From an uncultured Chlorobiaceae bacterium (GTDB lineage Bacteria > Bacteroidota > Chlorobiia > Chlorobiales > Chlorobiaceae), in assembly GCA_903940125.1 (NCBI GenBank), contig CAJAJL010000082.1, positions 1 to 64,000 of the forward strand: 64,000 bases of DNA, read 5' to 3'. The position numbers and the translations under genes were made by a program. A model generated the notes under the pieces. That model saw only the letters and a list, made by a program, of their open reading frames with translations, had not been told where the DNA came from and searched no databases. Positions 1-64,000 of the stretch are shown here, piece by piece (the first letter of the stretch is position 1; every line of letters begins with the position of its first letter).

Positions 1-630
1 GAGCAGCCTATGATAGAATTTTCAACCGCATTTGCTCAGTTGCCTGAAGGCAAGAAACAGTTGCTCGATTTTTTAAATGCTGCTGATTTAAGTATTTCAG
101 AATTATCACTGGAAATTCGTCAACAGCGAGAGGTCTCGGTCAGGCTTGAGGGAGAGAAACCTCCTGTTCATCAAGTGATTGATTCAGAAGCTCTGATGCC
201 CATTTTTTTACATACGGGAGCCGAAGGAGCTGCGAAATTTGAATTTCATGATGAGTCAACGGGAACACAGCGTCTCTTTGCTTTTGCTGGCCCTATACTT
301 GATGTTTTACGTGAGGGGAGTGTTTTGATTGTTGATGAATTGGATGGGAGCCTGCATACCAAAATCGTTCGTTTCCTGTTGGGCATCATCAATTCATCTA
401 CCCATAACAGGAAAGGGGCGCAGCTTCTTTTTACAACTCATGATACCTCTGTCATGGATGCAAAACTCTTTCGGAGAGACCAGATTTGGTTTGTTGAAAA
501 GGATCGCTCTCATGCAACACACCTTTATCCTCTGACCGATTTCAGCCCAAGGAAAAACGAAGCTCTTGAAAAAGGGTACCTCGTTGGACGATATGGAGCA
601 ATTCCTTTTATCAATGACACGATGTTTTAA
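1..630 (+). CDS. rloA: RloA/AbiLi-like AAA ATPase, C-terminal part (5' end outside window)
   Basis: The frame is open to the left edge, so the internal ATG at base 10 is probably not the real start; the N-terminal Walker A half lies outside the window. What remains is the back half of an AAA_15/AAA_21 type ATPase: an ABC-like signature (STGTQRL), a Walker B with acidic pair (VLIVDELDGSLH) and a TTHD switch motif. The RloB gene follows after 8 bp, and this pair is the AbiL/RloAB anti-phage module. RloA-type ATPases are thought to control the Toprim partner. Position upstream of pglZ suggests insertion into a BREX operon. Family call is firm; the role in phage defence is from family knowledge. 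Confidence 0.85.
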   Translation, partial: EQPMIEFSTAFAQLPEGKKQLLDFLNAADLSISELSLEIRQQREVSVRLEGEKPPVHQVIDSEALMPIFLHTGAEGAAKFEFHDESTGTQRLFAFAGPILDVLREGSVLIVDELDGSLHTKIVRFLLGIINSSTHNRKGAQLLFTTHDTSVMDAKLFRRDQIWFVEKDRSHATHLYPLTDFSPRKNEALEKGYLVGRYGAIPFINDTMF

Positions 631-638
631 GGAAAGAT

Positions 639-1334
639 ATGGCTCGAGATAACCACCCAAAGATTCGGCAGGACAAGAAATTACAACGGAAGAAGGCCTT
701 GAAGAAAGGGGCTGATCGTCTCCTGATTGTTACAGAGGGAGAAAAAACAGAGCCTTATTATTTTGGCGAGATCAGGACGCATTATCGCCTGAGTACTGCC
801 AGAGTGGAAATAATGCAGAGTAAATACGGGACGACACCTCAACAAGTCGTTGATTTTGCTGTAGATAAATGTAACGAGACGAAAGAATATGAATCCGTGT
901 ATTGCGTTTTTGACCGAGATGATCATCCGAATTTTTTGAATGCTCTCTATAGCGTCAATGCGCAACACAGGAAACATAAAAATGACAACAAAGAGCTGAT
1001 CAATTTTTACGCGACCCCCTCTATCCCCTGTTTTGAATTGTGGCTTTTGCTGCATTTTGTTCCCGTACGCAGCTACATGCACAGGGATGAGATTCAACGG
1101 CAATTGAGTGACTCTGACAAGCTCCCCAACTATGCAAAAGGGGGGCATGGATATTTTGACATGACCAGAAAGCGGCTGGAGGTTGCTCATAAGCATGCTG
1201 ATTTGTTAACAGCCAATGATCCGCTGGGAAGGGAAAAGAATACTGCGAATCCCTATACTTCTGTTGGCAAGCTGGTACAGGTACTCACCTCCATGAATAC
1301 GCGTTGGCATGGAAAGCCTATACCAAAATTTTAA
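639..1334 (+). CDS. rloB: RloB/AbiLii-like Toprim-domain protein
   Basis: A 231-aa protein with a basic N-terminal stretch followed by a Toprim-like fold: VTEGEKTE carries the expected glutamates (E33, E35) and VFDRDDHPNF the DxD motif (D92, D94). This is the RloB family, the likely nuclease partner of the ATPase encoded 8 bp upstream. Together they form an AbiL-type abortive-infection pair. The two genes sit where extra defence genes are often found in BREX type 1 operons, before pglZ. The motifs are visible; nuclease activity is inferred from the family. Confidence 0.85.
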   Translation: MARDNHPKIRQDKKLQRKKALKKGADRLLIVTEGEKTEPYYFGEIRTHYRLSTARVEIMQSKYGTTPQQVVDFAVDKCNETKEYESVYCVFDRDDHPNFLNALYSVNAQHRKHKNDNKELINFYATPSIPCFELWLLLHFVPVRSYMHRDEIQRQLSDSDKLPNYAKGGHGYFDMTRKRLEVAHKHADLLTANDPLGREKNTANPYTSVGKLVQVLTSMNTRWHGKPIPKF

Positions 1335-1346
1335 GGATCAGTGCTC

Positions 1347-1493
1347 ATGAACGATCAACAGTTACTTACCCTCTTCAACGAGATACTCAGTGAGTTGCAG
1401 CAGAGAGCCGCCCGATCGGTCGATACTTCCCTTGTGATCCGGAACTGGCACTGTGAGAATCCCGATCAGGAGGGCATGAACGATGTTCGATAA
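1347..1493 (+). CDS. 48-aa ORF resembling the N-terminus of DUF1016 (YhcG-type) proteins
   Basis: ATG with an AAGG about 10 bp upstream opens a 48-codon frame whose stop lies inside the start of pglZ (11-bp overlap, different frame). The peptide (LLTLFNEILSELQQRAARSV, then LVIRNW) resembles the extreme N-terminus of DUF1016 proteins, which have a helical region ending in an RNW motif. It is probably a remnant of such a gene that has been kept, or by chance serves, as a translational lead-in for pglZ. Resemblance is by eye only. Confidence 0.4.
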   Translation: MNDQQLLTLFNEILSELQQRAARSVDTSLVIRNWHCENPDQEGMNDVR

Positions 1494-3705
1494 ATGGCTC
1501 AATCAGGATATCAGTACCCTCCTTGCCCGGCGTAACCGGGTTGTTGTGGGAACTGAAGCCTCTCTTCTGGATCTCTTGCGCAAGGTCCTGCCACAGGAGC
1601 TGACGATTTTTGTGGTTCATGCCGCCCTTGAGGAGCTGGAGTGCAAGTACACGGTGGAGAAATTCCACAAGGATGAGAAGGTGGTGATAATAGCGACAGC
1701 ACCAAAAAATGAGCTGACCTTTATTCGCGACTACGCTGAAACCTGTGGGTACGTGGATATCCGCAAGGTTGAGAGTTATGTGGCGGAGAGGGTTTTTCAG
1801 GGGCTTGGCCTGAACATTTCGCTAACACCGGAAGAGGTCAGGGTCGCAGCGTACAACTGCATTGGCAAAGGAAAGGAGTACTGGGAGGAGCTTTGCCGGA
1901 AGGGCGGAGAGCGACTTTTTGATATCGGCAGTGATATCCTCCCCTTTCTCCATGATCCTGAGGGATTCTGCGCTACCCGTGATGCGTTGGTGGTTGCGGC
2001 CTTTTTTGAAAAAATCAACACTTGGCTTGGGCGCGGCAACATCAGTCAGCCCCCTGGAACCCTTGCGAAGGAGGTGGCGGAGCAGATTCTTGGGTCACTG
2101 CTGACAGGTAAACCGAAGAAGAAGTACCTTGATGTCTACAAGAAATGGGGCGATTCCAAAGCGATGGAGGGTTCGTTTCTGGGCTATTGCCGGGAGAATC
2201 CTGCCCAATTGAAAAAGGCGGATCTTTGGGCAATTTATTCAGCCCATCCGTTTGATTCGGTTGATCTTCAGTGGCTGAGTGACCTGATAGCACACTTGTC
2301 GGACAGCGACTATATCAATGATAAACTCCCGCATATAAACACCCGATTCAAGAACAGCCACGGCCGGCAGTGGCACAAGGGGCTGTGGGGCCATCTGCTG
2401 CAACTGTTGGAGTTTGATAGCTCAAAAGTCAAGGGGATTGCCTCGCTTGAAGAGGCGATTGCCTGTTACACGACTGAACTCTACCGGGTTGATACGGCTA
2501 TCCGCAGCATCTACGAAAAGTTCTGGGGCGACGAAAAGGTTATTCGCCCATTCCAGGAGTATTACAACCAGTTGGTTTCACCCTTTCTCCACAAGTGGTT
2601 TCAGTATTTCGACGATTACGGGGAGAACCAGAAGGGGCTTTTGATCGAGAAAGTCCGTTCTGCAAAAGGACGAATAGCGATTATTGTGGGTGACGGTATC
2701 TCTTATGAAATTGCGCAGAGAGTCATCGCGAAAACAGGTGATACAGTCAAGATAGATAACCAGTATCGTTGCTGCGGTATTCCGTCGATTACCGAAAATA
2801 ATATGAGCCTGCTCTATCGTGACGATGGGGTTCTTGAACCGGTTCAGTTGCGACGGGAGGCTTATCTCGCAGCTCAGGTTTCAAAGCGCATTGAGTTTGT
2901 TCAACTGGAGGAGGTCAACTTTCAACATGCTGAAGTGGATGTGCTCATCTGCTCCTGCAAGGATATTGATGACATAGCCGAGAAGATGCAGCACAAAGCG
3001 CTGAAGTTCATCGGTGAAATTGAGAATATGATTGCCGATAAGGTAGTGTTTCTGCTCAATAACGGCTTTCAGGAGGTTGTGCTGACCTCCGATCACGGAT
3101 TTGTGCTCACCGGTATTCTTGATGAGTCGGACAAGGCTGAAGTGCAGTTTCAGGGTGAAGTGTCGAAGGCCGAGCGTTATATCCGTACCGTCGAAAAGCA
3201 GGGTGTGTCGGAGGAGCTGATTGAGCATCGACAACGTTACGGGGAGTACCGCTATCTCTACTTTGCAAAACATAACAAGCCCTTTAAAACGCCGGGCAGG
3301 TACGGCTATGCCCACGGCGGTCTTGCGCCACAGGAGCTGATTATCCCGTTTGTTACCTTCAGCCACAAAACCTCTTCCCTTCAGGAGCTGCTCGTCAGTG
3401 TGGCAAACCAGAGCCAGTTGAGCGGTGTTGTGGGCGACTATTTTTCAGTTCACCTCAAGGCGGATGATGGAGCGGGAGATATCTTTACCCAGGAACGGAA
3501 GGTGCAGCTTCTCTTTATCGACAACGGGAAGGAGTTCAGCAAGAGTGACATTGTCACCATCAAAGCTGGTGAACTCATCAAAAAGGAGTTCTCGTTTGAC
3601 CGCCATCTCAACATTGAGGTGATTGTGGTTGATGCCCTGTCGCGGCAGACCCTGACGAAGGTGGCTGTATCGCAAACCGTTGCCCGTGACCTTGGCGGGC
3701 TTTAA
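1483..3705 (+). CDS. pglZ: BREX system phosphatase PglZ (type A)
   Basis: A 740-aa protein with an N-terminal unknown domain and a PglZ alkaline-phosphatase-like domain from about residue 390 on. Metal-site motifs are visible: IIVGDGISYE (D404) and LTSDHGFVL (D537, H538). Length and order (followed by brxL) fit BREX type 1 pglZ. PglZ is essential for BREX, which methylates host DNA and blocks phage replication; its exact reaction is not settled. The start ATG overlaps the end of the small upstream frame by 11 bp, which would couple translation. The methyltransferase pglX, brxC and the rest would lie to the left, outside the window. Confidence 0.92.
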   Translation: MFDKWLNQDISTLLARRNRVVVGTEASLLDLLRKVLPQELTIFVVHAALEELECKYTVEKFHKDEKVVIIATAPKNELTFIRDYAETCGYVDIRKVESYVAERVFQGLGLNISLTPEEVRVAAYNCIGKGKEYWEELCRKGGERLFDIGSDILPFLHDPEGFCATRDALVVAAFFEKINTWLGRGNISQPPGTLAKEVAEQILGSLLTGKPKKKYLDVYKKWGDSKAMEGSFLGYCRENPAQLKKADLWAIYSAHPFDSVDLQWLSDLIAHLSDSDYINDKLPHINTRFKNSHGRQWHKGLWGHLLQLLEFDSSKVKGIASLEEAIACYTTELYRVDTAIRSIYEKFWGDEKVIRPFQEYYNQLVSPFLHKWFQYFDDYGENQKGLLIEKVRSAKGRIAIIVGDGISYEIAQRVIAKTGDTVKIDNQYRCCGIPSITENNMSLLYRDDGVLEPVQLRREAYLAAQVSKRIEFVQLEEVNFQHAEVDVLICSCKDIDDIAEKMQHKALKFIGEIENMIADKVVFLLNNGFQEVVLTSDHGFVLTGILDESDKAEVQFQGEVSKAERYIRTVEKQGVSEELIEHRQRYGEYRYLYFAKHNKPFKTPGRYGYAHGGLAPQELIIPFVTFSHKTSSLQELLVSVANQSQLSGVVGDYFSVHLKADDGAGDIFTQERKVQLLFIDNGKEFSKSDIVTIKAGELIKKEFSFDRHLNIEVIVVDALSRQTLTKVAVSQTVARDLGGL

Positions 3706-3735
3706 AAATCGTTCGTTGAAACCAGAGAGTAACCT

Positions 3736-5793
3736 ATGAGTATCGTTTTAGACCAACTGGATGAAAAGCTTCTCGAACATTTTCGAGGCTTTGTTGTCAA
3801 GAAAGACCTGGTGCAGATGCTCAAGGTCGGCGAAAATGTCCCTGTGTTCGTACTGGAATATCTGATTGCTAATTCATGTTCTACGAATGACGAAGAGGCT
3901 ATCAAAAAGGGGCTTGATAATGTCAAGCGCATCCTCAGCGACCACTATGTCAACCCCGAAGAGAGTGCCCTTATCCATTCCAGAATCAAAAATGAGGGCC
4001 GCTACAAAATCATCGACAAAATCAGCGTTGAACTTGATACCGGCAAAGATGTCTACTGGGCAAAATTGCAGAACAGCAATATCAAGCACGCCAACATCAG
4101 CGAAAGCCTGGTAAACCAGCACGAAAAGATGATGCTTGGCGGTATCTGGGCAATCATTGAGATGCGATACGATCCCGGCATCATGATTGGCTCGACCATA
4201 TATCCTTTTGTGGTGGAAGAGATCAAGCCGATTCAGCTCTCCAATTTTGAGAACGGCCACTTTGTGCGCAACCGCTCACACTTCACTACGGAAGAGTGGA
4301 TCGACATCCTTTTGCGCAGTTCAGGGATTGAGCCATCTGCCGAAGGAATCACCCGGCGCATCAAGTTGCTTCTGATATCGCGTCTCATTCCGCTGGTAGA
4401 GGCGAACTTCAATTTTCTGGAAATAGGGCCGCGATCTACAGGAAAAACCTACGTCTTCAAGGAACTTACCCCTTATGCTGTTGTCATTTCAGGTGGGCAG
4501 GGAACCGTTGCCAAGCTGTTTGTGCACGGCTCAACCGGCAAGGTAGGCGCTGTCGGGCAGTGGGATGCCATCACCTTTGACGAAGCAACCGACAAGCTCT
4601 TCAAGGAGCGGGATGCCATACCGCTGATGAAAGATTATATGGAATCCGGCTCATTCTCCCGTGCCGGTGCCGGTGGCGAAATTACAGGCAGTGCTTCAAT
4701 TGTGCTGAACGGCAATATCAATCAGCCGATTGAAACCGTGTTGCAGAACTCAAACCTCTTAAGCCCGCTCTCCCCGGAAATAAACACCGATACCGCCTTT
4801 CTTGACCGTATCCACTACTATTTGCCCGGCTGGGAGATGCCCAAGTTCGCCCCAAAGCATTTCACCAAAAACTTCGGCTTTAGCACGGACTTCTTTTCGG
4901 AGTGCCTCAAATCACAACGCAAGATAAACCATACCGACGTTGTCGAGGAGTTCTTCGCGCTTGGCTCTCACCTCAAGCAGCGTGATACAAAACCTGTGAA
5001 GAAAACGGTTTCAGGATTTATCAAGCTGATCCATCCTGACGGAAAGTACACACGGGAGGAGGTGCAGGAATATTTGACACTTGCTCTCGAAATGCGCCGC
5101 CGTGTGAAGGAGCAGCTTAAACGTATCGGTGGCATGGAGTTCTGGGACACCAACTTCTCCTTCATCGACAAAAACACCCAGGAAGAAACCTTTGTCTCTT
5201 TGCCAGAGGAAAGAAGTTCACATTTGATTGAAAACTCACCACTTGCGCCAGGTGTTTGCTACACCGCAACGAGCGATGGAGAGAACCTTACATTGGTAAG
5301 GATTGAGACCGCAGTTGTTACTGGAAGCGGGAAACTGAACATATCCGGCACAAACAGCACCTCACCAAAGGAAGACATTAAAAACACCTATCAATACATC
5401 AAAGCCAACGAAAAAACCATTCTCAACGAGCAGCACTCCCTCAAGAACTACGACATCTCCATTCAGGTGACCTCTCTTCTTGGCTCAACGATTGCGTCAG
5501 GTATAGGTGCCGCCGCCTACGTCGCCATCATCTCCGCGATCTACAAAAGAAACCTCAAACCAGCCCTATCGATTCTTGGTAACATTTCCATCGGTGGAGC
5601 TATTGAGCGTGCACTGAACTTCTCAGATAAGGTATCAATGCTCTCCGAAAACGGGGCAAAACTGGTGCTGGTACCCATGAGCAATCTCAACGAGTTGCAG
5701 GATTTGCCGCCGTCAGTACTTGGCGCAACTGATGTGCCCTTTTATGGCAATAACCAGATGCTTATGCAGAAGGTGATTTTGGGTGAAATGTAA
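3736..5793 (+). CDS. brxL: BREX system Lon-like AAA+ protein BrxL
   Basis: A 685-aa protein, the normal length for BrxL. The AAA+ core shows a P-loop GPRSTGKT (residues 231-238) and a Walker B ITFDEA (D282, E283). The C-terminal part (about 560-680) looks like a Lon protease domain, but the usual GPSAG serine box is replaced by ASGIGAA and GGxxEK by GGAIER, so proteolysis is doubtful. BrxL proteins are DNA-associated AAA+ factors needed for phage restriction in BREX type 1. It lies 30 bp after pglZ and is the last gene of the operon. Confidence 0.92.
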   Translation: MSIVLDQLDEKLLEHFRGFVVKKDLVQMLKVGENVPVFVLEYLIANSCSTNDEEAIKKGLDNVKRILSDHYVNPEESALIHSRIKNEGRYKIIDKISVELDTGKDVYWAKLQNSNIKHANISESLVNQHEKMMLGGIWAIIEMRYDPGIMIGSTIYPFVVEEIKPIQLSNFENGHFVRNRSHFTTEEWIDILLRSSGIEPSAEGITRRIKLLLISRLIPLVEANFNFLEIGPRSTGKTYVFKELTPYAVVISGGQGTVAKLFVHGSTGKVGAVGQWDAITFDEATDKLFKERDAIPLMKDYMESGSFSRAGAGGEITGSASIVLNGNINQPIETVLQNSNLLSPLSPEINTDTAFLDRIHYYLPGWEMPKFAPKHFTKNFGFSTDFFSECLKSQRKINHTDVVEEFFALGSHLKQRDTKPVKKTVSGFIKLIHPDGKYTREEVQEYLTLALEMRRRVKEQLKRIGGMEFWDTNFSFIDKNTQEETFVSLPEERSSHLIENSPLAPGVCYTATSDGENLTLVRIETAVVTGSGKLNISGTNSTSPKEDIKNTYQYIKANEKTILNEQHSLKNYDISIQVTSLLGSTIASGIGAAAYVAIISAIYKRNLKPALSILGNISIGGAIERALNFSDKVSMLSENGAKLVLVPMSNLNELQDLPPSVLGATDVPFYGNNQMLMQKVILGEM

Positions 5794-5959
5794 ACAATGG
5801 CGATATAATATGAGCGAAGTGCACTGCTTATCTACAGGCACTTCGTTCAACTTAGAGATCAATAATACGCTACTTTGTTGCACTTATTCGTCAGATATAG
5901 GAAATAAGGCACAATAGAATAGCGCAAATAAGCAAGTTAGGTCTTATTAAAGAGATAGC

Positions 5960-8188
5960 ATGAGACAGACATATTCTATTACTCAAATACAGTATACTCT
6001 GATAACATCTGAGTCTTCGTTTTCAGAGTCAGATTTTCATAATAAGGTTTTACGTATTCTAAAAGAATTCCCAAAAGACTTATTGCAATTAGAAAATGCA
6101 GTTGAATATTATGATTTTTCATTTCGATTCTGTCTTAGAAAAGGTTTAGAGTTATTTTCAATCTCAGATACATTATTAAATATTGAAACCAATCAGGCAG
6201 TTGAACTTTTTGAAGGATATTCAAATGATTTTAACAACGCTTTAATTAAAGTATTTATAATCGACTCTAAGATTAAATCACATGAAAATATTGCAGATTT
6301 TATAGATAGGATTACTCCATCATATTTTACGATAATCAACAAAACAGATAGCATAGCTTCAATATATAATTCGGATAATTATTTTTCAGATGGCAATTCT
6401 CTTATAGAACTAATAAAAAGAGATAAGCAGATAATTACAGAAATAATAAATGAAAAGTATCCCGAGCATGAAGTCAAGCCATTCGACATTAATCCGAACA
6501 ATTTATATATACAGGAAAATGAGTTAGTTTTTTCAAATCTAATAGAAGGGAATTATTTCCTCTTAAATCAAATAATTGGAAATTTTTGGATTGAAGATTA
6601 CAGAAAATATAATGATGGTGACTTAATGAAACTTAGGTTACAATCAAACCAGAGAGTCAATCATATTTTAAGGAAAGCTCAAACAATAGATAGCTTTACG
6701 AATGTAATGTATGGCAAGGATATTGCGAAGCAAGTAAGCCCTTTCAATCCATTATATCCAACGTTGATTTTAATTTCTCCATACCATTTTCCAAGGTTAA
6801 ATAAATTATTTCAAAATAAGAAACTTTCATCAAAACAGAAAGCAATATTAAAAGTATATAAATTAGAGCAGCGACTAGACTATTGTTTTGAAGGTGATGA
6901 TAGTGTTGAAAAGCATCTATCAAAAGAGGAGATTTGCCAAATAATTGGCAAGCTAAGTTTTCGTCTCCTATTTTTAGATGATGTCGGTTATTTGCATGGT
7001 TTGTTATCTTATTCCCCAATTATTAGATTACCATTAGTTGGTAAATCAGTTAATATGGATTTATCTCATTTAGAAAGTTTTACATCAACTCGAAAGAAAG
7101 CAGTTAACAAAATATCACAATTTGGCAAAAATTTATGTAAGCATATTTTAGCTGAAGAAATAAAAGATTATATATCTAATAGAAATGGGCAAATTGCTGT
7201 AATTAGTGATTTGCCAATTGAATGGTTATTCCTTGAAGATTTACCTCTGTGTTACACTCATGATGTTTGTAGAATCCCAGAATACAACCAAAATGGAATC
7301 GTAAATAATTATATCCATAATCAAAGATTCAATTTCCTTATTAAAAGTGATTTGATTGAAAGAACACTAATAATTCATTCTGCGTCTGGGAATGATGTTA
7401 GCATGCAAAATATGTTCAATTTAATTGATTCATTTGAAAGTATATATGGTTTTAAAAGCATTCGATGTTCAACTGTCAAGGAAATTAAAGATGCGGTAGA
7501 CTCTTATAAACCTGATTTTTTAATAATTGACAGTCATGGTGGTTTTGATAAATCTACTCTTTCAAGTTATTTAATTATAGATGATGAAAAAAGAGTTTAT
7601 CTGACTGGAAATAACATAATTGAAAATAACATAAGTGCACCTTTGGTTTTATTGTCAGCCTGCTCAACTATGCCAAACTATGGCTATGTAAAATTTTTAT
7701 CAGATGCATTTATACAAGTTGGAGCATTTACTGTTACGGCTACTTTTATGCCCATTGATATGGTAGATGCTGCAAGGTTTATTATTAGGTTGTTAGACAA
7801 GTTAACACAGTTGAAAGACAGTATAATTCATACTAATTGGCTTGAATTTATATCACATGTTTTAAGGACAACATTAATTCATGAAACTATTCGGAAAGAA
7901 CAGTTAAAAGCAGGTATTAAATATACTGATATTGACCACCAGAGCATAGCAGAGGTGTTAACTGAAACAATGGTATTTGATAAGAGAAAAGAAGCCATAG
8001 AAAAACTTAATACTCTACTTAAAAAGAAAAACCCTGATTTCAAATTTGACTTTGAAAGTTTAAATAATGAATGGATCTCTTATACAATAATAGGACGAGC
8101 TGATTTATTATATTTTGAGAATTGGATTAATAAATACAGGGAATTAAATATGAATTTTGACATTGAGAAACAGAATAACAACACCTAA
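5960..8188 (+). CDS. CHAT-domain (caspase-like) protease, putative defence effector
   Basis: A 742-aa protein in strongly A+T-rich DNA. The C-terminal third is a CHAT protease: a His motif IIDSHGG (H526) and a Cys motif LLSACST (C568) give the caspase-type His-Cys dyad in the right order and spacing. The first 450 residues match no family I recognise. No signal peptide or clear membrane segment is seen. CHAT proteases act as proteolytic effectors in several bacterial immune systems, so a similar role is inferred. The gene is bounded by complementary heptamers: GTTAGGT 17 bp before the ATG and ACCTAAC overlapping the stop. Composition differs sharply from brxL, indicating separate acquisition. 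Confidence 0.75.
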   Translation: MRQTYSITQIQYTLITSESSFSESDFHNKVLRILKEFPKDLLQLENAVEYYDFSFRFCLRKGLELFSISDTLLNIETNQAVELFEGYSNDFNNALIKVFIIDSKIKSHENIADFIDRITPSYFTIINKTDSIASIYNSDNYFSDGNSLIELIKRDKQIITEIINEKYPEHEVKPFDINPNNLYIQENELVFSNLIEGNYFLLNQIIGNFWIEDYRKYNDGDLMKLRLQSNQRVNHILRKAQTIDSFTNVMYGKDIAKQVSPFNPLYPTLILISPYHFPRLNKLFQNKKLSSKQKAILKVYKLEQRLDYCFEGDDSVEKHLSKEEICQIIGKLSFRLLFLDDVGYLHGLLSYSPIIRLPLVGKSVNMDLSHLESFTSTRKKAVNKISQFGKNLCKHILAEEIKDYISNRNGQIAVISDLPIEWLFLEDLPLCYTHDVCRIPEYNQNGIVNNYIHNQRFNFLIKSDLIERTLIIHSASGNDVSMQNMFNLIDSFESIYGFKSIRCSTVKEIKDAVDSYKPDFLIIDSHGGFDKSTLSSYLIIDDEKRVYLTGNNIIENNISAPLVLLSACSTMPNYGYVKFLSDAFIQVGAFTVTATFMPIDMVDAARFIIRLLDKLTQLKDSIIHTNWLEFISHVLRTTLIHETIRKEQLKAGIKYTDIDHQSIAEVLTETMVFDKRKEAIEKLNTLLKKKNPDFKFDFESLNNEWISYTIIGRADLLYFENWINKYRELNMNFDIEKQNNNT

Positions 8189-8318
8189 CACGCGGTATAT
8201 AACATTGGGCTGTAGGTCGTTATTCGAGCATTCTACACCGTATCAAGTTCGGTGTAACTTGACAGGATAGAAGCCCACAATCCCCTATGATTTCATACCG
8301 CAAACCGTTGTGGGTAAT
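8183..8318 (+). repeat. Imperfect inverted-repeat element after the CHAT gene (cassette-boundary-like)
   Basis: Starting inside the CHAT stop codon is ACCTAAC (RYYYAAC type), then GCGGTAT; about 100 bp later come ATACCGC and CGTTGTGGG, so the ends can pair. The element fills the whole gap to the CD-NTase gene. The outer arms are like an integron attC in order, but the spacing between the inner and outer boxes is not symmetric (2 versus 4 bp). It may therefore be a different palindromic element. Confidence 0.35.
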
Positions 8319-8342
8319 GCTAAAAGACCAATCTCAAGCAAA

Positions 8343-9221
8343 ATGAGTGTAGCGACAAACTTTGAAATCTTTTGTAATAGCTTGTTGATTAGCAAAGATA
8401 AACGTTCAACTATATCAGACAGATATCTTGCAATATGCAAAAGACTTAACAAAGATTTCTGGAACATGGATACCACTTCAGGAGGACGATATGTTGGCTC
8501 CTTTGGTAGAAATACAGCTGATAGTTACGTAAGTGACATTGACATGTTATTTGAAATGCCTTGGTCCATTTACACTACCTATAACTCTTATATTACAAAT
8601 GGGCAATCTGCGTTGCTTCAAGCAGTAAAAAACTCTATTGCAACTACATATACTACAACAAGATTGAAAGGAGACGGCCAGATTGTTCAAGTTACATTTT
8701 CAGATGATATGCAATTTGAAGTCTTGCCTGCTTTTAAAAGTGATGACGGAAGCTATATTTTTGCAAATTCTAATAATGGTGGTTCTTGGAAGATAACTAA
8801 TCCTATTCCAGAAATTAAAGCTGTATCAGATGGTGATATTTTGACAAATTATAATTTAAGACCATTATGTAGAATGGTGAGAGCCTGGAAATACTATAAT
8901 TCTGTTCCTATAGCAGGCCTATTAATTGATACTTTAGCATATCGCTTCTTAACAAATTGGTCAGAAAGAGATAAATCATATCTTTATTATGATTGGATGA
9001 GTAGAGATTTTTTTAGCTATCTCAAAAATCAAAGTTCAAATCAGACTACATGGTATACAATTGGAAGTGGACAGAGCATATACAATCTAGATAATTTTAG
9101 ATATAAAGCAACTCTTGCTTATAATAAATCACAGGAAGCGATACAACTAGAGACAGCTGGTTACAATTGGAGTTCAAAACAAAAATGGATAGATATTTAT
9201 GGATACAGATTCCCAGAATAA
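8343..9221 (+). CDS. CBASS CD-NTase (cGAS/DncV-like nucleotidyltransferase, SMODS)
   Basis: Makes a cyclic or linear oligonucleotide signal on phage infection. The active-site signature is clear: a GS motif at residues 52-53 followed by DID (D65, D67), and a third acidic residue in QFEVLPAF (E126), numbering from the ATG at 8343. A GTG at 8310 could extend the protein by 11 residues, but the ATG start MSVATNFEIF fits SMODS proteins better. Neither start has a convincing Shine-Dalgarno. The downstream SLATT gene overlaps by 23 bp, so this is a compact two-gene type I CBASS. Nucleotide product cannot be told from the sequence. Confidence 0.88.
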   Translation: MSVATNFEIFCNSLLISKDKRSTISDRYLAICKRLNKDFWNMDTTSGGRYVGSFGRNTADSYVSDIDMLFEMPWSIYTTYNSYITNGQSALLQAVKNSIATTYTTTRLKGDGQIVQVTFSDDMQFEVLPAFKSDDGSYIFANSNNGGSWKITNPIPEIKAVSDGDILTNYNLRPLCRMVRAWKYYNSVPIAGLLIDTLAYRFLTNWSERDKSYLYYDWMSRDFFSYLKNQSSNQTTWYTIGSGQSIYNLDNFRYKATLAYNKSQEAIQLETAGYNWSSKQKWIDIYGYRFPE

Positions 9222-9768
9222 AGGATTACAAATTATTGAAGCTCAATTAAGAGAGAACTATGGTAAAATTGTCTATTCTCATAAGACCCAAGAGAAGTGC
9301 GCAGATATTCTTTCAAAGAGACATAATTTAATTAAAAATCTACAAATTATTCTAGCTGCTTTAATAACAACAGGGTTGTTAGTGAGAGTATTTAAGGGTG
9401 AAGAATGGGCATTAATTGTTAGCACAATATTGTCAGCGGTACAGTTTGGGTTTACAAGTTTTTTAAGAGAATATAATTTAGGAGAAACAATTCAAAAACA
9501 TTCAACTGCTGCACTCGAATTATTAGACATACGAGAAAAATACCTTTCTCTTTTAACAGATCTTAAAGCAGATTTATTAAATCCTCTGGACTTAACTGAA
9601 AAAAGAAACGAGTTGCAAGATGATTTATCAAAAACCTATAAAGGTTCACCAAGAACATTTAGCAAAGCTTACAGAGAAGCACAGAAAGCATTACAACTGA
9701 ATGACGAACTAACTTTTTCTGATGAAGAGATTGATAAATTTTTACCAAATAAATTACGAAAGAAATAA
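9199..9768 (+). CDS. SLATT-domain two-TM CBASS effector
   Basis: A 189-aa protein with two predicted membrane helices (about 44-64 and 70-89) after an N-terminal amphipathic helix with a conserved-looking HN/RHN motif, then a soluble helical tail. This is the SMODS- and SLOG-associating 2TM (SLATT) architecture. The start overlaps the CD-NTase stop by 23 bp, so the two are co-translated. SLATT proteins are thought to form pores or otherwise damage the membrane when the nucleotide signal is made. No Cap2/Cap3 or HORMA/TRIP13 genes are present, so the module is minimal. Confidence 0.82.
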   Translation: MDTDSQNKGLQIIEAQLRENYGKIVYSHKTQEKCADILSKRHNLIKNLQIILAALITTGLLVRVFKGEEWALIVSTILSAVQFGFTSFLREYNLGETIQKHSTAALELLDIREKYLSLLTDLKADLLNPLDLTEKRNELQDDLSKTYKGSPRTFSKAYREAQKALQLNDELTFSDEEIDKFLPNKLRKK

Positions 9769-10262
9769 GCACTGCGCACAATAAACGCCATAACAAATGC
9801 GGGTATGCATGTTAGTTGAAACATATTGAATCTTGATATGTGGTCGCTTCAGGAAATGGATTTTATAGCCCGTTAAGAGATTTTATGAACCAGTAGAATG
9901 ATTTCATATATTACGTTATGAGTTATAAAGTATTTTTAAAAACCATCAGTCTCTCTTATCAAATTCTGATGCGCTGCTGCCTTACATCAAGCCTATCAAA
10001 TATTGTGTTAAGTAACTATTTAAATAAAACATAACGACGTCGATAAGCTTTTGTATAAAAGAATTTATACTGTTAGAAATGCTTACCTGGTTTTAAAATC
10101 CAAATTCTTAGGTGATCCTAAATTTAAGATTATTGCTCTAAGACGAAATACTAATATTATTAAGTTTAAATAAACGCTTTACTGAGTTAAATGACCGATT
10201 TTGAGGGCATATATACAATTAGATTTTGTTGGAATTAAGTGTAAGTATAATTACTGACGTAT
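9769..10262 (+). other. A+T-rich gap without an intact gene
   Basis: Just after the SLATT stop is CCATAACAAATGCGGGTATG, similar in style to the sequence after the CHAT stop. Around 10034-10172 a frame without a start codon encodes about 45 residues (ending RNTNIIKFK) that could be the tail of a lost gene. I see no RNA gene, terminator or intact ORF. Confidence 0.4.
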
Positions 10263-11416
10263 ATGAAGAAAAAACCTAATCCTAAAAAGCTGCATCACTA
10301 TGTCCCTAAATTTTATTTGAATAATTTTGGGACTGATACTGATAATTATCAAAAAAAGATCTATATAAAAAGAATATCAAATGGAGATGTATTTTCTAAT
10401 ATTACAAAAAAATAGCTGCTGAAAACGACTTCTATACAATTGACAACGATCCCTATTTCGAGGATGTTTTAATGAAGTATGAGGACCAATGGGCGCCTAT
10501 TCACAAAAAAGTTATTGATCAAAAATCAATTAATAATCTGAGCAATTTTGAGAGAATGAAATATTCGCAATTTTTGGGCTTCTTAGTGGTTAGAACAGTG
10601 AGTTATAGAGAGTGGGCTATGAGTTTTGCTAAAATAGCCTTGTCAGATGCTATGGATGATAGACCGTCTCAGATAAATAAGAAAAAAAATATCGAGTTAT
10701 TTTCAAACATATCTACCATATTGCCAGAAGTTATTTTAAGAATTAAGGAAAATATTGATAATAATCCCAAGTACTCTTCCTTAAATATCGATTTCTCAGA
10801 TATACTAAATAATCTTCAAACTGAAATAGGCCTAATCAAGGAGAAGGGAATAGTATCTGAAAGATATAGGGTGGATTTAAAAGAAGACCATGATCGAATT
10901 GTACATGAGCTTAAGAAGATGCATATTCTTAAAATGGAAGAACTCGGTGAAATAGTTGCGAAAACAATATATGGAATGGTTTGGGTGTTAAACGAAAATG
11001 AAACACAGGAATTATTTATTACTTCTGATAATCCTGTTGCTGCCTTGCCATTAACTGAAATGAAAAATAATAGGTGCACGAACATGGAAGATGCGCTTAA
11101 ATGGGCATTCAATGTAAAAGGGAAAGCTGATTGGTATTTGTCTGATAGCGCTCCTAATCAATCTATGGTTATTGTTTTCCCATTGACTCCAACCCTCATT
11201 CTTTTAGGTGGATACGGTACTGGGCCTTGTACTAGTGAAAGTAAGCAAAAAATTGTAGATGCTGGATTGATTGATGTTTATAATACAATTATAGTACTTC
11301 AGGCCGGTGAGTATTTATATGGTATTTCAAGTGAATTCAAAAATCAAAAAAGCATCGATATTGCTATTCAAATAAATGGAATAATAAATAATATTACAAG
11401 TAGTGCTGCTGAATGA
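10263..11416 (+). pseudogene. DUF4238 family protein, split by a -1 frame change at an A7 run
   Basis: The first 50 codons carry the family's N-terminal signature HHYVPKFYLNNF, then the frame hits TAG directly after ACA AAA AAA. In the -1 frame the reading continues as KIAAENDFYTIDND and runs for about 330 more residues to the stop; an ATG at 10472 lies within this second part. Joined, the protein would be about 384 aa. One missing A in the homopolymer (bases 10406-10412) explains the break. A AAA AAA in this phase is also a classic -1 slippery heptamer, so programmed slippage is possible. DUF4238 proteins are common in defence islands; their activity is unknown to me. Confidence 0.7.
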
Positions 11417-11438
11417 ATAGAATATAACGTTGTTAATT

Positions 11439-12311
11439 TTATTGTCGGTTGTGAAGGGTTGCTGGATCAAGGTCTGCAACCTTGCAAAGTTTTTCAAAAT
11501 CTTTGTCTGCAGTGGTAAGTAGATTTTGTGATTTACGTTGAATATATGAGCTAATGTTTTGGTGCCCTTGCAACTCTGGATATTCTGCGAAATAGAGAAA
11601 AACAGGAAGTTTTGAAATTACCCACCGTCTTGCTGCTTTGTGATTTTCTTCGTCATCAATGAAGGACTGACAAAACTCTTCGAGGGAAAGAATATCGTTT
11701 TCTTGATTTTCTGGTAGTGCTGCGTTTGCTGTTGCAATCGCTTGGCGAAGTTCATCGAGTGCTGCTTTGGCCAAGACCGCCCACTCTTTTTCGTTTCCTT
11801 TTATTGAGATAGCATTGGCAAAAATATCAGCAGCAGCCTTCAGAGGCGCTTTGTGCGTGTCTTCAATATTTTCACTGGCGGCTTTTACGGATGCCTTTAT
11901 TTTAGCGATTGTGTTTTGAATAGCTTTTTTGTCGACTTCAAGTTCAGGGAGATCCTGAAGGGTTACCCAACGTATTGCTTCGTAGTATCGTCCTATCTCA
12001 ACCTGTAAAACTCCGTGTGCTCGCGGTAATATTTCTTCTAGTTCTGCTTGTTCATCGTCTGTGAATCGCCATAATGATGACACAACCACAGTTTTATTTG
12101 AGCACTCACTCGATTTTCGATGCCGTGGGAAATTTTTTGTAGGAAAAAGTTCTTTGATGCCATCAGGAGGGTTCAAGGTTTGCAATCCAAGTAAAAGATT
12201 CGACTTCCCGCTCTCATTGCGTCCAAGTAATGCAGTGATATGGGATAGCTCTACGTTACCGCTATTCGTGATTGAGCGAAAGTTCTGAATTTTGAAAGAT
12301 GTTAATTCCAT
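11439..12311 (-). CDS. OLD/RecF-like AAA ATPase, C-terminally truncated
   Basis: The N-terminal half of an overcoming-lysogenization-defect type ATPase: MELTSFKIQNFRS start, Walker A GRNESGKSN (K36) and the beginning of the helical insertion. The frame ends after about 290 residues, before any ABC signature, Walker B or Toprim domain; relatives usually run to 550-700 aa. The gene converges on the DUF4238 gene with only 22 bp between stops, so the missing half was probably lost when that gene arrived. A longer start (16 more residues) exists upstream but MELTSF is the usual beginning. Probably non-functional. Confidence 0.7.
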   Translation of the reverse strand: MELTSFKIQNFRSITNSGNVELSHITALLGRNESGKSNLLLGLQTLNPPDGIKELFPTKNFPRHRKSSECSNKTVVVSSLWRFTDDEQAELEEILPRAHGVLQVEIGRYYEAIRWVTLQDLPELEVDKKAIQNTIAKIKASVKAASENIEDTHKAPLKAAADIFANAISIKGNEKEWAVLAKAALDELRQAIATANAALPENQENDILSLEEFCQSFIDDEENHKAARRWVISKLPVFLYFAEYPELQGHQNISSYIQRKSQNLLTTADKDFEKLCKVADLDPATLHNRQ

Positions 12312-12623
12312 CCTTACAATCTTATGGTTTAAATAGCATAACGATTTACAATTCCACATCGAATGCTTTAAATATACTCATTTAGAGTTAACTGTAACAC
12401 GCCGAATATATTAATCTGCAGGTAAATCAGCTTGTTGCTTTTGCTCGTATTCTGAGCAAATTCAATAAAGCCAAAGTCTCATCCTATCTACTTGTGTAAG
12501 ACTGGACAAAAAAATGAGCGAACGAAAACATCTTGTTTTTGCCGAGGTTAACAGGCATCTGGACTTGCAACAATAAAATGGATGATCTCCTTGTGTTGGG
12601 TGAGCCCGAGTAACGTGCGGTTC

Positions 12624-13109
12624 TCAATATTTTACCCTGAAGGTCGGACTTTCCTCCGGCCTACTTTTCCTTCGGTCATAGAGCCTTGTCGTTGAAACGT
12701 TGGCATGGCCGAGCCACTCCTGCACCTTTCCGATATCAGCGCCGTGTTCCAAAGCATTGGTTGCTGCTGTTGAGCGTAGCGAGTGTACACAGAACCCGTT
12801 CACACTGGCGAGAATACCGGTTTCTTTTCCGTATTTCCGGATAATACAGGAATAGACTGCATGAGGATCAAGCGGTTTGAGCAAGGTGCCGGTGATGTTG
12901 TTTTTTACCGGTCGAAAAAGCGGGCCTTTCTGGTCATCACGGTGACCGGCAGCTTCAAGATACTCGTCAATCAACCGTTGAGCCATCGGATGCATCGGCA
13001 AAAACCTGATCTTTTCCCGTTTACCGTGGATGCATAAATGCTGCACGCCGCTCCGTTGGTGCAAATCTTTAACCTGTGGGGGATAGGTGACGTTATTCAT
13101 AACGTACAC
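12624..13109 (-). pseudogene. Tyrosine recombinase/integrase, C-terminal fragment
   Basis: About 160 residues of the catalytic domain of a XerC/D-like phage integrase. Visible are the beta-hairpin lysine region ([11 protein letters not shown]), the HxLR box ([13 protein letters not shown]) and the [14 protein letters not shown] box with the nucleophilic tyrosine. The SAM-like N-terminal domain and the first catalytic arginine (LRxxE box) are missing; the homology begins at VKDLHQRSG. It is therefore a dead fragment, marking the right edge of the mobile island. It lacks the extra helix expected of integron integrases as far as can be seen. Confidence 0.8.
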
Positions 13110-13385
13110 TTTCTCTAAACAACCCTTCTGTCAACACCATCTTTCTTAGGCCCAAGACTGACGGAGAGGACTGATAAACTCATTTTTTTGATTATATCTT
13201 ATAAAATATCACTTATCGATGCTAATCGGTTGTGTGTAGTTGCGTTAGAGGAAGAAAAAAATGCATTTGAAAAGGTAACAGCTGGTTTATAACAGTAAAG
13301 GTGCATGCATGCATGAATGTTGAGACAACGAAAGAAAGGCTGTTGCACCTCGAAAAAAAGTTCATAAACTGTTGGAGGTTGACGG

Positions 13386-13741
13386 ATGAGCAATGATAAG
13401 AACCCCCGGATTCCGGGAAAAAAAGAGGCCTCCATTGTCCGCTCATCGGCTGCCGAATACCTGACTTTTGTTGCGGCCGGTGGCAATTCTGAGTCCAGTG
13501 TGGAAATGCGCTATTAGAACGAGAATATCTGGCTGACGCAGAAGATGATGGCTACCCTTTATGATGTCTCGCTTTCTGCTATCAACCAGCACTTAAAACG
13601 CATTTTTACCGATAATGAGCTTGAACCAAGGGCAACTGTTAAGCAATGAACCAATAGTTCAAACTGAGGGCAGTCGGGAAGTTCGGCGTGAAGAAGAACA
13701 CTATAATCTTCAGGCAATCATCGCCGTCGGCTACTGGCACT
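13386..13741 (+). pseudogene. RhuM (virulence protein family) pseudogene
   Basis: Frame from ATG reads MSNDKNPR..., meets TAG at 13515-13517, continues as NENIWLTQKMMATLYDVS and AINQHLKRIFTDNELE, then stops at 13647. After a +1 shift the family sequence resumes as IVQTEGSREVRREEEHYNLQ and AIIAVGY before ending. RhuM proteins have a helix-turn-helix-like N-terminus and are found on mobile islands. One nonsense change, one frameshift and loss of the C-terminal two thirds make it non-functional. Confidence 0.75.
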
Positions 13742-14250
13742 GACTATCCCTGATAAACCCCGAAGCAAAGGAACGATAATAAGGATAAACCGTGCTGAAG
13801 CATCTGAAAATAAAAAAAACAAGACCATCATCCGCAATGGAGCTGGTATTTTTCGAACGGCATACCGTAAGCCCACGGTTTTTCAGCAAAAGCTAAGCGC
13901 TGATAATTTTATTGTGAACTGCCTGGGAGCAAACATATACATCATTACTTGATTTCTACTTGCATAATTCAAGATCGAATGCTAAATTCCTTGGATCTTA
14001 TTCCCGGTAGTCCCTGAAGAAATTCAAACTGCCGGGTTTCGTTTTTTACGGCTGTCGGTATGCTGCAATTTATAAGCCGTCTGTAGATTCTCGTACCTGC
14101 ATCCTCATCTTCAGTCGAGAGCCCCCCTTTCAGTGTTATAGAGAAACCTTTCAGATCGCCATCCGAAAGTTACTTGATTTTTATCAAAATCACAGAACCT
14201 CTTTTCCGCTGAATGAAGTAAAATAGATTTCAATTTTTTCAATCAGGCCT
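13742..14250 (+). other. Non-coding gap with island debris
   Basis: No intact gene is visible. It contains a terminator-like hairpin (listed separately) and the lead-in to a regulator fragment. Short frames on both strands look random. Confidence 0.4.
14003..14047 (+). terminator. Terminator-like hairpin
   Basis: CCCGGTAGT and ACTGCCGGG form a 9-bp stem (one G-T pair) with a 16-nt loop, followed by TTTCGTTTTTT. This is a good rho-independent terminator shape on the + strand. The gene it once served is not obvious. Confidence 0.5.
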
Positions 14251-14451
14251 ATGTGGCCTGTCTGCTGTTCAAAGGAACAAGCAAGGTGCATGTCTCCTGA
14301 GGATCTCGGGAACAAAAGCTTGCGCCGCAACCCCCTGATTGCCGATTTGCTGCATCGCATCGCTTTTATGGAGAAAGCTGGAACCGGTATCCGAAGGATG
14401 CGTGACGGGGCAAGGGAGCTTGGATATCCAGAACACTCTTGCTGCAAATAA
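14251..14451 (+). pseudogene. Fragment of an AlbA_2/HATPase_c_4 transcriptional regulator
   Basis: The stretch SPEDLGNKSLRRNPLIADLL, then EKAGTGIRRMRDGARELGYP, matches the ATP-binding C-terminal part of the RecG-like putative regulators found on mobile elements. The N-terminal AlbA_2 domain and the rest of the C-terminus are absent. It is a remnant. Confidence 0.6.
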
Positions 14452-14542
14452 CAATTACTGGACATTATCAGGCGGAAATTATTGTGTCCGTATTCATATT
14501 ACCAATAGACATTTTTTATGAGAAAATTCGTTTTTTCGACAC

Positions 14543-15007
14543 ATGGGGCTCCATAACCTTACGTATGTCCAGCAACTTCCTGTTTCCATCGATGCAGCAT
14601 GGGCCTTTTTTTCCTCTCCCGACAATTTTGTACGAATCACCCCTCCTGAAATGATGGTTACCATAACCAACGGGGCAGGGGGACAGAGCATTTTCGAGGG
14701 GATGATCATTACCTATACGTTGTATCCTTTCATGATGTTGCCGGTAAGGTGGGAAACTGAAATTGTCAGTGTCATGAAGCCCTTGTTTTTTGAGGATGTG
14801 CAGAACTCAGGGCCTTATGACTACTGGCATCATCAGCATACTTTCAGGGAGATTGAAGGCGGCGTTGAAATGACTGATTTCCTGCAATACTCTCTGCCGA
14901 TGGGATATTTTGGAGAGATTGTCAATATGCTGATTGTCAGCCTGAGGCTTGAAGAGGTTTTCAACTATCGAAAAAAGAGGATAGAAGAACTGTTAGGAAA
15001 GATGTGA
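14543..15007 (+). CDS. SRPBCC (START-like) family protein
   Basis: A 154-aa soluble protein with the helix-grip pattern: an N-terminal strand (LTYVQQLPVSIDAAWAFFSS), then DNFVRITPPEM, a mid-protein WETEI strand, and a long C-terminal helix ending in RKKRIEELLG. These proteins bind hydrophobic ligands; the ligand here is unknown. It is 30 bp upstream of the Na/Pi cotransporter gene, so the two may be co-transcribed. This gene marks the return to core-type codon use. Confidence 0.75.
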   Translation: MGLHNLTYVQQLPVSIDAAWAFFSSPDNFVRITPPEMMVTITNGAGGQSIFEGMIITYTLYPFMMLPVRWETEIVSVMKPLFFEDVQNSGPYDYWHHQHTFREIEGGVEMTDFLQYSLPMGYFGEIVNMLIVSLRLEEVFNYRKKRIEELLGKM

Positions 15008-15037
15008 CAGCATTAACCAAAGTCAAATAAGCAAGTA

Positions 15038-16744
15038 ATGCAAAACGCCGGGCTCTTTTCTATGACCGATATCGCTGTATTTTTTACCGGCGGTCTGGCA
15101 CTGTTTCTTTACGGCATAAGAATCATGAGCAGTGGTCTGAAAAAGGCATCCGGTGAACGAGTTCGTCAGTTTATATCAAAGATAACCGGTAACCGCGTCT
15201 ATGGGATGCTTGCCGGGGCATTTGCTACTCTTATTGTTCAAAGCAGCAGTACCATTATTGCTACGCTTGTGGGATTGGTACAGTCCCGCCTTATGACTTA
15301 CAGTCAGGCTCTGGCTGTGGTTCTAGGCGCTGAAATTGGTACAACCGCCATGGCGCAGCTCTTCGCCTTCAGTCTGCAGGATTATTCCCTGATTTTTTTT
15401 GCAGCCGGTTTTGCTTTGAATGTGGTAGGCAAATCTGAATCTCTCCGTTTTACCGGAGAAGCCCTTTCGGGGTTCGGTCTTCTTTTTTTCGGTCTCAAGC
15501 TTATGTCAGAAGCGATGACACCACTTCAACAGCAACCGTCATTTATCTCGCTTCTTCATTATATGGAACATCCTTTGCTCGGTGTTGCCGCAGGTATAGC
15601 AGTAACAGCCCTTATGCACAGCAGCGCTGCGTTTATAGGTATTATCATAACTCTCGCCCTTCAGGGTTCCATGAGCCTTGAAACTGGAATTGCCTTATTG
15701 CTTGGCGCTAATATCGGCACCTGTATTACAGCAGTATTTGCAACTGCAGGGATGCAGCGCGCAGCAAAACGGGTAGCTCTGGCTCAGGTACTGTTCAATG
15801 TAAGCGGAGTGCTCATTTTTCTCCCATTCATTTCACAATTTTCAGAGCTTGTCCGGTTTATTTCAGCTTCTACAGATAATTCCGGGCACGAAAGGCTTGC
15901 ACTTACAGTGCCAAGACAGATAGCCAATGCCCATACCTTCTTTAATCTTTTTATGGCCCTGTTTTTTCTGCCATTTCTGCCACTCTTTGATAAACTGCTT
16001 TGCCGGATTATTCCCGATGATCCTGAAGAAACAAGGCTTATTCCAGCAGTGAAGTATCTGAAGGATGCAGCTTTATCAACACCAGTCCTTGCCCTCAGTT
16101 ATGCAAAGGCTGAAGTTGCAAGAATGGGAACTATTGCCGGTAAAATGGTTCGGGCATCGCTTCATCCATTTATTAATGTCGAACTCGGTTATGATATTGA
16201 ATTCCCAAAACTTTCCGTAATAAAGGGCATGAAGATGAGAGAGGAAAAGCTGGATTTTCTTGAAAATCGTTTGTCGGATTATCTTGTTAAAATAAGTCTC
16301 AGCGAGCTTAATGAACAGGAATCAAGAGAGGTGTTTGCTCTCATGAATATTGTCAAAGCCCTCGAATCGATGGGGGACGAGCTCAATACACTCAGGAAAA
16401 AGCTTGTTGAAAAAAAACGGGCGCTTAAAAGTGATTTAAGTGAAGATGGCAAATCCGAACTTACAGAGATTCATAACCTGGTTTGTATGGAAGTCGAAAA
16501 GCTTGCCCTGGTTCTGCAGCATATGGATCCGCAACAAGCCAGAAATATTCTCGATGAAGATGAACGGTTTAAACAACTTGTTCAAAAGGCCGAAACAGCC
16601 CATTTGAAAAGAGTGTTTTTTGTTCCAGAAGCAGAGATAACACATGATATCCATATGGAGCTGATCAATATATTTGAACAAGTGCACCATTATTGCAAAA
16701 GCATTGCCGCAAATATTCCAGGTACAGCAAGGCTTGTTCAGTAA
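15038..16744 (+). CDS. Na+/phosphate cotransporter family protein (NptA-like) with PhoU-like tail
   Basis: A 568-aa membrane protein. Two inverted Na/Pi-cotransporter repeats carry the QSSSTIIATLVG motif and a matching HSSAAFIGIIITLAL motif, each next to a GAEIGTT/GANIGTC box. About eight hydrophobic segments fill residues 8-330. The last 200 residues are helical and charged, like the PhoU-type domain found on bacterial members. It would import phosphate or a similar anion with sodium. ATG at 15062 (MTDIAVFFTGG) is an alternative start. Confidence 0.88.
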   Translation: MQNAGLFSMTDIAVFFTGGLALFLYGIRIMSSGLKKASGERVRQFISKITGNRVYGMLAGAFATLIVQSSSTIIATLVGLVQSRLMTYSQALAVVLGAEIGTTAMAQLFAFSLQDYSLIFFAAGFALNVVGKSESLRFTGEALSGFGLLFFGLKLMSEAMTPLQQQPSFISLLHYMEHPLLGVAAGIAVTALMHSSAAFIGIIITLALQGSMSLETGIALLLGANIGTCITAVFATAGMQRAAKRVALAQVLFNVSGVLIFLPFISQFSELVRFISASTDNSGHERLALTVPRQIANAHTFFNLFMALFFLPFLPLFDKLLCRIIPDDPEETRLIPAVKYLKDAALSTPVLALSYAKAEVARMGTIAGKMVRASLHPFINVELGYDIEFPKLSVIKGMKMREEKLDFLENRLSDYLVKISLSELNEQESREVFALMNIVKALESMGDELNTLRKKLVEKKRALKSDLSEDGKSELTEIHNLVCMEVEKLALVLQHMDPQQARNILDEDERFKQLVQKAETAHLKRVFFVPEAEITHDIHMELINIFEQVHHYCKSIAANIPGTARLVQ

Positions 16745-16801
16745 CTGTTTGTTTCTTTTTATAGAATTTGTTATTTAGCACACCATAATTGTTCTTTTGT
16801 T

Positions 16802-17016
16802 GTAGCTGGTGCCGGCTTAAAAGCCGGAGAATAGGGAATTACGTGAAAATCGTAAACTGTACCCGCAACTGTACAACGGTAACCGCAAAGCTGAAGCATG
16901 GCCACATGCTCCTGTTTTTGCTGGTTGTTTCAGGTCACTGCAATGTTTTCCGCCAGGGAAAACTGCGGGAAGGCCCGGAGCATATGTAAACCGTTATAGT
17001 CAGGAGACCTGCCAGT
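16802..17016 (+). promoter_or_regulatory. Cobalamin (AdoCbl) riboswitch
   Basis: Order and sequence of the B12 aptamer core are clear: GGTGCCGGCTTAAAAGCCGG, then GGGAA...GTGAAAATC, CCCGCAACTGT, an ATGC hairpin, GGTCACTG, and the near-perfect B12 box AGTCAGGAGACCTGCC at 16998-17013. It sits about 190 bp before btuB with nothing between, so it should turn down the whole cobamide operon when cobalamin is plentiful. I see no obvious terminator stem with T-run before btuB, so control of translation is as likely as termination. Confidence 0.93.
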
Positions 17017-17204
17017 TATTTTTGCATTACAAGATCGGACTACGGGATATAGTCGGGGCAAAGTTGTACTTCTTTTGCATTGTTTTCCGATTGATTTTTT
17101 TGCATCAATAATCGCCGGGCAATGTTACATGCCGTTACACACCGCCTTTTGCTAGCCCCTGTCAGTTGATGTTTTTCTAAAACTGAAAACAGGTAAAATC
17201 AAAA

Positions 17205-19241
17205 ATGAACAAAAAAGTATTTCTTGTTGTCATGGCAGGTTTGCTGTGCAGCAAAGGAGTTTTCGGTGCAGAGCAGATAAAAAGCTTTACCGGGGACGAG
17301 ATGATCGTTACCGCTACAAAGACAGAAAATAAACGGAAAGATATTACCAATGCTGTCCTTGTGCTCGACGAAGCAGAAATCAAAAACTCTCCGGCTCAAA
17401 CCTTGGGCGTACTATTGGCAAACCAGCTCGGCATCGATAACCAGACATATGGGAACTACGGAGGTGCTTTTCAGGAAATCCAGATCAGAGGCATGAGTGC
17501 AGATGGTACTCAGGTTTTTGTCAATGGAGTGAATATCAATTCACTTTCTTTGGGAACTGCTGATGTTTCCAAAATACCCCTCAGCAATATCGAACGCATT
17601 GAAATCGTCAAGGGAGCCGGTTCGCTGCTCTATGGTTCCGGCGCCGGAGGTGGTACCATAAATATTTTTACAAAACGACCTGATCATGATAAAATGGTGC
17701 TCAATGCCGACACCTTTTACGGAACCCAGAACACTTTCGGGGTGTCCATTGCTCAAGGTATGCCTGTTACAGCGGCTCTGGCTTATTACCTGACTTTTGG
17801 AGATCGCAGTACTGACGGATTTCGAGACAACAGCGATCTGGCTCACAAAAACAGTTCGCTGAATATTGTCTACGATAAGGGTGAAAACCTCAACATTTCT
17901 CTTTACGGTGATTATACTAATCGCAAATTCGGCATGCCAGGAGTAAAACCCCCTGATGGCACTGCGGATTATTACATTCTTGGTCAGAAAGAATTCAATA
18001 ACCAGTCTTCAAGTTTGTTGAATCGACATGAAGATGATGCTGCTGATCTGGTGTTCAAGATTAAAGGCAAAGCATCTGAAAATATCAGTTACAGTTTGAC
18101 ATCTGATTACAAGTATGCAAAGAGTTATGATATTAACCGTTCAGTCTGGTATGGATCGAGTTATAAAACATGGATAATTAATGAAGTCGCAGGGTTTGAG
18201 GGGAATGTAACTATTGTTCCCTTCAAAGGTTCCGAGGTGCTCCTGGGCAGTGAATACAAGAATTACAGCAATGAAAACTCCCAGGTGCCTCTTGATGATT
18301 ACGGAAGCAATTCGGGCAGTCAAACTGACATAAAGCATAGTCTGTACTCCAAGGCTGCTTTCACTGAACTGCAGTTCCGTCCTTCCAGATTCTTTAAGGT
18401 AGAGGTCGGAGCACGGCAGGAAGACAACAGTATGACCGGCACTGAAAATATCTGCCGTTATGGGCTGGTTATTAACCCGGCAGAGTTTACATCCTTGAAA
18501 TTCAACAGGGGGAGCCACTTTAAGGCTCCGACAATGAATGACCTTTTTTGGCCAGATGATGGTTTCACAAAAGGAAATACCAATCTTAAGCCGGAAACCG
18601 GATGGCATACGGATGTTACCCTTGAACAGAAATTGGGTGATAAAATGTTCTTTACGGCCGGTTATTTCAAATGGGATGTTAAAGACAAAATTACATGGGC
18701 TGAAGATCCACATCAGCCTACCGCATATCCTGGATACTATTATTGGACTCCGACCAACCTTGACTCCTATCACGCCAATGGAGTGGAGTTAGGGACGGTG
18801 ATAGGGCCTTTATACAATACAGCGCTCTCTCTTCATTACACCTATCTCGATGCAATCGAAGAGAAACCAGGAGATGCAGCCCGTCAGTCAAGCTTAAGTC
18901 AGAAACATCAAATCAAGGGCTCGCTTACATACGCCGACAAGCAGAGGGGATTGACCATATCTCCCACTTTAAGTTATATGGACAAACGACCCTATTATGC
19001 AGCCGCCAATACTACTTCCGTGCCAACTGAATATACCCCCTCATACTGGATTGTGGATCTTAAGGTTGTAAAGCGGATTGACGAACACTGGACAGCTTCT
19101 TTGGAAGCAAACAATCTTTTTGATAGAAGCTATTTGACCCGCTTTGAGGTTTTTACAAATCCGTCAAACTATGCTTCAACGATTTCAGGGTATCCCGGTG
19201 CCGGACGGTCGTTGTTGTTGACGGTTTCATACGCATATTGA
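17205..19241 (+). CDS. btuB: TonB-dependent vitamin B12/cobamide outer-membrane receptor
   Basis: A 678-aa protein with an N-terminal signal peptide (cleavage near residue 22, FGA-EQ), a TonB-box region DEMIVTATKT, a plug domain (about 45-150, with VEIVKGAGSLLYGSGAGGG-type ending) and a beta-barrel ending in LLLTVSYAY with the expected aromatic C-terminus. The position directly behind a cobalamin riboswitch and in front of cobamide genes identifies the substrate as B12 or cobinamide. First gene of the operon; TonB/ExbBD and the periplasmic BtuF are not in the window. Confidence 0.9.
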   Translation: MNKKVFLVVMAGLLCSKGVFGAEQIKSFTGDEMIVTATKTENKRKDITNAVLVLDEAEIKNSPAQTLGVLLANQLGIDNQTYGNYGGAFQEIQIRGMSADGTQVFVNGVNINSLSLGTADVSKIPLSNIERIEIVKGAGSLLYGSGAGGGTINIFTKRPDHDKMVLNADTFYGTQNTFGVSIAQGMPVTAALAYYLTFGDRSTDGFRDNSDLAHKNSSLNIVYDKGENLNISLYGDYTNRKFGMPGVKPPDGTADYYILGQKEFNNQSSSLLNRHEDDAADLVFKIKGKASENISYSLTSDYKYAKSYDINRSVWYGSSYKTWIINEVAGFEGNVTIVPFKGSEVLLGSEYKNYSNENSQVPLDDYGSNSGSQTDIKHSLYSKAAFTELQFRPSRFFKVEVGARQEDNSMTGTENICRYGLVINPAEFTSLKFNRGSHFKAPTMNDLFWPDDGFTKGNTNLKPETGWHTDVTLEQKLGDKMFFTAGYFKWDVKDKITWAEDPHQPTAYPGYYYWTPTNLDSYHANGVELGTVIGPLYNTALSLHYTYLDAIEEKPGDAARQSSLSQKHQIKGSLTYADKQRGLTISPTLSYMDKRPYYAAANTTSVPTEYTPSYWIVDLKVVKRIDEHWTASLEANNLFDRSYLTRFEVFTNPSNYASTISGYPGAGRSLLLTVSYAY

Positions 19242-19270
19242 ATTTCAAACTGCCAAAAACATGCAATCTT

Positions 19271-19915
19271 ATGAATATGACCATCAGCGAAGCAGAAAGA
19301 GAGGCACTCTACAAAGTGATTTACAGCCGTCGTGACGTCAGAGGGCAGTTTTTACCGCATTCTGTACCGGAAGAGGTGATAGCCCGTCTGCTTGATGCTG
19401 CCCACCATGCGCCAAGTGTCGGCTTTATGCAGCCCTGGGATTTTATTGTCGTTAAAGATCCGGAGGTGCGCCGGAGGGTCAAAGAGGGCTTTGAGACAGC
19501 ACATGCGGAGGCTGTCGGGATGTTCAGCGGTGACAGGCAGGATCTCTACCGCTCCTTCAAGCTTGAGGGAATTATGGAATCCCCGCTCGGCATCTGCGTG
19601 ACCTGTGACCGGTCGCGTACTGGAGAGGTTGTCATAGGCAGGACAGCGAACCCTGAGATGGACCTCTACAGCTCAGTCTGTGCAGTGCAGAACCTCTGGC
19701 TGGCAGCAAGGGCTGAAAACCTTGGTGTTGGGTGGGTCAGCATTATTCATCACGACCATATCCGTTCTGCGCTGGGCATTCCTTCTCACATTGTACCGGT
19801 GGCCTATCTGGCGATCGGTTATGTAAGCTTTTTTCATACAACACCCGAGCTTGAGCAGTCAGGCTGGCTGCCGCGAGTGGAGCTTGATACTCTGGTGCAT
19901 CACGAAACATGGTAA
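19271..19915 (+). CDS. bluB: 5,6-dimethylbenzimidazole synthase
   Basis: A nitroreductase-fold flavin enzyme that cleaves FMNH2 with O2 to make the lower ligand of cobalamin. The BluB features are present: [10 protein letters not shown] near the N-terminus, [12 protein letters not shown], and [12 protein letters not shown]. About 214 aa from the ATG at 19271; a TTG at 19238 overlapping the btuB stop would add 11 residues. It overlaps cbiP by 7 bp. The oxygen need of known BluB enzymes is notable for an apparent anaerobe. Confidence 0.9.
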
Positions 19916-21423
19916 TGCATAAAAATAAATTGCGTCCTCTTGCGGTATTAGGTACCGGTTCGGATGTCGGCAAAAGCATAGTTGCTACGGCACTCTGCAG
20001 GATCTTCAGTAATGCCGGTATTGATGTTGCTCCCTACAAGGCGCAGAACATGTCGAACAATTCAGGAGTTACACCTGATGGGTATGAAATCGGCCGGGCG
20101 CAGATTGCCCAGGCCGAGGCGGCCCGGGTTCTGCCTACAGCCGATATGAATCCGGTGCTTCTCAAGCCGAATTCCGATACCGGCGCACAGGTGGTGCTGC
20201 AGGGAAAGGTATGCACAACCGAAACGGCACAGGGATATTTCAGGGATACAACCCTATGGGCAGCCGCCGCGAAAGAGAGTCTCGATCGCTTGATGCTCCG
20301 CCATGAGCTTGTGGTTATTGAAGGTGCAGGTTCCTGTGCCGAAATGAATCTCTACGAGAGGGACTTTGTGAATTTCAGAACAGCCAGAGTTGCAGGTGCC
20401 GCAGTTATCCTTGTTGCAGACATTGACAGGGGAGGGGTTTTTGCGCAGATTGCCGGAACACTTGCCATCATTCCTTCACAAGACAGGGCCTTGGTCAAAG
20501 GAGTTATTATCAACCGTTTTCGGGGAGATATCGAGCTGTTTAAAGATGGCGTTACTCTGCTTGAATCGATGACCGGGATTCCTGTTCTTGGAGTTATTCC
20601 CTATTTCCGGGGGTTCAGTATTGATGCTGAGGACGCGGTGCCTCTCTCGGCAAAGGTTGACCCTTCAGAAGAGCCTGAACCAGGAAAAATAGGAGTTGCT
20701 GTCATCTATTTTCCCCATATATCCAATTTTACCGATCTTTCTCCTCTTGAGCATGACTCCCATGTGGCTCTGCACTACCTCCATTATCCCAGATCGTTGA
20801 AAGGCTATAAAGCCCTTATTCTTCCTGGATCGAAAAATGTTCGTGGTGATCTCGAATGGCTCTTTTCACTTGGCTGGGAACTTGAAATCCGTGCATTCAG
20901 AGAAGCGGGAGGAGTTATCATTGGCCTTTGCGGAGGGTATCAGATGCTGGGAAAGAGTATCGCCGATCCGCATGGCGTTGAAGGGCCTGCAGGTATCAGT
21001 AAGGCTCTTGCTCTTCTGGATGTTGAAACCGTGCTCGAACTGGAGAAATGCCTTGCAAATGCACGGGGAGTCATTATCGGTGAAACCTGCGAGGCTTGCG
21101 GATATGAGATCCACATGGGCCGAAGCATTGTTTCCGATAATTGCATGCCATTTCTCAGGGTATCTTCCAGAAATAACACTCCAGTGGATGATCTTGACGG
21201 GGCGGTAAGTGCAGATGGAAAAGTTACCGGAACCTATTTTCATGGTATATTTGATGAACCTGCAGTAAAGAGATGGTTTCTCTCCCTTGCAGAGCCGGCA
21301 TACAAAGCTGAAAAGCAGGAAAAAGGTCCTCAGGAAAGCTATGAACTCCTTGCAGCACACTTTTCCCAATACCTTGATCTCACTAAGGTTTATGAAATTA
21401 TTGATCAGCCACTGTGCCCATGA
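19909..21423 (+). CDS. cbiP: Cobyric acid synthase
   Basis: A 504-aa glutamine-dependent amidotransferase that amidates adenosylcobyrinic a,c-diamide at four positions. N-terminal dethiobiotin-synthetase-like ATPase domain with [16 protein letters not shown]-terminal class-I-like glutaminase domain with the Cys in [10 protein letters not shown] and a downstream His-containing TYFHGIFDE. Length is normal. It overlaps bluB by 7 bp and the next gene by 4 bp (ATGA), so the operon is tightly coupled. Confidence 0.94.
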
Positions 21424-22502
21424 CAAGCCTTTATTATCATAAACACGGTGGGAGCGCCAGAAAGATCTTTACTGAAGACGGCGGAGAGCTGCTTGATTTC
21501 AGTGTCAATGTCAGCCCCATGTCGCCTCCAATTGGGATACTTTCGATTGAGGATTTTGCTCTCCAAAGCTATCCATCAATCGATGGTCGTGGCATAAAGG
21601 AGTTTTATCAGCAAAAGTTCAGTCTCGCCAGCTCCACGATTCTTTCGCTCAATGGGGCGATTGAAGGTATTTATCTTATTCCGAGAGCACTTGCTCTTCA
21701 GAGAGTCATGCTCCTTTCACCCTCCTTTTATGAATACGAAAGGGCAGCAAAGATAGCAGGCGCGGAGATTGTTTCTGTTCCTCTTGACGCTGAAAAAGGC
21801 TTCAGGTTGCCGGGAATTGAAGTGCTTGCCCATGCCCTGCGCAATGCTGATGCTTTATTTGCGGCAAATCCCAATAACCCTACGGGAACAGCAGTGCCGC
21901 CAGAGATTATTATGGCTTTGGCAAGCCGGTTCCCTGATAAATGGTTTATTATTGACGAGGCATTTATACAGTTTACACCCGCGTTTCCCGATAACTCCCT
22001 GATGGGTAAGGTTATGGCGCTGAAAAATGTCATTGTGGTACACTCGCTTACCAAATTTTATGCCCTTCCCGGTTTGCGTCTTGGAGCGGTAATAGCACAC
22101 CCTGAGGTCATCAGTCGTCTTCTGGACTATAAGGAGCCCTGGACAGTTAATGCCGTTGCCGAATCTGTTGCTGTCAGACTGCTTGAGTGCGGTGCTTATG
22201 AAGAGTCGCTTCGCACCATGATTTTTTCTGAAAGAGAGCGAATGGAAGCATCACTGTCTATGCTTGACGGGATGAATCTTGCCGGTGGGGCAGCAAATTT
22301 TTTTCTTGCTCAATGGAATAGAGGTTGCTCTCTTGATGATTTGCTTGTATATCTTAAAAGTCAGGGAATTCATATCAGAGATTGCAGGAATTTTTCCGGC
22401 CTTGAAGTTAACTATTTCCGGTTTGCCATCAGGACGCCCATCGAGAACAGCCGTTTGCTTGACTCGCTGCACTCCGCCAACCGATCACTAAAATTGAGCT
22501 GA
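21420..22502 (+). CDS. cobD: L-threonine-O-3-phosphate decarboxylase (CobD-type, PLP)
   Basis: Makes (R)-1-aminopropan-2-ol phosphate, the linker of the nucleotide loop. A fold-type I aminotransferase-like protein of 360 aa: HGG near the N-terminus, NPNNPTG, IIDEAF (D179) and the PLP lysine in [14 protein letters not shown] (K212). The ATG at 21420 gives an ATGA overlap with cbiP; an ATG two codons earlier is possible. Histidinol-phosphate aminotransferase is the close alternative, ruled less likely by the operon context and the N-terminal HGG motif. Confidence 0.9.
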
Positions 22503-22508
22503 ATCGTT

Positions 22509-23456
22509 ATGGCCTTTATGGATGAGTTTATTCTCCCCTTAGCATTCACCCTGGATCTCAGCTTCGGCGATCCTCGGGGGATCTTCCATCCTGTCAAAGT
22601 GATCGGCTGGCTTGCCAACAGAACTGAACTATGGCTGCGAAGCACTACTCTTTCGCTTCGTTTGGCAGGTATACTCGCTGTTCTTGTTGTGGTCGGAGGT
22701 TCTGCATTTTCAGCCTGGCTTCTCATCACTCTTTTAAGCCAGCTGCATCGTGTGGCAGGGCTCGCTCTGAGTATCTACCTGCTCTACAGCTCTTTTGCAC
22801 TCAGGGATCTGGGAGATCATGCCACAGCTGTGCAGGCCGCACTCGAAGCGGGTGACACAGAGTTGGCGCGCCAGAAAGTCTCTCTCATGGTCGGTCGCGA
22901 TACGGCATCGCTTGACGAAGGCGGCATTGCGCTCGCAGCTACAGAAAGTGTAGCCGAAAACACCGTCGACGGAGTGACGGCTCCTTTGTTTTATGCACTG
23001 TTGTTCGGTCCTGTTGGTGCGATTGCCTATAAAGCCATCAATACACTCGACTCCATGTTCGGGTATAAAAATGAACGATATCTTGAATTTGGATGGGCAG
23101 CAGCAAAGCTGGATGACATTGCAAACTACCTACCTGCACGATTGACTGTGATCACAATAGCGGTTGCTGCGGCTATCGGCAAACTAAAATTTTTTGATAC
23201 GTTCAAGGCTGTTTTTCGAGGAGCGCGGCTTCACGCAAGTCCCAATTCAGGCTACCCTGAATCCGCTTTTGCCGGAGCCCTCGGTGTGATGTTGGGCGGT
23301 GAACGAAGTTATGCTGGTGTTATCCGTCAGGCACCCTTGCTCGGTGTAAAACCTGGGCTTTGTACGCCACTCATCATCCGTCAGAGCATTGCCCTGATGT
23401 GGATGACCGCTGTTCTCTTTCTTGGAGCAGGCATGGGCATCAGACATTTCTTCTAA
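22509..23456 (+). CDS. cbiB: Adenosylcobinamide-phosphate synthase
   Basis: A 315-aa integral membrane protein that joins the aminopropanol linker to adenosylcobyric acid. Typical motifs: LDLSFGDPRGIFHPVKVIGW near the N-terminus, ARQKVSLMVGRDT, ESVAENTVDGVTAPLFYAL, and SPNSGYPESAFAGALGV with about five hydrophobic segments. It starts 6 bp after cobD. In Pseudomonas-style naming this gene is cobD. Confidence 0.93.
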   Translation: MAFMDEFILPLAFTLDLSFGDPRGIFHPVKVIGWLANRTELWLRSTTLSLRLAGILAVLVVVGGSAFSAWLLITLLSQLHRVAGLALSIYLLYSSFALRDLGDHATAVQAALEAGDTELARQKVSLMVGRDTASLDEGGIALAATESVAENTVDGVTAPLFYALLFGPVGAIAYKAINTLDSMFGYKNERYLEFGWAAAKLDDIANYLPARLTVITIAVAAAIGKLKFFDTFKAVFRGARLHASPNSGYPESAFAGALGVMLGGERSYAGVIRQAPLLGVKPGLCTPLIIRQSIALMWMTAVLFLGAGMGIRHFF

Positions 23457-23471
23457 TTGGTAAACTGAACC

Positions 23472-24017
23472 ATGAAAATTATAAAGCCAATGAAAAAACG
23501 AAGGATTCTTCTTTTTACGGGAAACGGTAAAGGCAAAAGCACTGCGGCATTCGGAATGCTGGCACGTGCACTGGGACACGGCATGCGGGCAAGGGTTATT
23601 CAGTTTGTCAAATCCGATGATGCTGTCGGTGAACAGAAATTTTTCAGTCACCTGCAGGGAGTTGACTGGCAGCAGTTCGGCCAGGGATTTCTGCCAAGGG
23701 ATCCCGATAGCCCCGTTATGGAGCAGCACAGAATTGCAGCTCGAAAAGGACTGGATGCCGCCATTGAAGCTCTTCTTTCACCGGCTTACGACTTTGTGTT
23801 GCTCGATGAACTTTGTTTTGCTCTCAGCCAGAAACTCATTCCCCTTGATCCTCTTATTGAAGCGCTCTCTTCAATGGAGGACGGCAAAATTGTTGTATTG
23901 ACCGGAAGGAACGCTCCTGCAGAACTTATTGCTTTTGCCGATACAGTTACCGAGATGACAATGATCAAACATGGCTATGAACAGGGGATTCCCGCAATGA
24001 AAGGTGTTGAAAACTGA
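23472..24017 (+). CDS. cobO: Cob(I)alamin/cob(I)yrinic acid a,c-diamide adenosyltransferase
   Basis: A 181-aa CobA/CobO/BtuR-type ATP:corrinoid adenosyltransferase. The P-loop FTGNGKGKSTAAFGM lies near the N-terminus and LLDELCFAL gives the acidic motif. It adds the upper adenosyl ligand both in synthesis and in salvage of imported corrinoids. The last base is shared with the start of btuC (ATGG after the stop), so translation is coupled. ATG at 23490 (MKKRRIL) is an alternative start. Confidence 0.92.
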   Translation: MKIIKPMKKRRILLFTGNGKGKSTAAFGMLARALGHGMRARVIQFVKSDDAVGEQKFFSHLQGVDWQQFGQGFLPRDPDSPVMEQHRIAARKGLDAAIEALLSPAYDFVLLDELCFALSQKLIPLDPLIEALSSMEDGKIVVLTGRNAPAELIAFADTVTEMTMIKHGYEQGIPAMKGVEN

Positions 24018-25054
24018 TGGGTAAGAAGGATGCAGAGTTCTGTGCTGATAACAGTTTCACGGGTAACAGAGGTATAAAATCGGGGTTAAAAGTTCTCATC
24101 TTTTTTGGAGCAACTATCCTGCTGCTCGCACTTTCCATGCTTCTCGGCCCCTCAGGTATAGGTATACCCGATATGCAATCCTCTTCCGGCAGTGCAATTT
24201 TTTCGCTTCGTTTCAGTCGTCTCCTGATGGGCATGATGACCGGAGCCGCCCTGTCCGCATCCGGTGTAGTATTTCAGGCCCTCCTGCGTAATCCGCTTGC
24301 AGAGCCTTATGTTCTTGGTGTCAGCGGTGGGGCTGGTCTCGGGGCAACCCTCAGTATTCTTGCCGGGTCGGGACTTTTTGTTTCCCTTGGTCTTCCTGTC
24401 GTTGCCTTTCTTTCAGCTGTTTTGACGCTGATGGTGGTTTACGGTATTGCCAGTCAGGGCTCAAGTGGTCATCCGTCTGTCTACAGCCTTATTCTCAGTG
24501 GTGTTATCGTCAGCTCGATCTGTTCCAGCGTTATCATGTTTCTTGTTTCAACAGCAAGCGTTGAAGGAATGCACAATGTTATCTGGTGGATGCTTGGCAG
24601 TCTGCAACCGGTTTCTTCCGCTCAGCAGGTGCTTTCCGCTGCACTTATTCTTGGTGGACTTGGGAGTATCTGGCTGCTTTCACCACGACTCAACGCCCTC
24701 GCACTTGGTCGGGAAATGGCTCATTATCAGGGGCTCCATGCGGATCTTGTGCTTGTTGCCGGCCTGCTTTTTGCCACGCTGCTGGCTGCAACGGCTGTCT
24801 CTCTTTCCGGTATGATCGGGTTTGTCGGACTTATTGTACCCCATGTCATGCGTGCGGTTTTTGGCCCCGATAACCGAAAGCTTGTTCCGCTTGCAGCACT
24901 TGGAGGCGGCACATTTCTCGTGGTGTGCGATGCATTGGCTCGTACCCTTCTCGCACCGATTGAAATTCCGGTTGGAGTTGTAACAGCCCTTGCGGGTGGA
25001 CCTTTTTTTCTGATTATTTTACAGCGTAGAATGAAACAGGCATGGATTGCATAG
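24017..25054 (+). CDS. btuC: Cobamide ABC transporter permease (FecCD family)
   Basis: A 345-aa inner-membrane permease with about ten hydrophobic segments and the family hallmarks RFSRLLMGMMTGAALSASG, FQALLRNPLAEPYVLGVS and GFVGLIVPHVMR. It would carry B12 or cobinamide across the inner membrane with the ATPase encoded next. No binding protein gene (btuF) is found in the operon. The first 25 residues are polar and longer than usual. Confidence 0.9.
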   Translation: MGKKDAEFCADNSFTGNRGIKSGLKVLIFFGATILLLALSMLLGPSGIGIPDMQSSSGSAIFSLRFSRLLMGMMTGAALSASGVVFQALLRNPLAEPYVLGVSGGAGLGATLSILAGSGLFVSLGLPVVAFLSAVLTLMVVYGIASQGSSGHPSVYSLILSGVIVSSICSSVIMFLVSTASVEGMHNVIWWMLGSLQPVSSAQQVLSAALILGGLGSIWLLSPRLNALALGREMAHYQGLHADLVLVAGLLFATLLAATAVSLSGMIGFVGLIVPHVMRAVFGPDNRKLVPLAALGGGTFLVVCDALARTLLAPIEIPVGVVTALAGGPFFLIILQRRMKQAWIA

Positions 25055-25055
25055 G

Positions 25056-26321
25056 ATGGAAAACAATGCTTTGACCTTCAGTAATGTTTCCGCCGGATAC
25101 AAACATCGAAAGGTGCTTGATCAGGTATCATTTACTATAAGAGCAGGGGAGTTTGTATCCCTTATCGGCCCGAATGGCTGTGGAAAAAGCACGCTTCTTA
25201 AAACTGCCGCTGCGCTTCTGAAACCCTTGTCCGGAGTGGTTGAGCTGTTCGGTCATGATGTGCACCTCCTTAAACCTGCACACAGGGCATCACTTCTTGG
25301 CGTTGTCCCCCAGAAAATTGATTCACCCATGGCCTTCACCGTCAGCCAGATTGTCATGAATGGCAGAATCAGTTCGATGGGTCGATGGGGGAGCATGTCA
25401 TCCCGTGATCATGATCTTGTCGAGCGATCCATGATATACACAGATGTTATGGGGTTGCGGGAACGCTTTTTTACTGAACTCAGCGGGGGAGAGCAGCAGC
25501 GTGTTGCCCTTGCAATGGTACTTGCGCAGGATCCGGAAATGATTATGCTGGACGAATCAATCTCCCATCTCGATATAAACCATCGCCAGGAAGTGCTCAA
25601 GATTCTTATGAATCTCAATCGTGAAAAAAGGATGACCATTCTTCTGGTAAGTCATGACCTGACCCTTTCAGCCAGTATATCTGACCGTTTTTTGCTCATG
25701 AACTCAGGCCGGCTTATAAAAGTCGGGACACCTGCTGAGGTGTTGGAGCCCGAACTGCTCAGTTCGGTCTATGATTGCGATCTTCGTGTTCAGCAGGATC
25801 CCTATTCCGGTTATCTGCATGTATCGGGAGCGATAGACAGTCTGAACCGACAGAAAAAATTGAACAGGAATGTACATGTTATAGCCGGAGGCGGAAGCGG
25901 TATCGAGCTTTACCGCCGTCTCCTTATCGAAGGGTACGAGGTAACCACCGGTGTGCTTAACCGCCTTGATTCTGATGCCGAAGCTGCAAGGGCTCTCAAC
26001 ATCGAGGTAGTGCTTGAACAGCCATTTTCACCAGTCGGTGCCGATGCAATAGCCAAGGCGCTGCAGATGATCAATAGCTCAGACAGCGTGATTCTCAGTT
26101 CCGTACCGTTCGGATCAGGCAACCTTGTCAATCTTGATCTTGCCAGAGAAGCTCTGAAGAGAGGCAAAACCGTTCTTCTTGCCGACGGGATCGTCGATCG
26201 TGACTATACCGGCGGCAAGGCTGCTATCCAAATAGTTTCCAATTTAATGAGGGATGGTGCTCTCTGTTGGCACTCAATCTCCGAACTCATGCTGCAGCTA
26301 CAACAACACTCTCACAACTGA
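25056..26321 (+). CDS. btuD: Cobamide ABC transporter ATPase with an extra C-terminal domain
   Basis: Residues 1-255 are a complete ABC ATPase of the FepC/BtuD type: GPNGCGKST, the [12 protein letters not shown] signature, MIMLDES Walker B and the SHD switch. About 150 further residues follow, starting at [17 protein letters not shown], that look like a Rossmann-type fold with a glycine-rich first strand and a [11 protein letters not shown] motif. Ordinary BtuD proteins lack this. ATG at 25056 was preferred over an upstream TTG. The 3' end lies just before cbiR. The extra domain could bind a corrinoid or a nucleotide; this is speculation. Confidence 0.88.
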
Positions 26322-26326
26322 TATCG

Positions 26327-27127
26327 ATGACCTGTAAACAGCGCTTTCCCTTTCGCTTCGGTACAACCTCCTACATTATACCGGCTGATATTATTCCCAA
26401 TGTTGAATTTCTAAAAGATAAGGTGGACGATATCGAGCTGGTTCTTTTTGAGTCTGAAGAATTCAGTAATCTTCCCTCTTCCGCTGATATGCAGAAGCTT
26501 GCTGCTCTTGCGTGCGACTCTGCGCTCACCTATTCTGTCCATCTTCCGCTCGATGTTTATGCAGGTCATCTTGACAGTAGAGAGAGAACGCGATCAGTAC
26601 AGAAGTGCCTCAAGATTATCGAGCTGACCCGTTCACTGCCGAAATCTGCATTCGTCATGCACTTTGAGGCTGGTCCGGGTATTGATATCAACGGGTTTAC
26701 TGCTGACAGAAAGTGCCGGTTTATTGATGCCCTGCAAAATTCAATGTCAATGCTCTTGACCGCAACCGATGAAGCTGCATCAGCGTTTTGTGTTGAAAAT
26801 CTCAACTATCCCTTCGAGCTTGTCTGGCCGGTCATCCAGGAATCAGGCCTCTCCGTCACGCTCGATATCGGTCATCTTGAGTATTACGGCTATCCGACTG
26901 CGCAATATTTGGAGCGATACCTTTCCCGAGCAAAAGTGCTCCACATGCACGGCTCCTTGGATGGGAAAGATCATAACTCTTTGTCCTGCATGAAGCGGGA
27001 AACGCTTGATCTGGTCATGAACGCTCTTTCAGAACATAACATGCCGGAGCGGGTCATGACCATGGAAATCTTTTCACAAGACGATTTCCTCACCTCCTGC
27101 GCCACGATGCAGCCCTTCCTTATTTGA
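26327..27127 (+). CDS. cbiR: Cobamide remodelling phosphodiesterase CbiR (TIM-barrel)
   Basis: A 266-aa xylose-isomerase-like TIM barrel beginning [20 protein letters not shown]. Likely metal ligands lie in [38 protein letters not shown] and MEIF. CbiR cuts the phosphodiester of the nucleotide loop so that foreign cobamides can be rebuilt with the cell's own lower ligand. As the last gene after uptake, bluB and late assembly genes, this role fits very well. The start at 26327, 5 bp after the btuD stop, is preferred over a longer frame inside btuD. Confidence 0.82.
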
Positions 27128-27145
27128 CGATATATCTCGCTTTTC

Positions 27146-28603
27146 TTAAACCGACAGAAAAGTAAGAATGAATTTTGTTCCGCTGTTCGTGCTGCTTTGA
27201 ACTGTTACGGTTATATGCTGCAGGTCGGCAAGTTTTTTAACAATAGAGAGTCCGACGCCAACTCCTCCGGTTGTTGAGTTTCTTGATTCATCTACTCGAT
27301 AAAACCGGTCAAAAATTTTTAGAATATCTTTTTCAGGAATGCCGATACCCTGATCTGCAATACTGCAGATAATATCGTTTCCCTGATGTTCAATAGCGAT
27401 TGTTATTGCGGAGTTGACCGAAGAATATTTTATGGCATTCGAAAGAATATTCTCAAAAATCATTTCAAGCATAGCTGGATCAGCAGCAACCTGTTCACGT
27501 TCCGGATCTTCCACCGTAATTGAAATATCTTTTTCGTTTGCAACTCTTTGCATTCTTGCTGTAACATCGTCGATAAGCACAGATAGGACTATGTTTTCAA
27601 CATTTGGACTGATTTTGTTACCCTCATAAAGTGCAAGCACCAGAAGTTTATCGATTATTCGGCTCATTCGTTTTAATTCAAGCAGGCAGAACTGTATTCT
27701 GGTCTCATAATGAGCGATCTCTCTTGGCTTGCTTATCAGAACTTCCAGTGTGCCTTTAACAACTGAAAGCGGTGTATTCAGCTCATGTGAAGCATCAGCT
27801 GTAAACTGCTGTTCGCGCTGGAAGGCATCCTGCAGACGGTCAAGTAATGCATTGATGGTTGCTGACAGGCGGTACAATTCATCCTGATGAAAGGGGAGAG
27901 GTATGCGCAGATTAAGATTTGTCTTGGAGATTTTTTCAGCTGAAGTAATAACACTATTGATAGGCTTTATGCTTTTTCCTGCAATAAAGCGGGTCAGAAC
28001 AAAAAGTGTCAGAATAATTATTGGAAACGAAAAGAGAAAGACTATCTGCAACTCATGCAAAAAAGTCAATGCATTCATAAGAGAATGAGCGACAATCAGA
28101 TACCCTTTTGTGATGCCATCCGGATTTACAAGGGGTACTTGAACATGGCGAAACATCGCACCTTCAACCTTGCTGTTGAAGTATATGGTATCTGATGTGC
28201 CGGCTTTAAAATTTAAGGTTCTACCGGAAAGGTTTTCTGACTTTTTAAGAACCCGTCCTTGATTGTCGACAATTTGAATAAATTCAAGCCCTATATCGAA
28301 TTTCTTTTGTTTTATATTTTTTTCTTTATAACCCGTGTCATCATCATCAAAGTTATTTGCATGCGCAAGATCTCTAAAATAACGGTCTTGCAGTTTCAAG
28401 TTTGCAATCGTCTCGTCAACCTCGTATTTCAGTTCATCATCGTTATGACTGGATACAGCACGATCAACCAGCAATAAGATTCCGCTGAAAATAAGAGCGA
28501 TCAACAATGATGTTGCTGCAGTATAGTACATCGCAATGCGATTACGCAAACTCATTTCAGGTAGCTTTCTCTGGAGAAATCTTTTGTTTTTTGAAGTGCC
28601 CAT
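27146..28603 (-). CDS. Sensor histidine kinase (OmpR-partner type)
   Basis: A 485-aa membrane kinase: TM helix about 24-46, a periplasmic sensor region of about 140 residues, second TM about 186-208, HAMP to about 262, HisKA with H273 (ADASHELNTPL), and HATPase_c with N box NAIKYS, DQGIGIPE, FDRFYR and GVGVGLSIVK. It follows its response regulator gene by 11 bp. The signal is unknown; the periplasmic part has no family I recognise. Confidence 0.92.
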   Translation of the reverse strand: MGTSKNKRFLQRKLPEMSLRNRIAMYYTAATSLLIALIFSGILLLVDRAVSSHNDDELKYEVDETIANLKLQDRYFRDLAHANNFDDDDTGYKEKNIKQKKFDIGLEFIQIVDNQGRVLKKSENLSGRTLNFKAGTSDTIYFNSKVEGAMFRHVQVPLVNPDGITKGYLIVAHSLMNALTFLHELQIVFLFSFPIIILTLFVLTRFIAGKSIKPINSVITSAEKISKTNLNLRIPLPFHQDELYRLSATINALLDRLQDAFQREQQFTADASHELNTPLSVVKGTLEVLISKPREIAHYETRIQFCLLELKRMSRIIDKLLVLALYEGNKISPNVENIVLSVLIDDVTARMQRVANEKDISITVEDPEREQVAADPAMLEMIFENILSNAIKYSSVNSAITIAIEHQGNDIICSIADQGIGIPEKDILKIFDRFYRVDESRNSTTGGVGVGLSIVKKLADLQHITVTVQSSTNSGTKFILTFLSV

Positions 28604-28614
28604 TGGTTTAATGC

Positions 28615-29301
28615 CTATAAAAGATCTCGTTCGCGAACGATGTATCCAACCCCATAAATGGTTTGTATAATCTTTCTTCCTCCCGCTTTTTCTAATTTTT
28701 TACGTAGAAATGTAACAAAAACATCAACTATTGAAGTATCGGATTCCGACGGGGTTTCCCAGACTTTCTGAATAATGCGATTTCTCGTACAGACACTATC
28801 CATATTGCGTACTAAATAGTCGAGCAAGGCAAATTCCTTAGGGGTAAGGGTGATCTCTTTCGAATCAAAAAATACCTGATGACTCAGGGCATTAATGGTG
28901 AGTTTTCCTGCCCTGAGAATATGATCATCATTAAGGTTATTTTTAAGCTGAGCTTTAATGCGCGCCAGCAGTTCTTCAAATTCAAAAGGTTTTTTTATGT
29001 AATCATTTGCGCCGGCTTCGAAGCCGAACACCAGGTCATCCAGAGTTTTTTTTGCCGTTAAAAATATTATTGGAACCATATTTCCCGCCTTTCTAATCTG
29101 ACGGCAGACCTCAATACCACTGATGCCAGGAATCATCCAGTCCAGAATAATCAGGTTGTAGGTATTGTTCAAGGCAAGGTTAAGTCCGCTTTTACCATCG
29201 CTTGCAATATCCACGGAATATGACGCCTCTTCGAGTCCTTCTTTGAGCAAACTCAATATTCCGGGTTCGTCATCGACAATGAGCAGTTTACTGTTTTGCA
29301 T
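28615..29301 (-). CDS. OmpR-family response regulator
   Basis: A 228-aa regulator: receiver domain with acidic pocket (D10, D11), phospho-acceptor D54 in IILDWMIPG and the KKPF lysine, then a winged-helix DNA-binding domain (LTPKEFALLDYLVRN ... TIYGVGYIVRE). First gene of a two-gene operon with the histidine kinase. Target genes cannot be told from the window. Confidence 0.93.
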   Translation of the reverse strand: MQNSKLLIVDDEPGILSLLKEGLEEASYSVDIASDGKSGLNLALNNTYNLIILDWMIPGISGIEVCRQIRKAGNMVPIIFLTAKKTLDDLVFGFEAGANDYIKKPFEFEELLARIKAQLKNNLNDDHILRAGKLTINALSHQVFFDSKEITLTPKEFALLDYLVRNMDSVCTRNRIIQKVWETPSESDTSIVDVFVTFLRKKLEKAGGRKIIQTIYGVGYIVRERDLL

Positions 29302-29784
29302 AAGTGATGGATTGTTTAATATTCTGATAGTTTTTTAATGAGTATGGGGAGAGCAGCTTTTAATATACTTAATATGACTTTTAAGTTGTTCTCTGTTTTT
29401 CGGCTATTGCAAGCATTCGAAATACTTTTTTTGTCGAAGGCATCAGCTCCACCGAGTAACATCGCTCTCACAGGTTGATTGAACACCCGAATACCACCAT
29501 CACAACGAACAGCATTATACTCAGCCAGAAGCACTTCCGATACTTCCTTGAAAATGGTTTCAAGACATGAACGGAGTTGTGTTTTTGCTTGAATAAAGGT
29601 GTAGGCAATGCAAACCAATGCAGAACAATGTCGGATAAATTGATAAAACAATCCGGATTGTTATCGGTGTGGCTGTTATTCTTTTTGGCGTCATCAACCA
29701 ATTATGGCGGGGGGGAAGTTGGACGTGTCCACTCTACAACGTTCATATTATTAAGGTCAACGTCCAGCCGGTGAAGCATCCTTG
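29302..29784 (-). other. Gap with a possible transposase C-terminal remnant
   Basis: A 111-codon frame (29316-29651) contains FYQFIRHCSALVCIAYTFIQ and LRSCLETIFKEVSEVLL, which recalls the C-terminal helices of IS4/IS701-type transposases, but no DDE residues or inverted repeats are seen. The rest holds nothing recognisable. This is a weak call. Confidence 0.3.
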
Positions 29785-30969
29785 TCATTTCTTTATGAAG
29801 TCGATCTTCAGCCATTGATCTTCATAGATAGCCTCGGCAACTCTCATTCCCGCAAGGAAAAGAGGGAGAATAACCCCTTTCTGGTAATTACCGATTCTCA
29901 GGGTTAGCGAGTCTCCCAACTGCAGGACATTGGTTTCCATCTTGTTGTCAAAAGCAAACGGCAGGCGTACTTTCATAATATAATGCCCGTCACTGATTTT
30001 AGTGATGGTCGTATGTTCTTCGTTATAGAAAATATCAAGCGGGTTTTTGCTGCCGTAGACCACTTCCCCCACCTCCTTCAGCATCTCCAGTCCAAGCACC
30101 TCACGCCGGAAAAGAGGTACTTTCGTAATAGGTATAGGGGCAAAAGAGTGTTCGATCTGCTCAATATAGTTGTGCTGGATACTCTTCCACTCATCCATAT
30201 ACTGACCGTCAATCTCATCGATGAATACCCGGTTGATCACTACCTGGTCAACGGTGATGCCATAGAGGTTGAGGTAGGTGAGCGCTCGCATCGACTCCTT
30301 GATAACCATTTTTTCGGGATTCATGACAAGTCTCACTGTTGTTTGTGTACCATCCGACAGGAGAGAGATAATGCCCTCAACAGAAGAGAAAAGGTGCTCG
30401 ATTTGATCATAGACCTCGGTTTGGGGGACAAGTTCCTGGAGACGACCTATCTTTTTTGACAAGGGCCTGATGACAGGTTTTACCACATATTTTTCCAGAG
30501 TTCTTATCATCTTCAGCATCCATCCGAACGTTTCGGGCAGGGAAAGAAGTCGGAGAGTTTCACCAGTCGGAGCGCAATCAACCACAAGAAGGTCGTACTC
30601 CTTCGATTCGTTATATCGTTTTATATAGGAGAGGGAAAAAAGCTCCTCCATACCAGGCAGGACTCCCATTTCCTCGACATAGATGCCCTTGATTCCCTGT
30701 ACCTCCATAAGGTGAGCAAAGTGCGCCCTGACAACCTCCCAGTTCAGGGTGAGATCGCCATAGACGCTTACTTCCTGTCCGAAAAGGTTTTCGGTTATCT
30801 TGACAGGAGACGGACCAAGCTCAAGGTCAAAGGAATCCCCGAGACTGTGAGCCGGATCAGTAGAGATCACAAGCGTTTTATAACCCATTGATGCTGCTTT
30901 GACCGCAGTTGCAGCAGCTATGGAGGTTTTACCTACCCCTCCTTTTCCGGTGAAGATAATGGTTCTCAT
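29785..30969 (-). CDS. ArsA/GET3-family ATPase
   Basis: A 394-aa ArsA-type ATPase: deviant Walker [13 protein letters not shown] (from residue 8), [10 protein letters not shown] switch, and [14 protein letters not shown]. The C-terminal 80 residues form a beta-rich domain seen in the longer members. Green sulfur bacteria have several such proteins of uncertain role; arsenite transport is unlikely because no arsB, arsR or arsC is nearby. It stands alone on this strand. Confidence 0.85.
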
Positions 30970-31214
30970 GAAGATAAAACCTCAATTGCAGTTGGAATTT
31001 AAAATCCTGAAAACATATAACGTATTCAATATGCTGAAAATTCATTGCTCACTTCTTTTACTGTAACACCAGGGATAAAAATTCCTGTTTTCTTCATTCA
31101 CTGCTCTCTGGTAATGCATTATTTTATAAATCAAGCTCTTTGAAAAAGTTCTAAAAATACAGTATTTTCCTGCAGTTCCTGGTAATCTGTGTAAAGTCTC
31201 CAAAACAATTATCG

Positions 31215-32006
31215 ATGATAAAAAAACTTTCAGCCATAATTGCGGTACTCTTGTGGTCACTTCCTGTTTTTGCAGCCCACCCGTTGATGACTGATGATAC
31301 TGGAACTCAGGGAAAGGGAAAATTTCAATTAGAGTATAACGGAGAATATTCAAGAGATGTTGAAAGGGGAGCCAGCATTGTTGAAAAGGAAACAGGAGGA
31401 ACAGTCACAGCTGCACTGACCTATGGCATTGTAGATAACCTCGATATAATTATTGGTTTCCCATGGGAATGGAGCTCTCTCAGCGAGAATGGGGCTGTTA
31501 TTTCCGATGAAAAAGGTATGGGCGATACATCGGTCGAAGTTAAATGGAGGTTTTATGAATGTAAACCACAGGAGTTGAGTTTTGCGTTGAAGCCGAGAAT
31601 GACAATCCCGACTGGTGATGCGCAAAAAGGTTTAGGAAATGGCAACATCTCTGGGGGAGTGCTGCTGATTGCTACCAAGGAGTGGGAACACAGGGCACTG
31701 CACGGAAATATTGGTTACACCCACAACTCTTATGCTATGGAACAGGATAATGCCATATTGAAACAAGATATCTGGCATGCTTCACTTGCTGCAGAAGTTA
31801 ATATTACAGAAAAAATCCGCACAGTTGCTGACATCAGCCTTGACAGTAATAACGAGAAGAAGCCGGATCCCAATCGTGTTTTTCTGCTTGGTGGCATAAT
31901 CTACCGTGTAACGGATAACTTCGATCTCGATTTCGGAGTAAAAAAAGGGTTGAACCATGCAGAGACCGATAAGACCATTCTCGCAGGTCTCACCGCCCGA
32001 TTTTGA
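31215..32006 (+). CDS. Outer-membrane beta-barrel-like protein (phenol_MetA_deg/transporter family)
   Basis: A 263-aa protein with a signal peptide (cleaved after VFA, residue 21) and the family opening HPLMTDDTGTQGKGKFQLEY. Alternating strands with aromatic ends (LEYNGEY, VEVKWRFYE, LDFGVKKGLN) and a terminal ...LTARF fit an outer-membrane barrel of the MetA-like group. Function and substrate are unknown. It converges with the large histidine kinase gene, 27 bp between stops. Confidence 0.65.
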   Translation: MIKKLSAIIAVLLWSLPVFAAHPLMTDDTGTQGKGKFQLEYNGEYSRDVERGASIVEKETGGTVTAALTYGIVDNLDIIIGFPWEWSSLSENGAVISDEKGMGDTSVEVKWRFYECKPQELSFALKPRMTIPTGDAQKGLGNGNISGGVLLIATKEWEHRALHGNIGYTHNSYAMEQDNAILKQDIWHASLAAEVNITEKIRTVADISLDSNNEKKPDPNRVFLLGGIIYRVTDNFDLDFGVKKGLNHAETDKTILAGLTARF

Positions 32007-32033
32007 AACTGAAGCACCCTAACGGCACTATTC

Positions 32034-34715
32034 TCAATGTTTCAATGGCAGTGAAAACGTAAACAACGAGCCTCCATCAGGCAAACTTTCCGCCGAAATG
32101 CTTCCCTGATGTTTATTGACAACAATATCGTAAGTAATACTTAATCCAAGCCCCGTTCCCTTCCCTAATTCCTTTGTTGTAAAGAACGGTTCAAATATAC
32201 GCATCCTTACCTCTTCAGGGATTCCGGGACCGTCATCAGCAATGGAACAGAAGATGTTTTCTTCGTTTGCCCATGTTTTAATCTCGATAGTGCCAGGCGA
32301 TCTTCTCTTTTGCGACTTTATGGCATGGGCGCTGTTGATGATCAGGTTGAGTAAGACCTGATTAATCATCGACGGATCACACATGACAGGCGGTAATTCT
32401 TCAAGATGCAAGGCAACTGTGGCGACATCGCGGCATGCGGTCTTTGCAATGACCAGCGATTCACTGATTGCTTTATTGATATCAAAAAGCATTAAGCCGC
32501 CCTTCTCATTCTTGAAGGAGTAGTTTCGCATGCTTCGGGTGATCGCGGTTATGCGTTCCACTCCATGTTTTGTCATTTCAAGAGTTTTGGGAAAGTTCAT
32601 GAGCAGATAATCAATATCAAGTTTCCGCTCTTTTTCACGCAGGAGCATAACCTCTTCGGAAACATCCGGTATGGAATCTACGGTTTCAATGATCCTGCGA
32701 TATTGAGTGATGAGCTCCTGCAGATCGTTGAAATCGCTCTCCTGGTTATGTTCATTGATTAATATGTAATTCAGAGGATTATTAATCTCATGGGCGATTC
32801 CTGCTGCCAGCTGCCCGATCATCTCCATTTTAGCAGCGTGCTGAAGCTGGGCTGCAAGTTTATTCTTTTCTTCCTCGGCAATCTTTTTGGCAACAACATC
32901 CCAGACTTGATCTGCAATTACTTCCAACCACTCAATATCCTTTTCACCATAATCAGTCAGTTTGTTGCCGACTCCCACAATTGCCACTATTTTTCCATCA
33001 CGGCTAACCGGGATAACCAGTTCGCGTTTTATTTCTGCATGACCTTCCGGCAACCCATGGCGATTTTCGAGTGAAGGATAATCATTATGGATAACTGCTT
33101 TTTTCTCACGTATCGCATCTGCCCAAACACCGGCCTTGTTCAGCGGATAGTGCTCTCCCTTTCCTTCCGCCTTGCACATGTTCTGCAGGGTATTGGTTGA
33201 AACTGTCTGGAGCAGGAGGTTGTTTTGATCTTCATCGACAAAAAAGGCAAACCCGATTGAGCTTTCCGTTAAAGCTTCCGCTTCATCAAGCGTGGTCATC
33301 AGCAGTTCCTCTATCGAATGAGTATCTGCCATCTGAAGAATGCGCAGCCGGAATGCATTGACCTGTTCAAACCGCTTTCGATCGGTAACGTCATTAATTA
33401 TGGTATTGAGCAAATCTTTCCTGCCATCATTAATTTTTGTACTGAACACCTCGACATCACGGATCGAGCCGTCTTTTATGATATGTCGGAACGAAAACTT
33501 CGCATTTCCTGTTGATCTGACTTTTTCCAGATTGCTTTTTATGATGTCTGATGGTGTAAGGGAGTTGATTTGCGCAATGTTCATCTGCCTGAGTTCAGCA
33601 ATTGACCATCCATAAAAGTCTGCTGCCGACTGATTGGCGTCAACAATATTGCCTGTGTCCGGATCAAGAAGAATCTTGATGGCGGCATTGCGTTCAAACA
33701 GGTTTCTGAACCGTTCCTCGCTTTTTTTCAGCGCATCACGGCTTCGCAGCATTTTAATTCCATAGGATAGATTGTCGGCGAGCGAAGTAAGCTGTTTGAT
33801 CTCAACAGCATTAAAGGTATTTGGTACTTCTGAATATATTGTCAATGCTCCGGGCATGGTATTATCAATAGCCAACGGTAAACCGAGAACAGCAGCATAC
33901 CCATGCTTTATTGCCTCGGTACGCCATATTTCAAACTTCGGATCAGTTAAAATATTATTTGCTGCAATAGGATGACCAGTGCGAATCGCCGTTCCGGCAG
34001 GACCCTGTCCATACCTGTCATCTGCCCAGGATATTGTAATTGACTTTAAATAATCACCGGTATTACCTGCATAGGCGGCAGGATGCAAACTTTTTGCCTC
34101 ATCATGCACAGGATATCCAACCCAGGCCATCCTGTAACCGCCGGTTTCAACAATAATACTGCAGATTTTTTGCAGCAGTTCCCGTTCATCTTGAGTTCGA
34201 ATCAACGCCTGATTGCAATTGTCCGTAACCATAAGTATGCGGGTAAGTCTGTGGAGTTCAGCTTCTGCCTCCTTTTGTTCGGTGATGTCATGAGTAATGA
34301 CGTGAATAACGGGTTTCCCATCCAACTCTACTTTATTGCGGTAAATCTCTACATCCCGAACAGACCCGTCTGCTCTTCGGTGGCGACCAATGAATTTATT
34401 GTGTTGACCGGTTTTTACGGTTTTCAGGCTTTGTATAATCTCGTCCTGTGAGAGCGTATTGATATCCCTTGTATACATCTGCTTGAGTTCTTCAGCGGAC
34501 CAGCCATACCACTCTACAGCCTTTTGATTGACGTCGAGCACTTTTCCAGTGTCAGGATCAAGAAGAGCCTGTATGGCAGAATGGCTGTTGAAAAGTGTTT
34601 TGAACCGCTCCTCGCTTTTGAGCAATGCCTCTTCCACAAGTTTTTGTATGGTTGGAAGGGTCGATTCACCTTGTTTTCCGGTGATTTCAGCGCGTGCTAT
34701 CTTATCAAACGACAT
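32034..34715 (-). CDS. PAS-GAF-PAS-GAF hybrid sensor histidine kinase
   Basis: An 893-aa soluble kinase. Order: PAS (about 30-150, with NQKAVEWYGWSAEELKQM), GAF (165-315), a second very similar PAS (330-450), GAF (460-620), HisKA with H642 (GIAHEINNPLNYI), a 60-residue helical linker, and HATPase_c (740-890, DDGPGIPEE, GKGTGLGLS). No receiver domain and no partner regulator next to it. The two PAS-GAF units look like a tandem duplication. No membrane helix, so it senses a cytoplasmic signal. Confidence 0.9.
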   Translation of the reverse strand: MSFDKIARAEITGKQGESTLPTIQKLVEEALLKSEERFKTLFNSHSAIQALLDPDTGKVLDVNQKAVEWYGWSAEELKQMYTRDINTLSQDEIIQSLKTVKTGQHNKFIGRHRRADGSVRDVEIYRNKVELDGKPVIHVITHDITEQKEAEAELHRLTRILMVTDNCNQALIRTQDERELLQKICSIIVETGGYRMAWVGYPVHDEAKSLHPAAYAGNTGDYLKSITISWADDRYGQGPAGTAIRTGHPIAANNILTDPKFEIWRTEAIKHGYAAVLGLPLAIDNTMPGALTIYSEVPNTFNAVEIKQLTSLADNLSYGIKMLRSRDALKKSEERFRNLFERNAAIKILLDPDTGNIVDANQSAADFYGWSIAELRQMNIAQINSLTPSDIIKSNLEKVRSTGNAKFSFRHIIKDGSIRDVEVFSTKINDGRKDLLNTIINDVTDRKRFEQVNAFRLRILQMADTHSIEELLMTTLDEAEALTESSIGFAFFVDEDQNNLLLQTVSTNTLQNMCKAEGKGEHYPLNKAGVWADAIREKKAVIHNDYPSLENRHGLPEGHAEIKRELVIPVSRDGKIVAIVGVGNKLTDYGEKDIEWLEVIADQVWDVVAKKIAEEEKNKLAAQLQHAAKMEMIGQLAAGIAHEINNPLNYILINEHNQESDFNDLQELITQYRRIIETVDSIPDVSEEVMLLREKERKLDIDYLLMNFPKTLEMTKHGVERITAITRSMRNYSFKNEKGGLMLFDINKAISESLVIAKTACRDVATVALHLEELPPVMCDPSMINQVLLNLIINSAHAIKSQKRRSPGTIEIKTWANEENIFCSIADDGPGIPEEVRMRIFEPFFTTKELGKGTGLGLSITYDIVVNKHQGSISAESLPDGGSLFTFSLPLKH

Positions 34716-35154
34716 AGAGATGGCGCAATATGTTGAAGAATATAACCAGCAATTTTACTGTTTTGATAGAGGTACTGTTCGACTCGGTATTACCTGAATG
34801 TCGGTATCAAGTGACAATGTCTTTGTTGAATGTACGAATATCTTATTTAAAGTGCTGATGGGCAAAAGCTGAGTTAGAAAGAGAACCTTCATGTTTCCCG
34901 TCTGGGCGCCTTGTATATATCACCCGCTGATTCTTCATGAGAATTGCGGAGAGATAAAAAAAACTCCAGCCTGATGTGCTGAATTTTTTTTATCCATACT
35001 CGTATAAAAAAAATACAATCATATCTTTACATTCTGAAATACTTCCAAACAGATATTTTACTTGATTTATACGACACTACTGGTGGATTCCAGAAAAAAA
35101 GATTTTAAAACTTTGTAACCTTTTCTGAGGCAACTGATCAGCATATCTCCTAAA
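34716..35154 (+). other. Non-coding gap between divergent genes
   Basis: Holds the promoters of the divergent histidine kinase and beta-propeller genes. The part from about 34970 is A+T-rich with runs of A and T. I searched for a second cobalamin riboswitch here because of the metal transporter downstream and saw none. Confidence 0.5.
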
Positions 35155-36486
35155 ATGAAAACAATAGCAAATAACGCAATATCAATAATAAAATTTGCAA
35201 TATTTTTCTTTTCAGGAATTTTTCCTGCACATATTGCATGCGCAAATAATTTGTCCGTACCGATTGGTACTTCATCAATTTCTGCTGATTCGGAAGTTAC
35301 TATTCAGCTTGTCAAGCGCTACCAGCATTATAATGCTCATCCCAAAGACCCGGCGGATTATTATGACCAGTCAATAAATTCTCCCAAATCCGTTCATATT
35401 CTTGATACAAAGAAAAAATTTTATGTTAATTCTCTTGAAGGTTCCACGACATCGGTATATAGCCTGGAAAACTTCAAACTCATGAAAGTGATTACGCATG
35501 ATTTTAATGCAGCAAATCAGAATTTATTTGCACAGAATTCAAATTTGAATTTTTCATTTAAAACAAAAACCAATCAATTAAATTACTTTACGGGTAAACC
35601 TGTTGAAAGTTGTTTTTCGCATAATGGGAAATATTTATGGATTCCCTATTACCGCAGATCTTACGATCACAATGCAGTCGATCCATCAGCGGTTTGCATC
35701 ATTGATACCGATACTGACTCTATTATTCGTGTTATGACCATAGCGTCATTGCCGAAAATGATTGCCTGCTCACCCGATAATAATACAATTGCAGTAACGC
35801 ATTGGGGAGATAATACCGTTACTCTCATTGATATTTCATCTGGTAAACCGGAAAAATTTACCTATCTGGATAATATTGTCATAGACCATCGATTATCGCT
35901 GAATTATGCTGCCAATGCGAAAATTGATCGAGATCATAACTGTGGAAATTGTTTGCGAGGAACGGTATTTACTCCTGATAGCAAATATATCTTTGTTGGT
36001 AAAATGGGAGGAAACGGCATTGCCGTATTGGATGTTGTCAATAGAAAATATTTAGGTACCGTAACAGGTATGAAAACAAACATGCGACATCTTGTGATTA
36101 AAAATTCGGAATTGTATATCAGTATTAACAAAACCGGATTTGTTCAGAAAACAGCGCTTAAAGACTTTATAGATCATTTTTCAGCTAAATCAAAAGAGGA
36201 GCCTTACACAAAGTGGGAAAGTGCTTATGTCGGTTTGGGTGCAAGAACTATAACTTTAGACAGAACTGGTAAATACCTCATTGCTGCCGTTAATAACGAA
36301 AGTAAGGTTGTGGTGGTTCGTACTTCAGATATGAAAGTGATTGCTGAATGCTGCGCCGATAGTTATCCTGTAGGGATGGATATCAGCGCTGACGGGCAAT
36401 GGCTTATTGTAACAGCACAAGGCAAAGGTGGTGGAAAAGGCGGCGGTAACAGTGTGATGGTTTATAAAGTTAATTATAAGAAATGA
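35155..36486 (+). CDS. Secreted YncE-like beta-propeller protein
   Basis: A 443-aa protein with a signal peptide (hydrophobic segment about 10-27, cleavage near ACA-N). The body has repeated propeller-blade patterns: CFSHNGKYLWIPYY, CSPDNNTIAVTHWGDNTVTLIDI, FTPDSKYIFVGKMGGNGIAVLDV and ISADGQWLIVTAQGKGGGKG. It ends 15 bp before cbiM, so it is probably co-expressed with the metal importer. Several His and a CGNC pair could bind metal. Function unknown; it may be a periplasmic accessory for metal capture. Confidence 0.65.
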   Translation: MKTIANNAISIIKFAIFFFSGIFPAHIACANNLSVPIGTSSISADSEVTIQLVKRYQHYNAHPKDPADYYDQSINSPKSVHILDTKKKFYVNSLEGSTTSVYSLENFKLMKVITHDFNAANQNLFAQNSNLNFSFKTKTNQLNYFTGKPVESCFSHNGKYLWIPYYRRSYDHNAVDPSAVCIIDTDTDSIIRVMTIASLPKMIACSPDNNTIAVTHWGDNTVTLIDISSGKPEKFTYLDNIVIDHRLSLNYAANAKIDRDHNCGNCLRGTVFTPDSKYIFVGKMGGNGIAVLDVVNRKYLGTVTGMKTNMRHLVIKNSELYISINKTGFVQKTALKDFIDHFSAKSKEEPYTKWESAYVGLGARTITLDRTGKYLIAAVNNESKVVVVRTSDMKVIAECCADSYPVGMDISADGQWLIVTAQGKGGGKGGGNSVMVYKVNYKK

Positions 36487-36501
36487 GAAGGATAGAAAAG
36501 C

Positions 36502-37182
36502 ATGCACATACCGGATGGCTATTTAAGTCCTGCGACTTGCGGGGTCTTTGGCGCAGTAATGATCCCGATATGGACGGTCGCATCAAAAGCGGTCAAAAAA
36601 ACATTGAGCGTTAAACAGGTTCCCTATCTGGCGATCGGCGCGGCGTTCAGTTTTGTGATCATGATGTTCAATGTACCCATTCCCGGAGGTTCGACAGGTC
36701 ATGCTGTAGGAGGAGTGCTTGTTGCTGTTCTTATAGGGCCTTGGGCCGCCTGTATCGCCGTTACCGTTGCTTTGGTCATTCAGGCGCTGTTATTTGGTGA
36801 TGGCGGAATTACTGCCATTGGTGCGAATTGTTTTAACATGGCGTTTGTACTCCCTTTTGTAGGGTATTATGTGTACAGATTGATCTGCTCGGACAGCCCT
36901 GCTGGTTCAAACAGACGTGTCATTGCTGCCGGTGCCGGTGCATACGTTGGTATTTGTGTGGCCGCTCTCTGTACCGGCGTCGAATTTGGTCTTCAACCCC
37001 TGCTCTATCATACGGCAAATGGTCAGGCATTGTACTGTCCTTACAGCCTGAATGTAGCTGTTCCTGCTATGCTTGTGAGTCATTTTCTGGTCTTTGGCTG
37101 GGTTGAAGTGATTGTGACTGCATTGGTCGTCAAATATTTACAGAAGCAGGATGCTGTTTTTTTTAAAGGAGGCAGATTTTGA
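36502..37182 (+). CDS. cbiM: ECF transporter substrate-binding membrane subunit, cobalt/nickel
   Basis: A 226-aa membrane protein with the diagnostic N-terminus MHIPDGYLSP, whose free amine and His2 help bind Co2+ or Ni2+. About six hydrophobic segments, with NVPIPGGSTGHAVGG and FGDGGITAIGANCFNM. First of four overlapping genes. CbiM and NikM cannot be separated safely by eye; the many cobalamin genes around favour cobalt. Confidence 0.9.
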   Translation: MHIPDGYLSPATCGVFGAVMIPIWTVASKAVKKTLSVKQVPYLAIGAAFSFVIMMFNVPIPGGSTGHAVGGVLVAVLIGPWAACIAVTVALVIQALLFGDGGITAIGANCFNMAFVLPFVGYYVYRLICSDSPAGSNRRVIAAGAGAYVGICVAALCTGVEFGLQPLLYHTANGQALYCPYSLNVAVPAMLVSHFLVFGWVEVIVTALVVKYLQKQDAVFFKGGRF

Positions 37183-37514
37183 AGCTGACCAGAAAATTAT
37201 GGATAGGTATAGCTGCATTAATGGTACTCTCGCCTTTGGGTGTTATCTTACCGGATTATTTCAAGGCAGAATCCGCTTGGGGAGAGTGGGGGTTGGATCA
37301 GATTCAGAAAATGACGGGCTATGTTCCGCAGGGCTTTCAGAGGCTGTCTGAACTATGGAAAGCTCCATTGCCTGATTATGCGTTTCAGGGATGGGAGGGC
37401 AAAGATCTGTTTCACCTGAGTTTTGCGTATATAATTTCTGCTTTTGTCGGCATTGCAATTATAGCGGGAGTGGCATTATTACTAGGAAAAGTGCTGGTGA
37501 AAGAGCATGAGTAA
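37179..37514 (+). CDS. ECF transporter small subunit (PDGLE domain, CbiN/NikN-like)
   Basis: A 111-aa protein with two hydrophobic segments (about 7-26 and 85-105) around a periplasmic loop, the PDGLE-domain layout of the accessory subunit for metal uptake. The start is TTG, overlapping the cbiM stop by 4 bp; a strong AAAGGAGG at 37165-37172 with 6-bp spacing decides it. The next gene starts before this one ends. Confidence 0.78.
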   Translation: MKLTRKLWIGIAALMVLSPLGVILPDYFKAESAWGEWGLDQIQKMTGYVPQGFQRLSELWKAPLPDYAFQGWEGKDLFHLSFAYIISAFVGIAIIAGVALLLGKVLVKEHE

Positions 37515-38358
37515 CCCTGTACACAAGAAGAGTGATTTTATTGAGCGTTCCATCTTGAGCGCTCTTGCTTTTTTAAAAGATGCTACTCTTTCCGAAGAGT
37601 ATGCCAATCGTAAAGGTTTATTGCAGTCGTTGGATCCTCGATTCAAAACCATCTCCTTTTTTGCATTTCTTGTTACGGCGGTCTCTTTGAAGAATGTTGT
37701 TTTGATTGGCACTCTCTATGGATTATGTTTGCTGCTTGCCTTTTTGTCCAGTATTCCGGTCAGGCACTTCCTGGTCAGGACATTGCTGTTCATCCCTTTG
37801 TTTTCGCTCTGCATTGTACTTCCGACCTTGTTCAGCATCGTTACACCAGGTGAGGCGGTTTGGTCTTTCAATATCTTAGGTATTAGTGCTGTCATAACGC
37901 GTCCCGGTTTTGATGGAGCACTCTTATTTGTGGTGAGAATTGCAACCTCGGTATCGCTGGTTGTTTTATTGTCTTTGACGACTCGTCACTCAGAATTATT
38001 GAAAGTTTTGCGGGTATTTGGTGTTCCGCCGATTTTTGTTTTAACCGTATCAATGTCTTACCGATACCTTTATCTCTTTGCGACTATGGTCGAAAATATT
38101 TTTACCGCGGTTAAAAGTCGTGTCGGAGTGGTGTCGCATCAGCGGCATGGACAGAACATTGTGGCCTGGAATATTGCCAATACATGGAACAGAACAACAC
38201 AAATGAGTGAAGAGGTTTATATGGCGATGCTATCAAGAGGGTACACTGGCGAACCTCGACTCCTGTCTGCATTTCAGGCAACGCCGAAAGACTGGGTTTG
38301 GCTGTTGGGTGCTGTGATCATCTGTGCGAGCTTATTTTATAGAGGATATACCCTGTGA
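37507..38358 (+). CDS. cbiQ: ECF transporter T component, cobalt/nickel
   Basis: A 283-aa membrane protein with the family start (FIERSILSALAFLKDATLSEEYAN, LQSLDPRFK), several TM segments, and the coupling helices with the Ala-Arg-Gly type motif MLSRGYTGEPR. Connects the substrate subunit to the ATPase. Overlaps both neighbours (8 bp and 4 bp). Confidence 0.9.
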   Translation: MSNPVHKKSDFIERSILSALAFLKDATLSEEYANRKGLLQSLDPRFKTISFFAFLVTAVSLKNVVLIGTLYGLCLLLAFLSSIPVRHFLVRTLLFIPLFSLCIVLPTLFSIVTPGEAVWSFNILGISAVITRPGFDGALLFVVRIATSVSLVVLLSLTTRHSELLKVLRVFGVPPIFVLTVSMSYRYLYLFATMVENIFTAVKSRVGVVSHQRHGQNIVAWNIANTWNRTTQMSEEVYMAMLSRGYTGEPRLLSAFQATPKDWVWLLGAVIICASLFYRGYTL

Positions 38359-39164
38359 ATGACATTATTTTTGACTTGAAGAATGTGCAGTTCTCGTATT
38401 TGGGCAAATTCCCTGCACTGTGCGGTGTTGATATGACCATCCGATCGGGTGAAAAGATTGCGGTCATTGGTGCAAATGGAACAGGGAAGTCAACGTTATT
38501 GCAACTTCTGGATGGACTTATATTCCCTGATCATGGTCACGTGACCGCTTTCGGGGAAAAGTTGCTCGAAAATTCGCATGTTGATGAAAAAACTGCACAT
38601 CGTTTTAGAAAAAGGGTCGGTCTTGTTTTCCAGAATGCTGATATCCAGTTATTTTGCCCGTCAGTGAGAGAGGATATTGCCTTCGGGCCGCTGCAGCTGG
38701 GTGTTGCAGAAGAAGAAGTTGACAGGCGTATCCAGGAAGTCGCTCAGGTTTTAGATATTCAGCACCTGTTGGAAAGGGTTCCCCATCAATTAAGTATCGG
38801 AGAGAAACGGAGGGTTGCAATCGCTTCTGTACTTGCCATTGATCCCGATGTCTATTTATTCGATGAACCGACTGCGGGGCTCGATCCATTAACCGTCCGG
38901 CACATTATCGATTTTATCGTCCATGCCAACCGGCTGGGGAAAACCATTATTACCGCTACCCATGACCTGCATATTATCGGGGAGATAGCCGATACGGTCT
39001 ATGTGTTTGACCGGAACAAAAGAATTGTCAGGGGCGGCGCTACGCAAACTGTTTTGAATGACCGATCACTTCTCGAGGCAAATAACCTTATACATATTCA
39101 CCAGCATCACCATAATGGAAAAGAGCATGTTCATCAGCATCTGCCGCTGGAGCCGCATGACTGA
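38355..39164 (+). CDS. cbiO: ECF transporter ATPase, cobalt/nickel, with His-rich tail
   Basis: A 269-aa ABC ATPase: Walker A GANGTGKST, Q loop VFQNADIQLF (typical ECF), signature LSIGEKRRVAIA, Walker B VYLFDEPTAGLD and ATHD switch. The GTG start overlaps the cbiQ stop (GTGA). The last 25 residues contain about nine histidines (IHIHQHHHNGKEHVHQH), a likely metal-binding tail that could act as a store or sensor for the transported metal. Confidence 0.92.
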   Translation: MNDIIFDLKNVQFSYLGKFPALCGVDMTIRSGEKIAVIGANGTGKSTLLQLLDGLIFPDHGHVTAFGEKLLENSHVDEKTAHRFRKRVGLVFQNADIQLFCPSVREDIAFGPLQLGVAEEEVDRRIQEVAQVLDIQHLLERVPHQLSIGEKRRVAIASVLAIDPDVYLFDEPTAGLDPLTVRHIIDFIVHANRLGKTIITATHDLHIIGEIADTVYVFDRNKRIVRGGATQTVLNDRSLLEANNLIHIHQHHHNGKEHVHQHLPLEPHD

Positions 39165-39202
39165 ATGATCGGCAAAAAACGGTTGGTCGCAGAGTTCTTT
39201 TC

Positions 39203-39334
39203 TTATGCTGCTTCTTTTTCGGTTGGCTTTATTCCCTTCCCGATAAATTTATTGAGAAGAATGACAATAGTGACGCCTCCTAAAAAAAAGATTACAGGCG
39301 CAAACAGAGTTGTGTAACTTGCTATTCCTTCCAT
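39203..39334 (-). CDS. Small single-TM membrane protein (43 aa)
   Basis: From ATG at 39334 the frame encodes one hydrophobic helix (LFAPVIFFLGGVTIVILL) followed by a basic stretch and KPTEKEAA. The amphipathic layout is typical of a real small membrane protein. A longer frame from 39418 is less likely because its extra part is unlike a protein start. No family recognised. Confidence 0.4.
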   Translation of the reverse strand: MEGIASYTTLFAPVIFFLGGVTIVILLNKFIGKGIKPTEKEAA

Positions 39335-39539
39335 GATTTGATAAAATAGTGGTAATATTGTATATATTTTACTGATGTATGCCAAGTTACTTTTTTTTGT
39401 GTGCATTGCACCATTCATTCATGATCTATTGTTCCGAAAATAAACGGATCGTGTTGTTTAATACTCCTTTTAAGGAAGTCGCTGGCAGCTGTTGAATCTA
39501 CTGTAGAGAAGACTTTATTTTACTTAACTGACATTAAGT

Positions 39540-40571
39540 ATGGCACTTCCGGAATCAACAATACTTGCCTCCAGACTTGACTGGCTGGGGTCTGATGAGC
39601 CGTATTTTTTTGAAAGGAGTCATTCTGAACAGGAAATACCAAAGGTTCCGCATCACATCCCTGAAGTCATCGGTACAGGACACTATCAGGCAATGCATTT
39701 GCCATTGAATCAGGTTATACGGAAGGGCGTTTTTACCTTTTCTCCTGAAGCCTCAGGGCAACTCTACCCACTCGCAAAAATCACAGAGCGTTTTACAGAG
39801 CCGGTGCTGTGCATTCAGTCAGTGCACAAAGGGCGGGTAGTTGTGACAGATCATTCCTCCGGGCGGGACTTTATGGTGAGCAATAACGCTTCGCTCTTTA
39901 TGCATGCTGATTTTCGTCACAACAGTGCCAGCCTCGATACCAGTGAAGATATTAATCTCGTCATTTTGATTATTGGCAGATCGGTACTCAATAACTTGAT
40001 TGGGGAAGAGCAGGCGCACCTGCTTTTGAATGGTCTGGATGTCGGCATGGCACCTGGATCAACAATGAACAAAGTTCCTCTCCATATTGATACTCTCATT
40101 CATTCCTGCTTTCTCGATCATCTGACAGGAAGTATCGCCAGGCTGCATGCACAGGCTAAAGTACTTGAGTATATCTGCGGTCTTCATAAATATTTTGCCT
40201 CGTCTATAGAAAACGAAGCCTCGAAACCTGATATAAAGAAGCTGATTCATCAGATACACCACGATCTTATGATGCAGGAGGGGAAGTTGCCGGTGATAAC
40301 CGATCTTGCCAGACAGTATGGTTTATCTCCAAGGATGCTGAACAAGGAGTTCATGAGCCGGTACGGCAAGTCTCTTTACAGCTATATTTCCGAAGTACGC
40401 CTCAATGAGGCTCACACTGTGCTGAAAAAGACTGATATACCGATGAAGACCATTGCGAAAAATCTTGGTTATTCACATGTCAATCATTTCATCACCGCTT
40501 TTGGAAAACAATTTGGCTATACACCTGGAAGCTTGAGAAAAAAGCTCTCAAGTTCTGATTCGCTTCGCTGA
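39540..40571 (+). CDS. AraC-family transcriptional regulator
   Basis: A 343-aa protein: N-terminal sensor region of about 230 residues of unknown type, then two helix-turn-helix units (about 245-335) with ITDLARQYGLSPRMLNKEF and the conserved second HTH IAKNLGYSHVNHFITAFGKQFGYTPGSLR. The layout resembles PchR-like regulators of metal or siderophore uptake. It may control the neighbouring metal importer, but no operator is evident. Confidence 0.88.
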   Translation: MALPESTILASRLDWLGSDEPYFFERSHSEQEIPKVPHHIPEVIGTGHYQAMHLPLNQVIRKGVFTFSPEASGQLYPLAKITERFTEPVLCIQSVHKGRVVVTDHSSGRDFMVSNNASLFMHADFRHNSASLDTSEDINLVILIIGRSVLNNLIGEEQAHLLLNGLDVGMAPGSTMNKVPLHIDTLIHSCFLDHLTGSIARLHAQAKVLEYICGLHKYFASSIENEASKPDIKKLIHQIHHDLMMQEGKLPVITDLARQYGLSPRMLNKEFMSRYGKSLYSYISEVRLNEAHTVLKKTDIPMKTIAKNLGYSHVNHFITAFGKQFGYTPGSLRKKLSSSDSLR

Positions 40572-40600
40572 TTCGACAAAAAGCAAAGGAGGAAACAACT

Positions 40601-41197
40601 ATGTTCGAAGTAGAAATGCTGATAAGATCAGTCGCTGAATGGAATGAGGCGCGTAGAGCACGTCCGGAGATTCCTGTAGACCTGCACGATGAAGACTTGC
40701 AGGATGAAGATCTCTCTGGAGCAGACCTCAGTGATGCTAACCTCAGCGGTGCAAATCTTATTAATACAAGTCTCAATGGCGCCAACCTCAGTGATGCCGA
40801 TCTCAGTGGTGCTGACCTCAGTGAATGCGACCTCAGCGGCGCAACACTGTTCAGTACAGACCTGCACAATGCAATCCTCAGTGGCGCGTACCTCAACGGA
40901 GCTGATTTGAGCGGCTCTAATCTCAAAGATGCAGACCTCAGTGATGCCAGCATCAATGGAGCTGATCTCAGCGATACTGACATCAGCGGGGCAAACCTTC
41001 AGGATGCCAGTATCTTGGGAACATACTTTTTAGATGCCATGCTCCCTCATGCAAATTTCTGTGGAGCAGATCTCAGCGGCAGTGATTTCAATGGAGCCGA
41101 CCTCACCGGAGCAGACTTTAGAGATGCATGCCTCAATGGAACTGAGTTTAGTGGCGCTGATATCAAAGAAACAAAAGGTTTGTCCGCCATCTCTTGA
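40601..41197 (+). CDS. Pentapeptide-repeat protein
   Basis: A 198-aa protein in which residues about 28-190 are almost entirely A(D/N)LSG-type pentapeptides, about 30 in a row, which fold into a right-handed square beta-helix. Preceded by a strong ribosome site AAAGGAGGAA ending 6 bp before ATG. Some family members mimic DNA and protect gyrase; nothing here shows that role. The repeat creates long mirror frames on the other strand that are not genes. Confidence 0.9.
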   Translation: MFEVEMLIRSVAEWNEARRARPEIPVDLHDEDLQDEDLSGADLSDANLSGANLINTSLNGANLSDADLSGADLSECDLSGATLFSTDLHNAILSGAYLNGADLSGSNLKDADLSDASINGADLSDTDISGANLQDASILGTYFLDAMLPHANFCGADLSGSDFNGADLTGADFRDACLNGTEFSGADIKETKGLSAIS

Positions 41198-41409
41198 CCA
41201 GAAGTCAACCAAACGACTGGATCTTTGCCGCTGCATATGCATGCAATGCTTTGCGGGCAGCCTTCTTGTGCTCGATCAACTTGACCCTCCTCCTGCATTT
41301 CCTGAAAAAATATGGAAAGCGAAGTGAACAAACCTCTCTTGTGAATTTTTTTTGTTTATTAATGGCCGAAGCTTTTTGGTTGTTATGAGGCAAATTTTCA
41401 ATAACGTGC

Positions 41410-41925
41410 ATGATTAATGTTATTTATGTGACTGGTGGGGCGCGGAGTGGAAAAAGTTCGTTTGCATTGCAGTTGGCATCCCGCTATGAGAAAAAGGTTT
41501 TTTTGGCAACCGCCGAACCGTTTGATGATGAAATGAAAAGCCGAATCGGCAAGCACAGGGAGGAGCGGGGAGATCAGTTCATAACGATTGAGGAGCCACT
41601 CTATCCTGAGCAGGCTCTTCGGATTCTTCCCTCAGGGAGTGAGGTTGTGCTGCTCGACTGCCTGACGGTCTGGGCAGGCAATCTTATGCACCGTTTTGAG
41701 GATGAGAGTCTGATTAAGAACAGAATTGATTGTTTTCTTAACGTTCTGGATCATCCTCCTTGCGATATTATCCTGGTCTCCAATGAGGTTGGAATGGGTA
41801 TAGTGCCTGAAAATGCCATGGCCCGAAGGTTTCGTGATATAGCGGGTATCGTTAATCAGAAAGTTGCTTCAAGAGCTACGGAGGCCTATCTTCTTTGCAG
41901 TGGTCTTCCGGTCAGGTTGAAGTAG
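41410..41925 (+). CDS. cobU: Adenosylcobinamide kinase/guanylyltransferase
   Basis: A 171-aa bifunctional enzyme that phosphorylates adenosylcobinamide and adds GMP. P-loop GGARSGKSSFA near the N-terminus, LLDCLTVW, and VSNEVGMGIVPENAMARRFRD, a strong family signature. First of the three nucleotide-loop genes cobU-cobT-cobS, separate from the riboswitch operon. Confidence 0.94.
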   Translation: MINVIYVTGGARSGKSSFALQLASRYEKKVFLATAEPFDDEMKSRIGKHREERGDQFITIEEPLYPEQALRILPSGSEVVLLDCLTVWAGNLMHRFEDESLIKNRIDCFLNVLDHPPCDIILVSNEVGMGIVPENAMARRFRDIAGIVNQKVASRATEAYLLCSGLPVRLK

Positions 41926-41982
41926 CACCGTTAGAATGTAGTAGAGCGTAGTAATCGATAACTTATTATTCGTGATTGTATT

Positions 41983-43047
41983 ATGCAGAAAGAGTTGCAG
42001 CAGCTTTTGAATCGCATTGAACCTGTTGACCGGTCGCTCAGTGCGGTTGCCCAGGCACATCTTGACGATCTTACCAAACCGCAGGGGAGTCTCGGCCGGT
42101 TGGAAGAAATTGCATTAAAATATGTTCTGGCGACTGGTTCGCTGACACCTGTGCTTGCTAAAAAGAAAATCAGCTGTTTTGCAGGTGACCATGGGGTTGC
42201 TGTAGAAGGTGTCTCGGCTTATCCGGCAGAGGTTACACCCCAGATGGTTTATAATATGCTCAATGGGGGTGCCGCAATTAACGTCTTGACTCGGCATGCC
42301 GGCGTAGATCTTGATGTTGTGGATATGGGGGTCAACCATGACTTTCCAGATATGGCGGGACTTGTTAAAAGAAAGGTGAAACCCGGAAGTGCCAATATAG
42401 CTATAGGTCCTGCCATGAGCGAAGAGGATGCCTTGCAGGCCGTATTGAGCGGTGCCGAGCTTGCTGTCGAAGCTTATAAGGCAGGCTTCCATATTCTTGG
42501 AACGGGAGAGATGGGCATAGCCAATACCACTCCTGCCACAGCACTCTATTCGGTTCTGCTTGATGTTCCGGTTGAAAGCATCACCGGTAGGGGGACCGGT
42601 ATTGATGATGAACGTCTGAAGCATAAAATAGGAATTATCAAACAGGCTATCGAGGTTAATGCATCCCGTTCTGACACACCTTTTGGTGCACTTGCAGCGC
42701 TCGGCGGTTATGAAATTGCTGCAATAACCGGCTTTGTGCTTGGCGCTGCGTCCTGCAGAGTACCCGTTGTGGTCGATGGCTTTATCTCCTCCTCAGGAGC
42801 TGTCGTGGCTCTCAAGCTCTGTCCGGCAGTTGAAGACTATCTGTTTTTCAGCCATCTTTCCAATGAACAGGGCCACAGGGTGGTCATGCAGAAGCTTGGC
42901 GCGAGGCCGATTCTTGATCTTGATCTCCGTCTTGGTGAGGGAACCGGAGCCGCACTCTCCATGCAGCTTATTGAGGGCGCCTTGAAGATTTATAATGAAA
43001 TGGCAACCTTCAGCGGGGCCAGGGTCAGTGAAAAAAGTGAAGAGTAA
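41983..43047 (+). CDS. cobT: Nicotinate-nucleotide:dimethylbenzimidazole phosphoribosyltransferase
   Basis: A 354-aa enzyme that activates the lower ligand to alpha-ribazole phosphate. Typical motifs: [42 protein letters not shown] and the catalytic glutamate region [13 protein letters not shown]. Works with the DMB made by bluB in the first cluster. cobS follows 3 bp later. Confidence 0.95.
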
Positions 43048-43050
43048 TCG

Positions 43051-43824
43051 ATGCTGAGCGGGTTGGTCACAGCCTTGAGAACGTTAACGGTATTTACAGT
43101 GCCGGGTAAGGATACTGAAACTTTCAGCAGCTCTCTTTTCTGGTTTCCTGTGGTAGGCTTGCTGCTTGGACTTATTCAGACGGCGATCGGCTATGCAGGT
43201 TATGCTGCAGGATGGAATGAACTGGCGGCAGCGCTTGTCGTGCTTGGCGGGATTATTTTGACCAGGGGAATGCATGTCGACGGTCTGGCTGATCTGGCTG
43301 ACGGCTTCTGGGGCGGAAAGACGCCCGAAGCTGCACTCAGGATCATGAAAGATCCAAATGTCGGCTCGTTCGGTGCCATAGCTCTCTCAGGAATGCTGCT
43401 GTTAAAATGGATCGCGGTCGTAAAACTGGTTGCCTTGGGAGCTTTCGGTTTTATTGCCGCCGGTGTGCTGCTTGCCCGCTGGGTGCAGGTTCTTCTCGCT
43501 TCAACACTGCCGTATGCCCGAAGCGAGGGTGGTACAGCCCGCTCTTTTGTGAATGGAGCGGGATGGCTTCATACTCTTGTTACCTCAGCAGTTACGTTTT
43601 TCTTTCTTTTTCCCCTTCTCCACTTTGAACTCTATCCCTTCGCTGTCGCAGTTATTGCAGCGCTTGGCGCAGGGTTGATTATCGGGATATTGAGTTATAG
43701 AAAAATCGGGGGCGTGACCGGTGATGTGCTCGGAGCGGTCAGTGAGTTGACTGAGCTCTTCGTATGGATTGCCGGTGCGCTTTACGGAATGCAATATCCG
43801 CTCGAAACCGTCATTGGCGGGTAG
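43051..43824 (+). CDS. cobS: Adenosylcobinamide-GDP ribazoletransferase (cobalamin synthase)
   Basis: A 257-aa membrane enzyme for the last assembly step. HVDGLADLADGFWGG is the conserved Asp-rich site, followed by IMKDPNVGSFGAIAL and GGVTGDVLGA, with about six hydrophobic segments. The stop lies inside the 3' end of the converging SET gene (14-bp overlap). Confidence 0.94.
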   Translation: MLSGLVTALRTLTVFTVPGKDTETFSSSLFWFPVVGLLLGLIQTAIGYAGYAAGWNELAAALVVLGGIILTRGMHVDGLADLADGFWGGKTPEAALRIMKDPNVGSFGAIALSGMLLLKWIAVVKLVALGAFGFIAAGVLLARWVQVLLASTLPYARSEGGTARSFVNGAGWLHTLVTSAVTFFFLFPLLHFELYPFAVAVIAALGAGLIIGILSYRKIGGVTGDVLGAVSELTELFVWIAGALYGMQYPLETVIGG

Positions 43825-44266
43825 TCCACCAGTCATCCCCGTAATTGTAGAACAGCTCCTCACCCTTCCGGATATTGCGCAGAGCATAGAGAATCATTTC
43901 CGGCCCGAGAGATGTATCTTCGCGATAATAAGCGACATTCGGTGTCGATGAGTGGTTGAAGAGCATGCCGTATCCCATAACCACCAGCCGGGCGGTTTCA
44001 TAATTGCCGTAAAAAACATAGTTGACCAGCTCCCCGCCAATATCGCGATCAGTGACCTCAATCGCAGGACAGCGCTCGATAATGGCCCCCTCTCTGATGT
44101 TTTCAGTTGCAAAGGCCCCTCTTCCGCTGACTGTTGAAGCACTGATGGCAATTGCTCCTCTTCTGATGGCTGGACGTTTTTTTTTGAGGAAGAAACCGAT
44201 GGCAAAACCAACCGCTATGCCTGGGACGAGAGCGAAAGCAATGATGACGGGAAGGTTGGGCTCCAT
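43811..44266 (-). CDS. SET-domain protein with N-terminal membrane anchor
   Basis: A 151-aa protein: one TM helix (about 7-27), a short basic linker, then a small SET domain with VSGRGAFATENIREG, GYGMLFNHSSTPN and GEELFYNYGDDWW, which hold the AdoMet and catalytic positions of lysine methyltransferases. Bacterial SET proteins of this size occur in many lineages; targets are unknown. Converges with cobS. Confidence 0.82.
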   Translation of the reverse strand: MEPNLPVIIAFALVPGIAVGFAIGFFLKKKRPAIRRGAIAISASTVSGRGAFATENIREGAIIERCPAIEVTDRDIGGELVNYVFYGNYETARLVVMGYGMLFNHSSTPNVAYYREDTSLGPEMILYALRNIRKGEELFYNYGDDWWTTRQ

Positions 44267-44485
44267 AACTAATTTCTATTGATCGGATGCACTCGAAGCT
44301 GCGACAGCAAAATGTAACATTTTCTCTGATTTTAGTGACGAAGTGCTGATGGATTATCTCTTGGTTTTCCGGGAATGATGAGTATGACTTTTTAGTTATA
44401 TAAATTAATGAGTTACAAATTTTTCTCCTGAGTTATTTGTTTATGGACAGTTTGATTGTGGGACGTAAAATGATGAGGTTTACGC

Positions 44486-45217
44486 ATGCTGGGTAATCCT
44501 TTGGATAATGGTCATGAGAGTGTGCTGAAAATCAGTGACCTTTCGAAATCCTACTTGATGGGCGAAGTGAGGGTTGAAGCGCTCAAACATGTATCCCTTG
44601 ATTTTTATTCGGGAGAACTTGCCGTGCTTCTGGGAGCATCCGGAAGCGGAAAGTCGACGCTGATCAATATTATAGGGGGGCTTGATACTCCATCATCAGG
44701 CAGCCTCTTTTTTCATGGACGGGAAATTACTGCAGCAACGGAAACCGAGCTTACAGCCTACCGCCGTCGATCAATCGGTTTTGTTTTCCAGTTTTACAAT
44801 TTGATATCAAGTCTGTCAGCACTCGAAAATGTTCAGCTTGTTACCGAAATCGCCGAAGATCCCATGCCGCCTCAAGATGCGCTCAGGCTGGTAGGACTTG
44901 AACATCGGCTCAATCATTTTCCTGCGCAGCTTTCCGGAGGAGAACAACAACGGGTGGCCATTGCCCGGGCTGTTGCCAAGCGGCCAGAACTGCTCTTGTG
45001 TGACGAGCCTACCGGGGCACTTGATTTTCAGACGGGTAAACTTGTGCTTGATGTGATCGAGAAGGTCAATCGAGAACTCGGCACGACAACGCTTATTATT
45101 ACCCACAATGCCTCTATTGCCGGTATGGCCGACAGGGTTGTTCGTCTCAGCAGTGGAGAAATCTCTGAGGATAGGAGAAATCTGACACGGCTTTCACCTT
45201 CAGAACTGGTCTGGTAG
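44486..45217 (+). CDS. ABC transporter ATPase (MacB/LolD type)
   Basis: A 243-aa ATPase with [41 protein letters not shown] and [11 protein letters not shown]. The Q-loop and signature are those of the MacB/LolD/DevA group. Nine bp later the FtsX-like permease gene starts, then a membrane-fusion gene: a complete three-part export system, probably for a drug, lipid or peptide. Confidence 0.9.
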
Positions 45218-45225
45218 GTCGGGCA

Positions 45226-47589
45226 ATGAAACCCCTTCAGAGAAAACTGCTGCGCGAGTTGCTGCGCCTCAAGGGTCAGATGCTTGCCGTAGCAGCTGTT
45301 GTTGCCTGCGGTATTTCAGTCTTTGTTTCCATGAGCAGCGTTCAATATTCCCTTGAGGCCTCGCGTGCACGCTATTACAGCAGGTATCGGTTTGCAGATG
45401 TTTTTATGCAGGTTAAGCGTGCACCGGAATTTTACCTCGAAACCGTTCGCCGCATTGCGGGGGTGGCTTCGGTGAATTCACGCATAGTGGCTGATGTGAC
45501 TCTCGATGTACCGGGACTTGACGAACCAGCCACGGGAAGGCTTGTATCAATACCCGATTACAGAACGCCGGTGTTGAACGATCTTTTTATCAGGAGCGGT
45601 CGTTATATCGATCCAGGCAAACCTGAAGAAGTCATCGTCAGTAAACCGTTTCTTGAAGCCAACAGACTTGCCCCTGGCGACCATCTCACTGCCGTGATCA
45701 ATGGGAGAAAGAAAGAGTTGCTCATTGTCGGTATGGGTCTCTCACCGGAATATATCTATGAAGTGCAGCCCGGTGCTTTTTTCCCCGATAAGCGCCGGTT
45801 CGGGGTGATCTGGATGAGTCGCAGGGCGCTTGAGTCGGCGTTTGATATGAGCGGAGCCTTCAACGATCTCTCCTTGACCCTTGCTCATGGCGTATCGGAA
45901 AAGGATGTTATCATGCAGCTCGATAACCTGTTCAGTCGCTACGGATCGCTTGGCGCCTACGGTCGGAGTGAGCAGCTTTCTGACCGTTTTATTGCTGATG
46001 AAATCAAGCAGGTGGGCATTCAGATTACCTTTCTGCCCGGAGTCTTTCTTGCAGTGGCGGTTTTTTTGCTCAATATTGTTCTTCGTCGTCTTGTCGCAAC
46101 CCAGCGCGACCAGATTGCCGTTCTCAAGGCGATGGGCTATTCCAATGAAGATGTCGGGATTCACTATCTTGGTTTTGCCATGATTCCTACGGCAGTCGGA
46201 GCGGTTGTCGGTACAGCGCTTGGAGCCTGGCTTGGGCGAGGTCTGATGAATATCTATGCCGATTTCTATAACTTTGCTGAGCTTGTGTACACTTTTCGTT
46301 TTGAAAATGTAGCACTTGCGGTTCTGTTAAGTTTTACGGCAGCGCTTGTCGGAGCACTTGGTGCAGTACGCAAAGCGGTTTCACTCCCTCCGGCAGAAGC
46401 GATGCGTCCTGATTCACCCGTTATATATAAACCAGGCATTCTTGATCGTGCATCGTTGCGCAGAAAAATACCGGTATCAATAAAGATTATTGTCCGTAAC
46501 CTTGAACGTCGTCCATGGAAAGCCTCCATCACAGTGCTTATGATCTCTCTTGCCGTTGCCATTCTTATCGCTGGCCGCTATACCTATGATTCGGTTGATC
46601 GAATGGTTCAGGTTGAGTTTGCAGAAAAACATCGTGAGGACGTGACCCTTATTTTCAACAATCCCAAGCCTCCGTCAGTGGCCTATACCATAGCCTCTCT
46701 TAAAGGGGTACTTGAACATGAGTATTATCGTGAAGAACCGGTAAGAATGCGCTTTAGTCATCGTTTTCGCCGAATCTCCATCAAAGGGATGCAGTCAGCA
46801 GAGGGCCTGCAGCGTCTGGTGGATAAAAATGGGCGTCAGTTCGCCCTTCCTCCTGACGGGATTGTTCTGACCTCCGCTCTTGCGGACATTCTTGGAGTTC
46901 GTCCGGGCGACAGACTGCAGCTTGAGTTTCTTCAGGGCAGGCAGCTTCATCGCGAAGTGCTTGTTGGTGCTGTCATTGAAGAAATTCTCGGACTTTCAGC
47001 CTATATGAATCTTGATCAGCTGAACCGTCTTGCAGGGGATGGAGGTGTGCTGAATGCGGCTTATTTACGTATTGATCAATCAAAAGCAGGGGCACTTTAC
47101 ACAACATTCAAAAAAATGCCCGGAGTGGCAGGGATTATGATGCTTAAGGCTCTTAAAGAGAGTTTTGAAGAGTTGATAGCTAAAAGCATGACCACCTCAA
47201 CACTTATTCTGACCTCTTTTGCCTGTGTTCTGGCTTTTGCTGTGGTCTATAACGGGGCTCGGATTTCGCTTTCTGAGCGGGCCCGTGAACTCTCAAGCCT
47301 CAGGGTACTTGGAATGTCTAAAGGAGAAATTTCCTTTATTCTGCTTGGCGAACAGGCCCTGCTGACCCTGTGTGCCATACCGGTCGGATTTACAATCGGT
47401 ATTGCCCTTTCCGCTCTGCTTGCGCATGCGCTCAGCTCAGAACTTTATCGCATGCCGCTTGTCTTCAGTGCCTATAACTTTCTCTTTGCCTTTACGGTTA
47501 TTGTTATTGTATCGCTTGTGTCCGGCCTTGCTGTTCACAGACGCCTTTCAGGACTCGATCTTGTCGAGGTATTAAAAACCAGGGAGTAG
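45226..47589 (+). CDS. ABC transporter permease, duplicated FtsX/MacB type
   Basis: A 787-aa protein with two FtsX-like units. TM segments lie near 18-38, 268-288, 315-345, 355-378, 425-445 and near the C-terminus (three between about 665 and 780), with large extracytoplasmic domains between. QIAVLKAMGYSNEDV and LSSLRVLGMSKGEI are the two coupling motifs. Partner of the upstream ATPase and downstream adaptor. Confidence 0.88.
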   Translation: MKPLQRKLLRELLRLKGQMLAVAAVVACGISVFVSMSSVQYSLEASRARYYSRYRFADVFMQVKRAPEFYLETVRRIAGVASVNSRIVADVTLDVPGLDEPATGRLVSIPDYRTPVLNDLFIRSGRYIDPGKPEEVIVSKPFLEANRLAPGDHLTAVINGRKKELLIVGMGLSPEYIYEVQPGAFFPDKRRFGVIWMSRRALESAFDMSGAFNDLSLTLAHGVSEKDVIMQLDNLFSRYGSLGAYGRSEQLSDRFIADEIKQVGIQITFLPGVFLAVAVFLLNIVLRRLVATQRDQIAVLKAMGYSNEDVGIHYLGFAMIPTAVGAVVGTALGAWLGRGLMNIYADFYNFAELVYTFRFENVALAVLLSFTAALVGALGAVRKAVSLPPAEAMRPDSPVIYKPGILDRASLRRKIPVSIKIIVRNLERRPWKASITVLMISLAVAILIAGRYTYDSVDRMVQVEFAEKHREDVTLIFNNPKPPSVAYTIASLKGVLEHEYYREEPVRMRFSHRFRRISIKGMQSAEGLQRLVDKNGRQFALPPDGIVLTSALADILGVRPGDRLQLEFLQGRQLHREVLVGAVIEEILGLSAYMNLDQLNRLAGDGGVLNAAYLRIDQSKAGALYTTFKKMPGVAGIMMLKALKESFEELIAKSMTTSTLILTSFACVLAFAVVYNGARISLSERARELSSLRVLGMSKGEISFILLGEQALLTLCAIPVGFTIGIALSALLAHALSSELYRMPLVFSAYNFLFAFTVIVIVSLVSGLAVHRRLSGLDLVEVLKTRE

Positions 47590-48756
47590 ATGATGGTACT
47601 ATCGAAAACACAGCGCATTGCAGCAATATCCCTTGCTTCGGTTGCGCTCATTCTTTTTTTTGTCTTCAAACCCTCTCCGCTTCCTGTGGATTCAGGCGAA
47701 GTTCAGCGCGGTCCACTGCAGATTACTCTCGATGCCGAAGGAATGACACGGGTGAATGACCGTTATGTGATTGCCGCACCGGTAACAGGCAAGCTTATGA
47801 GAATAACACTGGAAGAGGGTGACCGTGTGCGAAAAGGAGATGTAGTTGTGGCGGTGGTGCCTCCTGAACTGAATGCACGTGAATATAAAGAAGCTTCAGC
47901 AAGAGCTCTCTCAGCCCGGGCATCGCTTGATGAAGCGATTGCCCGCGAGCGAAGGTCTCTCCTTGGTTTCTCACAGGCGAATCGTCGTTCAGAACGGTAC
48001 CGGAAACTTTACACCGAGGGTGCGGTTTCAAAAGAGGCTTGGGAAGTTGCAGAAAATGAAGCCGGAGTGCTGAAAAGGGAGGTTGAGGCTGCCCGTTCAG
48101 CAGTTGAAGGAGCGCGTCATGGTTTTGAGGCTCTTCAGACACAGGTTGACCGGAAGATATCCGGGAAACCAGTAACAGTTCTTTCACCGGTTGACGGGAA
48201 GGTTCTGCGGGTTCATGAAAAGAGCGAGCGGGTTATCAATTCGGGCTCTCCGGTTCTTGATATCGGTGATCCTGCTGCGATTGAAATAGTTATTGATGTA
48301 CTCTCTTCCGATGCCACAAAGGTACGACCTGGAAATCGGGTGTTGATCCGGGATTGGGGAGGCGAAAAGGAGCTTCAGGGAGTAGTTAAAACCATAGATC
48401 CCGCTGCATTTACCAAGACATCCGCACTTGGTATCGAAGAAAAACGGGTGAATATCGTCGCTCTCCTGAAAGAGTATGAACCTCTGCTTGGCGACAACTT
48501 CCGTGTTCAGGCAAAAATTGTGCTGCGTGAGGCCGGTAATGTACTGCAGGTACCTGTAAGCAGTCTGTTCAGGGGTAGAGATGAATGGCACCTTTTTGTG
48601 ATCGAGCATGGTAAAGCGATAGAAAGAAGTGTCAGGATCGGCATGCGTGGAACCTTTCAGGCCGAAGTGCTGTCTGGAGTAAGTGCAGGTCAGAAAGTTG
48701 TAGTGCATCCGACCAATGAACTCAAGAATGGGGCAAGCGTAACCTTGCAGGAGTAA
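47590..48756 (+). CDS. Membrane-fusion (HlyD-family) adaptor protein
   Basis: A 388-aa protein with an N-terminal TM anchor (about 8-26), a biotinyl-lipoyl-like half (VTGKLMRITLEEGDRVRKGD), a helical hairpin (about 90-180), the second lipoyl half (SPVDGKVLRVHEKSERVI) and a beta-barrel tail. It directly follows the permease stop, so the three genes form one operon. An outer-membrane TolC-like partner is not nearby. Confidence 0.88.
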   Translation: MMVLSKTQRIAAISLASVALILFFVFKPSPLPVDSGEVQRGPLQITLDAEGMTRVNDRYVIAAPVTGKLMRITLEEGDRVRKGDVVVAVVPPELNAREYKEASARALSARASLDEAIARERRSLLGFSQANRRSERYRKLYTEGAVSKEAWEVAENEAGVLKREVEAARSAVEGARHGFEALQTQVDRKISGKPVTVLSPVDGKVLRVHEKSERVINSGSPVLDIGDPAAIEIVIDVLSSDATKVRPGNRVLIRDWGGEKELQGVVKTIDPAAFTKTSALGIEEKRVNIVALLKEYEPLLGDNFRVQAKIVLREAGNVLQVPVSSLFRGRDEWHLFVIEHGKAIERSVRIGMRGTFQAEVLSGVSAGQKVVVHPTNELKNGASVTLQE

Positions 48757-48847
48757 AATGTCTGTTGTGTTTCCTTGAAATTCCGATTTTAAATTTTTAT
48801 CAAACCTGTTAACGGCTTATGTTAACATCATGCAATAGGATCTTGTA

Positions 48848-50200
48848 TTGTTCGATAACTCAATCGGAGTTGCTATCGTTATTCAGAATAATTCCTTATC
48901 GGTTGTTATTATCGGCGGGGGAGCCGCAGGAATGTCAGCGGCGATTGCTGCACGGCAGGCTGCTGAACGTGCCTCTGTAAACTGTTCCATTACTCTATTG
49001 GAGCGAAATGCTCGTCCAGGGACCAAAATCAGCATATCCGGAGGGGGGAAGTGTAATGTAACCCATCAGGGAACTCCTGCAGAACTTCTGGAGAAGGGGT
49101 TTCTTCGAATGAATGAACGGCGTTTTTTGCGCAATGCTCTTTACGGTTTCTCAAGCACTGATCTCCTTGAACTGTTGCATTCCCGCGGAGTTGAAACCGA
49201 GGTGCGGCCGGATGGCAAGGTGTTCCCGCTGAGCGGAGATGCTTCTTCTGTAGCTATGGCTTTTGAAGAGTTGCTGAAGGAGTTATCGGTTAAGATTATC
49301 TCTTCCTGCAGGGTCAGGAGTGTTGAGTCAAAGAACGGCATGTTTCAGATTACTTCCACTGCTGAACCCTTGACTGCTGATATTGTTATTCTGGCTACAG
49401 GCGGTGTTTCATACTCGAAAACGGGCACCACGGGCGACGGTCTCATCATTGCCCGAAAGATGGGTCATTCTATCAAAGAACCCTCGGCTGCACTGGCCCC
49501 TATTGTAACGCTCAAAGCGCCTCCCGCATCTCTCTCAGGTATTTCCCTGCGTTCGGCTGCTCTTGTCGCTTCAGCTGCCGGCAAAACTGTTGAACGGCGC
49601 GGTGACCTGCTCTTTACCCATCGCGGTTTCAGCGGACCTGCTGCGCTCTCGCTTTCGCGCGATATAGCCGAACTCTGCCGTGAGTCTGGCAGTGCAACTC
49701 TTTTTGCCGATCTCTTTCCCGAACACACTCCCGCTGAACTTGATCAGCTTCTGCTTCAGCATGCACGCAGACATGGAGCCCAGATGGTTCGAAAGTTCCT
49801 CCAGATATGCCCGATAGCCCCCCTCAAAAAAGGGCTCAGCGAAGCACCGCATGGCACCATTCCCACGGCTCTTGTCCCCTTTATTATTCGCTACGCTCTT
49901 CTCGAAATTGACATAACCTGGAGCGCCCTGCAGAAAGAGCAGAGACACTCTCTCCTTACAGTTCTGAAGAGGTTTCCGCTCGGTACGGTTCGCAAAGTAC
50001 CGCTCGATCAGGGAGAAGTCTCTGCCGGAGGAGTTGACCTGGGAGAAGTGAATCCAAAAACCATGGAGTCAAGAATAACCCCCAACCTTTTTATATGCGG
50101 CGAACTGCTCGACTATGCCGGTGAAATTGGCGGCTATAATCTCCAGGCCGCCTTCTCCACCGGCTGGACCGCAGGCACCAGCGCACTGAAAAAGTACTGA
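48848..50200 (+). CDS. NAD(P)/FAD-dependent oxidoreductase, HI0933/YhiN family
   Basis: A 450-aa flavoprotein with the dinucleotide-binding VVIIGGGAAGMSAAIAA, the family signature ISGGGKCNVTHQG, ATGGVSYSKTGTTGDG and the C-terminal GYNLQAAFSTGWTAG. Start taken as TTG because AGGA lies 7 bp before it and no ATG is well placed. Physiological substrate unknown. Confidence 0.85.
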   Translation: MFDNSIGVAIVIQNNSLSVVIIGGGAAGMSAAIAARQAAERASVNCSITLLERNARPGTKISISGGGKCNVTHQGTPAELLEKGFLRMNERRFLRNALYGFSSTDLLELLHSRGVETEVRPDGKVFPLSGDASSVAMAFEELLKELSVKIISSCRVRSVESKNGMFQITSTAEPLTADIVILATGGVSYSKTGTTGDGLIIARKMGHSIKEPSAALAPIVTLKAPPASLSGISLRSAALVASAAGKTVERRGDLLFTHRGFSGPAALSLSRDIAELCRESGSATLFADLFPEHTPAELDQLLLQHARRHGAQMVRKFLQICPIAPLKKGLSEAPHGTIPTALVPFIIRYALLEIDITWSALQKEQRHSLLTVLKRFPLGTVRKVPLDQGEVSAGGVDLGEVNPKTMESRITPNLFICGELLDYAGEIGGYNLQAAFSTGWTAGTSALKKY

Positions 50201-50253
50201 ATAAATAAAGCTGTCATCCCGACCAACTGGAGAGATCTCACATCCTCTCTTTT

Positions 50254-51186
50254 TCAAGAGCACGAATACGCTGGCTCTTTCGTTGCCAAATTCATCGTTC
50301 TGATTTCAAATCTGGTATGTTCGAGGTCAAATGTGAACTTCGGGTTATCGTGAAACATGACAAGCTTCTTTTTAAAGCGGACTTTCATCGGAACGCTCAC
50401 TTTGCGCTCATCGCCGCAGACGTTGTTTTTAACGCCGGGATGAAAGAGTTCGGCCTCTTGTTCCTTAACGGTGACGTGCACTGCATGGTCGACAGTACTC
50501 AGCGCTTCTATTGAGCCATCTTCAGCGAGTTGCACAGAGTTGATGTCCCCATGTATTCCATTCGGCTCGTTATCCCAGGAGGTGATGACACCAATCGGGG
50601 TTGGGATGTCAATTTTTTTCTGAGGCTCGAACGAACGTATTGCGCCTGACTCATAAAAGGCAAGTCCTTTCCGCACAATAATTTCACCCATAGGTGTTGT
50701 TACCGCAAGGGTCTGACCAGGCCAAAGTGTTATGCTTTTCAGGGCGCCGCTTTCGTAGAACTGCAGGCCGATGAGTTTGGCTGTCAGTGTCCCGACCGGC
50801 GAGTTAAAGGTGATGTCATGAGCGAGAGCAAATTCGTTTTTCCACGACCAGAAGCCGCTCAGTTTACCATCGAGCGAAAATATCCTTTTGATGCTGCCGT
50901 TTTTATGAAAAGTAACCAGTTCAGCAGGGATACTGCCGACCGATGTTTCAAGGATGGTTTGTGACTGCAGGGCAATTGATTTCAGTGAACCGTCCTTATA
51001 GAAATACATAGGCTTGACCGAACGTCGCCCCATGTCTTCGGCCTCATACTGTGGAATCAGCGTGCCGTATGGGGTTTTAAGGCTGTTTTCTTCAGTGACA
51101 AGACAGCCGTCCATTTTGCCGTTCGAAAAGAGGCTGCGAAACTCAACTCCTGTAAGGTCGCCGTAGGGTGTGCTGACTGTAGACAT
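50254..51186 (-). CDS. Hypothetical protein with repeated FYESGALKSI-type units
   Basis: From ATG at 51186 a 310-aa protein without signal peptide or TM. Five or more repeats share a pattern aromatic-(K/E)-(D/S/N)-G-(A/S)-(L/I)-(K/R)-S-I about every 35-45 residues, each preceded by a TP(Y/M/I)G turn (TPYGDL, TPYGTL, SPVGTL, TPMGEI, TPIGVI). This is like MORN or WG-type beta repeats. Function unknown. A longer start 12 codons upstream is possible. Confidence 0.6.
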   Translation of the reverse strand: MSTVSTPYGDLTGVEFRSLFSNGKMDGCLVTEENSLKTPYGTLIPQYEAEDMGRRSVKPMYFYKDGSLKSIALQSQTILETSVGSIPAELVTFHKNGSIKRIFSLDGKLSGFWSWKNEFALAHDITFNSPVGTLTAKLIGLQFYESGALKSITLWPGQTLAVTTPMGEIIVRKGLAFYESGAIRSFEPQKKIDIPTPIGVITSWDNEPNGIHGDINSVQLAEDGSIEALSTVDHAVHVTVKEQEAELFHPGVKNNVCGDERKVSVPMKVRFKKKLVMFHDNPKFTFDLEHTRFEIRTMNLATKEPAYSCS

Positions 51187-51445
51187 GATTATTGCATTTA
51201 TATTATGTATTGAACAATCCATTCCACATATATCATAGCAATAACTATGCCGATAAAAATTATCCTATTTTAAATTATTATATATTAATATTTTAATATT
51301 CTTTGTGGTGGGCGCGATTCAGGGTGGAATAGAGCCAATTTTGTAGGAATCAGATCGTGATCTACATTATTGTAGAAAAAAATCCACAGAACCCTTTTGA
51401 GACTCTGTGGATGAATCAGGCAAAGCGAGGTTGTGCTGGACGATC

Positions 51446-51970
51446 TTATTTGCCGTAGAGATGCATGGTATTGACTGGTTTCCCCTGCAATTTAAGGTAA
51501 TAGAAGAGCTGTGCCTTGTGCTGATTAAAATGATCAATCATGCTCAGCAGGCGTTTTCCCAAGTTGACAGGTGTCGGGTCCCATGGTGCCGGTGCCAGCT
51601 TGGTAGAAAGATCCTCCTCGCTGCAAATGGTTATAGCCTCAAGAGCTGTTTGTCTGTCGGTCGCGAGCAGTGCAAGTGCCTCATCAAGAGTGGCGACACT
51701 CTTCAGCTTTTCGGCTGGAGGAAGATTTTTTTCAGTTGCTTTATCATGCATATCGCTGTGAGCTGGCATTGCCCACTGGCCGGTGGTAAAACCTTTTATG
51801 GGCATCCCGCACGACTGAGTGAGGTGGAAAAGCAATTGTCCAGTTGTCATCCAGTTGTTCGTTTCAGATGGTTTCCAGGAAAGATCGTTTTCATCAAGAA
51901 GCTTTATCAGGCGCTCGGTGACGTTGAACGTTTCGTTTATTTGTTCCTGTAATAGTTCATGCCAGTTCAT
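51446..51970 (-). CDS. DinB-family protein
   Basis: A 174-aa four-helix-bundle protein. Possible metal histidines are in LLFHLTQS and the C-terminal MIDHFNQHKAQLFYYLKL motif typical of DinB/YfiT proteins. Such proteins often act as thiol-dependent transferases; substrate unknown. It ends 20 bp before (downstream of) the DUF2141 gene on the same strand, so both may be one unit. Confidence 0.72.
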   Translation of the reverse strand: MNWHELLQEQINETFNVTERLIKLLDENDLSWKPSETNNWMTTGQLLFHLTQSCGMPIKGFTTGQWAMPAHSDMHDKATEKNLPPAEKLKSVATLDEALALLATDRQTALEAITICSEEDLSTKLAPAPWDPTPVNLGKRLLSMIDHFNQHKAQLFYYLKLQGKPVNTMHLYGK

Positions 51971-51989
51971 GTTCTTATATTTTAAAGGG

Positions 51990-52472
51990 TTATTTATTCT
52001 TAAATAAATATCTCATACCAATCGTCATTTCAAGCTGTTTGGAGTTGAGGGTAAAAACGGAATCATTGTATTTTGGTCCGCCCATCCCGATTTTCGGGTT
52101 GGTTGATATGCCGCATCCCTCGGTAGGCAGGCCGAAAAAGTTTTTATCCATCTTGCCGTTGCCGTTTTCGTCATGCAGAACGCTGATGGCGTAGGTGCCA
52201 TACGGAACGTTTTCGAACACAAACGTATCCTCCGTAGCGGTTATTTTCTTAACAAGCGTGGCATAAGAGCGTTCAGGTGTGTCGGGGAATCCCTTTTTTG
52301 AGGCATACAGCGAAGCACCAACCATACCGTTAAGATTTCTCAGCCCTGTTATGTAAACGGTGATGCTGCCGGTCTGTGTAGGATCGACGGTTGCTTGCGA
52401 GGCGTTCTCGGCAAGCAGTGGGGCAGTAGCGGTAAAAAAGAGTGCGACGACAAACATTACAAATTTTTTCAT
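51990..52472 (-). CDS. DUF2141 domain secreted protein
   Basis: A 160-aa protein with a signal peptide (MKKFVMFVVALFFTATAPLLA) and a DUF2141 domain: ITVYITGLRN, GASLYASKKGFP, NVPYGTYAISVLHDENGNGKMDKNFFGLPTEG. The calcium-loop-like DENGNGKMD segment is typical. Function unknown; likely periplasmic or outer-membrane associated. ATG at 52472 chosen because it begins the signal peptide. Confidence 0.8.
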   Translation of the reverse strand: MKKFVMFVVALFFTATAPLLAENASQATVDPTQTGSITVYITGLRNLNGMVGASLYASKKGFPDTPERSYATLVKKITATEDTFVFENVPYGTYAISVLHDENGNGKMDKNFFGLPTEGCGISTNPKIGMGGPKYNDSVFTLNSKQLEMTIGMRYLFKNK

Positions 52473-52484
52473 AGCGTAAAACAT

Positions 52485-52808
52485 GCTTTTCGGTTTCTGA
52501 AATCAGCGTGATCCCTCCCTGCCCTTCAGGCAGTACAGCAATATCGATATTCCGAAATTCCCATACAACCCAAAGATTACAATCCACCACAACATCCTGC
52601 CTTTTCGGCTACCGCCCCTCTGAATAAATAGAGGTGTCCTTATGTTACAATTAGGTTACTTTTACCATCTTTTGTATTTTTGAGCAACTTGATAGCCCCA
52701 TTGCTTATCGAGTGATAAGCGATATCTTGGAGCTTTTTTATTCTTGGTTATGCCGTTTTAGTCTACAGCGTAAACCATCTACACTTCATCATTCATAATA
52801 GTCTCGCC
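52485..52808 (-). other. Gap, with a possible 30-aa membrane peptide
   Basis: On the minus strand, 52503-52595 encodes a 30-aa peptide starting MLWWIVIFGLYGNFGI with one hydrophobic helix and a basic end. An AAGG lies 4 bp upstream of its ATG. It is plausible but unproven. Nothing else is seen in this stretch. Confidence 0.3.
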
Positions 52809-53891
52809 ATGGCGATGAGTGAAGAACATATACGTCAATTAAGGATTCATTTTGATGGGACAGCAACCCTTGATCATACGCTCCCCGCCTCAGTATTGGT
52901 GCAGGCGCTTGATAGGTTCCAAAGGGTTGTTCATCTTATCGCTATGGCTGAAGAAGGTAGGGAGGTCCAGCAGCGTGCAAGAGTCACTCGAGAGATCGAA
53001 CGACGCTTCCCATTGGTTTGTAGTTTGCCAGAACAAGGCGGATATGCGCTCCCTATTACTATTGGAGGACCCTCGGCTCAATTATTTGATGAACAGGAAT
53101 GCGAAAAAATAGCCCGCAATACTCGCCAAGCCATTGAGGCTGTTAATACCGGTGATGCAAGAATCCTTGGTCGTATTATCCCTGACATGTTTTATCGACG
53201 TAACGTCCTTAACGCATTAGAAGCAATGCAACCAGGCCGCCATTCTGGTCTGATTATAAACATCGAGGATTTCAATGAACAGAAAATTTTTGATGGGTCA
53301 ACTGCTCCAGATAAAATCAGACAACTTTTAGCTCCGCAAACAAGCGAAGTATCTCCATCAGATTTGGGGTATGTAACTGGCTCATTGATTGAAATGAAAT
53401 TTAATGAGCGGAGACTGAGTCTTAAATTACCAGGTTCTAACCGATCACCACTGACTGCAACCTACAGCGAAGATTTTGAACCTGTTTTATTGAGTCATCC
53501 CCGCGAACTCATTCAGGTTCACGGAAATATTGTCTGGAATGATGATGGAACCCCGCAGTCCATCTCTGATGTTGATGAGGTTCTCGAAATTGATGAAAGC
53601 TCGATTGATATTTTCATGGTTGAATTAGATGGTACCGTTCTTAAACCTAAACACGCATTGTATTCTGATGTTTCATTTGACAGGGAAACCTCGCTATATC
53701 AAGCAGATGGTCCTTTTGATATTCTTTTGAATGCGCTTACTCGCCCCTGTCTTGAAACTCAACTTTATGAAGAACTGACAATGCTTTGGTTAGAGTATGC
53801 AAAAACAGATCCGATCACTTTAACTCAAGATGCACAACAATTGCGCGAAGAACTTCTTGACAGTTTTGAGGAGATATCCAATGCCAATTAA
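52809..53891 (+). CDS. Unknown protein paired with a HicA-like gene
   Basis: A 360-aa soluble acidic protein with no family I recognise; no signal peptide or TM. The middle (about 150-250) is beta-rich and the end is helical and acidic. The following HicA-like gene begins 11 bp before this one stops, so the pair is translationally coupled. It could be an antitoxin or partner, but it is much longer than HicB. Codon use is more A+T-rich than the core genes. Confidence 0.6.
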   Translation: MAMSEEHIRQLRIHFDGTATLDHTLPASVLVQALDRFQRVVHLIAMAEEGREVQQRARVTREIERRFPLVCSLPEQGGYALPITIGGPSAQLFDEQECEKIARNTRQAIEAVNTGDARILGRIIPDMFYRRNVLNALEAMQPGRHSGLIINIEDFNEQKIFDGSTAPDKIRQLLAPQTSEVSPSDLGYVTGSLIEMKFNERRLSLKLPGSNRSPLTATYSEDFEPVLLSHPRELIQVHGNIVWNDDGTPQSISDVDEVLEIDESSIDIFMVELDGTVLKPKHALYSDVSFDRETSLYQADGPFDILLNALTRPCLETQLYEELTMLWLEYAKTDPITLTQDAQQLREELLDSFEEISNAN

Positions 53892-54174
53892 AAGACGCGA
53901 AGTTGAGGCAGCCTTAGAACGTAAGGGGTTCAAAAGGGTGGAGACGGACCATTCGACCTTCATATACTACTCTCAAGCTAATCAGAAAAGCCGAGTTCGA
54001 ACAAAGACATCTCATGGGACAGGCCATCGGGATATTTCTGATAATCTTCTGTCGAGTATGGCTAAACAGTGTAAATTGAACAACAAACAATTTCATGATC
54101 TTATTGAATGCCCTCTCAGCCGAGAAAAGTTTGAATATATTCTTGTTAAGCAAGGTTTCGTAGATCAGAACTGA
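53881..54174 (+). CDS. HicA-like (YcfA-type) small protein
   Basis: A 97-aa protein starting MPIKRREVEAALERKGFKRV, then TDHSTFIYY, similar to the dsRNA-binding-like HicA toxins where a GSH/TDH histidine is catalytic. The rest (KTSHGTGHRDISDNLLSSMA ... FHDLIECPLS) is longer than classic HicA. HicA toxins cut mRNA. No HicB is adjacent; the overlapping upstream gene is the only candidate partner. Confidence 0.6.
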   Translation: MPIKRREVEAALERKGFKRVETDHSTFIYYSQANQKSRVRTKTSHGTGHRDISDNLLSSMAKQCKLNNKQFHDLIECPLSREKFEYILVKQGFVDQN

Positions 54175-54535
54175 ATAGCTTTTCTATTCAATTGTAGCGT
54201 AATGATCAATTAAGGAAAAGCTACAACATGAAGCAAGAAAACCGATTCCCTCCTATCAGGTATATAAAGGCGAGCTCTTCCAACTGCTCGATACCGCACA
54301 ACTTGATGCCAATCACAGAGCAGGCGTAACTGCAAAGCTGGATTAAAAGTGATTTCGCATGAATTACAGCGGGCCGCTATCTGTAACAGATTGAATTTCT
54401 TTTCGTTACTCTGCATAATCGCATATATAGTACATTACAGCACGGAGTGATTTCAGTTGGTATTTCCCGTGAAAAATCTGGTTCAAGAAATATTGTCTTT
54501 CGATACAAAATTTTGATAAGCTGGAGACCATTTGG
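54175..54535 (+). other. Gap without an intact gene
   Basis: A short frame near 54260-54346 reads YQVYKGELFQLLDTAQLDAN and then ends, looking like the tail of a lost gene. No RNA or regulatory element recognised. Confidence 0.35.
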
Positions 54536-55916
54536 ATGAACGTCTTCAAGACTCACGCAAGTATCATCGAGGATTATTCCTCCTACATTCACAGTTTTAT
54601 CTCTATTGCTGACCCGGAAATTAGCCGGGTTGTTGACCGTGCATTAACTTCAGGGACGCTTTGGCCAGAACCACTTCTTCAGTTTAACCCTTCGATTGAA
54701 ATGTTCGGCGGGCTTGATGAGCTGATAAAGTCGAAGACGCTGCATGGGGCGATTGGTGAAATATTCAAAGGCTACAAACTCTATCGTCATCAGGTCGAGG
54801 CTATACGTTTAGGGACTACCGGCAAAGATTTTATTGTTACTTCAGGTACGGGCTCGGGTAAGTCGTTGACCTATATAGGCTCGATTTTTCACCACCTTCT
54901 TTCCAATCCTGCGGCGAAAGGGGTTACGGCTGTTGTAGTCTATCCTATGAACGCCCTTATTAACTCTCAGTTCGAAGAGTTTACCCGATATAAAAAGAAT
55001 TACGAAGATGCTACGGGGAATGAGTTTCCGATCATCTTCGGGCAGTATACTGGTCAGGAGGGTGAGGATGCACGGGCAAAGATGCGAGAAAACCCACCGC
55101 ATATTCTTCTCACCAACTACATGATGCTGGAGCTGTTGTTGACCCGTGTGCGAGAGCGTAACACCAACCTTGAGCAGTGTGCTCTTTTGGCAATCGAATA
55201 CGAGGATCTTGACGAAAATATAGCTGAAGACAAATTCTGGGCGGTATCGCCACTTTTTGGTGTGCTGGATCATGCCGATCGGAAAGAGCTGGTTACGACG
55301 ATTCTGGACTTTTTCCGGCTGGAATTTGCCATACACAGTGAGAATTTTCTGACCCAGTCACGCATACAGGAGTCCGAGCGGCAGTTCCGTGAGTCGTTAA
55401 AACAACCCTGGACTCTTGACAGTAATGAGAAGCTCCATGAACCCTATTACATCCGGTATCAGAAACTGAGTAAAACGGCCAAGCTCTACACCAAAAGTAT
55501 GGGGCCTGCCAGCTCTCTTGGGAAGTTCATCAAAGATTATGTGAAGCGCCATACCATCGATATTGACCTCAAAAAAGATGGCTATTGGGAGTTGATCTTG
55601 CAGACAATGGAGATGCTGGAGCAGGCTGACTATCTGAAGGAGTGAGCAGAATGAAGAGGTGAAAATCTATCGGCTGAGACTGGAGAGGGTTATCTGGACT
55701 GTGGGTAATGATGCAACCGTCAAGGCGGACTTTATTAAGCGACGCTCTTACAAAAAGCAAACACCTCAGCCCAACCTGTTTTTCCAAAATCTCTATCGTC
55801 GTGATTTCTCGACCATGAAGCGGCTTCGGAGTGAAGATCATACCGGGCAGCTGAATAATGAAACTCGAATGGAGCGTGAGGAGCGCTTCAGGGCAGACTG
55901 GTATACCGATGAATGA
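54536..55916 (+). pseudogene. Large DEAD/DEAH helicase (DUF1998 type), internally deleted and frameshifted
   Basis: The N-terminus is intact, with motif I TSGTGSGKS (K109) and YPMNALINSQFEEF, GQYTGQE and LLTNYMMLELLLTRVRE. Around residue 212 the sequence jumps from motif Ib to a distant middle part (NLEQCALLAIEYED...), so the DEAH box is lost. A one-base shift near 55642 breaks the frame; the second frame continues VKIYRLRLERVIW, FFQNLYRRDFSTM, REERFRADW and ends abruptly at the prophage border. Relatives run well over 1000 aa and are often part of defence or DNA-processing loci. Non-functional. Confidence 0.75.
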
Positions 55917-55990
55917 CGCGTGGTATGAGGATGGTGATTATAAAACAGAGACATCAGCGCCCTTTTATGCGGTGAGGAGTTTTTAGAGCG

Positions 55991-57136
55991 ATGGCACGTC
56001 GGTTTGTGATTGACCGGGGGCGGATGCTGGCGCATCAGCGGGCGTTTTGGGAGTTGCCGAATTTTGTGAAGCTGCTGGTTGGGGGGTATGGGTGCGGGAA
56101 GACGCATATCGGGGCGTTGCGGTCGATTTGGAGTTCATCGTTCAATGCGCCGATTCCGGCGCTCTATGTGTCGCCGACCTATAAGCAGGCGAAGAAGACG
56201 GTGGTTATCTCGATCAAGGAGATTTTGAGCCGGGCGGGGGTGCGGTACCGGTATAACAAGACGGATCATGAGTTTTTTATTCCGGGGTGGAACGGGACGA
56301 TCTGGATTGCAAGCGGTGATGAGCCGGAGTCGTTGAAGGGGCCGAACCTGGCGACGGCGGGGATTGATGAGCCGTTTTTGATGAAGGAGGAGATTTTGCA
56401 GGTGGTGTTGTCGCGGCTGCGGCATCCGGAGGCGAGGTTGCGGGAGCTGTTTTTGACGGGGACGCCGGAGCAGTTGAATTGGGGGTATGAGCTGGCTCAG
56501 AATGTGGATGGGCGGTATGATTTGGGGACGGTGATCGGGCGGACGGCGGATAATGTGCATTTGCCGGGGCAGTTTGTGGCAATGCTGGAGCGGGCGTTTG
56601 ACGAGAACCAGCGGGCAGCCTATATGGAGGGGCGGTTTGTGAATCTGGTGGCGGGGCGGGTGTACCGCCATTTTGAGCGGTCGATGGTGGCGGAGCGGGC
56701 GGTGCCGCAGGGAACGGCGGTGATGGCGGGGATTGATTTTAATGTGGATTATCTGACGGCGGAGCTGTTTTTTGTTGCGGGTGAGGGGGTGCATTTTTTT
56801 GATGAGATCCGTTTGTCGGATGCGACGACGTTTGAGCTGGCGGAGCGGTTGCATGAACGGTTCCCCGGTATCAGGGTTTTTCCTGATCCGTCGGGGCGGG
56901 ATCGGCGGACTTCTTCGCTGGGCTCTGATTTTACGATTTTGCGGGATAAGGGGTTTACGGTAGAGGCTCGGGCGGCTCATCCGCCGGTGCGGTGGCGGAA
57001 TGGTGAGATTGATAAGGTGACGAATGCGGCGCTGACTCATGCGTCGGATGCGGCAGGGTATGCGGTGGAGAAGTTGTTTCCGGTGCGGTTGCCGGAGCGG
57101 GTTTATGGGAGGGAGCCGGGGCATTGGAGGGCTTGA
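55991..57136 (+). CDS. Phage terminase large subunit, with apparent internal deletion
   Basis: A 381-aa TerL with Walker A GGYGCGKTHIGA (K37), coupling region IDEPFL, and nuclease-domain motifs AGIDFNVDY and FPDPSG with THASDAAGY near the end. Between AAHPPVR and GEIDK the usual segment with (D/E)RVNAVN and a Cys-containing helix seems to be missing (about 35-40 aa), so the protein is probably inactive. DNA here is extremely G-rich on this strand. A 25-codon frame overlapping the helicase end (55909-55986) just upstream is likely chance. Confidence 0.8.
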   Translation: MARRFVIDRGRMLAHQRAFWELPNFVKLLVGGYGCGKTHIGALRSIWSSSFNAPIPALYVSPTYKQAKKTVVISIKEILSRAGVRYRYNKTDHEFFIPGWNGTIWIASGDEPESLKGPNLATAGIDEPFLMKEEILQVVLSRLRHPEARLRELFLTGTPEQLNWGYELAQNVDGRYDLGTVIGRTADNVHLPGQFVAMLERAFDENQRAAYMEGRFVNLVAGRVYRHFERSMVAERAVPQGTAVMAGIDFNVDYLTAELFFVAGEGVHFFDEIRLSDATTFELAERLHERFPGIRVFPDPSGRDRRTSSLGSDFTILRDKGFTVEARAAHPPVRWRNGEIDKVTNAALTHASDAAGYAVEKLFPVRLPERVYGREPGHWRA

Positions 57137-57162
57137 AGAGGGCTTTTTTGAGGGTTGGAAGA

Positions 57163-57198
57163 ATGGGAGTTATGGGACTGATAGGACTTATGGGAGGG
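57163..57198 (+). repeat. 9-bp tandem repeat, four units
   Basis: Four units in a row: ATGGGAGTT, ATGGGACTG, ATAGGACTT, ATGGGAGGG. It lies between the terminase and portal genes. Same strand G-richness as the neighbours; a short minisatellite that may vary in copy number. Confidence 0.7.
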
Positions 57199-57211
57199 AA
57201 AACTGGAGGAG

Positions 57212-58630
57212 ATGGCGATGAATGATTCGGTGAAGAGCAAGAGAGCGGAGCTGGAGGGGGTGCATCGGGTGTATCGGGAGAATTGTGGGGAGTGGGAGTT
57301 TTTTTGGACGGCTTATCTGGGGGGGCGTGAGTGGGAGGAGGCTGGGTTGTTGTATCGGTATGTGCATGAGTTGGGGCCGGAGTTTGCGGAGCGGTTGCGG
57401 CAGACGCCGATGGAGAATCATTGTAAGTCGGTGGTGCATACGTATAGCGGGTTTATCTGGCGAGTGCCTCCGAAGCGGAGTTTTGGGGCTTTGGAGGGAA
57501 ATCGGGCGGCGGCGGCGTTGAACGGGAATGCGGATAAGGAGGGTGGCTCGCTGAATGAGGTTATGAAGGAGGTGCAGATTTGGGCGTCGGTGTTTGGGTG
57601 TGTTTGGGTTGTGATGGATAAGCCTGCGGTTCGGGGGGCGACGAAGGGTGATGAGATCAGCAGGGATATTCGGCCTTATTTGAAGGTCTATTTTCCGGTG
57701 CATGTGCTGGATTGGCGGTGTGAGGAGTCGGGGTCGGGCTGTTATGAGCTGACTTATTTGAAGGTGCGGGAGCGGGTTGATGGGGGGAATGGCTCGGATA
57801 ACTCTGGCAGCTCGGGTGGCTCGGGCTGGGTGTACCGGGTGTGGACACGGGAGCGGGTTGAGGTTTGGCGGGTGGATGGCAGGGATGATGAGGCTGTGCT
57901 GGTTTCGGAGGGTGTGAATGAAGTTGGTGTTGTGCCAGCAGTGGTGCATTACAATACGAAGCCGTTGGAGCGTGGAGTTGCGGTGAGTGATTTACAGGTT
58001 GTGGCGCGGATGCAGCGGTCGATGTATAATAGATATGTCGGAGCTTGCCCAGATGGTGCGGGGGTCGAACCATAAGACGCTGGTGAAGAATCTGGGGGGG
58101 ATGATGCTTCGACTGGCGCGGGTGGGGTGATTGTGATGCATGAGGATACAGTGCCGGAGAAGAAGCCGTATTTACTGCAGGCGGATGCGGAGGCGCTCTT
58201 GGGGTTATTGCAGGCGATTGAGATGAAGGTGGAGATGATTAACCGGATGGCGCATTTGACACCGGTGCGGACGTATCGGTCGGCGGTGGCATCGGGGGTG
58301 GCGATTGAGACGGAGTTTCAGATTTTGAATACGCTGCTGGCGGAGAAGGCGGCGCAGCTTGCGATGACGGAGAACCAGTTGTTCAGGATTTTTTGCCGGT
58401 GGGAGGGGGTGGATTATGATGCGGCGAATGTGGTGGTGACCTATCCGCAGCGGTTTGAGTTGCGTGACCGGCGGGCTGATCTGGATTTTCTGGTGCGGGC
58501 GAAGGAGGTGACGGCGAAGATTGGGTCGCCGACGTTGCAGCGGGAGATTGACCGGCAGTTGGCGCGGGTGGTGCTGGAGCGGGATGATGTGCTGGAGGTA
58601 GTTGAGGGGGAATTGGGTGGTGGGGGTTAG
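57212..58630 (+). pseudogene. Phage portal-type protein (DUF4055-like), broken by frameshifts
   Basis: Segment 1 (57212-about 58035) reads MAMNDSVKSKRAELEGVHRV... with PMENHCKSVVHTYSGFIWR and portal-like beta regions. It should continue in another frame as MSELAQMVRGSNHKTLVKN (58036-58095), then after the G7 run near 58095 in a third frame as DDASTGAGGVIVMHEDTVPE and on to the C-terminus (LQREIDRQLARVVLERDD). At least two indels, one at a G homopolymer, so no full product. ATG at 57218 is better spaced from GGAGG than the first one. Confidence 0.75.
58521..58607 (+). repeat. Portal 3'-end direct repeat, copy A
   Basis: The 87 bp from TTGGGTCGCC to GTTGAGG match 63299-63385 with about 8 differences, in the same orientation. 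The core (58541-58607) has only 4 differences in 67 bp. Confidence 0.85.
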
Positions 58631-58818
58631 GAGATGCACTTTCCTTCTCGGCGATTCGATAAGAAAAAGTTTTATTATTTTTTTCGTGTCATAATTCAGG
58701 GGGGAGGATCGAAAAAAACCGATGTAATTAACGGGCAGTTCCCAGAAAGGAAAGACCTTCATTAATACACCTTGCAAGGCTTTTTTTATGGTTTTGGTAA
58801 GCTAACTTACTTGCATAT

Positions 58819-59247
58819 CTAAGAAATAGACGAACCAGATTCATCGGTTATGGCGTTGCCAATTCCGAGCCTCTCTGATTCATCTTTTTTTCGTACAGAT
58901 TTTGATGGGACAAGTTTCTTTACCTCTTTGTATGTCACGGTTGCCTCGCGCATTAACATACGAAGCAGGTACATCAAAAGGATTACGACATCTATAACTA
59001 GTATAGCGTGCCCACTGAACGTCAGCATCTGAATAATAAATATCGGTACATCCCAATCTTCGATCCAGACAACGACCAAATGCAAGCCTAAAGCGCAAAG
59101 CCCAATAAACAAAAATCGCACAACAACTTTAATAGCCTCGAAAATGTGGTGCCCCGTTTCAGTGGACTTGAGCATCGAATAAATTCCAGATGACCGCGTA
59201 AAAATACGGTATAAGCAGCCTGATTTACCCGCATCGTGCTCAGCCAT
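58819..59247 (-). CDS. Small membrane protein, two TM
   Basis: A 142-aa protein with two hydrophobic helices (about 38-62 and 70-95), a basic mid part and an acidic tail. Not a recognised family. The upstream gene's stop overlaps its start by 8 bp, so the two are coupled. It may be a membrane effector, but nothing proves it. Confidence 0.55.
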   Translation of the reverse strand: MAEHDAGKSGCLYRIFTRSSGIYSMLKSTETGHHIFEAIKVVVRFLFIGLCALGLHLVVVWIEDWDVPIFIIQMLTFSGHAILVIDVVILLMYLLRMLMREATVTYKEVKKLVPSKSVRKKDESERLGIGNAITDESGSSIS

Positions 59248-59530
59248 TATGCTGTGGCATGTGTTTTTTGCTGTAAATCGTAGATAGCTTATTGCAGAAA
59301 ATAGGGCGGGCTTGTAAAATAACTTTTGTTATGTAGACAAAAATATAGAGTGAGTCAATGATGTATATCCCTGTTACCAGATGCGATACAATTAAGGCTA
59401 GAAAGTGATTTTGCTTTACAATGTCAAGTTGCTGTGATACGAAATTAATTGCATAAGCGGTTATTGCAATTATAAACCACATAAAAACGGCGTTAATTAC
59501 CCGGATTAAAAACCGATAACCGTATGACAT
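59240..59530 (-). CDS. Small membrane protein, two TM
   Basis: From ATG at 59530 a 96-aa protein (MSYGYRFLIRVINAV) with two hydrophobic helices (about 9-30 and 40-65). A longer frame from 59578 is possible. It overlaps the next membrane-protein gene by 8 bp. No family recognised. The DNA is more A+T-rich than the prophage part to the left. Confidence 0.5.
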   Translation of the reverse strand: MSYGYRFLIRVINAVFMWFIIAITAYAINFVSQQLDIVKQNHFLALIVSHLVTGIYIIDSLYIFVYITKVILQARPIFCNKLSTIYSKKHMPQHNG

Positions 59531-59876
59531 ATTTGTCTTTATTAAGTTAAAATAACGAGCACGCTTTGTTAAGCACACTACTGAATACGCTGATTTAACT
59601 GGTAGCGAGGAACGAATATTGATCGAAATTTAACACAACCACAAAAAAAAACAAAAAAAATCACACAAAACACGTAAAAATTACGACGACTTTTGCAAAA
59701 AAAAGTTACCTTTGATAGAAAACCAAAGCTACTCTGTCAACCGAGGAAGATCCCAACCCTTTGATCAAGCGGTTATACAATGTAAAAGGAATCAAAGCGG
59801 ATTGTAAAATTTTTTGTCTACATGGCAGCCATGGCAAACTAAGTTAGCTCCATCCAGTGTTTATCAGCTTTTTCAG

Positions 59877-61988
59877 CTATTTGTTCCCATTCGTATCCCC
59901 GAAATTCAAGAAGAGTAAACTGAGGCGTTCCTCATCATTCTTAAAGGGAATATCCCATCGCTTCTCCATGAATTTGAGGAGAGCAACACCTCGCACCTTG
60001 ATTTGATCAGATCCCCACGATTCATTGCGAGAAACCTCAATCTCCGAGTGGGAACCGTTAGAATAGCCATTGCGGGTCTTCTTTCCTGCCGAATCCAGTT
60101 TCACACCCTTTTTATCTTCGAAGCTATCATTTTGAAGCGACGAATTGATTGACCTTGACAGCAGGAGCAGATTGCCTAAGGTGGCGCCATAGAACCTGCG
60201 ATCTTCCTTCTTAATAGCCCCAAACAAGGCAACCCATTCTGAGGTTTCTGTCTGTGGATAGATGTGCTCGATGGAAATCTTGTCATTATCATTCTTTAGA
60301 AGATCAGTCCACTCGACCTTCTTTTGTCGGCTCTCAGTTAGCAGGCTTGTTTCGTATTCAAAAAGAAAATAGCGAAGCCCAGACCAACCATAGTATCCAG
60401 AACCTGCTTTGAACTTCTTGAACAGGTTGTTATAGAAGTCGCTACTTCGGAATGTTCCATCAGCGTTGAGACTGTAAGAGAACCTCTCGTCAAGCTTATT
60501 AATAATCGTTTCAATGCCTATTTCTTTGCGATCCAACGATCTGGCCGCAATGTAAAATATGCTGCTTCCATAGTTTGCCATTGCAGAGTTCATGCGAAAG
60601 ATCACGAAGATGAATCGCTCTATCTTCCTGAAAACAGAGATTCGGTCGGTCTCACTTTGAACGTTCTTCAGGACTGCCATAACCAATGGTCTGAAATAGC
60701 CAATGCCAATTCGGTTAAGGCGTTCAACCCAAATTTGTTCATCGACAGACATGACCCCTGCCAGACCTGGATAGAACGAGTTGAACCAGTAAACAGCAGA
60801 CTCCTTTAAGTTACTCACAAAGTCCCGGATTTCGGTTGGTTGGAGTGGTTGCTGTAGGGCAAAAGACATGCTTGTCATGTCATCGCCAGAATTTACATTT
60901 TCATCTTCCACGTCCTCAACACCTTGCTCCGAGCGGATCTCTTCCGGGGTTTCTAAAATCACCTCACGTTCTATCTTCTTTTGTACTCTCTTTGGAGTGA
61001 ACTCCTCGTCAAGAAGAAAACGGATGTAATCACGACCTGTCTTCCGGGAATACTTGAAATACACTATCCACTGTGCCCGAAGGAAATCATCATCATTGAG
61101 TGGCCGTGTTTTATTCCTCCCAAGCTGTCGGTATACTTCCTTCCAAGCGTCATTGATGATCTCTCGCAGGTTCTTTCTGGATGCGTCATCAAGTTCTCTG
61201 TCTTGATAAAGTGTAGAGAGGTAGATTAGGCGATTCTTCAACAGTTCTAAATCAGAAAGTTTCTTGCCCCGATTGTTCATCGTTTCAAATGCAACAAAGA
61301 CATCAAAGTCGTCTTTGATTACGTATTCGTTTAAGAGAAAACGTTTTGTCAGCTTTTTATACACGTCCTGCATTCCTTCACGGCCTTCTTGGCGGTACAA
61401 ATCACGAAGTTGCTCGGCGAAGTAGGTCTTTGCGTTATTCAGATTGAGCGTGTAGAACGTCTCTTCAACAGAGCCGCCCCCTGCTTCCCCAAAAATCCGA
61501 AACCGAAGATAATTGTAGCTTGGATTGTCGGTCTCATAGCCAAATATATAAGTCCTAAATTGGTCACCGGAGGGTATCGTCCTGAAAAGATAACGGGTCT
61601 GTAAATCCTTGACACTCAAGTTGTCAGTGATGTAAATGTTCTCATCGGATTTCACCCTGTTTTCGTCCAGCGTTTTGATGAAATCAACAAACGCCTGTAG
61701 AAAGACAATGAACGTGGTCAATCGCTGTTGACCATCCACGATGTGATAGACAAGATAGGAATGGTCATCCACCAGCCAAAACTCTTTATCGCTCCTGGAA
61801 ATATCCTGTGACGGTATTTGTTTCAGGGTAAGCACGCCGGTGTAATGTGACCGGTTGCCGGAGAGATTGATCAGATCTTCCCAGAAGTCCTTGAGTTGTT
61901 CACGCTGCCATGCGTACCCACGTTGGTAATCTGGGATTCGGAATATCTTTTCCTTGAACAGACTATCGAGAGATTTGGGCTCTGGCAT
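59877..61988 (-). CDS. GmrSD-like DUF262/DUF1524 protein, putative type IV restriction
   Basis: A 703-aa protein. N-terminal DUF262 (ParB/Srx-like) shows IPDYQRGYAWQREQL, the VDGQQRLTTF motif and ETMNNRGKKLSDLELLKN. C-terminal DUF1524 carries an HNH-like motif ISIEHIYPQT. These fusions cut modified phage DNA (GmrSD) or act in other anti-phage systems, using NTP. ATG at 61988 was preferred; a longer frame from 62021 starts inside the attC-like site. No partner gene is required for the single-chain type. Confidence 0.85.
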   Translation of the reverse strand: MPEPKSLDSLFKEKIFRIPDYQRGYAWQREQLKDFWEDLINLSGNRSHYTGVLTLKQIPSQDISRSDKEFWLVDDHSYLVYHIVDGQQRLTTFIVFLQAFVDFIKTLDENRVKSDENIYITDNLSVKDLQTRYLFRTIPSGDQFRTYIFGYETDNPSYNYLRFRIFGEAGGGSVEETFYTLNLNNAKTYFAEQLRDLYRQEGREGMQDVYKKLTKRFLLNEYVIKDDFDVFVAFETMNNRGKKLSDLELLKNRLIYLSTLYQDRELDDASRKNLREIINDAWKEVYRQLGRNKTRPLNDDDFLRAQWIVYFKYSRKTGRDYIRFLLDEEFTPKRVQKKIEREVILETPEEIRSEQGVEDVEDENVNSGDDMTSMSFALQQPLQPTEIRDFVSNLKESAVYWFNSFYPGLAGVMSVDEQIWVERLNRIGIGYFRPLVMAVLKNVQSETDRISVFRKIERFIFVIFRMNSAMANYGSSIFYIAARSLDRKEIGIETIINKLDERFSYSLNADGTFRSSDFYNNLFKKFKAGSGYYGWSGLRYFLFEYETSLLTESRQKKVEWTDLLKNDNDKISIEHIYPQTETSEWVALFGAIKKEDRRFYGATLGNLLLLSRSINSSLQNDSFEDKKGVKLDSAGKKTRNGYSNGSHSEIEVSRNESWGSDQIKVRGVALLKFMEKRWDIPFKNDEERLSLLFLNFGDTNGNK

Positions 61989-62019
61989 TTTTAATTCCGT
62001 TTTATTGTGGTTTTGTGGC

Positions 62020-62162
62020 ATTTAACGCTTGGACTAAGCGACGGTGCAGCTCAACACCCGAAAGGGGTACGAACGCATTGCTCATGTCTTTTGTGTCCTC
62101 TCGCGGTTGCCGCTAACGTTCGAAATGTGATGCACTTTGTCAGCTCGACTGAGGGATTAGGC
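62020..62162 (-). other. Candidate integron attC-like recombination site
   Basis: Read on the minus strand it starts at GCCTAAT, overlapping the stop of the unknown gene, then 5 bp and AGTCGAGC; it ends GCTTAGTC, CAAGC, GTTAAAT. The order box-5 bp-box at both ends, the GTTRRRY end and the ability of the arms to pair partly (GTGCA/TGCAC inside) match attC layout. The right end looks like the well-known aadA-type end. The first box has one mismatch to RYYYAAC. Confidence 0.45.
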
Positions 62163-62792
62163 TTTGGTTGCGTCACCGACGAACTGGCGATCAGTTGGCT
62201 CATAGTTTGGCAAGTTCTTTCGATAGTTATGAATTAGTTCTCGGACTCGATCTACGGCTAAAAGGTAGTCTTGAGCCGCATCGACCGTTGGAGTGACTTT
62301 CATGTGGGCAACCTTGTTCCTGAGTTCGCGCAGTTCTATAACCAACCTTATGGTTTCTCCAGGAATCAGATTCGATGCCATTATTGATTCGTAGACCTTC
62401 GTTGTACTGGTAAGTGGGTCTTTAAAAAAACCCATCTGGTGTCCCAGGCGGAAGAGTTCGCCATCTACCTTAGCCCATCCCTCAAGTATCATTCCCGTAG
62501 GATCGCTTCTGGCGCGAATGAGCCTCGCGACTATCTTCCCCGAGGACTCAAGACACTTGCCATTTGATTCCGTGCTTGACTTCGATTCGCCTTGCGCGGT
62601 TGCCTCAGCAGCGCTCGCCAATATCTGCTTCGCTGCCATTTCAAAATCAGCTTCCACTGGGCCGGCCTTGAATCGTTTGATTGCTGGTATCAAATCCAGT
62701 AGTTTTCTCCGGAAGACAAGCCCGAACGACAGTGCAACAACTGGCCAAGCCATCGAGTCAATTAGCTTACTTACGAAGGTTAGCCAATCCAT
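62157..62792 (-). CDS. Membrane-anchored hypothetical protein, cassette type
   Basis: A 211-aa protein with a TM helix at about 13-30 (MAWPVVALSFGLVFRRKLL), a basic patch and the motif KAGPVEADFEMA, followed by a helical soluble domain with ELRNKVAHM that resembles HEPN/DUF4145-like helices. Proteins of this layout are frequent in mobile cassettes. Function unknown. The stop codon falls in the attC-like site. Confidence 0.6.
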   Translation of the reverse strand: MDWLTFVSKLIDSMAWPVVALSFGLVFRRKLLDLIPAIKRFKAGPVEADFEMAAKQILASAAEATAQGESKSSTESNGKCLESSGKIVARLIRARSDPTGMILEGWAKVDGELFRLGHQMGFFKDPLTSTTKVYESIMASNLIPGETIRLVIELRELRNKVAHMKVTPTVDAAQDYLLAVDRVRELIHNYRKNLPNYEPTDRQFVGDATKA

Positions 62793-62940
62793 TTGTCTCC
62801 CAATAGCGTTTTAAATTTATGTGAAATCACCATGAAGCCTGCGGAAGTTGTGCAAGGTATAACATTGCTTAGACTGATCCGCCTAATTCTGAAAAAGCAG
62901 ACAGCTCCTTTCTGTGCAAGAACGCAGACGCCTAATGATT

Positions 62941-63063
62941 TCAGCTCTGAGTCATCCTATAACAAGTCGGGCCGGTAGCTTCCGTTTGCATACTTATCAA
63001 GATATTGCTGAAACGGGAGAATAAGAAAGGATCAGTAAAAGAATTACCGGTTTTTGTGCTCAT
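62941..63063 (-). CDS. Truncated 40-aa ORF following a DUF6371 fragment
   Basis: ATG overlaps the upstream stop as ATGA and the frame reads MSTKTGNSFTDPFLFSRFSN before ending. The coupling suggests the start of a true downstream gene of the same element that has been cut short. Confidence 0.35.
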   Translation of the reverse strand: MSTKTGNSFTDPFLFSRFSNILISMQTEATGPTCYRMTQS

Positions 63064-63288
63064 AATGCCGGATTGTGTACGTCGATGAGGTAGTCGGCGA
63101 GGTCGAGGCCTTGGGTTTGGTCGGCTGGGGTAGCTCGTTTTTCGAGGATGGTGAATACGGTGACGTTGGGGAGCCCTGCGGCTATGGTTTGCCATTTTTT
63201 GCAGGCTCCGAGGTTGGGGTAGAGTTTTACGTGGCGGTGGTGGAGTGGTTTGAGTTTTTCCGGGTTGAGATTCCCCTTCCCTGCTGTG
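63060..63288 (-). pseudogene. DUF6371-like (primase/toprim-associated) C-terminal fragment
   Basis: An open frame without start encodes LATAGKGNLNPEKLKPLHHR, then VKLYPNLGACKKWQ, VTVFTILEKRATPADQ and GLDLADYLID. This is the C-terminal sequence pattern of DUF6371 proteins carried by Bacteroidetes/Chlorobi mobile elements. The fragment is joined abruptly to the portal 3' repeat. Family call is by memory of the motif. Confidence 0.5.
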
Positions 63289-63298
63289 GCAAGCCGTA

Positions 63299-63495
63299 TT
63301 GGATCGACGATGTTGGAGCGGGAGATTGATCGGCAGTTGGCGCGGGTGGTGCTGGAGCGGGATGATCTGTTGGAGGTGGTTGAGGATGAACGGGGGGGGT
63401 TAAGTGCCCTTTTTTATGCTTTGGGTTTGTTTGTGCTGGGCGAAGAAAATCGAAGTAGCGGCGGGAAAGATGATTTAACCTGCAACAACGGTTGA
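63299..63495 (+). pseudogene. Second copy of the portal gene 3' end (direct repeat, copy B)
   Basis: Encodes MLEREIDRQLARVVLERDDL, the same C-terminus as the portal gene at 58.5 kb; the nucleotide match is about 91% over 87 bp (63299-63385). The frame then runs on to an unrelated end. It has no start of its own and is a remnant. Confidence 0.75.
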
Positions 63496-63708
63496 GGCTA
63501 TATGCCGTAAGGGAAATCGGAGATGCATAAGCATCACACGATACAAAACTTGCTGCGAGAGATGTACTTTAAATCCCTCATGGCGCATGAGTTGTTGTTA
63601 GGTGCTGGCGTTTTTTAGCTTTCGTTTTTATTATAATTTAGTTTTTAGTACTTATATTATTGTTGTTTTTCAATTGTTGTTTTTCAAACTTTATCTAAAA
63701 GATGATAA
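63386..63708 (+). other. Gap with possible hairpin ends
   Basis: Apart from the tail of the portal fragment frame (to 63495) no gene is seen. ATTTAACCTGCAACAAC at 63473 and GTTGTTGTTAGGT at 63591 can pair over the AACAAC part and have RYYYAAC/GTTRRRY type ends, but the spacing is not attC-like. Confidence 0.3.
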
Positions 63709-64000
63709 TTATTTTTTTATACTACGAATTAGATTTATACCGTAATTAACCAAATTTGAAAGATATTTAGAAGTTAAACGTCTTTCTAAATCCGGAATAT
63801 TTGGCAATGCAATAAATACATCATGTAAATCATTAATGCTATTAAACTCAGTATAAACATTATAACCCGCATTTTTCAGATCATTAACCAATACACTTAG
63901 ATTTGAAATTTCACCTTGCAATGTTAAATTAATTAAAATAAAATTATCATTTTTAATTGTTTCAGGGGTATAGTTCTTGACTTCTTCAATAATTTCATCT
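63709..64000 (-). CDS. Hypothetical protein, C-terminal part (5' end outside window)
   Basis: The frame is open to the right edge (…DEIIEEVKNYTPETI…) and ends in YGINLIRSIKK. About 97 residues are visible, A+T-rich, helical, no TM. No family recognised. Internal TTG at 63921 is unlikely to be the start because the reading continues upstream. Confidence 0.6.
   Translation of the reverse strand, partial: DEIIEEVKNYTPETIKNDNFILINLTLQGEISNLSVLVNDLKNAGYNVYTEFNSINDLHDVFIALPNIPDLERRLTSKYLSNLVNYGINLIRSIKK

Follow-up and report, generated by a model that had tools for sequence, protein, structure and literature searches.

The window analysed here, 64,000 nucleotides from the start of a contig (C82) of an uncultured Chlorobiaceae bacterium, carries near its far end an array of putative defence genes that sits inside a prophage remnant, between the portal and primase genes (Table 1). 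On one side of the array lie the terminase (55991-57136) and portal (57212-58630) genes on the plus strand; on the other side, facing the portal gene, is the 3' end of a primase-like gene, and it is this 3' end that carries the attI site at the head of the array. The primase-like gene is complete further along the contig (C82:67471-68376, minus strand); it has no PHROG match and was named from its sequence and from the neighbouring gene for a DnaB-like helicase. The copy within the window belongs to a partial duplication (62860-63398), so that two tandem attI-led arrays are present, with crossover points at 62863 and C82:67273. The primase fragment seemed to be cut off at a conserved point (window 63295), which proved to be an artefact of the query end, and other primase genes of 55-62% identity (L065-L074) were set aside because they have no attI. 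The portal protein is 38-40% identical to those of Pelagibacter phages, small tailed phages such as HTVC111P and its kin; at a sister locus in the same genus (L082) the portal gene is intact and is accompanied by genes for major head, scaffold and tail-fibre proteins. Elsewhere in the window there is a cobalamin riboswitch (16790-17030; Rfam RF00174, 84 bits).

Table 1. Positions of the array and of its prophage flanks in the 64,000-nucleotide window
Feature	Position	Strand	Remarks
Terminase large subunit and portal genes (flank of the array)	55991..58630	+	portal gene split over two frames
Two small ORFs, 112 and 142 aa, end of cargo 1	58819..59578	-	no family match
GmrSD (DUF262) restriction-type gene, 714 aa	59877..62021	-	PF03235 + PF07510; PADLOC HEC-06; next cargo
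attC-type site (degenerate)	62020..62162	-	top window score, weak covariance hit, poor fold
First gene cassette (837 bp)	62026..62862	-	runs from the attI to the attC G^TT junction
211-aa gene	62157..62792	-	probable membrane segment at the N-terminus; weak HEPN_Swt1 match, below threshold
Duplicated 3' end of the primase-like gene with attI	62860..63295	-	89.7% identity over 437 bp
attI-type site 1	62863..62915	-	crossover G 62863; core motif 62868-62885; same motif behind intI genes
Duplicated 3' end of the portal gene	63298..63398	+	87% identity over 101 bp
Part of PIN_8 gene, second array	63709..63999	-	the attI of this array has its crossover beyond the window, at C82:67273

What genes does the array hold? 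The first cargo consists of the 211-aa gene, the GmrSD gene, which carries both the GmrSD_N and the GmrSD_C domain, and the two small ORFs; the second consists of a GmrSD_N gene with a PADLOC match to NsnA and a PIN_8 gene, and occupies 63709-63999 of the window and the contig beyond it, up to C82:67093. In the 211-aa protein the membrane segment was judged by eye, and the below-threshold match to HEPN_Swt1 contains an RNKVAH stretch. Its distant homologues on plasmids adjoin a gene for a DEAD/DEAH helicase or for a TrlF ATPase. Among the 61 genomes searched, the gene found no homologue other than itself, and it is thus not traceable to another array. The cargo genes may well have an antiphage role.

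The identification of the site at 62863-62915 as attI follows from its position next to intI genes. The stretch 62855-62915 recurs throughout the genus, its minus strand reading TTAGGCGGATCAGTCTAAGCAATG^TTATACC. In nine of nine intact same-genus integrons examined, intI is oriented toward the motif TTAGGCRGATCARTCTAAWYAWTG^TT and its match ends 146-154 bp before it; for 11 C-terminal intI relics the distance is 147-156 bp, in the same orientation. The 18-base core, with up to two mismatches, yields 131 matches in 31 of the 37 genomes of the genus, compared with two for a reversed-pattern control, and the named matches elsewhere are nearly all from Chlorobiaceae, Chlorobium ferrooxidans among them. 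The alignment of these copies is one-sided: conserved up to G^TT, with unrelated DNA past that point, which sets the boundary exactly. Scores for attC of at least 28 (see below) occur on the cargo side of 13 attI motifs and on the other side of two. Many of the 131 dispersed copies (L128-L187) lack a recognisable intI nearby, and some keep a few dozen C-terminal intI codons. The motif resembles the end of attI1, which we take as a lead rather than a test. A lineage-specific attI signature of this kind finds intI-less integron loci that attC-based searches would miss.

The first-pass annotation had described an integron-like cassette on the minus strand, in which a gap of about 140 bp behind the 211-aa gene has attC-type boxes at both ends, and all of its motifs are located where it placed them. 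GCCTAAT (minus strand, 62162-62156) overlaps the stop codon of the 211-aa ORF (62792-62157), and the last box, at 62020, overlaps the ATG of the GmrSD/DUF262 ORF (62021-59877), the order from 62162 to 62020 being GCCTAAT-CCCTC-AGTCGAGC ... GCTTAGT-CCAAGC-GTTAAAT. The R'', L'', L' and R' boxes, the spacers of 5-6 nucleotides and the extra base in L'' are all present, and there is one departure from the attC plan, a T for C at the end of R''. A further box, ATTAGGC, had been noted 89 bp before the gene start; it is indeed there (62881-62887, GCCTAAT when read on the plus strand), but rather than being a cassette end it belongs to attI. As this box lies within attI and the crossover G is 62863, the first cassette spans 62862-62026.

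How well does the site behind the 211-aa gene compare with genuine attC sites? All window positions on both strands were scored with weight matrices for the 5' and 3' halves together with the pairing of the L and R arms, the training set comprising 19 attC sites, all from other loci (15 from same-genus integrons and four from integrons on plasmid records). The top-scoring position was 62162..62020 on the minus strand, with 33.7 against 16.8 for the next unrelated one; 33.7 is reached in three of 2457 simulated 64-kb windows (first-order Markov; p ~0.001 per 64 kb), and its boxes are therefore above chance. In 721,548 bases of fetched loci, the training loci included, scores of 28 or more fall nearly all within loci that bear intI or attI. 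The annotation had proposed a covariance search and a folding test, and here the outcome is mixed. With a home-made covariance model trained on these 19 sites, rather than attc_4.cm, the sole match in the window at E<=10 begins at the same R'' box, but it is weak (16.2 bits, E 0.38) and pairs R'' with a nearer R' box, at 62111, not with the one at 62020; over the whole genome the model gave nothing at E<=1, the window site being lost at that scale. An Rfam search returned no match to an attC family. The L arms can pair, with five Watson-Crick pairs, but the site folds poorly, with a probability of ~4e-6 for the canonical L-arm stem as opposed to 0.09-0.9 for most intact sites with 6-7 L pairs, and the fold of the whole gap is unremarkable (z -0.67 and -0.72). 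We read the site as a real but degenerate, decayed attC. At the portal end of the first cargo, behind the two small ORFs, attC scoring found no site, and the second cargo contains no attC that is supported by the model. An attC-like pair at the end of this second cargo (63603..63473, minus strand) looked canonical at first, but with L arms unpaired in the canonical register and a score below the cut it is listed as a candidate only.

To which class does such an array belong? As the annotation had stated for the window, there is no full intI, and this holds for the genome as well, where fragments alone were found. A relic of the intI C-terminus with its own attI lies on a separate contig (L025, G000:C51, 4429-4871), and a 288-aa ORF occupies the cassette position behind it; chromosomal integrons and intI relics are both common in the genus. 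With no full-length IntI in the genome, the array is not a complete integron, which has intI in cis. Nor is it a standard CALIN, the class that had been suggested: the cassette layout, the attC-type site and the lack of intI in cis agree with that proposal, but the array is led by an attI and has one recognisable attC. The default rule of IntegronFinder 2 asks for at least two attC sites (PMC9024848), compared with the one supported site of the first cargo.

The same junction of attI and primase is found with different cargo in at least six other genomes of the genus (G033, G024 with two loci, G010, G012 with two loci, G028 and G009; loci L075, L077, L080, L082, L083, L087, L088 and L089). Diverged or partial forms exist in G020 (L079, L091) and, by homology of the flanks, in G018, G014 and on another contig of G033. 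Among the cargo are Mrr restriction, TIR, Band-7 and unknown proteins, and in several genomes the ORFs between the portal and primase ends differ, as in a hotspot. A gap that is conserved in strains without any cassette rearrangement, which according to the annotation would speak against a cassette, is thus not what we see, since the cargo at this site varies between genomes. Two of the related loci have attC sites that score above that of the window. The site of L082 (8850-8776, minus strand) reaches 36.9, and that of L091 (1769-1644, minus strand) is well formed (score 35.9, seven of seven L pairs, folding probability 0.13) and lies six bases from the portal end; L091 retains no recognisable attI. 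L077 and L082 share attI and an Mrr first cassette, at 93% identity over 1331 bp, after which L082 continues with an attC and a second gene; L077 breaks off within the attC, and the pair is therefore no example of clean cassette exchange. In the chromosomal integron arrays of the relatives there is no close match to the Mrr cassette, to the second DUF262 gene or to the L091 gene, and no cargo gene was found to occur both in a phage array and in a chromosomal integron array.

We consider it likely that the locus is an intI-less integron platform borne by a phage and now probably immobile. The prophage would carry an integrase-less attI at the 3' end of its primase-like gene, into whose G^TT cassettes would have been inserted by an IntI acting in trans, or by one that has since been lost; the first cassette would be the 211-aa gene ending in its attC, with the GmrSD-type gene as the cargo that follows. 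We infer the insertion by IntI, its action in trans and the mode in which the genes would be expressed. As the attC is degenerate and the genome's only intI is a relic, the array is probably frozen. A broader scenario, which we offer tentatively and deem somewhat more apt to fail than to hold, is that, in a family of prophages from Chlorobium and its close relatives, an integrase-less attI is maintained at a constant position as a landing place for defence cassettes, on which the IntI of the host acts in trans. If so, the phage samples the cassette pool of its host without carrying an integrase.

Could the prophage instead once have possessed a whole integron, with intI, attI and cassettes, and have lost intI after loading in cis? 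The abundance of intI relics in the genus would fit such a loss, as would one locus (L128, G036:C10, ~1000-1900) where portal fragments, among them a C-terminus, occur together with a C-terminal intI relic and two attI motifs in opposite orientation. However, the primase-linked and the intI loci have only ~62 bp around attI in common, and in the primase-linked loci the stretch from primase to attI showed no intI tail, so that we regard this history as rather unlikely. Conserved phage flanks with variable cargo would also be seen at an ordinary portal-primase hotspot driven by homologous or illegitimate recombination, where the attI- and attC-like motifs would be uninvolved leftovers of a former integron insertion, and the partial primase/portal duplication in the window, as well as deletions into the flanks of several copies, point to change without site specificity. 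Yet in many loci the divergence of the cargo coincides with the attI crossover point, and three phage-linked loci have attC sites in cargo orientation, which makes a plain hotspot improbable. That the attC-like site is a chance resemblance beside a normal two-gene defence operon, as its low covariance score and poor fold might suggest, is very improbable for the top-ranking position of the window, on the right strand, on a stop codon and downstream of an attI.

The platform we favour, an attI-led array filled by an IntI in trans or since lost, has its closest counterpart in Shewanella. Phages are known to bear integrons and CALINs, one of the latter, in a cryptic Shewanella prophage, having an attI of its own (PMC9892861), and as in that case we see an attI-led array that lacks an intI of its own and has phage genes on its flanks in a defective prophage. 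The Shewanella prophage also holds a complete integron, whereas no intact intI is near the Chlorobium-group array; moreover, the attI-at-primase site recurs in the prophage remnants of several genomes with differing cargo. The order of integron-prophage association and prophage decay has been left open (PMC9892861), and a junction common to the remnants of several genomes argues for association before decay. Viral contigs (IMG/VR) scanned with the attI pattern, the primase and the portal gave no match, and since the phage copies seen are all partial or broken, transfer by a live phage is conjectural. Still, our characterization suggests a possible route for phages to carry interchangeable defence genes between hosts.

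The virulent phages TJE1, P12002L and PH101 likewise have cassettes without intI in their genomes (PMC9892861), but their CALINs are described as clusters of attC sites, five of six tested ones having recombined in vivo, while here an attI is present and the attC of the window looks degenerate. The same-genus integrons resemble those of Treponema in that intI is transcribed toward attI and the cassettes (PMC3607928), an arrangement from which the prophage arrays differ by their lack of intI. The second gene of the array matches GmrSD restriction endonucleases in having both domains (PF03235 and PF07510; PADLOC HEC-06), but unlike the known ones it is the cargo of a prophage array, and its activity is predicted. 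Relative to the open-access literature, the new element is that the same intI-less attI recurs in several genomes at a single place in the phage, with cargo that differs from one to another.
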